Assembly (NCBI GenBank): GCA_011045995.1
Contig: DSBQ01000022.1
Location: forward strand, 1 to 44,917
From: Methanoculleus sp.
GTDB lineage: Archaea > Halobacteriota > Methanomicrobia > Methanomicrobiales > Methanomicrobiaceae
Direction: 5' to 3'
Length of the DNA stretch: 44,917 nt
Under the pieces are notes generated by a model. It did not search any database and was not told where the DNA came from. It saw nothing but the letters and a program-made list of their open reading frames with translations. The first letter of the stretch is position 1. Every line of letters begins with the position of its first letter. Below, one piece after another: positions 1 through 44,917 of this stretch. Both the position numbers and the translations under genes were made by a program.

Positions 1-546
1 GGGTATACCCTGCGTGTCATGAAGGGCATTACTCCCGCACCGGAACTTGAAGACTACATCCATCTCTTCATCACCGGCCTGATAGCCGTCATCATCGGCA
101 TCATCTGGTTCCTGCCGGCGATCATTGTAGGGATGCTCCTCATCGGGGGTGCCATCATCAGCGGATCCCTCTTTGATGTCTCCTCCAATGCAGCCGCCCT
201 TGCGGGTGCCCTGCTCGGACTGGGCATAGGTGCCGCGGTGACCGCGCTGGTGTTTATCATCTTCTCGCTCGTTGCGATCATCGGCATCATCCGGTATGCA
301 CGGACAGAGAAATTCGGTGAGGCCTTTGCCTTCAGCGCCATCCTTGATACGATCAAATCCATCGGCTGGCTCAACTATTTCATCGCCATACTGGTATTCG
401 AGGTCATCGCTTTGATCGTCTATCTCGTCCTGGCAATGATCCCCGTCATCGGATGGATACTTGCCATCATCGCCGTACCCTTCATCGGCATCTGGTACGC
501 ACGCTATGTGGCACTCATCTATGAGAGTGCAGGGGTTACGGCATAG
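1..546 (+). CDS. DUF4013-like membrane protein, 5' end outside window
   Basis: The reading frame is open to the first base of the window, so the N-terminus is missing; the first ATG at 19 is probably internal. The visible part of about 180 residues has an amphipathic start (GYTLRVMKG), then long hydrophobic stretches around residues 18-50, 60-100 and 120-165, so four or more membrane helices. The start pattern and the soluble stretch RYARTEKFGEAF between helices resemble the DUF4013 family of archaeal and bacterial integral membrane proteins, whose function is unknown. It ends at TAG in 544-546 and has no clear operon partner, since the next gene (pgk) converges on it. Family assignment is by recall of the pattern and is moderately sure. 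Confidence 0.7.
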   Translation, partial: GYTLRVMKGITPAPELEDYIHLFITGLIAVIIGIIWFLPAIIVGMLLIGGAIISGSLFDVSSNAAALAGALLGLGIGAAVTALVFIIFSLVAIIGIIRYARTEKFGEAFAFSAILDTIKSIGWLNYFIAILVFEVIALIVYLVLAMIPVIGWILAIIAVPFIGIWYARYVALIYESAGVTA

Positions 547-748
547 GATTTTACAGCACCGGCACCAACAATCATCCCATTTTTTCTGCCACAGACGAAG
601 AGCCGCCTCTGTATTTAATAAGGGATATTCGCCTGAAGTGTAGGGCATAGCCCGACCATATAGGTCATCGGGAAACCACCTGTATGAACGGGGATTTCCG
701 GGTAATTTGATTCGCCAAAACAGCCGGATGAATTGCAAAGGAACGGCC

Positions 749-1960
749 CTACCCGAAGAGCTTCCGGGACTCTTCCAGGGCGGCGACCGCAGGGAGGGTC
801 TTTCCCGTCAGGAACTCGATGCATGCCCCGCCCCCGGTGGAGATGTGCGAAAATCCGGAGGCAAGCCCCATAGACTCGATCACCGCCGCCGTATGGCCGC
901 CGCCGACGACGGAGAACTCCACCGATGCAGCAGCACGGAGAATTTCATTCGTCCCGGTGGCAAAGAGGGGGTCTTCGAAGACGCCTGCCGGGCCGTTCAA
1001 CACCACCGTTCCCGAGGAGCGGATGAGGCCTGTTACCGGGCCTACCGACTCGAGGCCGAGGTCGAGGACAGGGAGGTTGCCGATGGATGCGACCGGCACA
1101 TCCCGGCGGGAGTCACCGTCACGGACGGCGACGGTCTCCGGAAGCACCACGCGGTCGCCATACCGGGAGAGGATCTCCTGTGCCTTCGCCACCTCGCCGT
1201 TGTACCCCATCTGGGCAATAAGGTCACGGGCAGGTGTGCCGACATCGATGCCCCGGGCCATGAGAAAGACATTGGCGACGACGCCTACCGCAAGAACCGT
1301 ATCCGCGATACCTTTTTCCAGCACATTTGCCGCGACATCAAGGGAATCGTCCACCTTCGTCCCGCCGAGGACGAAGGTCACCGGGCCCGGGGCCCCGGAG
1401 AAGACCTTTCCGAGCGTGGTGACTTCTTTTTCCATGAGAAGCCCCGCCACAGAGCGAAGCGCAAGGGGAAGCCCCACAATGGTCGGCTGCGACCGGTGGG
1501 CGGTCCCGAAAGCATCGTTGACGTAGATGTCCCCCATCGCCGCGAGCCGTCGGACGAGATGGGTGTTTTTCGCCTCTGCGGCGGGCATCTTCAGGTTCTC
1601 CTCGGCATTGAACCGGACATTTTCGAGGAGGACAACCTCGCCGGGGTCCATCGCGGCCACCGTTTCTCTGGCCGCCCTGCCGAAGATGTCGTCCACGTAC
1701 GTGACCGGCTGGGGGATCATCTGGTCGAGTTTGGCGGCATGGCCCTCAAGGGTCGTGAAGTCCTTCTTGCCCGGCCGTGACTGGTGGGTGAGGATCACAC
1801 ACCGGGCATCCTCGCATGCCCGCACCGTCGGCACATGTTCACGGAACCGTTTGTCATCAAGGATCAGGTTCGATGCCGGATCGATGGGGGAGTTGAAATC
1901 GACTCGGAGAAGCACCGTCTTTCCATGAATATCAGCATCGTTGAGCGTTCCAAATTTCAT
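749..1960 (-). CDS. pgk: Phosphoglycerate kinase
   Basis: Catalyses reversible phosphate transfer between 1,3-bisphosphoglycerate and ADP; in methanogens it works mainly in the gluconeogenic direction, in the cytoplasm. The 403-residue product has the N-terminal substrate-binding motif RVDFNSP (residues 19-25), an AHRSQPTIVG segment, and a Gly-rich C-terminal nucleotide-binding region (GGGHTAAV, STGGGACIEFL). The length matches archaeal enzymes. I start it at the ATG at 1958-1960, which gives the family-typical N-terminus MKFGTLND and has GGTGG a few bases upstream; the longer frame adds about 40 residues with no family character. It is transcribed alone, convergent with the DUF4013 gene. Confidence 0.95.
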   Translation of the reverse strand: MKFGTLNDADIHGKTVLLRVDFNSPIDPASNLILDDKRFREHVPTVRACEDARCVILTHQSRPGKKDFTTLEGHAAKLDQMIPQPVTYVDDIFGRAARETVAAMDPGEVVLLENVRFNAEENLKMPAAEAKNTHLVRRLAAMGDIYVNDAFGTAHRSQPTIVGLPLALRSVAGLLMEKEVTTLGKVFSGAPGPVTFVLGGTKVDDSLDVAANVLEKGIADTVLAVGVVANVFLMARGIDVGTPARDLIAQMGYNGEVAKAQEILSRYGDRVVLPETVAVRDGDSRRDVPVASIGNLPVLDLGLESVGPVTGLIRSSGTVVLNGPAGVFEDPLFATGTNEILRAAASVEFSVVGGGHTAAVIESMGLASGFSHISTGGGACIEFLTGKTLPAVAALEESRKLFG

Positions 1961-2295
1961 CTCTTCCACCGGTAAAACCCGAGAGGTCCAAGGCTCTCTT
2001 CTGAGGTACCATTTTGAGCTGGGATGTGATATTGGTTTCTTCAGGCCGAAAGGCATTGCCGGGAGAGCCGGCACGCGAATCAACCTGTCACAGCGCGGAA
2101 GAGGGATTTTACAAAGATTCGGAACCAGCCCACCTCCTAACTGGACGGGACAACATTCGTCACTTTTGGAATTCGTGCGTGTACCGGAGGAACTGCCGGA
2201 TACGGGAACGGTTATTCTTGGAAGCAGGGAGGTACAGAGCCAAGGCTCCCTGAGATGGATGTAAAAAAATAAGATTTGGGTCCTAATGCTGATAA
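1961..2295. other. Intergenic spacer upstream of pgk
   Basis: About 335 bases between pgk and the small CxxC-protein gene, both on the minus strand. It must hold the pgk promoter and the end of the upstream transcript, but I see no convincing TATA box, hairpin or gene. Short open frames on the plus strand have no recognisable protein character. Confidence 0.4.
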
Positions 2296-2559
2296 TCAGT
2301 ATCTGGGTTTTCTGTGCTTCGGGAAGCAGTCATTACAGTACACTGGTCTTCCTTCAGCAGGCCTGAACGGAACTTCACATTCCTTTCCGCAGTCTGCGCA
2401 GGTTGCCTTATGCATTTCGCGGGGACCGTCATTAAAGGACCTTCTGGGTCCCTGTCCACCGCTGCTGCCACGGGGGCCGCTGCTACCGTAGGAGCGCCGC
2501 TGTCCGCCTTCATTACTTCCACCACGGCTACCGCCCCGATAATTGTTTCTGTCGTTCAT
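2296..2559 (-). CDS. CxxC-x17-CxxC domain small protein
   Basis: An 87-residue protein. Residues 1-48 are low complexity, rich in Gly, Arg and Ser (RGG-like), suggesting nucleic acid contact or disorder. The C-terminal part has C54-x2-C57, exactly 17 residues, then C75-x2-C78, which defines a small archaeal/bacterial zinc-ribbon-like family named after this spacing; the CEVPFRP and GRPVYC stretches are typical of it. Function is unknown; binding of zinc and RNA is inference from composition. The gene stands alone. The ATG at 2557-2559 is the natural start because the RGG tail follows at once. Confidence 0.85.
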   Translation of the reverse strand: MNDRNNYRGGSRGGSNEGGQRRSYGSSGPRGSSGGQGPRRSFNDGPREMHKATCADCGKECEVPFRPAEGRPVYCNDCFPKHRKPRY

Positions 2560-2981
2560 GAGATAAACTCAGAAGTATAGATGTCGTCTGAGATAATAGA
2601 TATTCGCATCCGATCCATTTTTCATTCGACATCACCGGATCGTTTCGTACCGGAGAATACGCCATGAATTATGGGGATATCGCATAATACCCCCAAATAC
2701 CTCATTTTTCTTTTTTACAAAATATTTCCGGCATTCGGACGGCGGTGCAGGCAGAGGACGATTCCAGACGCCTCTGGAACGGCGGCGGCCGATACGAGAA
2801 ACGCCGAGTGTTGCCTCTGCGGGCGGTGCCTCGCGGTCGGCCCGATCGAGGGGGCGCTCGTCTTGGCGGATCCCCCTGCCGGAGGCAAAAAACCGTAAAT
2901 CACGGCAGCGGGGAGGAACGCCCGTAGGGGCGGCACTCCCCCGTGAAAAGGATTATCGACCGGAAGGACGAACTCCTCCCC
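2560..2981. other. Intergenic spacer with short inverted repeats
   Basis: About 420 bases without a supported gene. The left part is AT-rich and should carry the promoter of the minus-strand CxxC gene. The right part is GC-rich and includes an inverted repeat CCAGA/TCTGG at about 2766-2779. A plus-strand frame at 2671-2898 contains CCLCGRC, but the rest resembles no protein I know, so I do not call it. Confidence 0.35.
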
Positions 2982-3524
2982 ATGGACCCCTACTATCCAC
3001 TGCTTTTTTCAACCTACTACCTCGTGCTCTTTGCAGTGTTCGGCCTCATCTTCGGCATCGTGGGGACACTTCTCGTACATGGCGCCCGCTTCCTTCCGGG
3101 TGACCGATGGGTGGTTGGGATAGCGATATTTCTCTGCGGCTGTGCGGCCACAATCTCCTACGGCTCACAGATGCCCCCAACGCCTGGTTCGATATCGCTT
3201 CTCACCTCGATTACCGGATTTCTGATCCATCCGCTCTTCTTTGCCGCAGGCGTCCTCGTCTTCTCCGGATTCACCGGATATGTCGCCTGCCGGAGAACGG
3301 AGACGGAATTTCCCGCCATCTTCCTTGCCGGAGGGATCACCGCCATACTGGGAGGGATGGGTTTCTATACCGTCCTCCGGTTATTGGCTCCCGATTTCGC
3401 CATCATTCCATCGCTTGTCGGAGGAGTCTTCGATACCGCCGTCGCCGGACTGCTCTTGGTGGGGGTATGCGAGGTCTGCCGTCTCCTGCGAAACCGACGG
3501 GGGTGCGACGGGCCGGAGGCGTGA
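2982..3524 (+). CDS. Hypothetical integral membrane protein
   Basis: A 180-residue protein not recognised. It starts with a hydrophobic helix (residues about 6-32) and has four further hydrophobic segments near residues 45-60, 75-100, 110-135 and 145-167, then a basic Cys/Arg tail. I prefer the ATG at 2982 because MDPYYPLLF leads directly into the first helix; a GTG at 2943 would add 13 charged residues. The next gene, also a small membrane protein, begins about 60 bases downstream on the same strand with a good Shine-Dalgarno, so the two may form a short operon. No catalytic motif is visible. Confidence 0.6.
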   Translation: MDPYYPLLFSTYYLVLFAVFGLIFGIVGTLLVHGARFLPGDRWVVGIAIFLCGCAATISYGSQMPPTPGSISLLTSITGFLIHPLFFAAGVLVFSGFTGYVACRRTETEFPAIFLAGGITAILGGMGFYTVLRLLAPDFAIIPSLVGGVFDTAVAGLLLVGVCEVCRLLRNRRGCDGPEA

Positions 3525-3585
3525 CGGATTCCCCACGGGGACGTGGTTTTCCAATGGATGAACAGAGCAGGGAGAAAGGATATAA

Positions 3586-4131
3586 GTGATATTCTTCAGA
3601 CCACCCCGTAATGATCTCCGCTCATCCATCGGGTTTATCGTGATCTTTCTGTTTCTCATCCAGGGACTTACCCACGCCATCATCGCCATCGCCTTCTATG
3701 CCCTCCTCTCACGCCTCCCGGTTCCGGCACCGGGGCAGGCAACGGTGGCGCTCGGAGGGGCCGCCGTTCTTCTGGTGGCATTTGCGTTCGCAAGTTCACA
3801 GATGGGCTATTATGCGGTGGGCGCCATCACGCTCATACCCGTGACCCCCCTCATAATCACAGCTCCGCTCCTCATCCTCACAGCAGAGGAGCGCTACCAG
3901 TCCTGCGCAGGGTATCCGGCCATCTTCGGTGCGCTCTTCCTCGGCGCCGCAACCGGAAACGTCCTCCAGCTCGCCTTCCCCTCGATGCTCACCCCCTTCC
4001 TCACCTCGTTCATGGGCCCGTGGCTCTTTCTCCTCCGTATGACGATCATCGGCATCATGTACATCCCCCTCACCGCAGGATGGTTTGTGCTCCTCTGCGG
4101 GATACAGCGGCACAGGGCAACCGCCTGCTGA
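3586..4131 (+). CDS. Hypothetical integral membrane protein
   Basis: A 181-residue protein starting at GTG 3586, which is preceded by the strong Shine-Dalgarno GGAGAAAGGA at 3571-3580. Hydrophobic segments lie near residues 14-42, 53-75, 78-100, 112-132 and 140-172, so about five membrane helices. No family is recognised. It lies downstream of another small membrane protein and upstream of a MerR-type regulator on the same strand. Whether the regulator controls these membrane proteins is open; the order would fit but no operator was identified. Confidence 0.6.
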   Translation: MIFFRPPRNDLRSSIGFIVIFLFLIQGLTHAIIAIAFYALLSRLPVPAPGQATVALGGAAVLLVAFAFASSQMGYYAVGAITLIPVTPLIITAPLLILTAEERYQSCAGYPAIFGALFLGAATGNVLQLAFPSMLTPFLTSFMGPWLFLLRMTIIGIMYIPLTAGWFVLLCGIQRHRATAC

Positions 4132-4249
4132 ACCACCACCCCGTATCCGGGGTGCCCTCACTGCAGGGGAGTGGTTCAATCTCCCGAACCTTCCCCCGGG
4201 GGAGACTGCAGACTCATATCATCCCCGGGGAAATACCATATGGGTGACC

Positions 4250-5122
4250 ATGCCGACCGACAGGATCCCGATCGGGAAGTTTTCAGAAGTGACGCGGCTC
4301 TCCAGAAAAGCGTTGTACTGCTATGAGAAGAAGGATCTCCTGGTGCCGGTGGAAAAGGACCTTTGCAGCGGGTACCGGTATTACTCCCAGCAGCAGATCG
4401 AACGGGGCATCTGGATTGCGGCCCTCAACGGGCTCGGGTTTTCGCTCGACGAGACGACGACCCTCCTTTCCGGGAAGGGACGGGGGGACCCGGCGATCCG
4501 AATGCTTCTCCGGGATCGCCTCCTTGCGACCAGAGCGGAGATCCGTCGGCTGGCGATGGTCGAACGGGTCCTCACCGCAGAGGACCCTTTTGAGGAGTTG
4601 TTCAGAGTGAATCCTGAAGAATGGACAAAGAAGGAAATACCCCCCACCCGGGCGCTCACCATCCGGGGCGAGGGACCGTATCATGAACTGATGACCTCGC
4701 TCATCGGCCAGATCTGCAAGGAGATGGTGAGCGCTGAAAACGTGCGACACGGTGTCACCGCAACGGGACCCATCGGGTCGGTCTACATCGGTGAGGACTG
4801 CGACGAGCACGGTGGCCTCGTCGAGGTATTTCTGCCCGTCACCGGGCCGGTGACCGTTGCAAATCCGGCCATCGAGGTGAAGACCCTGCCCGCGGCGACC
4901 GTCCTATCGGCCGTCCACAAGGGGCCGTACCACACGCTCGGCATGGCGCACGCGAAGATGTACGGTCTCCTGGACAAGGAGGGGTTCGAGAGTGCCGGCG
5001 CCCCGCGGGAGCTTTATCTCAACGACCCGGCGGAGACGCCGGAAGACGACCTCCTCACCGAGATCCAGTATCCGGTGCAGGAAAAGAGCGGGAACAGAGG
5101 CGGCCAGTCAGGCAGGAAATGA
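4250..5122 (+). CDS. MerR-family regulator with GyrI-like effector domain
   Basis: A 290-residue cytoplasmic transcription factor. Residues 7-75 form a MerR winged-helix domain (IGKFSEVTRLSRKALYCYEK, then GYRYYS); residues 80-112 are a charged helix expected to make the dimer coiled coil; residues about 128-282 resemble the GyrI-like/AraC effector-binding domain, with ALTIRGEGPYHEL, a central hydrophobic core and an ELYLNDP...IQYPV ending typical of small-molecule-binding members such as BmrR. I start at ATG 4250; GTG 4244 in the same frame is possible. No efflux pump is adjacent, so the ligand and target are unknown; the small membrane protein genes upstream are the nearest candidates. Confidence 0.85.
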   Translation: MPTDRIPIGKFSEVTRLSRKALYCYEKKDLLVPVEKDLCSGYRYYSQQQIERGIWIAALNGLGFSLDETTTLLSGKGRGDPAIRMLLRDRLLATRAEIRRLAMVERVLTAEDPFEELFRVNPEEWTKKEIPPTRALTIRGEGPYHELMTSLIGQICKEMVSAENVRHGVTATGPIGSVYIGEDCDEHGGLVEVFLPVTGPVTVANPAIEVKTLPAATVLSAVHKGPYHTLGMAHAKMYGLLDKEGFESAGAPRELYLNDPAETPEDDLLTEIQYPVQEKSGNRGGQSGRK

Positions 5123-5218
5123 TGGTCTCCCCCGGGGCGGATCCTTGCTCCTTAGTCGGATGTCATATGCGACGCTTTTCCCGTATCAGAAAAATATCCG
5201 GGCACATTTCATTTTTAA

Positions 5219-5226
5219 TTTTTTTT
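5219..5226 (+). terminator. Oligo-T terminator after MerR-family gene
   Basis: A run of eight T on the plus strand, preceded by a T5 run at 5212-5216, about 90 bases after the regulator's stop codon. Archaeal RNA polymerase terminates on such U-runs without a hairpin. Confidence 0.5.
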
Positions 5227-5299
5227 AAGACCTAAAACGGGAGAACAAACCGCAAATTGACCGTCATACATAAATGAAAGCGAGAGAATATCACTTCCT

Positions 5300-5989
5300 A
5301 TGATCCGAAAAGCAGTACCGGTTCTTCTTTTCGTCGCATGTATCGTCGCATCGGCGGCAGCGGCGGAAGGTGCCACGATTGGCGGTGATATCGGCTATTA
5401 CCAGGTCAATGCCATTGTGGATGGTGCGGAAGTCTCCTTCAACGATGACTACAAAGGTGTCACCGGCGACGACGGCACGCTTACGGTCGAGGTCTACGTG
5501 ACCGGCACGCCGTATACCACCTACACAGTGGCAAAGGAAGGGTATGAGACATTGACCGGCGAGATCACCCAGTACCCGGCGAAGGGCGAGACCGTCCAGC
5601 TCCAGGCAGAGCTCTCCCCGCTTACGATCGGCGGTGACATCGGCTACTACGAGGTCGTCGCCAATGTCGACGGTGCAGAGGTCTCCTTCAATGATGATGT
5701 CAAGGGCATCACCGGCGACGACGGCACACTCACCGTCGAGGTCTATGTAACCGGCACGCCGTACACCTCCTACTCGGTGGCAAAGGAGGGGTATGAGACA
5801 TTCACCGGCGAGATCACCCAATACCCGGCGAAGGGCGAGACCGTCCAGCTTGAGGCGGACCTGGTGATGACCCCGGTGACCCAACCGACGGCCGAGCCGA
5901 CGACTGAACTAACCCAAAGCCCCTTCCCGCTGGCTGGCCTTGCAGGTCTTGCGGCCTTCGGGGTTGTTCTTCTCTCCCGGAGAGACTAA
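5300..5989 (+). CDS. Secreted PEGA-like repeat protein with C-terminal anchor
   Basis: A 229-residue exported protein. Residues 1-22 are a signal peptide (basic start, hydrophobic core, Ala-rich cleavage region). Two 83-residue units follow, at 26-108 and 109-190, almost identical and each built around DGAEVSFND, a GTLTVEVYVTGTPYT strand and VAKEGYET, the pattern of PEGA-type beta domains. Residues about 193-206 are a Thr/Pro linker, then a hydrophobic segment (SPFPLAGLAGLAAFG) and an RRD end, so the protein is likely anchored at the cell surface through its C-terminus, possibly processed by an archaeosortase-like enzyme. PEGA domains are thought to sit in S-layer or surface proteins; the ligand is unknown. 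Confidence 0.85.
   Translation: MIRKAVPVLLFVACIVASAAAAEGATIGGDIGYYQVNAIVDGAEVSFNDDYKGVTGDDGTLTVEVYVTGTPYTTYTVAKEGYETLTGEITQYPAKGETVQLQAELSPLTIGGDIGYYEVVANVDGAEVSFNDDVKGITGDDGTLTVEVYVTGTPYTSYSVAKEGYETFTGEITQYPAKGETVQLEADLVMTPVTQPTAEPTTELTQSPFPLAGLAGLAAFGVVLLSRRD
5375..5866 (+). repeat. Tandem 249-bp intragenic duplication
   Basis: Two in-frame copies, 5375-5623 and 5624-5866, of an 83-codon unit inside the PEGA-like gene. Long stretches are identical at DNA level (for example the segments coding GDDGTLTVEVYVTGTPYT and GEITQYPAKGETVQL), pointing to recent duplication or ongoing gene conversion. Confidence 0.9.
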
Positions 5990-6003
5990 TTCTTCTTTTT
6001 CCC
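5989..6003 (+). terminator. T-rich terminator after PEGA-like gene
   Basis: The stop codon of the PEGA-like gene is followed at once by a T-rich tract with a T5 run, the usual archaeal termination signal. Confidence 0.4.
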
Positions 6004-6148
6004 AAACCTGTATCTCCATCTGTCCGGGAATGGCATCCATACTCCGGGAAATTACCGTCTCTTCCCTTCTCCAGAGCCACAGAAAGGCTCATTACCACCC
6101 CGGACAATCAGCACCCATGCCCGGCAGCGGACGGGGAGGAGAAGAACA

Positions 6149-6796
6149 ATGCTGGTAATGGCCTTCAACGGGAGCCCGAGAAAGAAGTGGAATACGGCAA
6201 CGATGCTCGAACACGCCCTTGATGGGGCGGCCTCCAATGGGGCGGACACCGAACTCGTACACCTCGCAGACCTGCACTATTCCGGCTGCACGAGCTGTTT
6301 TGCCTGCAAGCGGATAGGCGGGAGGAGTTACGGGACGTGCAGCGTGGAGGACGATCTTTCGCCACTCCTCGAACGGGTGGAGGAGTCGGCGGATGCCATC
6401 ATTCTCGCAACACCCATCTACTTCATGGCCGAGACCGGTATGATGCGAAACCTCATGGAACGCCTGCTCTTCCCGTATCTTACCTATAGCGACGGCCCGA
6501 ATATCTTTCCCCGGGAGATGCAGGTGGGGCTTATCTACACGATGAACATGAAGGAGGAGCAGGCAGGCGACCTCTTCTTCGACACCCGCGCCGCACTCAA
6601 CGAGGAGATCTTTCATGCCGTCTTCGGCCACACCGAGTCGGTGATGAGCTTTGAAACGCTCCAGTTCGACGACTACGCGAAGTATGAGACGAGCATCTTC
6701 GACGCCGGCGCGAAAGCGAAGCGGCGCGAGGAGGTATTTCCGGTAGACTGCGAAAGGGCGTTTGCGATGGGTGCACGCCTCGCACGAAAGACCTGA
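6149..6796 (+). CDS. Flavodoxin-fold NAD(P)H/FMN oxidoreductase, Isf-like
   Basis: A 215-residue protein of the NADPH-dependent FMN reductase/iron-sulfur flavoprotein superfamily. The N-terminal strand ends in GSPR (residues 8-11), the FMN-phosphate loop; ATPIYFMAETG near residue 90 is the second flavin-binding loop. Between them lie C47-x2-C50-x2-C53 and C64, a close-spaced Cys set like that which binds a 4Fe-4S cluster in archaeal iron-sulfur flavoproteins, although the last spacing (10 residues) is longer than the compact form. The role is probably electron transfer or reduction of O2/quinone-like substrates in the cytoplasm; the partner is unknown. GGAGGAG lies about eight bases before the ATG at 6149. 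It is a single gene. Confidence 0.85.
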   Translation: MLVMAFNGSPRKKWNTATMLEHALDGAASNGADTELVHLADLHYSGCTSCFACKRIGGRSYGTCSVEDDLSPLLERVEESADAIILATPIYFMAETGMMRNLMERLLFPYLTYSDGPNIFPREMQVGLIYTMNMKEEQAGDLFFDTRAALNEEIFHAVFGHTESVMSFETLQFDDYAKYETSIFDAGAKAKRREEVFPVDCERAFAMGARLARKT

Positions 6797-6844
6797 GACG
6801 GGGATTCCACTTTTTGATGTCCATGGCATGGATGCCTGCGCAAT

Positions 6845-6853
6845 CCTTATATT
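6845..6853 (+). promoter_or_regulatory. TATA-like box upstream of the membrane protein gene
   Basis: CTTATATTC at 6845-6853 would place the transcription start near 6873-6878, just before the ATG at 6893. This argues against the GTG at 6872 as the start. Confidence 0.4.
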
Positions 6854-6892
6854 CTCAGCCTGAGGTGAACGGTGCATACGAAGGGGAAAAAC

Positions 6893-8113
6893 ATGAGAGG
6901 AAAGGGTATCCGGGAGACAAGGCAGGCAGACCGGCAGACAGACGACGGTGAGACAGGGATGTCCCCTTTTGCCCTTGCGATTCTCATTCTCGGCGGACTG
7001 TTGATCCTCTGTGCATTTCTGATCACCCCCGCCGCCGCCCATGTCCCGCTCACTTCCGGCGGCAACGACCACATCGATGACGCTTTTCCCGTTCCCGACC
7101 CGACGAAGTCGTGGGTGGTCTACGGGGAGCTCGAGGGCGGCGGCGATGTCCGGTACTACCGCATGGCGATGGCCACGGGCGACGAGCTTCGCCTCAGTCT
7201 CTTTACGCCGCGGGGGGCGCCGGCATTCGTGCCGGGCATCGTGGTGATGGGGCCGGACCTTGCCCCCTCGGGGACGCTTCCGCCGTTTGTCGATATGCCC
7301 CCCCATGACCATGCGGAGGAGACGGGCGGGGACGGGCACGCCACCGGCGGTGCAGAAGCCGATGAGTACGGTGCCGTCGTCATCGGGGGGACGGTACCCG
7401 ACGGGGCGGAGTTTGAGCCCTTCACCCCCTCGGCACTGTACCATTCGGCGGAGTATTCCCATATGGTGAGGAAGCAAGGCACGTACTATGTCGCGGTCTA
7501 TGCGCCGGAAGGGTCCGCATCGGGGGGGAACTACGGGCTTGCCGTCGGCTACCGGGAGGAATTTACCCTCTCCGAGTGGCTGCTCGTTCCGTTCTCGGTA
7601 CTTGCCATCCACCGCTGGGAGGGCCAGTCGTGGGCGCTGATCCTCGGCCCGCTCGTCCTCACTCTCGTCGGGGGGTTCGGGCTGCTCCTCTGGCGGGGAC
7701 GACGGGAGGGGATGAGCGCAACAGGGCCGGGAACAGGGAAAGGGCCGGCATTCCCCATAAGGGGCCCCTTCGGGTGGCTCGCAGTGACGGCGGGCCTCCT
7801 CTATATCGGCACCGGGGTGATGCTGCTCGTCCAGACGGCAATCGCCCTTGGCAAGGCAGGTCTCACCGGGGCGGCTGTCCTTCCCGTGATTTACCTCATC
7901 GTCGCCGTTCTGCTTGGCTCGGTTGCGCTTCGAAACGGCCTGCACCATACCGGCCGCACCGGATGGGGAACGAAGAACGCCGGGCTTTCGATGATCTTCA
8001 TCGGCGTCGTCGGGTTCGTCGCGTGGGCGGGGCTGCTGGCGGGGCCGGTGATGGCGGTCGTGGCAGGGATTGGGGCGCTGGTGTGGGGGGAGAGAAGCGC
8101 CTTGACGCGATGA
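6893..8113 (+). CDS. Hypothetical membrane protein with exported His/acid-rich domain
   Basis: About 406 residues, no family recognised. A hydrophobic segment (SPFALAILILGGLLILCAF) ends in ITPAAAH, a good signal-peptidase site, followed by an exported domain of roughly 200 residues that carries a His/Asp/Glu-rich loop (PPHDHAEETGGDGHATGG), which could bind metal. Four to five C-terminal membrane helices follow (ALILGPLVLTLVGGFGLLLW, then three more). The exported domain has a beta-sandwich look (GDVRYYRMAMATGDELRLSL, GTYYVAVYAPEG) like sugar- or surface-binding modules. The start is ambiguous: ATG 6893 has AGGGGA at the right distance; ATG 6959 has GGTGAG and would put the signal peptide at the very N-terminus. 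Confidence 0.65.
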   Translation: MRGKGIRETRQADRQTDDGETGMSPFALAILILGGLLILCAFLITPAAAHVPLTSGGNDHIDDAFPVPDPTKSWVVYGELEGGGDVRYYRMAMATGDELRLSLFTPRGAPAFVPGIVVMGPDLAPSGTLPPFVDMPPHDHAEETGGDGHATGGAEADEYGAVVIGGTVPDGAEFEPFTPSALYHSAEYSHMVRKQGTYYVAVYAPEGSASGGNYGLAVGYREEFTLSEWLLVPFSVLAIHRWEGQSWALILGPLVLTLVGGFGLLLWRGRREGMSATGPGTGKGPAFPIRGPFGWLAVTAGLLYIGTGVMLLVQTAIALGKAGLTGAAVLPVIYLIVAVLLGSVALRNGLHHTGRTGWGTKNAGLSMIFIGVVGFVAWAGLLAGPVMAVVAGIGALVWGERSALTR

Positions 8114-8716
8114 GCCCTGTTGCCGGATACAGGACACAGCAACATTAATAAACTGCCGGCCTTCCTCATCCGGAATAGTGACGTCCGACATGGATGGCTA
8201 AGGGCCACACATTCATCCTCTTTCTGCCGCCACATCAGGAATCTACAAAAGAAAAGGTGCTATCAGGATGCGGACTGGCTACCATATGCACACTATTTGA
8301 GTGATCTTCCGGGCAGAAATGGCCTATTTTCAAGGAGGGTATCCGCCGTCCGTTCCCCAGCCTTACCGGAGAAATCGCTGCACCAGAATGCAGAGTGCTC
8401 TATCGCCGGTGGCGGCCTGTTGTCCGCTCCTGATGCAACCAAGGCCCCCCACACCGGGAAGGTGCAGTACCTCTTCCAGGAGCAGAGGGGAGCCATGGCA
8501 GATTTGGTGCTCCTCACCCACATCACGAGGGCCCGTGGTGCACGAACCGAGAATAAATCCAAGATGCGGTGCACCCAACCCTAAGTATAACCGGAGGCAG
8601 ATAAGAATTTTTTTTGTATGCCGAACCACAACGTTAGAGGGATGGTGCAGTAAGGCCGTGATTTATTAGAATACAAGGACTAGTGTGCACCATTTTTTAA
8701 AATTTTTGAGGCTTTT
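8114..8716. other. Long intergenic region before the acetate transporter
   Basis: About 600 bases without a supported gene; the open frames here have no protein-like composition and base composition is less GC-rich than the flanking genes. It contains a cluster of GGTGCA/TGCACC hexamers between 8379 and 8691, a T-run at about 8609-8616, and the transporter promoter at its right end. Confidence 0.5.
8642..8693 (+). promoter_or_regulatory. Promoter framed by an inverted repeat
   Basis: ATGGTGCA (8642-8649) and TGCACCAT (8686-8693) are a perfect 8-bp inverted repeat that frames a TATA-like element, TTTATTAGA, at 8662-8670. The predicted transcription start falls near the right arm, so a regulator bound to both arms could gate the transporter gene at 8717. 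The hexamer core recurs upstream. Operator function is inferred. Confidence 0.45.
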
Positions 8717-9307
8717 ATGGAACCTATCAAAGAACAAGACAGGAATAACCTCTTCCTGATGGACAATACCGCAAACCCTGCACCACTCGGGCTCTGTGCA
8801 TTCGGGATGACGACGATTCTGCTCAGCATCCACAATGCCGGCATAACGGGGTTGACAAGTCCCATCGTTGCGATGGCGCTCTTCTATGGCGGACTTGCCC
8901 AGCTCGTCGTCGGCCTCATGGAATGGAAGAAGAACAACACCTTCGGCATGGTCACCTTCGGGAGTTTCGGGCTCTTCTGGATATCCTTTGCGGCGATCCT
9001 GATGATGCCCGCACTCGGTCTTGCAACAGCGCCGACCGGAGCGGATCTCGCGGCATTCCTGGCCGTCTGGGGTCTGTTGATCGTCGGGCTCTTCTTCTGC
9101 AGCCTGAAGATGCACCGGCTCCTGCAGGTCACCCTCGCAGCAGTCGTCCTTCTGGTGGTGCTGCTTGTGGCCGCAAACCTGACCGGCGTTCACCTGATCC
9201 ACACCCTTGCCGGCATCACCGGTATTGTGGCAGGCGCACTCGCCCTCTACATGGGTGCCGGGACCGTGATAAACGAGATCTATGGCAGACAGGTGCTCCC
9301 GGTCTGA
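8717..9307 (+). CDS. Acetate uptake transporter, GPR1/FUN34/YaaH (SatP) family
   Basis: A 196-residue inner-membrane protein with the family signature NPAPLGL at residues 20-26, at the start of the first of six membrane helices (near 24-40, 48-66, 77-100, 107-124, 133-150, 158-178). Family members form anion channels or proton symporters for acetate and succinate. Many hydrogenotrophic methanogens need acetate as a carbon source, so uptake fits. GAGG lies six bases before the ATG, and a T6 run follows the stop, so the gene is monocistronic. The promoter has an inverted repeat that may confer control. Confidence 0.92.
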   Translation: MEPIKEQDRNNLFLMDNTANPAPLGLCAFGMTTILLSIHNAGITGLTSPIVAMALFYGGLAQLVVGLMEWKKNNTFGMVTFGSFGLFWISFAAILMMPALGLATAPTGADLAAFLAVWGLLIVGLFFCSLKMHRLLQVTLAAVVLLVVLLVAANLTGVHLIHTLAGITGIVAGALALYMGAGTVINEIYGRQVLPV

Positions 9308-9314
9308 CCCTCCC

Positions 9315-9320
9315 TTTTTT
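9315..9320 (+). terminator. Oligo-T terminator after acetate transporter
   Basis: T6 run eight bases after the TGA of the transporter gene. Confidence 0.45.
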
Positions 9321-9390
9321 CCCGGATGCCAGCCAGTGGCACCAGTACGTATTTTAACGATCGCAGACATCTCCACCACAGGAGCAGGGG

Positions 9391-10059
9391 ATGACGCCAA
9401 TCGAGGTACACCCGGTCAGACTCGGCATCGCAAACGCCTACATCGTCCGGCAGAAGGGCGTAATCATCGTCGATACGGGGGATCCGGGAAATGAGACGGC
9501 CATCCTCGATGCGGCGAAGGCATTGGGTATCGCCCCCGGGGATATCCGGCTGATCCTTCTCACCCACGGGCACGGCGACCATGCGGGATCGGCGCAAAGG
9601 CTCCGGGAGCTGACCGGTGCAAAGGTGGCGGTCCACCGGGATGATGCGGAAAAGCTTCGCTACGGCAACCAGGGAAAACTACGGGCGGCGTGCATCACCG
9701 GCAGGATTCTGGGGCCATTCTTCAGCAGGGGAAAGAAGGCCCGGTACCCGCCGCTCGACCCGGACATCCTCATCGCGGATTCATTCGATCTCAGGGAGTT
9801 CGGGGTGGACGGGACGGTGATCCCGACCCCGGGGCATACCCCCGGTTCGGTCTCGGTATTCCTCGCAGGCGGCGATGCGATCGTCGGGGATGTGATCTTC
9901 CCGTCCATTCCTTCGGGAAAACCCGGCCTGCCCTTCTGGGCGGACGATCTCGACGAGGCGAAGCGAAGCATCGGCATCATCCGGGCCCGGCGGCCAAAGA
10001 AGGTCCATACCGGGCATGGGGGGCCGTTTTCGGCGGAGGATATCGATAAGATGGGGTGA
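9391..10059 (+). CDS. MBL-fold metallo-hydrolase
   Basis: A 222-residue metallo-beta-lactamase-fold protein. THGHGDH at residues 58-64 is the HxHxDH metal motif; VDTGDPG near 27-33 is the first strand-loop; TPGHTPGS and GDVIFP supply the bridging His and Asp, and the C-terminal HTGHGGPF gives the last His ligand. This is the glyoxalase II-like layout with two metal ions; likely a thioester, phosphodiester or lactone hydrolase, but the substrate cannot be read from the sequence. It is a single gene in the cytoplasm. Confidence 0.9.
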   Translation: MTPIEVHPVRLGIANAYIVRQKGVIIVDTGDPGNETAILDAAKALGIAPGDIRLILLTHGHGDHAGSAQRLRELTGAKVAVHRDDAEKLRYGNQGKLRAACITGRILGPFFSRGKKARYPPLDPDILIADSFDLREFGVDGTVIPTPGHTPGSVSVFLAGGDAIVGDVIFPSIPSGKPGLPFWADDLDEAKRSIGIIRARRPKKVHTGHGGPFSAEDIDKMG

Positions 10060-10228
10060 CGCCCGGGGGTACCGCCGCCTCACGGGCACCCGGTGATGCT
10101 GAACCCTGCAGGAATTTTTGCAAGACCGGTGGAGCTGCCCTATACGAGCTGATTCCCGCCTCCGCGGTGCCGCCATGTGAGAGAATTAATTTTCATGGCA
10201 TCCACATATAGGATACGGATAGGGACCC

Positions 10229-10501
10229 ATGAAAAAAACCATCATTACTGTTGTAGGGAAAGATACCGTCGGTATTATCGCAAAGGTATGCACCTACCTT
10301 GCGGAGAACGAGGCGAATGTGGAAGATATTTCCCAGACCATCATTCAGGGATACTTTAACATGATGATGATCGTCGACACCAGCCGGTCGCGCAAACCGT
10401 TTGGCGAGATGGCAGGAGACCTGGAACTGATCGGCGATGAGCTTGGCCTGAAAATCAGATGCCAGCATGAAGATATTTTCACAAAAATGCACCGCATCTG
10501 A
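10229..10501 (+). CDS. ACT domain protein (UPF0237)
   Basis: A 90-residue protein that is a single ACT domain: an opening strand [19 protein letters not shown], then [20 protein letters not shown], the family core that binds amino acids or other small ligands at a dimer interface. The family UPF0237 is nearly always followed by the UPF0210 gene, as here (12-base gap), so the two proteins probably act together; a role in sensing or processing an amino-acid-like ligand is inferred. A TATA-like GCATCCACATATAGG lies shortly before the ATG. Confidence 0.92.
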
Positions 10502-10512
10502 GGGACCCTTCG

Positions 10513-11877
10513 ATGATCAATATATTCGAGGTCTATGAGACCAACAAGATGATCGAGCAGGAACAGCTGGATGTCCGCACGATTACGATGGGCATCAGTC
10601 TCCTGGACTGCGTCGATGCCGATCTTGCGACCCTCAACCGGAACATATACGACAAGATCACCCATGCAGCACGGGACCTCGTCTCCGTCGGCCGGGATAT
10701 CGAACGGGAATACGGCATTCCCATCGTCAACAAACGCATCTCGGTTACGCCCATTGCGCTGGTCGGGGGGCGGGCCTGCACGTGCCCGGAGGATTTTGTC
10801 ACGATCGCGGGTACGCTGGACGATGCCGCACGGGCGACGGGAGTGAACTTTTTGGGGGGCTACTCCGCGCTCGTCTCCAAGGGGATGACGCCTGCCGATG
10901 AGCATCTCATTCGATCCATTCCCATGGCCCTTGCTTCGACCGAGAGGGTCTGCAGTTCGGTCAATATCGGCTCGACGAAGACCGGCATCAACATGGATGC
11001 CGTCAAACTGATGGGAGAGATGGTGAAGGAGACGGCGGAGGCGACCAAAGAAGACAGCTCTCTCGGGTGTGCCAAACTGGTGGTCTTCTGCAACGCCCCG
11101 GATGACAACCCTTTCATGGCAGGTGCCTTCCATGGCGTCACCGAGGCCGATGCGGTGATCCACGTGGGCGTTTCCGGGCCGGGTGTCGTGAAGCGTGCAC
11201 TTGAGACGGTCCGGGGTGAGAACTTCGAGGTGCTCTGCGAGACGGTAAAAAAGACCGCGTTCAAGGTGACCCGTGTGGGACAGCTGGTGGCGCAGGAGGC
11301 CTCCCAGCGCCTCGGGGTGCCGTTCGGGATCGTGGATCTCTCCCTCGCACCGACGCCGTCGGTGGGCGACAGCGTGGCAGAGATCCTGGAGGAGATGGGG
11401 CTCGCGTCGGTGGGCGCTCCGGGGACGACGGCCGCGCTTGCGCTGTTAAATGACCAGGTGAAGAAGGGAGGCGTGATGGCCAGTTCCTTTGTCGGCGGGC
11501 TCAGCGGCGCTTTTCTCCCGGTGAGCGAGGATCAGGGGATGATCGATGCCGTGAACCGCGGCGCCCTTACGATAGAAAAACTCGAGGCGATGACCTGCGT
11601 CTGCTCGGTCGGTCTCGACATGATTGCGATCCCCGGAACGACGTCTGCAGCGACGATCGCCGGCATCATCGCCGATGAAGCGGCGATCGGGATGATCAAC
11701 CAGAAGACGACCGCCGTCCGGCTGATCCCGGTGGTGGGAAAAGATGTCGGTGACACTGTGGAGTTCGGTGGGCTTTTAGGGCATGCACCGATTCAGCGGG
11801 TGAATACCTTCTCCTGCGAGGCATTCATCAACCGCGGCGGGAGAATTCCCGCACCGATTCACAGTTTCAAGAATTAG
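10513..11877 (+). CDS. UPF0210/PFL family protein (DUF711)
   Basis: A 454-residue protein of the UPF0210 family, of near-standard length. Recognisable stretches are the start [45 protein letters not shown] and the C-terminal [20 protein letters not shown]. The family is structurally related to pyruvate-formate-lyase-like folds, but its reaction is not established. GAGGGACC just upstream of the ATG and the 12-base gap to the ACT gene show a two-gene operon. A GC-rich hairpin follows the stop codon. Confidence 0.93.
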
Positions 11878-11878
11878 A

Positions 11879-11894
11879 GAGGGGGCTTCCCCTC
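11879..11894 (+). terminator. Hairpin after the UPF0210 gene
   Basis: A perfect 6-bp stem GAGGGG/CCCCTC with a GCTT loop starts one base after the stop codon. No T-run follows, so it may be a processing or stability element rather than a classical terminator. Confidence 0.4.
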
Positions 11895-11911
11895 CTATAT
11901 AAAGGGGCTTT

Positions 11912-12103
11912 TCAGTCCTTCTTCATCGCCTCCGCCCGGAGGTCCTTCGGCATCTTCTCGATGGCATACCGGAGCACCGTCCGGGGCATATCCCTCTTCT
12001 TCGCCATCTCAAAGGCGAAGAGGTCGTCCTGGTGTTCCCGGCTCGCCTCAGCAAGGTCTCCGAACTCAGCGATGAATTTCAGCGCACCGTCCCGTATGCT
12101 TCT
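11912..12103 (-). pseudogene. C-terminal remnant of an AlkD-like (HEAT-repeat) DNA repair gene
   Basis: A minus-strand frame of 63 codons with no start codon ends at TGA (11912-11914). It reads as a genuine protein tail: KFIAEFGDLAEASREHQDDL, then MPRTVLRYAIEKMPKDLRAE. The RT-LRYAIE-P pattern is what I recall at the C-terminus of AlkD-family DNA alkylation repair proteins. The frame is closed by an in-frame TGA at 12104-12106; upstream, other frames hold protein-like fragments such as IPVQIFVLRLARLKK, so the gene has lost its N-terminus and suffered a frameshift. The family call is tentative; that it is a broken gene is better supported. Confidence 0.5.
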
Positions 12104-12167
12104 TCAGGCGCGCCAGGCGGAGGACGAATATCTGAACCGGTATCGCATCAGATGAAGGACGGGTTCC

Positions 12168-13658
12168 TCACTCATTCAGATTCAGATGATTTTTTGCAAT
12201 ATAATCGCATAGGGAGACGTTCGGTGAACCATCCTTTTCCCGGCAGAGGCATTCTATTCCGCCCTTGCCTTCATTCGCGTCATTCACCCATCGCATGCAG
12301 CAGATGCCGTTGGTATCGATATACACGAAAGAATCATACTCTCGATGGGTATCCTTCACCCATGAGCCGGTGTTTACGAGAAGTTTCACCTTCTCCGTTT
12401 TTGTGTCTTTGGTAAAATCAGGGATATGGGTATGCCCAAACACCAGCACCTTCGATGTGTACTTGTATTTGCTGGCGTCGAAGAGATTGCTATCGATCAG
12501 CTCTTTCGCCTTTTTATTTCTGCTGGAGGTAAAGGCATTGTACACCTTCCGCTTCGAGACGGCACACATCCGTGGGAGAGTGATAACGACGAACGCATAG
12601 GCACTTACCAAAAACCCGAACCAGAAGAGTGGCCTCAGCCAGCCGGCAATAACTGCTCCAAGAAAGATCAGGGCAATCAGCATGCATATCACGGCCATCA
12701 GGACGGAGGAGGGCAGGGCCTTTTTCGAAAGTCCAAAAAACAACGCCCCCGAGAGAAATACCCCGGTGAGAAACACCCCTACCGCTCCTCCCACAAGGGG
12801 GATCGGAATGAGCGACTGGACCTGGGGGAAATAATACAGAGCGGCAAAAAAACCGAACAGCACGCTGATCAGAGCAAGGCCTGCTATTCCCACCTGTTTC
12901 GAGAACGAGACATTTGCTATGTCCTGCAGGTAATCCACCGGGTCGAACCTCTGCCCCATCGCCTCGCTGATGGTGTGCGGGATTTGTACGCGGTCGAATT
13001 GCTGCCCGTGAATGAACGCATAACTGACTCCTCCAACTTTTATGCCAAGTTCACCTCCCCTGAGTTTCGGGGCGGGATAATGGCGTGAGCATAATTCAAT
13101 AGAGCGCCCCCCTCCCCAATAGAAGGTAAGGCTCTCCGCCTTTTCGTGTGTATTGTCCTTTTTGGACGAGATGGACCGATATTTTTCCAGGGTCGCCGGG
13201 TGCTTCGATGTCGCTCGTTCATCGCGATTTGTTGCATTCTTTTTCCGGTCTTTGGCATAGGATGCGATAATTTCAGCCACATCTTCATCGTGGTTCCCCG
13301 TGACATACACCACATCACAGTCACTCTGCTTCAGCTCATTGATGGGGGGGACTGCATCGAGGAATGCGATGTTTCTGTCCTGATGGCGCGAATCCCAGAG
13401 CTCAAGAATGTCCCCGAGCAGGATGATCTTTTCAGGAGGCAGTAATGCTCGTCGCTCGCCATTTTCTGCGCCTTTTTCCCCCGAACAGTGTTCGCAGTAC
13501 ACGGAATGTTCCTGAAATCCTTCTCTGAGGAATGCAAGGAATGTACAGAACCGTTCCGAGGTATCCGGATCCTCGCCGCCGCCCAGGTGGAGGTCGGAAA
13601 CGACAATGATACTCCGGTCATCGGGGATTTTTAGCCTTGAAATCAACGTTTTTCCCAT
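12168..13658 (-). CDS. Calcineurin-like phosphoesterase with membrane bundle inserted in the catalytic fold
   Basis: A 496-residue protein. Metallophosphoesterase motifs are SDLHLGG (DxH at residues 22-24), LLGDILELW (GD at 82-83), GNHDE (121-124), FIHGQQFD (His 217) and GHTHIPD (GHTH 408-411) followed by VNTGSW. All metal ligands appear present. Between the His 217 motif and GHTH lie four hydrophobic helices (about 257-277, 287-310, 318-340, 343-363), so the domain is tethered by, and split around, a membrane bundle; both halves should face the same, probably cytoplasmic, side. AGGTGG lies about six bases before ATG 13658, which decides against GTG 13667. It follows the IPT-domain gene by 11 bases, so they form one operon. 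Substrate unknown. Confidence 0.85.
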   Translation of the reverse strand: MGKTLISRLKIPDDRSIIVVSDLHLGGGEDPDTSERFCTFLAFLREGFQEHSVYCEHCSGEKGAENGERRALLPPEKIILLGDILELWDSRHQDRNIAFLDAVPPINELKQSDCDVVYVTGNHDEDVAEIIASYAKDRKKNATNRDERATSKHPATLEKYRSISSKKDNTHEKAESLTFYWGGGRSIELCSRHYPAPKLRGGELGIKVGGVSYAFIHGQQFDRVQIPHTISEAMGQRFDPVDYLQDIANVSFSKQVGIAGLALISVLFGFFAALYYFPQVQSLIPIPLVGGAVGVFLTGVFLSGALFFGLSKKALPSSVLMAVICMLIALIFLGAVIAGWLRPLFWFGFLVSAYAFVVITLPRMCAVSKRKVYNAFTSSRNKKAKELIDSNLFDASKYKYTSKVLVFGHTHIPDFTKDTKTEKVKLLVNTGSWVKDTHREYDSFVYIDTNGICCMRWVNDANEGKGGIECLCREKDGSPNVSLCDYIAKNHLNLNE

Positions 13659-13669
13659 ACCATCCACCT

Positions 13670-15043
13670 TTACGTCCCGGGAGGGGTTCTGACATCAGCC
13701 GTCATGGTTTTTGCTGTTGCTCCACGAATCTCGATGATATACTTCCCCTCATCGGCAAACGTATACGCGAAGAACCCGAAATTTTCGCCATTCATGTTGC
13801 CGGGCAGAAAACTGTCTTTGCCTTTCCGGATGCCATCGACATGGAACGTTGCCTTGAACAGGGTGCGGCCCCAGGAAAGGGTCCCCGGCGGTACGGCGAA
13901 CTCGAAGAGGAAATGATAGCGGGTGCCGGTGATGAAATACCCAATCGGGGGAATGCAGTACCCTTTCCGGGATATGTCATCGATCCAGATCTCACTGATA
14001 ATCTCGGCGGGCACTTCGCGTAGACCCTGGCTCCATTGCGATTCGCTTACGCACAACGGGACTTCTGCCGTGCTGCCTCCCGAAATGACCCGCAGCGGAT
14101 AGTTCCCCGGCATTGCCGCTTCCGGAACGGTGAATTCAATACGGGAATCATCCCAGCGCACGATATTTTCTGCCTTCACCCTCTCCTGCCCGAGCATGAG
14201 CGTATCCTTGTTCGTGCCAAACCCGGAGCCGAGCAGCGTGACCGTCTCTTCGGAACGGGCCATTTCCGGGATGGTTTCCCGGATCACCAATGATGGTTTT
14301 GGTGGTTGCCGTGTGGGAGCTATGGTCCCCGCTGATGCAGTGCTGCCGGTGTCTTCCTCCAAGATCACGGTCCCGGAATATGCCTTACTGCCGAGATAGC
14401 CGACCTGAGAAAGACCCATCAGGTAGAGCAGCGTCGGATCGACATCCGGCAGTCCGAGGGCCCCGGCAGTCATGGCCGGGGCAAATGCCGCTGTCAGAAA
14501 GGACCAGAAATAAATCACAACGGCAGCAATCGTCCATAAGAACATCTGGAGGCGGAGAAAACTGGGTTTGCCATCCTCTTCCAGCATGGATGCATAGGAG
14601 GGCTCGACATATACCTCCCCCTCCGTCCGGGACCTGGACTTCTTGTGCTCCATAATGCCCTTGTTTACCAGGGGAACGGCAACGCTGATCCCCATGAGAG
14701 CCAGCAGATTCTGCGGAATGATTGGCGGGGGACTGGTATTTCCGTTCAGAAACTGGAGGAACCAGAGGGTGATATAGAGGAAAGCAATGAGGAGGGTCCA
14801 CATAAGAAACTGGAATGTCGACAGGCTTGCGTGTTGTCCGGTTTTATCCAAGAGCACCCGCAGGAGGATGAAGTGCCCGGGGGGAACGATGGCATCCTCA
14901 AAGCTGAACGCCGGTGATGTGGGGCGCTTTTTCGGATGCTTCCTGCCGAACCAATGAATATAATTGGCGCAGGCAATGATGGCCGCGATGAGTGCAACGG
15001 CAAGCACCATCGCAATTGCCATCTGGCCCGGATCAATTGCCAT
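13670..15043 (-). CDS. Membrane protein with IPT/TIG-like domain
   Basis: A 457-residue protein not recognised as a named family. Five hydrophobic helices lie near residues 8-28, 78-99, 102-120, 155-177 and 184-202. Residues about 230-310 form an IPT/TIG-like Ig fold (ETVTLLGSGFG, then RIEFTVPEAAMPGNYPLRVI); residues 320-457 are a further beta-rich region (GKYIIEIRGAT near the end). No enzyme motif is visible, so it is probably a scaffold, receptor or sensor. Its TAA directly precedes the Shine-Dalgarno of the phosphoesterase gene, so the two are co-translated and likely act together. I use ATG 15043; TTG 15064 and ATG 15022 are alternatives. Confidence 0.65.
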   Translation of the reverse strand: MAIDPGQMAIAMVLAVALIAAIIACANYIHWFGRKHPKKRPTSPAFSFEDAIVPPGHFILLRVLLDKTGQHASLSTFQFLMWTLLIAFLYITLWFLQFLNGNTSPPPIIPQNLLALMGISVAVPLVNKGIMEHKKSRSRTEGEVYVEPSYASMLEEDGKPSFLRLQMFLWTIAAVVIYFWSFLTAAFAPAMTAGALGLPDVDPTLLYLMGLSQVGYLGSKAYSGTVILEEDTGSTASAGTIAPTRQPPKPSLVIRETIPEMARSEETVTLLGSGFGTNKDTLMLGQERVKAENIVRWDDSRIEFTVPEAAMPGNYPLRVISGGSTAEVPLCVSESQWSQGLREVPAEIISEIWIDDISRKGYCIPPIGYFITGTRYHFLFEFAVPPGTLSWGRTLFKATFHVDGIRKGKDSFLPGNMNGENFGFFAYTFADEGKYIIEIRGATAKTMTADVRTPPGT

Positions 15044-15251
15044 ATGGGGGGTAATGCCAGTCAATCGATGATAAAACTATTCCTGATTCACCGGGAATTG
15101 CTTCGCCGGCGATGCATCAGGCCCCTGTTTGCCGGTGCCGATCACGATTCCACCGGATACGATGACGGTGGTGATACCGGGATGCCGGAGATGCAGGCAT
15201 TGTGGTAACACGCCGGCACGGCACCGATGCTTACCTACCGGTCAAAAATCG

Positions 15252-15419
15252 TCAGGCGGCCCCGTCAGCGGACTTGACCGCCGCAATCAGGGCCTCGAGC
15301 CTGACCGGGTCGGAGACGTCGTTTTTGGTGAAGACAACCTTTTCTGCGACCCACACCTCCACCGCCGCGTTCACCGACGAGGCCGGATACGAGGCGCACA
15401 CCGCTATAGCCGCTGGGTT
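15252..15419 (-). pseudogene. Degenerate, internally deleted copy of the flavodoxin gene
   Basis: This minus-strand frame has no start codon and ends at TGA (15252-15254). Its tail VVFTKNDVSDPVRLEALIAA matches FVFTKNDVSDPARIGALIEA of the intact flavodoxin gene at 17334-17831, and the stretch AVCASYPASSVNAAVE matches PVWASHPPPPVNGAVQ. Between these two blocks about 35 codons present in the intact gene are missing, and everything upstream is gone. DNA similarity is clear up to the stop codon (both TCAGGCG on the plus strand). It begins directly after the stop codon of the TPR protein gene, in the same frame. Confidence 0.8.
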
Positions 15420-16051
15420 TTAGGGGGTGTCGGCCGGACGAAGCCTTTTCAGTGCAACTCCTTTGCTGTACCATGCATGGGCGTGTTCGGGATCGATCGA
15501 AAGCGCCTTGTTGTACGCCTCAAGCGCCTCCTCATATCTCTCCATTCCCATCTGGGCATCTCCTTTCATGTTCCAGGCGTGTGCGTCTCCTGAATCCAGG
15601 GCGAGAGCGAGGTCGCCTGCATCAAGTGCCTCCCCAAAGCGTCCCAGAATATTGAGGGAGGTGCCCAGATTGACCCACGAAGGCAGAGCATCGGGGTCGC
15701 ATTCGAGCGACCGGCAGTAGGCCCGGACGGCCTCTTCGTGTTTCTGCAGTTTACTCAGGGCCCATCCCTTGTGATACCAGATGGAGGCACCGTGGTATAA
15801 GTGCAGGAGAGCGACGGTGAGACAGGCATGGCTCCGCTCAACAAATCCACGGGAAAACAGCAAAGCCCGCCCGGCATGGAACGCACTATTATAGGCGGCG
15901 ATATGGGCCATCTCGTATTCTCTGATGACAAGGGTGTTCTCTGCAGAGGCCGCGAACCGCCGTGCCAGCGCAATTGATGCAGGAACCCGTGCCGGGGCGT
16001 CCAGGTTCCCTTTTGAATGAGCCCTTTTCTCCTGCAATCATCCCATTTCAT
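15420..16051 (-). CDS. HEPN-TPR fusion protein, partner of MNT gene; -1 frameshift near its start
   Basis: Probable toxin or effector of an MNT/HEPN pair. The natural start is ATG 16049-16051, which overlaps the stop of the MNT gene (TGATG) and gives MKWDDCRRKGLIQKG, a start typical of HEPN proteins beside MNT genes. This frame must shift -1 at AAAGGGA (16007-16013) to join NLDAPARVPASIALARRF, after which about 195 codons are open. The HEPN helices follow (EYEMAHIAAYNSAFHAGRAL, FSRGFVERSHACL); R-x6-H is present but may not be the RNase motif. The HEPN fold stops after about 80 residues and runs into three TPR units (WYHKGWALSKLQKHEEAV, WVNLGTSLNILGRF, AWNMKGDAQMGMERYEEAL) plus a partial fourth. 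Without a shift, translation could start only at TTG 16037. Either a broken gene, a sequence error or recoding. Confidence 0.7.
16007..16013 (-). promoter_or_regulatory. Slippery heptamer A-AAG-GGA at the HEPN frame junction
   Basis: Read in the frame set by the ATG at 16051, the sequence is CAA AAG GGA; slipping back one base gives AAA GGG and continues exactly into the HEPN frame. This fits the X XXY YYZ pattern of -1 frameshift sites. Recoding is inferred; a lost base in the A4G3 run explains it equally well. Confidence 0.35.
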
Positions 16052-16842
16052 CAGAGGCACACACCAGCAAGCAGGATATGGTCCCGTATGACACTTCGTG
16101 CAAAGGCGTCCCCCGATTCCTTCATCGGTTCCCAGCGATAGTAGGGGATGGCGGTCACCTGAAGTTCAAAACCGAGCTCCTCTTCAATGGCCTGCACCGC
16201 ATCATAGCGCACACACGATTCCTCGCCAATCACAAGAAGATCGATGTCGCTATTTTCATCATACGTCCCGCGTGCTCCGCTCCCATAGAGAGCCAATGAG
16301 GTGCACCCCGGCGCAATGCCTCGTGAAGATGGATACTGAAGCGGGCATTCTGATACACGGGATACTTCGATCATGCTGGTTTCGGTTGTTGTATCAGTTC
16401 CACCACTCTCACCGCGCTCCCGCACCCGGCCGTCATCTGCAAACTGGCCGGATGCAGCTTTCCTGCCCCCTACATCCACATTGGGGCCACCAGACCTCCA
16501 TCCGGCCCTCCCGCTCCGGTCCTTTTCGCCATTCCATTCGGTATCACTGCCGTCACCAATGCCCTCTGCCACTCCCGCCTCCAGCAGGCGGGCAACAAGG
16601 AAGGTCCGTTTCATCTCCCTGACGAGCACATATTCGTTATTGAGGGAGATGAGGTGGGCGGTGCCAGCCTTTTGTTTCCGGACAATACCGTCCCGCAGGA
16701 GAATATCTGTATACTGCTTCGCACTGGCAGGCGAAACGCCAACCTCACGGGCCATTTCATTGATTCCCGGTGCAGACGAGGGATGCGACAACAACCAGGC
16801 AAGCACCCTGTTGCCGACAAAGATGCTGAATTCAGGTATCAT
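16051..16842 (-). CDS. wHTH-nucleotidyltransferase (MNT) protein with large linker insert
   Basis: A 263-residue protein. Residues 1-75 form a winged helix (INEMAREVGVSPASAKQYTD, then DGIVRKQKAGTAHLISLNNE). Residues 181-204 carry the minimal nucleotidyltransferase motif, GSGARGTYDENSDIDLLV, with the G-S pair at 187-188 and D199/D201 as metal ligands. Between them, about residues 93-165 are hydrophilic and low complexity, rich in Gly, Asp, Arg and Thr, a stretch usually absent. In type VII toxin-antitoxin systems the MNT protein AMPylates its HEPN partner; the HEPN gene overlaps the end of this gene, which fits. The wHTH suggests it also represses its own promoter, where a palindrome lies over the start codon. 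Confidence 0.85.
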   Translation of the reverse strand: MIPEFSIFVGNRVLAWLLSHPSSAPGINEMAREVGVSPASAKQYTDILLRDGIVRKQKAGTAHLISLNNEYVLVREMKRTFLVARLLEAGVAEGIGDGSDTEWNGEKDRSGRAGWRSGGPNVDVGGRKAASGQFADDGRVRERGESGGTDTTTETSMIEVSRVSECPLQYPSSRGIAPGCTSLALYGSGARGTYDENSDIDLLVIGEESCVRYDAVQAIEEELGFELQVTAIPYYRWEPMKESGDAFARSVIRDHILLAGVCL

Positions 16843-16907
16843 TCGATATATCGAACTATCGTTTTATAAGATAAATAGTTATTTGATATAATGAATGACT
16901 ATTTGAT
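16842..16907 (-). promoter_or_regulatory. MNT/HEPN promoter with palindrome and direct repeats
   Basis: On the minus strand a TATA box (TTATAAAAC, 16861-16869) lies 20-27 bases before the ATG, so the transcript is likely leaderless. A perfect 14-bp palindrome, TTCGATATATCGAA at 16842-16855, spans the expected transcription start and touches the start codon. Upstream of the TATA box TATTTGAT occurs at 16880-16887 and 16900-16907 (plus strand), 20 bases apart. This is a good layout for autorepression by the wHTH of the MNT protein; binding is inferred. Confidence 0.55.
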
Positions 16908-17333
16908 GGGGCGAATGATTAAATTCAGGTCCGCGTCCACATAGGGTAACTGAGACCGGGTGAATATCCGTATAAGAAACGGTTAAATAAACCCTTCTTG
17001 CCAAAAAACACCACATAAACGATCGACACAGACGCCCGATACGGGCGGATCGCACCCGCTCCCGACCACCGGCACCACCGGAAATTGCTTGCCTGTACAG
17101 GGCCGCTATAACTCCTGGAAAATCGCCTGTTTCTGATGTAAACGGAGAAAAACGGGTCTTTTTTGAGCACCTGAAACTTACCCGAAACCCGGCCTAAATA
17201 CCCCCGGAACGGCCCTTTTTCGACCAGGGGTGGGGGGTCTCCACCATCCCGACCCCCTTCTTCCTGATCAATACCTCTGCAGAGTTCCTCTCTCCCTGAA
17301 GGGCATCTCCCGGCCGGGGTTCTGTTTCGGTAG
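16908..17333. other. Intergenic spacer between MNT and flavodoxin genes
   Basis: About 425 bases with no supported gene. The minus-strand frame across it has no protein-like character. It is AT-rich near the MNT promoter and GC-rich near the flavodoxin end. Confidence 0.4.
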
Positions 17334-17831
17334 TCAGGCGTCACCGTCGGTGTTGCCGTCGGCGGATTTGACCGCCTCAATCAGGGCACCGATACGGGCC
17401 GGGTCGGATACGTCGTTTTTCGTGAAGACGAACTCCCTGGTGACCCGCACCTCCTTTGCGGCGAGCGCCTCTGCGATGAGGGGGAGGGTTCCCCGCGGCT
17501 GGCCGACGCAGGTCGCAAAGAGGACGACGGTCTTCCCGCTGCACCCGGCAAGCGCCTGCACGGCGCCATTCACCGGCGGGGGCGGATGCGAGGCCCAGAC
17601 GGGCGTCCCGAGAACAATCACGTCCGCCCCCGTGACATCGATCGTCGCTGGCTCTATCACGTCGCAACTCCCCTTCTTGGCACGCCTGGCCCCGGACAGG
17701 AACACCGACAGGTGCGAATACGGCGCAACGGGCGTCACCTCGACGAGCTTGCCGCCGCAGGCGGCATGGACCTTCTCCGCCACCCCGCGGGTGACGCCGG
17801 AGTAGGAATAGTAGATGGTGGTTATGGTCAT
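17334..17831 (-). CDS. Flavodoxin family protein
   Basis: A 165-residue flavodoxin. The FMN-phosphate loop is YYSYSGVTRGVAEKV at the N-terminus; GTPVWASHPPPPVNGAV supplies the second flavin loop and LFATCVGQPRGTL the third. It probably carries electrons or reduces a small substrate in the cytoplasm. I start at ATG 17831, since GAGGAT lies about nine bases before it, rather than ATG 17846. It stands alone. A decayed partial copy lies at 15252-15419 on the same strand, with the MNT/HEPN pair between them. Confidence 0.88.
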   Translation of the reverse strand: MTITTIYYSYSGVTRGVAEKVHAACGGKLVEVTPVAPYSHLSVFLSGARRAKKGSCDVIEPATIDVTGADVIVLGTPVWASHPPPPVNGAVQALAGCSGKTVVLFATCVGQPRGTLPLIAEALAAKEVRVTREFVFTKNDVSDPARIGALIEAVKSADGNTDGDA

Positions 17832-18112
17832 GGTTATTATCCTCATTCATTTCCATCGAAGAAGCACGAAGCACCTAACGGATGCATCATTAGATGAGAT
17901 TAACTGAAATCCATATATGAGGGAGTGCTACCACGAGGATTCTATGAAGGTGATATATGTTGCATGGTAAAAGAATCATTCGTGGAAAATTACACAGATT
18001 CCTTGAGAATTAAATATATTTCATAATATAAATGTCGGGTTGACTAAAATATAAAATTAAATGTTCAAAATTATTGATAAATTGCTAGATCCTCAACATA
18101 CTGAAATGATTG
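17832..18112. other. AT-rich spacer
   Basis: About 280 bases, strongly AT-rich between 17950 and 18112 compared with the GC-rich genes around it. No gene or array is visible. The base composition suggests acquired DNA or a long promoter region. Confidence 0.4.
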
Positions 18113-18180
18113 AATCTTCATAGGGCGGACGAGTTCGTCCCGTTCCATTACACTGGGCCGCTTCATCGCCGTCTCAATCC
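18113..18180 (-). pseudogene. Degenerate, internally deleted copy of the atpD 3' region
   Basis: Two blocks match the intact atpD gene in the same orientation: 18113-18149 matches 18861-18897 (about 33 of 37 bases) and 18155-18180 matches 19002-19027 (about 22 of 26). The roughly 104 bases that lie between these blocks in atpD are missing. The remnant lies about 115 bases before hicB, so hicBA sits between this copy and the true atpD gene. Confidence 0.75.
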
Positions 18181-18262
18181 CTTCAATCCAGAATCATATC
18201 TATCCAACCCGCCCCCCCAACACTCCTCGAACCTCTCGATCCAGACCACAATTTCCTGAAAG

Positions 18263-18270
18263 CTTATAAT
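18263..18270 (+). promoter_or_regulatory. TATA box of hicBA
   Basis: CTTATAAT ends 26 bases before the hicB ATG, implying a leaderless transcript. Confidence 0.5.
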
Positions 18271-18296
18271 CTGCCAGTTCAGATACAACAATACCA

Positions 18297-18515
18297 ATGA
18301 CTCAGTTCAGTGTCATCATTGAAAAGGATGACGAGGGCTATGTCGCATACGTGCCTGTTTTGCAGGGATGCTACGCCCAGGGAGACACCTACGAGGAGGC
18401 CCTCGCCAATATTACCGATGCAATCCGGCTCCACCTTGAAGATATCGCAGAATCCGGCCAGGAAATACCAAAAACCCACCAGATCAGTCTCACGACAGTA
18501 GAGATCTCCGGATAA
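18297..18515 (+). CDS. hicB: HicB-family antitoxin
   Basis: A 72-residue protein with the HicB core: FSVIIEKDDEGYVAYVPVLQ, GCYAQGDTYEEALANITDAI and a C-terminal LTTVEIS strand, a partial RNase H fold that sequesters the HicA toxin. It has no separate DNA-binding domain, as in short HicB forms. hicA follows after four bases. The order antitoxin-toxin is the common one in archaea and the reverse of E. coli hicAB. Confidence 0.93.
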   Translation: MTQFSVIIEKDDEGYVAYVPVLQGCYAQGDTYEEALANITDAIRLHLEDIAESGQEIPKTHQISLTTVEISG

Positions 18516-18519
18516 AACC

Positions 18520-18732
18520 ATGAGCAGGACTCCCCGTGTCGATGCAAGGAAAGTAGCCAGAGTACTTGAGAAGCATGGCTATGCATTAGTACGGCAGAGC
18601 GGGAGTCACAGAATGTACAAAAACGCGGACGGGATCCGCGTTACCCTTCCTATTCATTCGGGCAGGATCATTCACCCGAAGATACTTCTTAAAATTGCTG
18701 AAGATGCCGGCATACCTCTCGATGAATTCTGA
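18520..18732 (+). CDS. hicA: HicA-family mRNA interferase toxin
   Basis: A 70-residue double-stranded-RNA-binding-like fold protein. ARKVARVLEKHGYALVRQSG leads to the catalytic His 30 in GSHRMYKN; TLPIHSGRIIHPKILLKIA is the second half of the fold. HicA enzymes cleave mRNA when free of HicB. All expected motifs are present, so it looks intact. It is convergent with the ATP synthase operon, ending about 107 bases from atpD. Confidence 0.93.
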   Translation: MSRTPRVDARKVARVLEKHGYALVRQSGSHRMYKNADGIRVTLPIHSGRIIHPKILLKIAEDAGIPLDEF

Positions 18733-18828
18733 TCGGATTCACACGAATACCTGTAAAACGAATCCTAATGTTAGGAAATATCATCGAAATTTCTTCAGCC
18801 AATGCGCTAAAAGAAAACTTCAGATAAC

Positions 18829-18835
18829 AAAAAAA
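18829..18835 (-). terminator. Oligo-T terminator of the ATP synthase operon
   Basis: On the minus strand, just after the atpD stop codon, TTTCTTTTTTTG contains a T7 run, a typical archaeal termination signal. Confidence 0.5.
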
Positions 18836-18839
18836 GAAA

Positions 18840-19469
18840 TCAGGCCTTACTCTTCGCCTTAATCTTTTTAAGGCGAACGAGTTCGTCCCGTTCCATTTCG
18901 TCAAGCCGCATTTTGATGAAGGCGGAGGCCTCCTTGAGTTCGGGGATGACCTTGAACTCCAGGGCGTTGACACGGCGCTTCGTGCTCTCGATTTCATTCA
19001 GGAGCCGTTTCATCGTCGTCTCAATCTCTGCAGCCCGGATGATCTCGTCGACCAGTTCTTCAAAGGCGGACGCGGTCTCATCGATGACCGCGGAGGTGCC
19101 GAGCACGCCATAGCCACGCTCGGCAAGGTCCTTCTTCACTTTCGTCGCCTCGATCTCGGGGACCACAACACCCATGATGTTCTTCTTCTTCAGGGTGAGT
19201 TCGGGCTTCTCGCGGACCGACATCGCGGCCGCCTTCACGCCGATGGAACCCTCCACCGTGTTGGCAATGGCGATTATCCCCTGGGCACGGGCGTATTTCT
19301 CGCCAATTGCATCCCGGCTGCCCTTTGCCTCCTCGAGCACCTTAAAGAACTCAAGGATCAGCCCGTCGCGCTTCATCTTCAGAATGTTGTAGCCGCGCTC
19401 GGAGAGCTTGATCTTCTTTTTCAGGTTGATCAGTTCAGAGCGGGTCGGCTTCACATCTTTAAGCGCCAT
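18840..19469 (-). CDS. atpD: A-type ATP synthase subunit D
   Basis: A 209-residue central-stalk protein that forms the rotor axle inside the A3B3 head. It starts ALKDVKPTRSELINLKKKIK and is almost all helix, with long coiled coils at residues about 8-75 and 125-200 (TTMKRLLNEIESTKRRVNAL), the family layout. It is the last gene of the operon, six bases after atpB; no atpG follows. A decayed partial copy of its 3' half lies beyond hicBA. Confidence 0.97.
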   Translation of the reverse strand: MALKDVKPTRSELINLKKKIKLSERGYNILKMKRDGLILEFFKVLEEAKGSRDAIGEKYARAQGIIAIANTVEGSIGVKAAAMSVREKPELTLKKKNIMGVVVPEIEATKVKKDLAERGYGVLGTSAVIDETASAFEELVDEIIRAAEIETTMKRLLNEIESTKRRVNALEFKVIPELKEASAFIKMRLDEMERDELVRLKKIKAKSKA

Positions 19470-19475
19470 GGGTGT

Positions 19476-20858
19476 CTATGCCTCCTTCGAGCGGTACTTC
19501 GGGTGGAACTTCCGGATGAGGTCACGGTCGATACGCACAAGGAGCTCCTCGGGGAGCGTTGCGAGCAGTTCCCATCCGAGGTCAAGCGATTCCTCGATGG
19601 AACGGTCCTCGTCGTGGCCCTGCCTGACGAAGCGGTTCTCGAAGTGATCGGCGAACTCGAGCAGGAGCTGATCACGCTCGGAGAGTGCGTCTTTACCAAC
19701 GATGGCGACAAGTCCGCGGAGATCGTTTCCTTCCGCATAGCCGGCATACATCTGGTCGGAGACCTTCTTGTGGTCCTCACGGGTCTTGCCCTCGCCGATA
19801 CCCGCGTTCATCAGCCGTGAGAGGGACGGAAGAACGTTGATCGGCGGGTAGATACCCTTCCGGTGCAGGTCACGGTTCACCACGATCTGGCCTTCCGTAA
19901 TATAGCCGGACAGGTCAGGGATCGGGTGGGTGATGTCGTCACCGGGCATCGTCAGGATGGAGAGCTGGGTAACAGACCCCTTCTCGCCCTTGATAAGGCC
20001 GGCACGCTCGTAGAGCGATGCAAGATCGGTATACATGTATCCCGGATAGCCACGTCGTCCGGGCACTTCCTCACGGGCTGCACCGATCTGGCGGAGCGCC
20101 TCACAGTAGTTGGTCATATCCGTAAGGATAACCAGCACGTGATAGCCGAGCTCGAATGCCAGGTACTCTGCAGTCGTAAGGGCCAGACGCGGGGTGATGA
20201 TACGCTCGACCGCCGGGTCGTCTGCAAGGTTCAGGAACACCACGGCATGTTCGAGTGCACCCGTGCGCTCGAAGTCGGCCATGAACTGGTTCTCTTCTTC
20301 CTTGGTGATACCCATAGCAGCAAACACCACCGCAAACTCCTCGGTCGAGCCGGGCACCTTGGCCTGGCGGGCGATCTGAAGGGCAATCTCGTTGTGGGGC
20401 AGACCGGACCCCGAGAAGATCGGGAGCTTCTGTCCACGGACAAGGGTGTTCGTTGCATCGATCGTCGAGATACCCGTCTGGATGAAATCCTCCGGGGACT
20501 GGCGTGCGTACGGGTTGATGGCCGCTCCGCCGATATCGAGGCGCTTCTCTGCAACGATCTCCGGGCCGCCGTCCTTGGGCTTGCCACTGCCGGAAAGAAT
20601 ACGGCCGAGCATGTCCTTTGACACCGGCATCTTGATCGTCTCGCCGGTGAAGCGGACACCCGAGTCACGGCCGATACCGGCGGTGGACTCGAAGACCTGG
20701 ACGACCACGATCTCATCGGAGGTGTCGAGCACCTGGCCACGCTTTACCGTGCCGTCGGACTGGACGATGTTCACCAGTTCCTCGTACCCGACAGGTTCGG
20801 TCTTCTCAACAAAGACGAGCGGACCGGCGATCTTGTTGATTGTCCTGTACTCTTTCAT
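19476..20858 (-). CDS. atpB: A-type ATP synthase subunit B
   Basis: A 460-residue non-catalytic nucleotide-binding subunit that alternates with A in the hexameric head. It begins [18 protein letters not shown] and carries [18 protein letters not shown] (from residue 149), the degenerate P-loop of B subunits that lacks the Lys-Thr pair. [20 protein letters not shown] is conserved. Length is standard. Its start overlaps the last base of atpA (translational coupling). Confidence 0.98.
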
Positions 20859-22609
20859 CAGAGCGCCTCCCTGAGTTTCACAAATTCAGCTTCCATCGCC
20901 TTTCTGATCGCCTCGATGTCCGCCTTGTAGTCCTGCGTGAACTTGATCTGCGGGAGATCGTTCTTGGCCGTGATGGTGACGATCCTGCCCGGTGCGACGC
21001 CTGCCCTGAGTGCAGCGTAGGCAAGGTCGGCGTAGAGCTTGATGGCAACCATGATGTCGTACTGCTTCTCCATCGAACAGTAGGTATCGACCGGGTCGAA
21101 CGCGTTCTGCTGGAGGAAGATCTCACGGAGCATGCGAGCGACCTCGATCGTCACCTGTTCCTCGTCAGGCAGTGCGTCGGAACCGACGAGCTGCACGATC
21201 TCCTGGAGTTCGGCCTCCTTCTGGAGGATCTCCATGGCCCAGGTACGCAGCCCGTTCCACTCGGGAGAGACGTTCTCGTCATACCACTTGGACAAGGTGT
21301 CCAGATAGAGCGAGTACGAGTTGAGCCAGTTGATGGCCGGGAAGTGGCGGCGCTGCGAGAGCTTTGCATCCAGTGCCCAGAAGCACTTGACGATACGCAG
21401 CGTGTTCTGCGTAACCGGCTCGGAGAAGTCACCACCGGGCGGGGATACCGCACCGATAACAGTGACGGACCCCGAGTCGCCGTTGAGGGTCTCGACACGG
21501 CCGGCACGCTCGTAGAACTCGGAGAGACGCGCTGCAAGATATGCAGGGTATCCCTCTTCACCAGGCATCTCTTCGAGACGCGAGGAGATTTCACGCATTG
21601 CCTCTGCCCATCGGGACGTCGAGTCTGCCATCAGGGAGACATCATAGCCCATGTCACGGAAGTACTCGGCAATCGTAATACCGGTGTACACACTCGCCTC
21701 ACGGGCTGCCACCGGCATGTTGGAGGTATTTGCGATGAGCACGGTGCGCTCCATAAGCGGCTTGCCGGACTTCGGGTCCTCGAGCCCGGGGAACTCGGTC
21801 AGGACTTCGGTCATCTCATTGCCACGCTCGCCGCAGCCGATGTAGACCACAATCTGTGCATCCGACCACTTTGCAAGCGCCTGCTGGGTAACCGTCTTGC
21901 CGGACCCGAACGGACCCGGAATGGCTGCAGTACCGCCCTTTGCCACCGGGAAGAGACCATCAAGGATACGCTGACCGGTGACGAGCGGGATGTCAGGGTT
22001 CATCTTCTCGGTCACGGGCCGCGGGACACGGACCGGCCAGACCTGCATCATCTTCACGTCTTCACCGGAGTCGAGGGTGCAGACCACCTCATCGACGGTG
22101 AATGCGCCGGACTTGATCTCTTTGACCACGCCGCCCTTAAAGTTCGGGGGCACCATGATCCTGGTGACAATGTTCGTTTCCTGTACCTCACCTATAATGG
22201 CCCCGGGTGCCGCCTCATCGCCTGCTTTGACGAGCGGCTTAAAGTCCCACTTCTTGTCGTGGGAGAGTCCCGGTGCGGTAACACCACGCTCAATGAAGTT
22301 GCCCATCTTATCGACGAGCACCTCGAGCGGGCGCTGGATACCATCATAGATACTGGTGAGAAGGCCGGGACCGAGTTCAACAGCAAGGGAGAGGCCTGTG
22401 TTGGATACGGGTTCACCCGGTCTGATACCAGAGGTGTTCTCGTACACCTGGATGATGGTTTTATCCCCCTCAATCCTGATGACCTCACCCATAAGCTGTT
22501 CGTCTCCGACCTGCACCACATCATACATGTGTGCCTCAAGGCCGACTGCCGTAACAACCGGACCGGAGATACGCTTAAGTATTCCTTTAGATTCTCCTTT
22601 CACTTCCAC
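20858..22609 (-). CDS. atpA: A-type ATP synthase subunit A (catalytic)
   Basis: A 583-residue catalytic subunit that makes or hydrolyses ATP. The P-loop is GPFGSGKTV at residues 232-240; the non-homologous bulge typical of A/V-type A subunits ([17 protein letters not shown]) is near 144-160; [20 protein letters not shown] is also conserved. No intein interrupts it, although this gene hosts inteins in some archaea. Translation starts at GTG 22609, overlapping atpF by 10 bases; GTG 22603 is an alternative. Confidence 0.98.
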
Positions 22610-22902
22610 AGATCAACACCCACTGCTCTTTTGATCTTTTCGCGCATCGAGACGCCGCCCTCTGCAGCGCCGATGGTGATAACCGTCGGCTGCACCGATT
22701 CTTCGAGCGTCGTCCTTATCCGCTCCGGCAGGCGTTCAATATCGCTTCCTTTTAACACAAGTATCCCGACAGAATTATTGTTCAGAACCCTGGTGACCGC
22801 TTCAGCGAGTTTTTGGTCGGACTCTGCCGCGATGGTCATTTCGACCCCTGCAAGCCTGAACCCGAGGATAAAATCACTGTTTCCGATTACTGCGATCTCC
22901 AT
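22600..22902 (-). CDS. atpF: A-type ATP synthase subunit F
   Basis: A 100-residue central-stalk subunit with a CheY-like N-terminal fold: [19 protein letters not shown], a middle helix, then [20 protein letters not shown] and a C-terminal tail [13 protein letters not shown] that inserts into the head. It overlaps atpA by 10 bases and lies one base from atpC. Confidence 0.96.
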
Positions 22903-22903
22903 C

Positions 22904-23965
22904 TCACATCACCAGGTATCCCTGAATCTGTTCCCCGGAGAGCCCGGACTCCTTCCCGCGTGCAATTGCCCGAAGATTTGCGACCTCGTAGCGCTTGCGC
23001 TTGAGATACACCATCGTCGAACATATGGAAAACGGATAGCGTTTCGAAATTCTGTCCATCTTGTCGAGCATTACCTGAGTCAGGGCATTCTCCATCTCAT
23101 GGAGGGCGAACTCGCCGTCGCCACCTACCTCCATCAGATTTGCAACCGGCCCGGAGGGGTAATACTTTTTGACACCCTCCATGATCTCCTCGATACTCTC
23201 CGACCCGGCAAGGCGTACCAGTTCATCGACGGAGAAGTTGCCCCCCTCAATCATAAGATCACGCACATCCTCGCGGACACCACCCTGATAGAGGCGGATG
23301 ACCGTTTTGATGTTGGTCAGGTCGATTTCGAGCTGGAGGTATTCCCGGAACGGTTTGCCTCCTTTGATCCCCGAGACCGTCTGTTTGAGCACATACCGGT
23401 AAAATGCCTTGTAAAGCTCATTTTCCATCCCGGCATAGCTTCCGGACTCCTGTGCCGCTGCAAACTCGCGCTCGAGCACCGGGTGGAGTATCCATGACGA
23501 GAGGTTTTCGACGATCCGCTCAGGGGAGTCTTCGGCGAGGAGACGGTCCAGGGTCACAACATTGATGGTGCCTGCCGGGATGAGGATCTCCTTGATCTTT
23601 CCCGTCTTCACACCCTGTGATTTCCCCCGGAGGATGGTAAGGACATTGAAGATGTCCCAGTGGCTAAGGTAGCTCCGGGCAAAGGTTTTCATCACGCCGG
23701 GAAGGATTTTGAGTACCCGCTGGTACTCGTTTGCGAGATTCCATGAGAGACCAATCTCAATGAGATCAATACCCGAGAATGAAACCGCAAGCTCATCAAT
23801 CTCCGCCTTGTACTCCGTCTCCTCGATGAAACGGGTAATTTCGGGGAGACCCATATTCAGAAGCCTGATATAGTCCTCCCTGGCCAGGAGCTTGGATTTG
23901 CGCACACGCATTCGCGTGGCTGCATAGATGTAAGAGGCAGGGCCGGTTTGACTCGCCGATATCAT
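22904..23965 (-). CDS. atpC: A-type ATP synthase subunit C
   Basis: A 353-residue subunit of the V-type d/A-type C family, a funnel of three helical repeats that couples the central axle to the membrane rotor. [20 protein letters not shown] near the start and [20 protein letters not shown] at the end are family signatures. Length is standard. It lies between atpE and atpF. Confidence 0.96.
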
Positions 23966-23980
23966 CTGACTCCTTCCTCC

Positions 23981-24559
23981 CTACCCGAAAAGGACCTCGG
24001 ATGCATCCTTCAGATGGGTCTCCCAGACCTCGGCGATGAACGTCGGGTAGCTAAGATCGAGCTGCAGTGACCCGTCACCACTCTCTGCGATGATGCCGCC
24101 GGAGATATCCTTTGTTCCTGCCAGTGAGAATCCGGAAAGGGTCTTGAGACTCGAGATTGTGTCCTCAACAGCCGGGACGTCACGTTCGTTGCAATAGAGG
24201 AACCCTTCACCAAGCTCCTTAGCGGCGGCCTTGCACAGTTCGCGCACCGCCTTCTTGTGGAAGTCCGGGGGAAGTTCCCCGATTGCAGCAACGACCTCAG
24301 TGTAGACCTCATCAAGGACGGCCTTCTGTGCGTTGAGTACCTCACGTTTGACCGCAAGGTTTGCAGCGGCGACCTCCTGGTTGATTACATAGTCCGCCTG
24401 GCGGTTTGCCGCCTCCTCTGCAGCTGTCTTGATGCCGATGACCTGCTCTCGTGCCTCGCCAAGGATTATCTCTGCCTCTGCTTTGCCTTCGGCTTTGATT
24501 GCCTCTGCCTCTTGTATGCCCTTGTTCCTGATCTCACTGACTACAGCATCCAGTGCCAT
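23981..24559 (-). CDS. atpE: A-type ATP synthase subunit E
   Basis: A 192-residue peripheral-stalk protein. Residues 1-95 are a long Ala/Glu-rich coiled coil (EAIKAEGKAEAEIILGEARE); the C-terminal half is a small alpha/beta domain that binds the top of the head (GGIIAESGDGSLQLDLSYPT). I use ATG 24559, which gives the family N-terminus MALDAVVSEI and leaves a 10-base gap to atpK; an upstream extension of the frame would run into atpK. Confidence 0.96.
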   Translation of the reverse strand: MALDAVVSEIRNKGIQEAEAIKAEGKAEAEIILGEAREQVIGIKTAAEEAANRQADYVINQEVAAANLAVKREVLNAQKAVLDEVYTEVVAAIGELPPDFHKKAVRELCKAAAKELGEGFLYCNERDVPAVEDTISSLKTLSGFSLAGTKDISGGIIAESGDGSLQLDLSYPTFIAEVWETHLKDASEVLFG

Positions 24560-24569
24560 TGTCAGTTCC

Positions 24570-24818
24570 TCAGAATAGGAGCAGGAGTGCGACAACAAGA
24601 CCAAAGATAACGATTGTCTCAGGAAGCACAGTAAAGAGCAGTCCGAGACCGAACATATCCTTGTTCTCTGCGGTTGCACCGACGGCGGCGGCTCCGATAC
24701 TAAACTGTGCAATACTGGTGGCAAGACCGGTAAGACCAACGGCAAGGCCGGCGCCAATTGCTACTAATCCCTTTGCGGTTGCTTCTGCAACTTCAACTGT
24801 CATAACTTCTACTGCCAT
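24570..24818 (-). CDS. atpK: A-type ATP synthase rotor subunit K (c subunit)
   Basis: An 82-residue two-helix membrane protein that forms the ion-carrying ring. Helix 1 spans about 16-46 and contains Gln 38; helix 2 spans about 54-82 and contains Pro 66, Glu 67 and Thr 68 in LPETIVIF. Glu 67 is the ion-binding carboxylate. The Gln plus Glu-Thr set is that associated with Na+ coordination in related rings, so coupling to Na+, alone or with H+, is plausible. ATG 24818 is used; ATG 24803 is an alternative. Confidence 0.95.
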   Translation of the reverse strand: MAVEVMTVEVAEATAKGLVAIGAGLAVGLTGLATSIAQFSIGAAAVGATAENKDMFGLGLLFTVLPETIVIFGLVVALLLLF

Positions 24819-24821
24819 AAT

Positions 24822-26798
24822 CTAATCCTCCGTAAATTTACGTTTTTTACCAAAAGGTTGGTATTTTTTGCCTCCACCCTGATAGAATTTGGTGAAGAAT
24901 TCGACATAGTGTAAACGAATTGAGTGTAATCCGCCACCCAGAATACCCAGGGCGGTATTCAGTATGTGGCCAGCCAGGAATACAACGATCCCTAAAAGGA
25001 TGAACACAATACCAACCACCGAAAAGCTTTCCAGCTGCGGTTGTATGAGACTCTCGATTGCCATGTAATTGACCACCATCGCAATTGCGACAGACGACAG
25101 GCCGACCGCTGCAAGACGTGCATAGGACAGCACGTGACTGATGATGGTAGGGAGCTCCAGTAGCTCGAGTACGTTTTCCTGGGCAATACTGACAACGCCA
25201 ATGATGATCATCACTGCACCGAGGATGCCAAAGATATTGAGCCCTGCAACGAGTGCGGGGAACCCGGTTAAGTCCGGCATGATCGGCAACGCAAAGAACG
25301 ACCAGAGAGCGAAGAGAATACCCCACATAGTAAGGATCCATCCCGCCTGGCCCATGACGGCCTGGGTGCGGTGCTTGCCGGGATGGTGTCTCTTCATTGC
25401 ATTGTACATGTGAAGGAAACGCCCGAGCGTGAGGTGTACGATTCCAATCCATGCGGAAAGAATAAGCATCAGCACAACATCCGGCCCGTGGCCGCTTGCT
25501 GCATGCCCTCCGATATTCAGGTGCCGGTTGATGCCAATGGGGTCCCACGGCAGCGCGAATCCAAGGAATTCACTGAATATCACACCAAAGATGATACTGG
25601 AAACGGATGCGTTTCTCAGCACGTCAAGGAGTTTCTGACCTGCCTCTCCCTTCAGCATCTTTCTGAGATAGATACTTAAGGCAAGGAGAATCAGACCGTA
25701 TCCCACATCGCCGAGAATAAACCCGAAGAAGATGGGGAAGACAATCGCGACCAGCAGTGTCGGATCAAACTCCGAATACTGCGGGCGTGAATAGATGTCC
25801 ATTAATGCTTCCGTCGGCTTGGAGAAATCCGGATTGTTGTACTCGATTGGTACCACATCGTTGACGGGGTCGTACTCAAGTTCGGTGATGTACACCTTTC
25901 CGCCGGTTGCCGACGTAATGTCAGAGATGAGTGCGCCTTTCTTTTCGACGGGGACCCACCCCTCTGCCACGAACGTCTCTTCAGTGGTGGCGAATCGAAG
26001 CGGTGCTTCCTTTCGCTCCACTTCTGCCGTGAGCAGCTCATCGCATGCCACCAGAAACGCTGCGTGTTTCTCTTTCTGGGCTAAAATTCGCCCTTTTACC
26101 GCCTCAATTTCATTGTTGAGACGGGCGATCTCCTGAGTGTACCATTCGATCCGTGCATGCGCCGTTCCCGTTTCATCGGGGATGGCAACTGCCTGGAATC
26201 CGGCATCGAGAAGCGAATGTTCAGCCTCCCCGGCGTTTTCCAGCGGCACGACCGCTATCAGAAACTGTTTCTTGTTGACAGTGGTGTAGAAAGACTCGTT
26301 CGGGACGTTAAAGCCAACTTCAGCCGATACGTGCCCTGCAAAGACCCTGAAGAATTCAAATCCTTTCAGGTCCTCAAGATTGCCCGTATACCCCGCGAAG
26401 GGTTTGAGTTCGGCAAGCTTTGCACCGTATTCCCGTACGGTATTCTCAAGCGAGTTTTTCTCCTCGATGAGGGCCATTGCCTCCTTCTCGATCAGGGGGA
26501 ATTCTGACTCTATTTTGCGCGTCAGTTCTGCCGTCCCCGACCGGACGGAGATCTCCACCTCACCTGCTGAGACACCGAATGAACTCTCAATAGAACGAAT
26601 TCTGATGAGATCACTCGATACTTCGCCTGCACCAGGAAGCGGCATGCCGATTTTATAACCTTCATACTCTTCCTCATCTGATTCCACAAAATCTTCGATA
26701 TGGAAGAGATTGTGGCGGTAAAGCTCACGTACGATTGTGTCAAGCTGATCTTTGGACGCTGCAATCAGCAGCCGGCTCATTGTCTGCACTTTAAACAT
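24822..26798 (-). CDS. atpI: A-type ATP synthase subunit I (a subunit)
   Basis: A 658-residue stator. Residues 1-340 are the cytoplasmic arm with coiled coils that bind the E/H stalks; seven to eight membrane helices follow (FPIFFGFILGDVGYGLILLA onward). The conserved Arg that faces the rotor Glu is in SHVLSYARLAAVGLSSVAIA. It starts at ATG 26798 inside the end of atpH, using GGTGAAG there as Shine-Dalgarno; overlap is eight bases. Confidence 0.97.
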   Translation of the reverse strand: MFKVQTMSRLLIAASKDQLDTIVRELYRHNLFHIEDFVESDEEEYEGYKIGMPLPGAGEVSSDLIRIRSIESSFGVSAGEVEISVRSGTAELTRKIESEFPLIEKEAMALIEEKNSLENTVREYGAKLAELKPFAGYTGNLEDLKGFEFFRVFAGHVSAEVGFNVPNESFYTTVNKKQFLIAVVPLENAGEAEHSLLDAGFQAVAIPDETGTAHARIEWYTQEIARLNNEIEAVKGRILAQKEKHAAFLVACDELLTAEVERKEAPLRFATTEETFVAEGWVPVEKKGALISDITSATGGKVYITELEYDPVNDVVPIEYNNPDFSKPTEALMDIYSRPQYSEFDPTLLVAIVFPIFFGFILGDVGYGLILLALSIYLRKMLKGEAGQKLLDVLRNASVSSIIFGVIFSEFLGFALPWDPIGINRHLNIGGHAASGHGPDVVLMLILSAWIGIVHLTLGRFLHMYNAMKRHHPGKHRTQAVMGQAGWILTMWGILFALWSFFALPIMPDLTGFPALVAGLNIFGILGAVMIIIGVVSIAQENVLELLELPTIISHVLSYARLAAVGLSSVAIAMVVNYMAIESLIQPQLESFSVVGIVFILLGIVVFLAGHILNTALGILGGGLHSIRLHYVEFFTKFYQGGGKKYQPFGKKRKFTED

Positions 26799-27114
26799 TG
26801 AGCTTCACCTTGAACTGGTCAACGAGCAGTGCAACCGCTTTGTCAAGGTTTTTGTTTGATGCTGCTCTGACAGCTTCTGCCCGGCGTCTGCCCTCTTCAC
26901 GGGTTTCAGCACTTTTTCGTGCCGCAATCGCCTCAGCATCCGCAATCCGCTTGGCTTTGTACTCTTTCGCACCTTCTGTTTCTTTGGCAACCATATTCTC
27001 TGCTTCCATACGGGCATCGGCAATCATTTTTGCCTTTGCATCGTATGCCGCGGCGATCATGGCCCGCCTTTCTTCTTCAGTCTGTTTGATGCTCTTCAAG
27101 ACCTCAGTCTTCAT
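26791..27114 (-). CDS. atpH: A-type ATP synthase subunit H
   Basis: A 107-residue coiled-coil protein of the peripheral stalk that pairs with subunit E. It is nearly all charged helix (EERRAMIAAAYDAKAKMIAD, then EGAKEYKAKRIADAEAIAAR) and belongs to the AtpH/GatY-like family. GGAGGA lies six bases before the ATG. It is the first gene of the operon atpHIKECFABD, so the promoter should lie just upstream. Confidence 0.93.
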   Translation of the reverse strand: MKTEVLKSIKQTEEERRAMIAAAYDAKAKMIADARMEAENMVAKETEGAKEYKAKRIADAEAIAARKSAETREEGRRRAEAVRAASNKNLDKAVALLVDQFKVKLNV

Positions 27115-27192
27115 CCAGTCCTCCTCTCACGGCAATACAATAACTGATGAAGAGGATCGGTATTAACTCTTCTTATTTCCGGCACAGAGCGT

Positions 27193-27199
27193 AATATAT
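27193..27199 (-). promoter_or_regulatory. Candidate TATA box of the ATP synthase operon
   Basis: On the minus strand GATATATTACG lies about 80 bases before the atpH start, which would give a leader of roughly 50 bases. A TTAATACC closer to the gene is an alternative. Confidence 0.4.
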
Positions 27200-27251
27200 C
27201 GTCGATTGGGGGTGATGATACATGAACGGCGAGCCCCGGATAGAAAGCCTG

Positions 27252-27280
27252 AAAAATGCGATTTTTCTCATGAAAATCGC
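27252..27280 (-). terminator. Stem-loop followed by T-run
   Basis: A perfect 8-bp stem GCGATTTT/AAAATCGC with a 7-base loop, followed on the minus strand by ATTTTT. It lies about 200 bases after the 27476-27925 gene and upstream of the atp promoter, so it would insulate the two transcripts. Confidence 0.5.
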
Positions 27281-27475
27281 GTAGTTTCATTTTGCTCCTC
27301 AGACCTCTGCCAGCATGTTGTCCACCGTTCCCCCGGGAAGTGATATGCACGGAGGTATTGACCGATGGAATAAACAAAGGATCACCATGTCAGAATGGAT
27401 GGGCCTCTCCTGCATCGCATGCCCCTCACCGGGCATTCCGCGATTGACGGACCGGCCGCCCGCATACCGCCCTTC

Positions 27476-27925
27476 TCAGGACAGGCAGATGATCTGCGCG
27501 TGGACGGGGAGCCCCTCGGCCCCCACCCCCTCTTCCACGGTCCGGAAGACAACACCATCGAACTCGGATGAGGAGCAGATCACATCCTGTTCAGGATGGG
27601 TTCCCCGGATGATAGTGCTGTGGGGACGGATGACGGGGCCTGCCGAGATGACCATTCGCAGGCGACGGGACCCGGGATGGCCCTTCGGGAGCACGACCAG
27701 CGGTGCATGGTAGGTCCGCACCAGTTCGAGGAGCATACGGGCCTGTTCGACGTCGCCCCCCTCAGGAGCGGAGACGACGATCAGGTCCCCTTCCCGGATA
27801 CCCTGGAAGACCTCGGTGTCGGTGGTCTCGATGGGAAGGGCAAACTGTTCTTTCGCCCGGCCGATCAGAAAAAAAGAGGCGCCCCCCCGTATGAGCAGGA
27901 GCCCTGATGCAAGGGGAATGTTCAT
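27476..27925 (-). CDS. Hypothetical protein coupled to a zinc-ribbon gene
   Basis: A 149-residue soluble protein that I do not recognise. It alternates short strands and helices: GLLLIRGGASFFLIGRAKEQ, then EGDLIVVSAPEGGDVEQARM and LLELVRTYHAPLVVLPKGHP, which looks like a small alpha/beta fold with a repeated hydrophobic strand-Gly pattern; no catalytic set is obvious. ATG 27925 overlaps the stop of the upstream zinc-ribbon gene (ATGA), so the two are translationally coupled; a start further upstream would lie inside that gene. A stem-loop with T-run follows about 200 bases downstream. Confidence 0.65.
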   Translation of the reverse strand: MNIPLASGLLLIRGGASFFLIGRAKEQFALPIETTDTEVFQGIREGDLIVVSAPEGGDVEQARMLLELVRTYHAPLVVLPKGHPGSRRLRMVISAGPVIRPHSTIIRGTHPEQDVICSSSEFDGVVFRTVEEGVGAEGLPVHAQIICLS

Positions 27926-28074
27926 ATCTCGGTCACGTTGTCCGACTGGCATGAGGGACAGACGGGGTGGCGCCCGACCGCCTCGAAGACTGCGCCGCAG
28001 TCGTTACAGCGGAATTTCTTTCCTTTGATGCGCTCGTTGAGTTCAACATCCATTGGTCCGCCTACTGAACACAT
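27922..28074 (-). CDS. Small zinc-ribbon protein
   Basis: A 50-residue protein: C23-x2-C26 (FRCNDCGAVF) and C39-x2-C42 (HPVCPSCQSDNV) form a rubredoxin-like zinc ribbon. GGTGAG lies five bases before ATG 28074, which I take as start; ATG 28053 is an internal alternative. Its TGA overlaps the ATG of the next gene (ATGA), so the two proteins are made together and may form a complex. Such ribbons often bind RNA or act as redox-inactive adaptors; the role is not known. Confidence 0.75.
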   Translation of the reverse strand: MCSVGGPMDVELNERIKGKKFRCNDCGAVFEAVGRHPVCPSCQSDNVTEI

Positions 28075-28151
28075 GGTTTCTCACCAGTTGGTGGTAGAAC
28101 CCCCAGAGATATAAATGAATGGCATACGTCCGGGGGACCCGGCAGGACACT

Positions 28152-28757
28152 TCAGAGCACCGTCACCGCGTCCACCTTCGCCGGGACCTGCCGGCGGAGG
28201 TTAAAGTTCACACAGCCAGGGACCGACAGGGTGAGGAGGAACTCCCCCCCGGGGGCGATCGCCTGCCCGTCGGGAAGGGAGATACCTATGGTGAAACGTT
28301 CCCCCGCCTCAAGGACCGCATCCTCCGCCGCGGAAGACGGGACGCTCCTGACTACCGCCCAGGTACCGTTGGCAGCTGTCATATCATTCTGGAAGAGAGG
28401 ATCGTCCGGCGGCGGCGTAAGCAGCATGTCCGGCATTGCAAGGACGATGGCCGCCCGGGAAAAATCGATGGCCCCGCTCCCTTCCGAGGGCATGACGGTG
28501 AAACGGATTCCCCCGACCCCGCCATCCCGTGCGGTGCCATGGACATCACCGAAGAGGAGAAGGGCAGACCCGGCCGACCCGACCGCTTCGGCAGTGGCGC
28601 CGCCGGCGGTCCCGGAGGTGTCGTAGGTCATCGAGAGGACGGCAAACGAGAGTACCGATGCGACGACGACCCCCACGATGAGAAGGATCGCGGCTTCGAT
28701 GCCGGAGAATGCCTCTTCCCGGTGATAATCCCTTTGTTCTCCCCGCCAACCCCGCAT
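28152..28757 (-). CDS. Archaellin/type IV pilin-like protein
   Basis: A 201-residue secreted protein with a class III signal region. The N-terminus is charged (MRGWRGEQRDYHREE), followed by the archaellin-type hydrophobic helix AFSGIEAAILLIVGVVVASV (residues 16-35), very like FlaB starts (AFTGLEAAIVLI). The helix would be the assembly core after cleavage by the FlaK/PibD prepilin peptidase. The rest is a beta-rich head domain ending in VPAKVDAVTVL. No fla or pil assembly genes are nearby, so it is either a minor filament subunit or a pilin-like protein made apart from the machine. Confidence 0.82.
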   Translation of the reverse strand: MRGWRGEQRDYHREEAFSGIEAAILLIVGVVVASVLSFAVLSMTYDTSGTAGGATAEAVGSAGSALLLFGDVHGTARDGGVGGIRFTVMPSEGSGAIDFSRAAIVLAMPDMLLTPPPDDPLFQNDMTAANGTWAVVRSVPSSAAEDAVLEAGERFTIGISLPDGQAIAPGGEFLLTLSVPGCVNFNLRRQVPAKVDAVTVL

Positions 28758-28924
28758 GCTGCAGCCTCACCTCCGCCTGTACTGAATAGAGGTAGCGAGG
28801 GCAACGGCATTAATACCGAGGGTCGGAAGGCGTCCCGGACCCGGATGCCCTGCCAGCCCCGCCCCCTTCCCGGTCCGGCCGGCACAAGTGCTAACAGGGA
28901 TGGTTCCCATACGGGTCATGAACT

Positions 28925-30039
28925 ATGCAGCCCGAAGACTTTCTCCTGGAACGCTACCTTGCACAGCATGAGTTTTCCGCCCCCCACCTCCTCTGCACCT
29001 CCGACTGCGAGGCGATGACGATAGGCGACCTGCTCAACCTCTGTTCGGTACCAGAGACAGAATTGACAAATGTCTGGCTCGGGTATACCGAGTCCACCGG
29101 GGGAGAGCGCCTGCGCCAGGCCATCGCCTCCCTCTATACGACCATCAGCCCGGAGAACCTGCTCGCATTTACCGGCGCACAGGAGGGCATCTTCGCCTGC
29201 ATGAACATCCTTCTCCGGCCGGGCGACCATGTGATCGTCCAGTTCCCCGCCTACCAGTCGCTCTACGCCGTCGCCCGCGCACTGGGGTGCGAGGTCTCCT
29301 TCTGGGAGATGTCGGATGCTGGGGGGAGTGGGCCGTCGATATGGAAGAGCTCCAGGCCCTCGTCCGCCCTGCAACGAAGGCCATCGTGATCAACTCCCCC
29401 CACAACCCGACGGGCTACAACTTTTCCCGGGACGAACTGGACGCCATCGTCACCATCGCCGGGGAACACGGCCTCTGGCTCTTCTCCGACGAGGTGTACC
29501 GCGGACTCGAGCACGACCCGGCAGATCTCCTCCCTGCCGTCGCCGACCGCTACGACCGGGGCATATCGCTCGGGGTGATGTCCAAGGCGTTTGGCCTTGC
29601 GGGGCTTCGGATCGGCTGGGTGGCGGCACACGACCGTGACCTGATGGCACGGATTGCCGCGTTCAAGGACTATACGACCATCTGTAACAGTGCCCCCTCG
29701 GAGTTCCTCGCGGCAGTCGCCCTTGAACACCGCGACCTCCTGCTGGCAAGGAGCGGGGCCATCGTCCGCGACAACCTCGCCATCCTCGACGCATTCTTCC
29801 ACAACCACGCCAATCTCTTTGTCTGGAACAGACCCAGGGCAGGGTCGACGGTGTTTGTCCGGCTCTGCAGGGGAAGTGCAGAGGCCTTCTCCCGTGAGGC
29901 GATAGAAATTGCAGGCGTTCTTCTTCTCCCCTCCACGGTGTATGAGTTCGGTGATGCCCACTTCCGGGTGGGCTACGGCAGAACGGATATGTCCTCGTCA
30001 CTCGAGCGATTCGAGGCATTCCTGCAGCAGCGGGACTGA
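28925..30039 (+). pseudogene. PLP-dependent class I/II aminotransferase with a -1 frameshift
   Basis: Two overlapping frames together make one aminotransferase. The first (28925 onward) codes the N-terminal part, with FTGAQEGIFACMNILLRPGD and FPAYQSLYAVARALGCEVSF; the second (ending 30039) carries NSPHNPTGYNFSRDELDAIV, FSDEVYRG and the Schiff-base lysine in GVMSKAFGLAGLRIGW, plus the C-terminal Arg region HFRVGYGR. The break is at a G6 run, 29321-29326; one extra G would join WEMSDAGG to EWAVDMEE. Everything else is intact, so either a recent mutation or a homopolymer error. Substrate cannot be told. If the frameshift is an error, the protein is about 370 residues and functional. Confidence 0.85.
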
Positions 30040-30188
30040 CCTGAGGGCACCTTTCGGTGTCCCCCTCCAATCACTCATTTTTCCCGCCGGAACCGGCGGA
30101 TACGCTGCCACAGCATCACTACCCGAGAAGTGGCAGGAGTGATGCACCGGGAACCGGATGTCGCCGGACAAAAAAGGAGATATGCGGT

Positions 30189-30443
30189 TCAGATGGTGAT
30201 GCCGAAGGCATTGAGAATGATGAGAAGGACAAATCCCGGCAGCCCCCCGAAGGCACAGACAAGAACCGCCCCGATGCTGACAGGGATATCCCCCATCCCG
30301 AAGATATTGAAGAAGTTGAAGACGAACAGGAGCACGACGCCTATCACCGAATTGATGAGGAGTTTGGTGATGTTTTTCAGGAGGAACCAGATCACTACCG
30401 CTATGACGATCGCGATGATGATGGTGCTGATGGTTTCGATCAT
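30189..30443 (-). CDS. BofA-family small membrane protein
   Basis: An 84-residue protein with two hydrophobic helices (TISTIIIAIVIAVVIWFLL and NSVIGVVLLFVFNFFNIFG) and a C-terminal FGGLPGFVLLIILNAFGI, the pattern of the pro-sigmaK processing inhibitor BofA family. Archaea have no sigmaK, so the role there is unknown, perhaps regulation of a membrane protease. ATG 30443 lies four bases after the stop of the pmbA gene, so it is likely the last gene of the tldD-pmbA transcript; a TTG start would overlap that gene. Confidence 0.85.
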   Translation of the reverse strand: MIETISTIIIAIVIAVVIWFLLKNITKLLINSVIGVVLLFVFNFFNIFGMGDIPVSIGAVLVCAFGGLPGFVLLIILNAFGITI

Positions 30444-30447
30444 ACTG

Positions 30448-31764
30448 TTATTTACCAATGATATGCAGGTTATTGAACCTTACTGACGGAAGCGCAATCC
30501 TCCCCACCGTCCGGGTTTCCTCACTCGTTCCCGCAATATCGGCGAGCATCGCAAAGAGATTTCCGCCGAGCATCGCCGAGCGGATGGGGGCGGTGTACTC
30601 CCCGTCCTCGACATAGGAGGCATTCGAGAGCTCCACCGAGAAGTCGCCGGTGATGGTGTTTGCCGTGTGTGCCCCGACAAGGCCATGGCAGACGATGGCA
30701 CCCCCGTCGTCCACGCCGCCGGCGGGCCCCTCAACCGTCAGGTTATGGAACCCGATGCCGGGGGCGCCCCCCGCACCGCCGCGGACAGCATTGCCCGTTG
30801 TCTTTGCCCCGTAGCGGTAGGCAGTCTTCAGGTCATAGGCAAACCCTGCAACCGTTCCGTCCCGGACGAGCTCCAGTGGGCGGGTGACGACCCCGTCATC
30901 ATCCAAGGGAGTGGCATGATCGCCGTGGTGCGGGTCATCGATGACGTGGAGGGCCGGGTCGAGGCACGCCTCACCGAGTTTTCCGGCAAAATACGACCGT
31001 CCTGCATGAACGTTTCGGCCCGACAGTGCCGGGAAGAAGATCGCCGACAGCAGAGAGGCAAGTGCCGTCGGTGCGAAGACCACGTCCGCCTCCGCCGACG
31101 GCACATCACCCGCACCGGCCCAGAAGTCGGCGAAGAAGGCGGCCTTCTCCCCGACCTTTTCCGGGTCGATGTCTCCAAGACGCGCCGTGCTGTCATACTC
31201 GTAGCCGGTGGACGTCCCGTTGATCATCTCGAGCGAGACACCGGCATGGGTGCCCCTGTGGGTAGAGAAGACGTCGTGGGAGTTCGCAATCGCGCCCGCA
31301 CCCGACGAGAGGGAGGCCGACCCGCCGATGACGACAGCCTCTGCCCCTTCCGCCCCTGCCATTGTCCGGCTGAGGAGGTCCTCTGCAAGGGCAACGTCGC
31401 AAACGACCAGGGGGTCATATGGTTCATCGCAGGCCGGAAGGGGGGCAGGCGAAGGAAGTCCCTGCCAGTCCTGCTGGTCGGCGAGCCGGGCACTTGCCAC
31501 GGCCGCATCGAGGCACGCCTCCCAGCGGCCGGGGGACATCGTCGACGAGCTGCCGATCCGGCCGTCGGTGATGACCCGGATACCGATGCCCCACACCTCT
31601 GCCATTGAGGCCTCGCCGACGACGGTCTGCCTGAGCTCGAGGGAGAGCGACCGACCGGCTTCAAGGTAGACCTCAACCTCATCCGCCTTTGCAGCGCCGG
31701 CCCGGAGGATGTCATCGATGAGTGACTCGTAGGGGGCGATCTCCGGCGGGATGATCCTGCTCAT
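30448..31764 (-). CDS. pmbA: TldD/PmbA family protein (PmbA/TldE-like)
   Basis: A 438-residue partner of TldD. It has the family fold (VEVYLEAGRSLSLELRQTVV, IGIRVITDGRIGSSSTM, then GAHTANTITGDFSVELSNAS near the C-terminus) but not the HExxxH motif, as in the non-catalytic subunit. In bacteria the TldD/TldE pair is a metalloprotease that degrades or matures peptides; in methanogens the substrate is unknown. It overlaps tldD by four bases (ATGA) and is followed by the BofA-like gene. Confidence 0.93.
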   Translation of the reverse strand: MSRIIPPEIAPYESLIDDILRAGAAKADEVEVYLEAGRSLSLELRQTVVGEASMAEVWGIGIRVITDGRIGSSSTMSPGRWEACLDAAVASARLADQQDWQGLPSPAPLPACDEPYDPLVVCDVALAEDLLSRTMAGAEGAEAVVIGGSASLSSGAGAIANSHDVFSTHRGTHAGVSLEMINGTSTGYEYDSTARLGDIDPEKVGEKAAFFADFWAGAGDVPSAEADVVFAPTALASLLSAIFFPALSGRNVHAGRSYFAGKLGEACLDPALHVIDDPHHGDHATPLDDDGVVTRPLELVRDGTVAGFAYDLKTAYRYGAKTTGNAVRGGAGGAPGIGFHNLTVEGPAGGVDDGGAIVCHGLVGAHTANTITGDFSVELSNASYVEDGEYTAPIRSAMLGGNLFAMLADIAGTSEETRTVGRIALPSVRFNNLHIIGK

Positions 31765-33095
31765 GACTGCCCACCTCCGATGACGGCGTGCTCCAGCAAA
31801 ATATGCGGCGAACCGTCACTGACCGGGACGCTCTGCCCGGCCTTGCCGCAGTAGCCCTGGCTCATTGTCCGGTCACCGGCGACCATCGTGATATTGTGCA
31901 GCGTGGTGAGGATGTCGCCCGAGAGCGAGACGTCACGGACCATCGCGGTCATCTCCCCACCCTCGACGAGGAAGCCATACTCAGCATTGAACTGGAAGAC
32001 GCCCCGGCCGGGGTCGACCTGGCCGCCGCGGGAACCCTTCAGGAGTATCCCGTCACCGCATGCCTCGAGAAGCTCTTCAAGTGTCGCATCACCGTTTTCG
32101 ATGAAGGTGTTCGACATCCTGACGACCGGGGCATAGCCACCCTGTGCCCGGGCGTGCCCGGCAACCCCGCCGCCGACGGCCGCCAGCGTCTGGCGGTCAT
32201 GGAGAAAGTTTTCCAGCACCCCGTTTCGTATGATCTCGGTTCGCTGGACAGCGGTGCCCTCGTCATCGACCGGCATAAACCCAAATTCCGGCATCGTGGG
32301 ATCGTCGGTGACGCTCAGGACCGGAGCTCCGATCGCTGCGCCACGCTTGTCCTTGACGACCGATGCGCCTTCCTTGACGAGATCCCCTTCGCTTGCATGG
32401 CCGATGGCCTCATGCGCGAAGACGCCCCCGAGCTCGGGGTCGAGGATTGCGGTCATCTTTCCGCCCTGCGCCGACCGGGCGTCCAGCAGGAGGAGCGCCC
32501 GTTCGGCCGCCTCGCGTCCCTTCGCCTCTTTGTGGCGGATATTGAGGCCGGTGATGCCGTGTTCGCTCTCGCGGCCCATCTGCATCTGCCCATCCCTCCC
32601 GGCGACCGCGAGGACCGAGTAGCCCGACCGGACGATCTCGTAGCCAAACTCGGTTCCCTCGGAGTTCTCGAACCGTATGGTCGCAGCGGTCTCGATATAC
32701 CGGGCACGGGTATTGACGATGCCGTCAAGGGCCGCTGCCCGCTCAATGCCGAGGAGCATTCCGGTCTTCTCCTCGAGGGAGACGTTTCTCGGGTCCTCGG
32801 CGACGGAAGGGACGGGAAGAACGGATGAGGTCACCTTTGCAAGAGTGACGTCCTCCCCGGTCGCACGGGCAAGGGTGAGCGCCTCGTCCACCTTTCGCCG
32901 GACGGCGGCATCTCCCAGCGCGGAGAAGTTGTCGACCACCACCGTCCCCCAGCCCTTCCCGCCAAGGGCACGGATGACGGCGGTATCGGAAAAAGCGGAT
33001 CCCGCGGACTCGATTATCCCGTTATCTATCTCTATCTGGGTCCCGGAGCCTTCAAGGGCGCGGATATCGTAATATCGTGGTTCTGCAAACCGCAT
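31761..33095 (-). CDS. tldD: TldD-family metallopeptidase
   Basis: A 444-residue catalytic subunit. The zinc motif is HEAIGH at residues 228-233 in GGVFAHEAIGHASEGDLVKE; SGDILTTLHNITMVAGDRTM and GYCGKAGQSVPVSDGSPHIL near the C-terminus are typical. It forms a heterodimer with the PmbA-like protein encoded by the overlapping downstream gene. The gene lies four bases from the end of lonB on the same strand, so lonB-tldD-pmbA-bofA-like may be one transcript linking proteolysis functions. Confidence 0.95.
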   Translation of the reverse strand: MRFAEPRYYDIRALEGSGTQIEIDNGIIESAGSAFSDTAVIRALGGKGWGTVVVDNFSALGDAAVRRKVDEALTLARATGEDVTLAKVTSSVLPVPSVAEDPRNVSLEEKTGMLLGIERAAALDGIVNTRARYIETAATIRFENSEGTEFGYEIVRSGYSVLAVAGRDGQMQMGRESEHGITGLNIRHKEAKGREAAERALLLLDARSAQGGKMTAILDPELGGVFAHEAIGHASEGDLVKEGASVVKDKRGAAIGAPVLSVTDDPTMPEFGFMPVDDEGTAVQRTEIIRNGVLENFLHDRQTLAAVGGGVAGHARAQGGYAPVVRMSNTFIENGDATLEELLEACGDGILLKGSRGGQVDPGRGVFQFNAEYGFLVEGGEMTAMVRDVSLSGDILTTLHNITMVAGDRTMSQGYCGKAGQSVPVSDGSPHILLEHAVIGGGQS

Positions 33096-33099
33096 TTAG

Positions 33100-35181
33100 T
33101 CAAGCACCTGTCGGTGCTATTTCTGCTGTATCCCCAAATAACTTGGGTCTGCGGGTGGAAAGGTCGCGTATTTTTGCAAGGAAATCCTCTCTCCTCTCGG
33201 GCACGAGCGCATGTTCAAGGACTTCCTCGATGGTCGTGACCGGCACAATCTCGATCATCTTCGCGTACCGGTCCTCAATGACCACATCGTCGAGGTTGGA
33301 CTTCGGGATGATGACCTTTTTTATGCCCGCCTTTGCGGCCGCCTCTATCTTGTAGGTCACGCCGCCGATGGGGAGCACCGCTCCGCGGACCGAGAGCGAT
33401 CCGGTCATCGCCACATCCTGCCGGACGGGGATGTCCTCGATGGCGCTGATGACCGCGGTTGCGACCGTCACCGATGCAGAATCGCCCTCGACCCCCTGGT
33501 AGGTGCCGAGGAACTGGACGTGGACATCCATGTTTTTGATGTCCTTGCCGGTGAACTTCTTGATGATCGCGCTTACGTTCTTGATAGACTCCTGGGCGAT
33601 CTCCTTTAACAGACCGGTGGCGATGACCGTGCCCGTCGCCCCCTGCGTGGGGGTGACCTCGGCAACGATCGGGAGGACCGACCCGGAGTCGGTGCCCATC
33701 ACCGCGAGGCCGTTGACCCTGCCAACGAGGGAGCCTTCGACGACGGTGAGGTCGTAATCGCGGCTTCGGGTGATGTACTCGTCCGAGACCTGCTCCTCGA
33801 TGGAACGGGCCATGCTCTTTGCAGCAAGCACATGCCGGGAGCTGGCGATCTCCGCACCTTCCTGCCGGGCCATGTCACCCGCCACACGGATCAGGCCGCC
33901 CATGTCACGGAGCTTGAGGGTCAGGTGGCCCTTGCGGTTGGAACGGCGGCGGGCCTCAAGAATCAGCTCCTCGATGGCGGAGTGGTCAAATGGCGGGATC
34001 TTGCCGTCGTTTTTGATCTCCTGTGCGATGAACCGGACGAACTTGTCCCGGTTCTCGGGAGTGTCGAGCATCGTCTCCGACATATAGACCTCGTATCCAT
34101 ACCCGCGGATACGGGAACGGAGCGCCGGGTGCATGGCCTGTATCGCGTCGAGGTTGCCTGCCGCGATCATCACGAACCGGCACGGGACGTCCTCTGTCCG
34201 GACCATCGCCCCTGAGGATCGTTCGGACTGCCCGGTGATCGCAAACTGCCCTTCCTGCAGGGCAGTCAGCAGGCTCTGCTGGGAATGCGGGGTGAGGGTG
34301 TTGATCTCGTCGATGAAGAGCACGCCTTTGTGCGCCTTGTGAATGGCGCCTGCCTCGACACGGTCGTGGGCAGGGGTCTCGAGACCGCCGGACTGGAACG
34401 GGTCGTGCCGGACATCGCCGAGGAGCGCTCCCGCATGCGAACCGGTCGCATCGATGAAGGGTGCGGTGGAGTCGGGCTTCGTGGAGACCAGAAGCTTCGG
34501 GACCATTGCCTCGTCCTTCGGGCGCGAGTACTGGAGCGCCATGAAGATGAAGGCGGCTGCAATGATGCCGAAGAGGAGCTGGCCTATGATGAGGGCATAA
34601 CCCATGATGCCGAAGATCAGGAGCAGGATAAGGGTGCTCCTGGTCTGGGCACGCTTGCGGGCCTCTGCCTTGTGGGCACCGACGATCTCCTTGCCCCGGC
34701 CCGAGGGGACGGTCCGGACGATGGGCACGTTGGAGTCCTCGGAGTTGGGATAGATGAGGATATCCTGCATCTCCTCCTTGGGAAGGAGCTCTGCCATCGC
34801 CTTTGCAAGCATTGACTTGCCGGTACCCGGGGTGCCGATCATGAGAACGTGGCGGCGCTGTATGGCCGCCTTTCTGACGACCTCGACGGCATGTTCCTGG
34901 CCAATGACCTGGTCGATGAGCTGTTCCGGTACTTCGATCTCAGAGGAGGTCCTGACGTTCGTCAGGGGGGCGTCGCCCTCCGGGGGGGCGGCTTCGGCAG
35001 GAGTGCCTGCAGCCACCTCCCCCTCCTCGTTCTCCGGTCCGTCGGTCGCGGGAGCGGGACCATCGGCGGGCGCCTCCGGTATATTGGCAGCATCGGTGCC
35101 CTCAATGGCACCGTTCTGCCGGACTCCGTCTTCTGCGGGGGTTATATCATCAGAAATTCTGGTATTGTTAGTATTGTCCAT
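33100..35181 (-). CDS. lonB: Archaeal membrane-anchored Lon protease
   Basis: About 693 residues. Residues 1-75 are an acidic, Pro/Ala-rich extension. Walker A is GTPGTGKS (116-123); the AAA domain is interrupted by two membrane helices (TLILLLIFGIMGYALIIGQL and LFGIIAAAFIFMALQY), the mark of archaeal LonB. Walker B is GVLFIDEINTL. The protease domain has the catalytic Ser in EGDSASVTVATAV and Lys in GGVTYKIEAAAKAG. It degrades misfolded and regulatory proteins at the membrane. ATG 35181 is used; a GTG at 35199 would overlap the likely Shine-Dalgarno. Confidence 0.97.
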   Translation of the reverse strand: MDNTNNTRISDDITPAEDGVRQNGAIEGTDAANIPEAPADGPAPATDGPENEEGEVAAGTPAEAAPPEGDAPLTNVRTSSEIEVPEQLIDQVIGQEHAVEVVRKAAIQRRHVLMIGTPGTGKSMLAKAMAELLPKEEMQDILIYPNSEDSNVPIVRTVPSGRGKEIVGAHKAEARKRAQTRSTLILLLIFGIMGYALIIGQLLFGIIAAAFIFMALQYSRPKDEAMVPKLLVSTKPDSTAPFIDATGSHAGALLGDVRHDPFQSGGLETPAHDRVEAGAIHKAHKGVLFIDEINTLTPHSQQSLLTALQEGQFAITGQSERSSGAMVRTEDVPCRFVMIAAGNLDAIQAMHPALRSRIRGYGYEVYMSETMLDTPENRDKFVRFIAQEIKNDGKIPPFDHSAIEELILEARRRSNRKGHLTLKLRDMGGLIRVAGDMARQEGAEIASSRHVLAAKSMARSIEEQVSDEYITRSRDYDLTVVEGSLVGRVNGLAVMGTDSGSVLPIVAEVTPTQGATGTVIATGLLKEIAQESIKNVSAIIKKFTGKDIKNMDVHVQFLGTYQGVEGDSASVTVATAVISAIEDIPVRQDVAMTGSLSVRGAVLPIGGVTYKIEAAAKAGIKKVIIPKSNLDDVVIEDRYAKMIEIVPVTTIEEVLEHALVPERREDFLAKIRDLSTRRPKLFGDTAEIAPTGA

Positions 35182-35199
35182 AAACAAGAGTGACCTCAC

Positions 35200-35264
35200 T
35201 AACCGGTAGTGCTTTAGTAGTTCTCTCCTGATACTTTAAGTACTTTCCAGAACAGGTAATTGCA
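35200..35264. promoter_or_regulatory. Divergent promoter of lonB and prs
   Basis: A 65-base region between divergent start codons. ACTTTAAGTAC at about 35233-35243 is the likely TATA element for prs, giving a leaderless or very short leader; it is nearly palindromic, so it could serve both directions. Confidence 0.4.
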
Positions 35265-36107
35265 ATGAAGGTCGCATGTACGGAAAAATCGCAGGTATTG
35301 GCTTCAAAACTTGCAAAAGCGCTTGAAATCCCCATTATTCATACCCAGTTCAAGGCATTTCCGGACGGGGAACTCTATCTCAGGAATGGTGACCCGGACG
35401 AGGAAACGGTGATTGTTGCTGGCTTTGCAGGCAGTGATTCACTAGTCCAGACGCTGCTCCTCATCGATGCCTGTGAAGGCTCTGATGTCACTCTCGTCCT
35501 GCCGTATATGGGCTATGCCCGGCAGGACAAAAAATTCAATCCCGGGGAGCCCGTCAGCGCCCGTGCCATGGCAGCCGCCCTCTCACGGGGCGTCTCACGG
35601 GTCATCACCGTCAATATCCACGAGTCGACGGTTCTCGGCCAGTTCACGGCCCCCGCATCAGATGTCACGCTTGCCCCGGAGATCGGGGCGTTTCTTGCGA
35701 CCCTCGGCCTTGATGACCCGCTCATCCTGGGCCCGGACGGGGGAGCGGCCACCTTTGCCCGCGACGTCGCCGCATCCGGGGGATGGAAGGCCGACCACCT
35801 GACCAAGACCCGGCTCTCGGGCGAGGAGGTGCGGATCGCCCCGAAGGAGGTGGATGTACTGGACCGGGATGTGGTGATCGTCGATGACATCATCTCCACC
35901 GGCGGGACGCTTGCGACCGCTGCGGGGATGCTCCGGGAACAGGGGGCCGCCTCGGTCCGTGCCGCCTGCGTCCACGGGGTCTTTGCCTCGGCGGGCTACG
36001 CCCGGCTTGCGGCCGCAGGGCTTGAGGCGGTCATGTCCTCCGACACCATCGAGTCGGCGGCATCCTCCTACACCGCCGCGGGTGCCATTGCCCGTGCCCT
36101 CAGATAA
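35265..36107 (+). CDS. prs: Ribose-phosphate pyrophosphokinase
   Basis: A 280-residue enzyme that makes PRPP from ribose 5-phosphate and ATP. Key motifs: FPDGELYLR near the start, YMGYARQDKKFNPGEPVSAR (81-100, the flexible catalytic region), NIHES (118-121) and the PRPP loop VIVDDIISTGGT (204-215). Length fits the short archaeal class. PRPP feeds purine, pyrimidine, His and methanopterin synthesis. It is followed 15 bases later by the Nob1-like gene. Confidence 0.97.
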   Translation: MKVACTEKSQVLASKLAKALEIPIIHTQFKAFPDGELYLRNGDPDEETVIVAGFAGSDSLVQTLLLIDACEGSDVTLVLPYMGYARQDKKFNPGEPVSARAMAAALSRGVSRVITVNIHESTVLGQFTAPASDVTLAPEIGAFLATLGLDDPLILGPDGGAATFARDVAASGGWKADHLTKTRLSGEEVRIAPKEVDVLDRDVVIVDDIISTGGTLATAAGMLREQGAASVRAACVHGVFASAGYARLAAAGLEAVMSSDTIESAASSYTAAGAIARALR

Positions 36108-36122
36108 CGGAACGTACTATAT

Positions 36123-36593
36123 ATGACCGACACCCCCCGCCGAAGGCTCGTCCTCGACGCCTCCGCCTTTTTTGTCCATATCACCGCGGAAGGGGAGCTC
36201 TATACCACCCACTCGGTCGTTGCCGAACTGCGCGACGTAACCTCCCAGGGGCGTCTGGAGCTCCTCCGGGCACAAGGGCTCATCGTCCTTACCCCTGCTT
36301 CCGCCCTTCTTGCCGAGGTGCAAAAGGCGGCGGTGAAGTCCGGCGATGCAACCGTCCTCTCCGCCGCTGACACGGATGTTCTCGCCCTTGCCCTCGAGAC
36401 GGGATCGGCGGTGATGACCGACGACTACGCTGTCCAGAACACCGCGATGCGCCTCGGGGTGGAGGTCGTCCCGATCCAGATGCGGGCGGCAAAGAAGCGG
36501 AAATGGAAATACCGCTGCAGCGGATGCGGCCGCTACTGGTCCCACCCGGGCGAATGCGAGGTCTGCGGCGCCGAGATCAGACGAAAGTTTTAG
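36123..36593 (+). CDS. Nob1-like PIN-domain endoribonuclease with zinc ribbon
   Basis: A 156-residue protein. The PIN active site comprises Asp 12 (LVLDASAFF), Glu 35 (SVVAELRD), Asp 83/85 ([10 protein letters not shown]) and Asp 100/101 (MTDDYAVQN). The C-terminal zinc ribbon has C132-x2-C135 and C145-x2-C148. This PIN-plus-ribbon order is that of archaeal Nob1, which trims the 3' end of 16S rRNA. It is cytoplasmic, on pre-30S particles. It follows prs by 15 bases and precedes gfcR. Confidence 0.93.
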
Positions 36594-36621
36594 TCCTTCC
36601 TGCACCGATTCTCTACGTACT

Positions 36622-37236
36622 ATGTCATCCCTCGACGAACTGATCGCAAAGGCCAAGATGCTTCACTCCGAAGGCCACAGCCCTTCGCAGATCGCAGACG
36701 AGCTCTCGCTCTCGATGGAGACGGTGACCTGGCTCTTAACCCAGCAGAAGGATACCGAGGCCCCCAAGGATGTCCACATCGACTGGACGGCAATCGCAGG
36801 CCACGCCGACCTCCTGCAGTCAGCGGCCTGCATGATGCTTGCGCAGTACTACCATGACGAGTCCCGCTCGGAGACCGCCGCAGCAGATCCCGAACCCGAC
36901 GTGGTGGTGGGCATCGGGCAGTCCGGCATCCCGCTCGCCACCCTCATCGCTGCAGAGGAGGGGTGCAACTTCACCATGTTTTACCCGAAGAAGCATGCAT
37001 CGGGCGAGAAGCCGAAGGGATCGCTCTCCGGCTCCTTTGCAAACGTAGCAGGCGCCCGCTGCCTGATCATCGACGACGTGATCACCTCGGGGAACACCAT
37101 CCGCGAGGTCGTCGACTACCTGAGGAGCCACGGGGGCGACCCGGTCGGCATCTGCGTCCTCTTCGACAAGCGGGGGGTCAGGGAGGTCGACGGCGTACCG
37201 GTGCACGCACTGGTGAAAATTTCGAGGATTGACTGA
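36622..37236 (+). CDS. gfcR: HTH-phosphoribosyltransferase regulator (GfcR-like)
   Basis: A 204-residue protein. Residues 1-43 are a helix-turn-helix ([20 protein letters not shown]); the rest is a type I phosphoribosyltransferase domain with the PRPP loop [20 protein letters not shown] (about 147-166). Family members were annotated as orotate phosphoribosyltransferase-like; in haloarchaea GfcR is a transcription factor for glucose metabolism. Here the ligand is probably PRPP or a sugar phosphate, which fits the neighbouring prs gene. Targets are unknown in methanogens. Confidence 0.92.
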
Positions 37237-37267
37237 AGATACCGGCATTCAAACCTATACTTTTTGA

Positions 37268-38476
37268 TTAATTCAGCAGGTCAGTGATCGGATCGAGGTT
37301 TTTGCAGGAGACAGCGGTGCCCTGTATTCTCTTCTGCGTCCGGTCGCCCCCATAGACGACGAAGGATGTTTCGGACGTTGCTCCTGCAAGATTGCTATAA
37401 TAATTGAGATTTTTGAAGAAGTCCTGTGCGGTGGTCCTCCCCGCCTTGATCTCCACAGGGATGGCGGCGGCGCCCCGGTGTTCTATCAGGCAGTCGACCT
37501 CATGGCCCGTCCGGTCCCGCCAGAAGTAGAGGGCCGGTTCCTGCGCCCGGTTCAGCCGGTACTTGAGAAATTCCCCAATGATGAGCGTCTCAAAAAGCCC
37601 CCCCTTGAGCGGGTGATGGGCGAGCTGGTCGGCGTCCTGTATCCCTGCAAGATATGCAGCAAGGCCGGGGTCGGTAAAGTAGAGCTTCGGCATCTTGATA
37701 AGGCGTTTGTTGTAGTTTTTGTGGTGGGTATGGAGAGGATAGAGGATGAAGGAGGCCTCCAGAAGTGAGATCCACTCTCTCGCTGTCGAATGGCTGATAC
37801 CGCAGTCGGCAGCAAGAGATGAATAATTGACCACCTGCCCCGAGCGTTGGGCGCACATCTTTATGAAGGTCTGGAAGGTCGAGAGGTCGTGTACCTGCCG
37901 GAGCTGTCGCAGGTCCCGTTCGAGATATGTCTGGGTATAGGCACTGTAAAAGTCGGTCGGCGAGATGGCATTCGCATACAGGCGTGGATACATCCCCTGA
38001 TAGAGGCAGTCCTCATAGCGATCGCAGGGGATGCCTGCGTTGGAAAGCTCCCGCAGGGAAAACGGCAGGAGCTTTAAAATGCCCGTTCTTCCGGCGAGCG
38101 TCTGGGAGATGCGTTCCATCATGAGAAAATTCTGCGAGCCGGTGAGAATGAACCGGCCGGGGCGGCCTCCCTCGTCAAGCACCCCCTGCAAGTACGAGAA
38201 AAGCTTCGGCACGCGTTGCACCTCATCAAGGATCGCCCCTTCGTCACCGAACTGCGCCAGAAAACTTCTCGGATCTTCCTCTGCAAAGGCCCGGGTATCC
38301 GGATCTTCTAGAAGTACATACTCCTTTTCGGGAAATGTATTCCGTACAAGCGTCGTCTTCCCCGACTGCCGGGGCCCTACCACGACCACCCCAGGGAATT
38401 CTGCCGCAAGTTCAAGGAGTTTGGCCCTGGCTTCTCGTGGGATATGTTCGCATTTCATTTCATCCGCTGCCTGCAT
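37268..38476 (-). CDS. DUF4143 AAA-family ATPase
   Basis: A 402-residue ATPase. Walker A is GPRQSGKTT (34-42), the Walker B-like motif is GAILDEVQRVP and the sensor region is FILTGSQNFLM; the C-terminal half (residues about 200-390) is DUF4143, with LEASFILYPLHTH, KMPKLYFTDPGLAAYLAG, then the nuclease-like GHEVDCLIE and PVEIKAGRTT. That D-x..E-x-K arrangement resembles a PD-(D/E)XK site. GGGGAGG lies directly before ATG 38476. These proteins are common accessory genes in archaea with unclear function. An inverted repeat lies 40-66 bases upstream. Confidence 0.92.
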   Translation of the reverse strand: MQAADEMKCEHIPREARAKLLELAAEFPGVVVVGPRQSGKTTLVRNTFPEKEYVLLEDPDTRAFAEEDPRSFLAQFGDEGAILDEVQRVPKLFSYLQGVLDEGGRPGRFILTGSQNFLMMERISQTLAGRTGILKLLPFSLRELSNAGIPCDRYEDCLYQGMYPRLYANAISPTDFYSAYTQTYLERDLRQLRQVHDLSTFQTFIKMCAQRSGQVVNYSSLAADCGISHSTAREWISLLEASFILYPLHTHHKNYNKRLIKMPKLYFTDPGLAAYLAGIQDADQLAHHPLKGGLFETLIIGEFLKYRLNRAQEPALYFWRDRTGHEVDCLIEHRGAAAIPVEIKAGRTTAQDFFKNLNYYSNLAGATSETSFVVYGGDRTQKRIQGTAVSCKNLDPITDLLN

Positions 38477-38515
38477 CTTCTTCCTCCCCTATGATTTTTG
38501 TTTAAGCAAGTATGG

Positions 38516-38542
38516 CAAATTGATATTTTAATCTTCAATTTG
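38516..38542 (-). promoter_or_regulatory. Inverted repeat upstream of the DUF4143 ATPase gene
   Basis: CAAATTGA (38516-38523) and TCAATTTG (38535-38542) are a perfect 8-bp inverted repeat with an 11-base AT-rich spacer, 40-66 bases upstream of the ATPase start. It could be an operator over the promoter. Confidence 0.4.
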
Positions 38543-38698
38543 TCAACATTTTATATAAACAAACCGTGAGAACTGTGTCACCACCCACCATCACATCTTT
38601 TCGGCAGAAAGCTAAGGGCTTCCTCTCAAACTCGTTTGCGAAGGTGGTAAGCGCCCGCTACCCAATAATATTTTTTCATTATTACCAATTAGATACCC

Positions 38699-38706
38699 TT
38701 ATATAG
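38699..38706 (+). promoter_or_regulatory. TATA box of the thermosome gene
   Basis: TTATATAG lies 45-52 bases before the ATG at 38751; transcription would begin near 38730, leaving a leader with GTAGGAG as Shine-Dalgarno. A weak inverted repeat AATAAT/ATTATT (38664-38669 and 38678-38683) lies just upstream. Confidence 0.55.
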
Positions 38707-38750
38707 AACCTCAAAACCAATTTAATGACACACGTAGGAGTATCTGCAAT

Positions 38751-40343
38751 ATGTTAGCGGGACAGCCAATCATTATATTACGCGACAACGTTGAGCGCGT
38801 TGGCGGCAGTGAAGCCCAGAAATCGAACATCATGGCGGCCAAGGCAATCGCCGAAGCCGTGCGCACGACCCTCGGACCGCGGGGCATGGACAAGATGCTC
38901 GTCGCCCCCGGCGGCAATGTGGTCATCACGAACGACGGTGTCACCATCCTCCACGAGATGAAGGTCGAACACCCGACCGGCAAACTGATCATCGAGGTTG
39001 CCGAGACCCAGGACGAGGAAGTCGGCGACGGCACCACGACCGCGACGATCTTCATGGGCGCCCTCATGGCAGAGGCCGAGGCGATGCTCGAGAAGAAAGT
39101 ACACCCGACGATCATCGCCAACGGCTATCGCCTCGGCATGACCCGGGCACTCGAAATCCTCGAGGAGCAGGCGATCACCGCCACCGAGGACCGCGAGATG
39201 CTCAGGAAGGTCGCCCTTACCTCCGTCACCGGCAAGAGCATTGAGGACATAAAGGACAGGATCGTCGATATCGTCGTCGACGCCGTCACCTCCGTCGCCG
39301 TAAAAAGGGAAGACGGGTCCTATGAGATTGACGAGGACGATGTCATCATCAAGACCATGGTCGGCGACCAGATGAGCGACGCCGAACTTCTCGACGGATT
39401 TTTGATCGACAAGACCCGTGTCCAGTACGGCATGCCCAAGGTCGTTGAAAACGCACGGATCGCATGCTTCTCCCTTGCCCTCGAGACCACCAAAACCCAG
39501 ACCAAGTCCAAGATCAAGATCACCAGCGCCGAGCAGATGGAGGCCTTTAACGAACAGGAGCAGGCAAAACTCCGCGAGTTCGCCGAAACCATCAAAGCAA
39601 AGGGCGTCAACGCCGTCTTCTGCCAGAAGGGCATCGCCGATTCGGTCCAGTACCACCTCCTGAAGAACGGCATCTTCGCGATACAGGATGTCCCCGAGGC
39701 GGACCTCAAACGCATGGCACGCGCCGTAGACGCAACGATAGTCAACAAACCCGAAGACCTTACCGAGGACGCCATCGGCGAAGCAGGCCGGATCGCCGAG
39801 ATGAAGGACATCACCATCACCCAGATCACCGGGTGCAAGAACCCGAGGACCGTCTCGATCCTTCTCAAGGGCGGCTCCCAGATCTTCGTCGATGAACTCG
39901 AGCGGGGAGTCTACGACGGCATCCGTGTCGTCATGGACGCCCTCGAAGACGGCAAGTTCGTCGTCGGCGGCGCCGCCATCGACACCGAACTGATGATGCA
40001 GCTCCAGACATATGCCGCAACCCAGGAAGGCAGGACCCAGCTCGCCATCGAGGCGTTCGCACGGATATTCGAGGCCATCCCCAACACGCTTGCCGAGAAC
40101 TCCGGCTATGATCAGATTGACAAACTTGTCGCTCTCAAGGCCGCACACGCCGCCGGCAACAGGTATGCAGGCCTGAATGTCTTCACCGGCGAGATCGTCG
40201 ACATGTACGAGGCAGGCGTCATCGAGCCGATGCGTGTCAAGAAGCAGGCCATCATATCCTCGGCGGAGACCGCATCCCTCATCATCCGTGTCGATGATAT
40301 GATGCTCTCAAAGAACGCCGACCAGATGGCTCGCGGCAGGTAA
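38751..40343 (+). CDS. Thermosome subunit (group II chaperonin)
   Basis: A 530-residue ATP-driven protein-folding cage subunit. Motifs are [16 protein letters not shown] near the start, [10 protein letters not shown] (41-50), [11 protein letters not shown] and the phosphate-binding GDGTTT (92-97). The C-terminus ends [16 protein letters not shown] and lacks the Gly-Gly-Met repeats of many thermosomes. Single gene with its own promoter, divergent from the DUF4143 ATPase gene. Whether other subunits exist elsewhere cannot be seen here. Confidence 0.97.
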
Positions 40344-40646
40344 GCCGGTACATCCTCACCTCAACGAGCAGGCTCGCCTCCTCGCCCCCCCTCTTTTCTC
40401 CCGGCTCGCATGAAGAGTCCGGACGCCCCCCGGTAGCCTAGGAAGAATACCGGCACATGGAGGATTAGCGGAGCACACACCGTCACCGGAACACGACTCA
40501 CCCCACGACGAACCCGGTATCAGAAAAACGAGGGAATCCCCCCCTACGATCTCACGAACTACCCGCCGCATACGACCAGACATGAGTTGGAAAAACATGA
40601 AAAACCCGGAATGAAAGACTCCTGACAGGCATCTGCATTCGATATT

Positions 40647-40660
40647 TTCCGCGCGGAAAC
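40647..40660. promoter_or_regulatory. 14-bp palindrome upstream of ech
   Basis: TTTCCGCGCGGAAA is a perfect palindrome about 180 bases before echA. It resembles a regulator site and is unlike the AT-rich surroundings. Function is inferred. Confidence 0.35.
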
Positions 40661-40797
40661 GGCGGATATTTCATTCATAGATTAATTCGTTTGCGGTCGA
40701 CCCGGATAGCCGGAAGGCGCCACAGGGCGGTAAAAATACACAACTACCGGCAAATATACTGAAATATTCGCTTTTCCCTGATTTGTGCTGAATGATA

Positions 40798-40810
40798 ATG
40801 ATAAATAATG
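40798..40810 (+). promoter_or_regulatory. AT-rich TATA region of the ech operon
   Basis: ATGATAAATAATG is the best TATA candidate, giving a start near 40828 and a short leader in which GAGGTG is the Shine-Dalgarno. Three AATGAT units (40791-40813) overlap it. Confidence 0.45.
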
Positions 40811-40840
40811 ATAGTTCCTAATTTCTCATGAGGTGTTTTC

Positions 40841-42748
40841 GTGGAGCTATTGCTGTTCCTTATACTGTTCCCGGCCTTGATGGGGTTTATTTTTCTGGTA
40901 TTCCCCAATAACAAGGCACGGGATGCAATGGTCGCACTCGCGGCGCTGGTGCTCATTGCAGCTACGGTCATATTGTTCATTCAAAACTACAGCGCCGGAA
41001 CCGTGATGTACGAAATAGAACCGGGGGCCATCTCCATGGCCATGATGGCACTCGAAGTGATGCTTGCCCTCGCTGTGCTGTACCTTGCGGTAAAATACCG
41101 TCAGTGGATCGTCGGTGCCCTCGCTATCATCGGCACCGGAGTGGTGCTGTTTGCAGAGACGCTCTTTACCGGACCCGAACACATGAATAATCTGTTCGTG
41201 GACGAGTTCACCCTGATCATGGCAATGATCATCGGAGTGATCGGGAGCATCATCTGTATCTTTGCCACCGGCTATATGCGGGACTATCATCACCACCACG
41301 AGGAAATAAAGGACAAGAGACAGGGGTTCTTCTTCCTCCTGTTCATATTCCTCTCGGCGATGTTCGGAGTGGTCTTCTCGAACAATATGTTCTGGCTCTA
41401 CTTCTTCTGGGAGATAACCACACTCTGTTCGTTCCTCCTCATCGGCTACGCCTGGGACGAAGAGGCTCGGAAAAACGCCTTCTGGGCGCTGCTCTTAAAC
41501 CTGCTCGGCGGGCTGGGATTCGGAGGGACATTCCTGTATCTTGCATTCACCGAACCTTCGGGAGGCCTCGTCATGCTCGACTCCCTCATTGCCGCCGGCC
41601 CCGCAATCGCGATGATCCCTGCCGCACTGATAGGATTTGCCGGGCTTGCCAAGGCGGCGCAGATGCCCTTTTCCTCATGGCTGCTGGGCGCAATGATTGC
41701 CCCGACCCCGGTCTCGGCACTTCTGCACTCCTCCACCATGGTGAAAGCCGGGGTGTACGTGATCGTCCGGTTCGCCCCTGTTTATGATGCAAGCTTCGTG
41801 GGATTCCTTATCGCCCTCGTTGGAGGCTTCACCTTCCTTCTCGCATCAGGCATTGCGATATCACAGAGCAATGCAAAACGGGTCCTTGCCTGGTCGACCA
41901 TTGCAAACCTCGGTCTCATCGTCACCTGTGCAGGCATCGGCAACGCTGCGGCCGTCTGGGCGGCAATCCTTCTGATCGTCTTCCATGCGATTGCAAAGTC
42001 GCTCCTCTTCCTCTGCACCGGCACGGTTGAACACAGGATCGGCAGCAGGGACATCGAGGACATGGGAGGCCTCATCTCCATCCTGCCGAGGATCACCATC
42101 ATGATGATCATCGGCATTGCAGGCATGTTCCTCGCCCCGTTCGGCATGCTCATATCAAAGTGGGCGGCGCTCAGGGCATTTCTTGAGACCCCCTACGGTA
42201 TCTTCGCCGTGATCCTCATCGCCTTCGGCAGTGCGGCCACCCTGTTCTTCTGGACGAAGTGGATGGGCAGACTCCTCGAAGTAGCATGGAAGCCAAAACC
42301 AAGACGGGAAGGAGAGGTCTCAAAGCCCGAGTTCTACTCGCTGCTGGGTCTCGCCGCAGGAGTGGTGATCATATGTCTTGGCTTCCCGCTTCTCTCCTCC
42401 GCCGTCGTCGAGCCCTTCCTGATAGGCATCTACGGCATCGGGGCAAGCCTCGGGGAGCAGAACATCGCCATCATGCTGATGATGATGGTGGTCGTCTTCA
42501 TTCTCCCGGTATCGCTCATCTTCTTCCGGCGTGACCGGAGGGTAATTCCCCACTACGTGGGAGGACGGGCGGCAACGATGGACATGCAGTTTGCCGGCTC
42601 AATGGGCGTGCAGCGTAAGGTGGAACTGTCCAACTACTACTTTGAGGGCATCTTCGGAGAGGCGAAACTCGGCAAAGCAGGCAACATCCTCTGCACGCTC
42701 TTCATCGTCTGCATAGGGGTCGTCCTTGCAATGGGGGTGATCGCATGA
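40841..42748 (+). CDS. echA: Ech hydrogenase subunit EchA (NuoL-like)
   Basis: A 635-residue integral membrane protein, the large antiporter-like ion-pumping subunit of the energy-converting hydrogenase. It has about 16 hydrophobic helices; the antiporter core is seen in FWLYFFWEITTLCSFLLIGY, AKAAQMPFSSWLLGAM, PTPVSALLHSSTMVKAG and NAKRVLAWSTIANLGLI, with the conserved Glu and Lys residues of Mrp/NuoL proteins. GTG 40841 is the start, six bases after GAGGTG. It overlaps echB by four bases (ATGA). It is the first gene of echABCDE. Confidence 0.94.
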   Translation: MELLLFLILFPALMGFIFLVFPNNKARDAMVALAALVLIAATVILFIQNYSAGTVMYEIEPGAISMAMMALEVMLALAVLYLAVKYRQWIVGALAIIGTGVVLFAETLFTGPEHMNNLFVDEFTLIMAMIIGVIGSIICIFATGYMRDYHHHHEEIKDKRQGFFFLLFIFLSAMFGVVFSNNMFWLYFFWEITTLCSFLLIGYAWDEEARKNAFWALLLNLLGGLGFGGTFLYLAFTEPSGGLVMLDSLIAAGPAIAMIPAALIGFAGLAKAAQMPFSSWLLGAMIAPTPVSALLHSSTMVKAGVYVIVRFAPVYDASFVGFLIALVGGFTFLLASGIAISQSNAKRVLAWSTIANLGLIVTCAGIGNAAAVWAAILLIVFHAIAKSLLFLCTGTVEHRIGSRDIEDMGGLISILPRITIMMIIGIAGMFLAPFGMLISKWAALRAFLETPYGIFAVILIAFGSAATLFFWTKWMGRLLEVAWKPKPRREGEVSKPEFYSLLGLAAGVVIICLGFPLLSSAVVEPFLIGIYGIGASLGEQNIAIMLMMMVVVFILPVSLIFFRRDRRVIPHYVGGRAATMDMQFAGSMGVQRKVELSNYYFEGIFGEAKLGKAGNILCTLFIVCIGVVLAMGVIA

Positions 42749-43638
42749 TCAACCCGTTCATCGGCGCCATCCTTTTCGTCATCTTCGCCCCTGTACTCGG
42801 CGGTCTTGTCGCAGGAATAGACCGGAAGGTGACCGCCCATATGCAGGGCAGAGTAGGGCCCCCGATACTCCAGCCCTTCTATGACATCTTCAAGCTCTTC
42901 GAGAAGGAGAGCGCTGTGGTCAGGCCGGAGATTAACTTCTATATCTTCTGCTACCTGGTCTTCCTCGTGATTACAGGCGCCATCTTCTTTGCCGGAGAAG
43001 ATATCCTGCTCGTGATCTTCGCGCTCACTCTTGCCCACGTCTTTATCGTAATTGCGGCGTATGCCTCAAGTTCGCCCTATGCCCACGTGGGAGCAGAGCG
43101 TGAACTCCTGATGATGATGGCGGTCGAACCGATGCTGATCCTCGCGGCGGCCGGGATGTATGTGGCCACCGGGTCGTTCTTCGTCGGCGAGATCATCGAC
43201 TTCCAGTTGGGAGGCGGTGGCCTTCTGGTCACCTGGATCCCGCTGCTCTTCATCGGCGTCGTCTATATCCTGACGATCAAGCTCAGAAAGTCGCCTTTCG
43301 ACATCTCCACATCGCACCATGCGCACCAGGAGCTCGTCAAGGGACTGACCACCGAGTTTTCCGGCCCGACGCTTGGGATGTACGAGATCGCCCACCTCTA
43401 CGAGCTGGTCTTCCTGCTCGGGTTCGTCTGGCTCTTCTTTGCCGGATCACCCCTCCTCGGCATCGTGGTGGTGGCAGTCGTCTACTTCCTCGAAATTCTG
43501 ATCGACAATACGAATACCCGTGCCAAGTGGCAGTTTGCCCTGCGCAGTGCGTGGCTGGCGGCCCTTGTCCTGGGTGTCATCAACCTGGTGGCGCTGGTGC
43601 TTGGCATTATTCAACCAGGGACTCTGGGGGTCCTTTAG
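42745..43638 (+). CDS. echB: Ech hydrogenase subunit EchB (NuoH-like)
   Basis: A 297-residue membrane subunit related to NuoH, which links the hydrogenase arm to the ion-pumping module. RVGPPILQPFYDIFKLFEKE near the start, AYASSSPYAHVGAERELLMM, KSPFDISTSHHAHQELVKGL and EFSGPTLGMYEIAHLYEL are conserved, with acidic residues at the loop facing the electron-transfer subunits. About eight membrane helices. It follows echA with overlap and precedes echC by 17 bases. Confidence 0.95.
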   Translation: MINPFIGAILFVIFAPVLGGLVAGIDRKVTAHMQGRVGPPILQPFYDIFKLFEKESAVVRPEINFYIFCYLVFLVITGAIFFAGEDILLVIFALTLAHVFIVIAAYASSSPYAHVGAERELLMMMAVEPMLILAAAGMYVATGSFFVGEIIDFQLGGGGLLVTWIPLLFIGVVYILTIKLRKSPFDISTSHHAHQELVKGLTTEFSGPTLGMYEIAHLYELVFLLGFVWLFFAGSPLLGIVVVAVVYFLEILIDNTNTRAKWQFALRSAWLAALVLGVINLVALVLGIIQPGTLGVL

Positions 43639-43655
43639 GAGGAGGTACGAGAACA

Positions 43656-44105
43656 ATGGCAAACATAACAAAATCCCCGTGGATCATCCACTACGATGGG
43701 TCGTCCTGCAATGGGTGCGATATTGAGGTGCTTGCATGCCTCACCCCCCTCTATGATATCGAGCGGTTTGGCATCATCAACACCGGCAACCCAAAACATG
43801 CCGATATCTTCCTCATCACGGGTGGCATCAACCACCAGAACGTCGAGATCGTGAAAAACACCTATGAACAGATGGTCGATCCCAAGGTCGTCGTGGCCGT
43901 CGGCATCTGTGCCACATCAGGCGGCGTCTTTCGCGAATGCTACAACATCATGGGCGGCGTCGACACGGTGATCCCGGTCGATGTCTATGTCCCCGGATGC
44001 GCCGTACGCCCCGAGGCGATCATTGATGGCGTGGTCCAGGCACTGGGCATCCTTGAGAAGAAACGTGCAAAGCTGGCAGCAGAACAGGGAGGCGCAAAGA
44101 AATGA
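43656..44105 (+). CDS. echC: Ech hydrogenase small subunit EchC (NuoB-like)
   Basis: A 149-residue iron-sulfur subunit. C18 and C21 (SSCNGCDIE), C85 (VGICATSGG) and C115 (VPGCAVRP) bind the single proximal 4Fe-4S cluster that passes electrons to the Ni-Fe site. GGAGGAGGT lies about nine bases before ATG 43656, which decides this start. It faces the cytoplasm and pairs with EchE. It overlaps echD by four bases. Confidence 0.96.
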   Translation: MANITKSPWIIHYDGSSCNGCDIEVLACLTPLYDIERFGIINTGNPKHADIFLITGGINHQNVEIVKNTYEQMVDPKVVVAVGICATSGGVFRECYNIMGGVDTVIPVDVYVPGCAVRPEAIIDGVVQALGILEKKRAKLAAEQGGAKK

Positions 44106-44509
44106 AAACGCAGAACACCACGCTGAGGGAGATTGCGGTCAGCGACCTCGTCACGGAAGCCGGCGCCTTCAAGGCAAAGAGATACCGTCTCGTGCAGATT
44201 GGCTGCACCGGCATTGGGGATGCATACGAGATCAACTACACCTTCGACAAGAACTATGTCTTTGAAACCGTGCGCATCACCGTTCACGACGGCGATGTAA
44301 TCCCCTCGATAGCAGAACACTACTGGGCCTCATTCGTCTATGAAAATGAGATCCACGACCTTTACGGCCTCACGGTGGATGGCATGAGTGTTGACTTCAG
44401 CGGCCACCTCATTCATACGGCCACGAAAAACCCGTTCAGGAACCCGCCTGAGGTCACCAAGATGGAAAAAGAGAAACCTGCAGCCGAACCAAAGGAAGGT
44501 GATGCCTGA
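44102..44509 (+). CDS. echD: Ech hydrogenase subunit EchD (NuoC-like)
   Basis: A 135-residue soluble subunit related to NuoC. GAFKAKRYRLVQIGCTGIGD, FETVRITVHDGDVIPSIAEH and YENEIHDLYGLTVDG match the family core; the tail is charged. It has no cofactor of its own and holds the small and large subunits together. Start ATG 44102 overlaps echC; the stop overlaps echE (TGATG). Confidence 0.93.
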   Translation: MKTQNTTLREIAVSDLVTEAGAFKAKRYRLVQIGCTGIGDAYEINYTFDKNYVFETVRITVHDGDVIPSIAEHYWASFVYENEIHDLYGLTVDGMSVDFSGHLIHTATKNPFRNPPEVTKMEKEKPAAEPKEGDA

Positions 44510-44917
44510 TGGCCGGCAGACAGATTGTGGTCCCCTTCGGCCCGCAGCACCCGGTGCTCCCCGAACCCATCCACCTTGACCTCGTCCTCGAAGATGAGAC
44601 GGTCGTTGAGGCAGTGCCTTCCATCGGCTATATTCACCGCGGCCTGGAGAAGCTCGTCGAGAAACGCGAATACACCGATTATATCAGAATTGCAGAACGC
44701 ATCTGTGGCATCTGCTCCTTCACCCATTCGGTGACCTACGCCGAGGCCGTGGAGAAGACGATGGGACTCGAGGTCCCCCCCCGTGCCCATTACATCCGGA
44801 CCATCCTGATGGAGTACTCAAGGCTGCACTCCCATATGCTCTGGCTGGGCCTCGCCGCCGATGCGATGGGATTCGAAAACCTCTTCATGAACTCCTGGCG
44901 CATCAGGGAGGAGATAC
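44509..44917 (+). CDS. echE: Ech hydrogenase large subunit EchE, 3' end outside window
   Basis: The first 136 codons of the NuoD-like [NiFe] large subunit. FGPQHPVLPEPIHLDLVLED is the start typical of this family, and RICGICSFTHS (C66 and C69) is the N-terminal half of the Ni-Fe ligand set; the second pair of Cys lies beyond the edge. It makes or oxidises H2 with ferredoxin as partner. echF would be expected next. Confidence 0.96.
   Translation, partial: MAGRQIVVPFGPQHPVLPEPIHLDLVLEDETVVEAVPSIGYIHRGLEKLVEKREYTDYIRIAERICGICSFTHSVTYAEAVEKTMGLEVPPRAHYIRTILMEYSRLHSHMLWLGLAADAMGFENLFMNSWRIREEI

Follow-up and report, generated by a model that had tools for sequence, protein, structure and literature searches.

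A hicBA pair between atpD and a decayed copy of its 3' end, and recurrence of this layout at other genes in Methanomicrobiaceae

The stretch of DNA analyzed here (the window; 44,917 nt of a Methanoculleus sp. contig) carries an intact gene for subunit D of the A-type ATP synthase, atpD (18840–19469, minus strand; PF01813, E = 6e-60), an open reading frame that comes after atpA and atpB. It is faced by two plus-strand genes, hicB for an antitoxin (18297–18515; PF15919, E = 4e-14) and hicA for a toxin (18520–18732; PF07927, E = 2e-16, a family match in the whole-genome search). Judged by these matches, the adjacent HicB and HicA family proteins of 18297–18732 form a genuine hicBA pair, with predicted antitoxin and toxin activity.

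On the far side of hicB, two short blocks resemble atpD, with strand and order as in the gene. The first (18113–18149, minus strand) matches 18861–18897 without gaps (89% over 37 nt), the second (18157–18192, minus strand) matches 19004–19039 (81% over 36 nt), and about 104 nt of atpD are absent between them. The part of atpD that is duplicated across hicBA spans 18861–19039 on the minus strand, or nt 431–609 of the gene, and the two flanking copies would delimit an inserted unit of about 636 bp (18193–18828), consisting of hicBA with short flanks and without a recombinase gene. The blocks are short, as chance similarity or misread coding repeats would allow. However, the best local alignment of the region upstream of hicB with atpD scored 54, whereas 500 dinucleotide-preserving shuffles reached at most 37 (mean 20), and this test, a nearly complete copy in a sister genome and recurrence in 10 genomes (see below) refute that reading, which we give practically no weight. 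The two blocks are the decayed remains of a copy, on the same strand, of the last third of atpD. The original prediction, that two blocks match atpD in the same orientation with about 104 bases missing and that hicBA lies between gene and copy, was thus borne out.

The genome of the window is one of the Methanomicrobiaceae, from a genus near Methanogenium, and sister genomes showed what the locus looks like before and after such an insertion. The counterpart of the window remnant in genome G002 is near full length (atpD nt ~441–621, the stop codon and following bases, at 82%); for that reason we regard the window fragment as an internally deleted remnant, in agreement with its earlier description as a degenerate, internally deleted copy. 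It is too decayed for its own junctions to be visible. In G001, which has no hicBA behind atpD and represents the empty-site state for the window insertion, a lipoprotein gene directly follows atpD, and one fragment comes after it. The order in G002 is atpD, hicB, fragment A, the lipoprotein gene of G001 and fragment B. Fragment A and its post-stop bases align straight into the atpD–lipoprotein junction of G001, and therefore hicBA entered behind atpD and left the old gene end on the far side. By sequence similarity the window insertion is common to G002 (hicB and the stretch upstream of it match at ~89% over 341 nt); the window has since lost the lipoprotein gene. G002 has lost the toxin and kept the antitoxin hicB: its hicA is short by ~150 nt and no HicA match was found there. 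A second comparison again leads to insertion behind atpD, since atpD of G007 is followed by a Schlafen/AlbA_2 gene and two fragments in G012 run on into that same gene. G012 and G014, from different genera, have one cargo unit with an identical junction in common.

Next to the atpD remnant lies a flavodoxin-family gene (17334–17846, minus strand; PF12682), followed on the same strand by an MNT nucleotidyltransferase gene (16051–16842; PF01909, E = 2e-8), a HEPN-TPR gene (15420–16037; PF05168 weak, TPR strong) and a flavodoxin 3'-end fragment (15262–15423). The original prediction took this MNT/HEPN pair, between flavodoxin and a partial copy, for a second case of the same kind. The fragment is real (78% over 108 nt), but its origin is less clear, because in the sister genome G001 two intact flavodoxin genes flank the MNT gene, the second with 63% protein identity to the window flavodoxin. 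The window fragment may be a decayed paralogue and not an insertion scar, and we dropped MNT/HEPN as a second clean insertion case. As to the pair itself, its HEPN domain is fused to TPR repeats directly after the MNT gene, and the MNT gene carries a long low-complexity insert.

To see how far the atpD arrangement extends, the AtpD protein was searched in 60 relatives and then in 28 Methanomicrobiaceae genomes. Ten of these 28 carry, downstream of atpD, between one and three copies of its 3' end, separated by small cargo genes. Besides the window, truncated same-strand copies were found in G001, G002, G011, G012, G014, G017, G021, G023 and G027, located downstream of the gene at distances between a few hundred bases and ~8 kb, and G005 has an atpD fragment on a separate small contig. 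The five other families sampled from the order showed no atpD fragments, and for atpB, the gene before atpD, there were paralogues but no fragments of this kind. Every mapped copy is a 3' end or a remnant of one, and most reach the stop codon, with 5' breakpoints that vary from nt 154 to ~504. The cargo includes HicB/HicA, RelB, a ParE-type toxin, lipoproteins, an ArsR-like regulator, a Schlafen/AlbA_2 protein and others. Because lipoprotein, Schlafen/AlbA_2 and ArsR-like genes are among it, the process at atpD is not specific to toxin–antitoxin genes; atpD is a broader insertion hotspot, not one for hicBA alone. In G023 (Methanogenium marinum), genes for HicB, a RelE-like toxin and a SIR2-like protein of 1080 aa lie in the atpD 3'-end array; the hotspot also collects likely defence genes.

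The fragments share with one another derived mutations that are absent from functional atpD genes, and so they either trade sequence among themselves or derive one from another. The atpD locus is thus also shaped by cassette exchange, or by fragments copying or converting each other. Fragments A and B of G002 and fragment 2 of G017, from two genera, read CCCCGCG where CTTGACG stood. The partner stretch in G002 became CGCGGGG, which creates a complementary pair of 7 nt that the functional gene does not have; this may reflect exchange between fragments, or chance.

A direct-repeat scan of 400 kb each of G017 and G012 led to a different host gene, fae-hps, where, in both G012 and G007, a different hicBA separates the gene from a copy of its 3' end. 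In all, hicBA followed by a copy of the host's own 3' end was found at fae-hps (repeat 232–236 nt, insert 637 nt), an OGG-like glycosylase gene (373 and 670 nt), a gene for a UPF0173 metallo-beta-lactamase-fold protein (155 and 700 nt), the gene for DNA topoisomerase VI subunit A, top6A (55 and 539 nt), the histidinol dehydrogenase gene hisD (251–299 and 648 nt) and a gene for a 208-aa protein in G012. The layout is at its clearest as host gene, hicBA and a 5'-truncated copy of the end of the host gene. Across these hosts the repeats range from 55 to 606 nt and the inserts from 539 to 807 nt, the repeat ends 1–75 nt past the host stop codon, and the junctions between repeat and insert are sharp at several host genes. 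The original expectation that hicBA would be found beside partial neighbour copies elsewhere therefore holds, at unrelated host genes in relatives.

Empty sites, with the target present once, were identified for two of these insertions, at the glycosylase gene in G012 and at top6A in G009, and an insert-free tandem copy was found at neither. In G007 the two copies of the glycosylase repeat are identical at 358 of the 373 sites, whereas the empty allele of G012 matches them at only 320 and 317. Since the copies are closest to each other, the template of the duplication was the resident gene or one very closely related to it. At top6A, too, the two repeat copies apparently resemble each other more than they resemble the empty allele. 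Here the stop codon of top6A and the start codon of the following gene overlap, and after the duplication each of the two genes has a junction copy to itself.

The inserts (0.5–0.8 kb) contain hicBA only, with no recombinase or integrase gene. Fixed element ends were not demonstrated, as the relatives of the UPF0173 hicBA share only a stretch that starts ~50 nt upstream and ends near the hicA stop. Microhomology at the junctions, assessed by eye, was seen only at top6A (~4 nt, TGAT), and blunt joining, likewise judged by eye, is likely. We rejected a DNA transposon or insertion sequence as the carrier, given that the hicBA inserts have no convincing terminal inverted repeats and that the duplications are 55–606 nt long, not short and fixed.

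Two further repeat-rich regions came to our attention. G012 C1:643449-665103, a second insertion hotspot, contains two fae-hps copies, several 3'-end fragments and two hicB copies, together with a transposase-like pair and repeated secreted-protein-like genes. G017 C1:152000-177000 contains an array of a repeated 196-aa membrane-protein gene and 250–490 nt elements that starts beside a tRNA-Gly gene.

Whether hicBA loci are enriched for this layout was assessed at 52 hicA loci from five genomes, with random points from sampled stretches of two genomes as controls. A flanking direct repeat within 3.5 kb was present at 20 of the 52 loci and at 59 of 480 random points. Tight sandwiches, defined as a flanking direct repeat with a gap of at most 1.3 kb, were found at 13 of the 52 hicA loci and, among 800 random points, at 32 (p = 6e-7, Fisher test), at least three of those 32 matches being hicBA sandwiches themselves. 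When only the genomes that supplied random points were considered, the count was 7 of 25 hicA loci (p = 8e-5). About half of the 13 tight sandwiches have no clean mapping to a host gene 3' end. A second genome set gave 1 positive among 23 hicA loci, and the phenomenon is therefore concentrated in some lineages. Tight sandwiches at MNT (1/30) and ParE (2/17) loci showed no significant excess over random points, and on these counts we dropped a general rule for toxin–antitoxin modules. The originally proposed common route of insertion, with a truncated copy of the target left behind, is thus upheld in part: several hosts, sharp junctions, empty sites and the 13 of 52 loci speak for it at hicBA, but MNT/HEPN stands at the random level.

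We think it probable that hicBA enters as a bare 0.5–0.8 kb unit, by repair-type recombination, with a long target duplication of variable length that leaves neither neighbour damaged. In the window, a bare unit of ~0.64 kb would have been inserted immediately after the stop codon of atpD, with duplication of at least the final ~180 nt of the gene, so that the insert came to have one copy on each side. The copy upstream of it would have completed the working atpD, and the downstream copy would have stayed joined to the sequence that formerly followed atpD and then decayed. Repeat and insert presumably arose in one event. A captured hicBA fragment may have been joined in by end joining or by template switching, without a transposase. 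The survivors would be those insertions whose duplication spans a gene end, because the tail of the upstream gene and the start of the downstream gene then stay intact, as is visible at top6A. Selection may have favored both the keeping of an addictive module and insertions that leave genes intact. Once formed, the direct repeats could convert one another or permit precise excision.

The main rival is import after DNA uptake, since Methanoculleus thermophilus, a member of the Methanomicrobiaceae, has been reported to be naturally transformable. In such homology-facilitated illegitimate recombination, an imported gene 3' end with hicBA would join homologously within the gene and illegitimately further upstream in the recipient gene; the end of the full copy would then be foreign and the fragment would be the old native end. 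One homologous and one illegitimate junction could yield the observed geometry (PMC3240628), and the variable 5' breakpoints and the end of copy homology at or just past the host stop are as this scheme would have it. Fragment p1 of G011 does group with G017/G027 and not with its own atpD, but there it is the fragment, not the gene, that looks foreign. At the glycosylase gene, the one case with good data, the repeat copies look like self-duplicates: each is most similar to the other, and the empty allele is as distant from the one as from the other. A foreign donor was also not favored by the trees, which show no conflict between the functional atpD 3' end and atpB plus the 5' part of atpD (AU p = 0.31, a test of low power). 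Synonymous divergence by quarters of the gene gave a hint of a more similar last atpD quarter in genus g5, but with a milder dip in some control genera we gave it no weight. Overall we hold import to be unlikely.

Still less probable, in our judgement, are separate events, in which part of the gene end would first have been duplicated in tandem and hicBA gained later in the neutral spacer between the copies. The many atpD fragments with mixed cargo and shared derived mutations would suit such a history, but the sharp repeat–insert junctions at several genes, the relatives that lack both repeat and insert, and the two empty sites with a single target copy argue against it. The geometry of a restored gene end and a displaced 3' fragment is also what a site-specific integrative element would leave if it used gene 3' ends as attachment sites, as occurs with tRNA genes. 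Against this, the tyrosine integrases that a PF00589 search of 12 genomes found all lie away from the examined atpD genes, the inserts are below 1 kb and hold hicBA only, the hosts are many and unrelated, and variable breakpoints and repeat lengths show that the crossover is not constant. The integrative-element reading is largely refuted, and we consider it very improbable.

Entry of a bare hicBA unit with target duplication has its closest parallel in the restriction-modification genes of Helicobacter pylori, for which insertion with long variable target duplications, on the order of 100 bp, has been described (Nobusato et al., 2000; reviewed in PMC3874152 and PMC3031569). Both involve a small addictive unit without its own transposase and long, variable direct target duplications, and both leave a similar gap as to mechanism; an empty-site allele and variable duplication are found at hicBA as well. 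In contrast to that system, the cargo here is not restriction-modification genes but hicBA in methanogenic archaea, and the duplications of 55–606 nt lie at gene 3' ends. A 2020 review (PMC7167474) calls the mechanisms of movement and integration of type II toxin–antitoxin modules unelucidated. It describes chromosomal intercistronic insertions in E. coli (mazEF in relA-mazG, yafNO in dinB-yafP, ccd in folA-apaH), which resemble ours as bare pairs between conserved genes that are empty in other strains; its passages on these insertions mention no target duplication, whereas here the event has left a truncated host copy as its mark. In the literature searched, which covered few subscription papers, target duplications at hicBA came up in no report, so that priority is not certain.

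Altogether, these data confirm and extend the initial observation and support the insertion reading for hicBA, not for MNT/HEPN. A wider generalization, to which we give somewhat less than an even chance, is that hicBA pairs in Methanomicrobiaceae spread as bare units of ~0.5–0.8 kb by a recombination route that duplicates 55–600 nt of target; they could then enter even overlapping operon genes undamaged, and truncated host copies would be datable scars of acquisition. The long target duplications at hicBA are a readable signature of the insertion event, a visible scar of module entry, and they connect toxin–antitoxin modules with the way in which restriction-modification genes have been proposed to insert. 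Target duplication explains how a module lands in a dense operon with neither neighbour broken, and toxin–antitoxin movement becomes testable by empty-site comparison.
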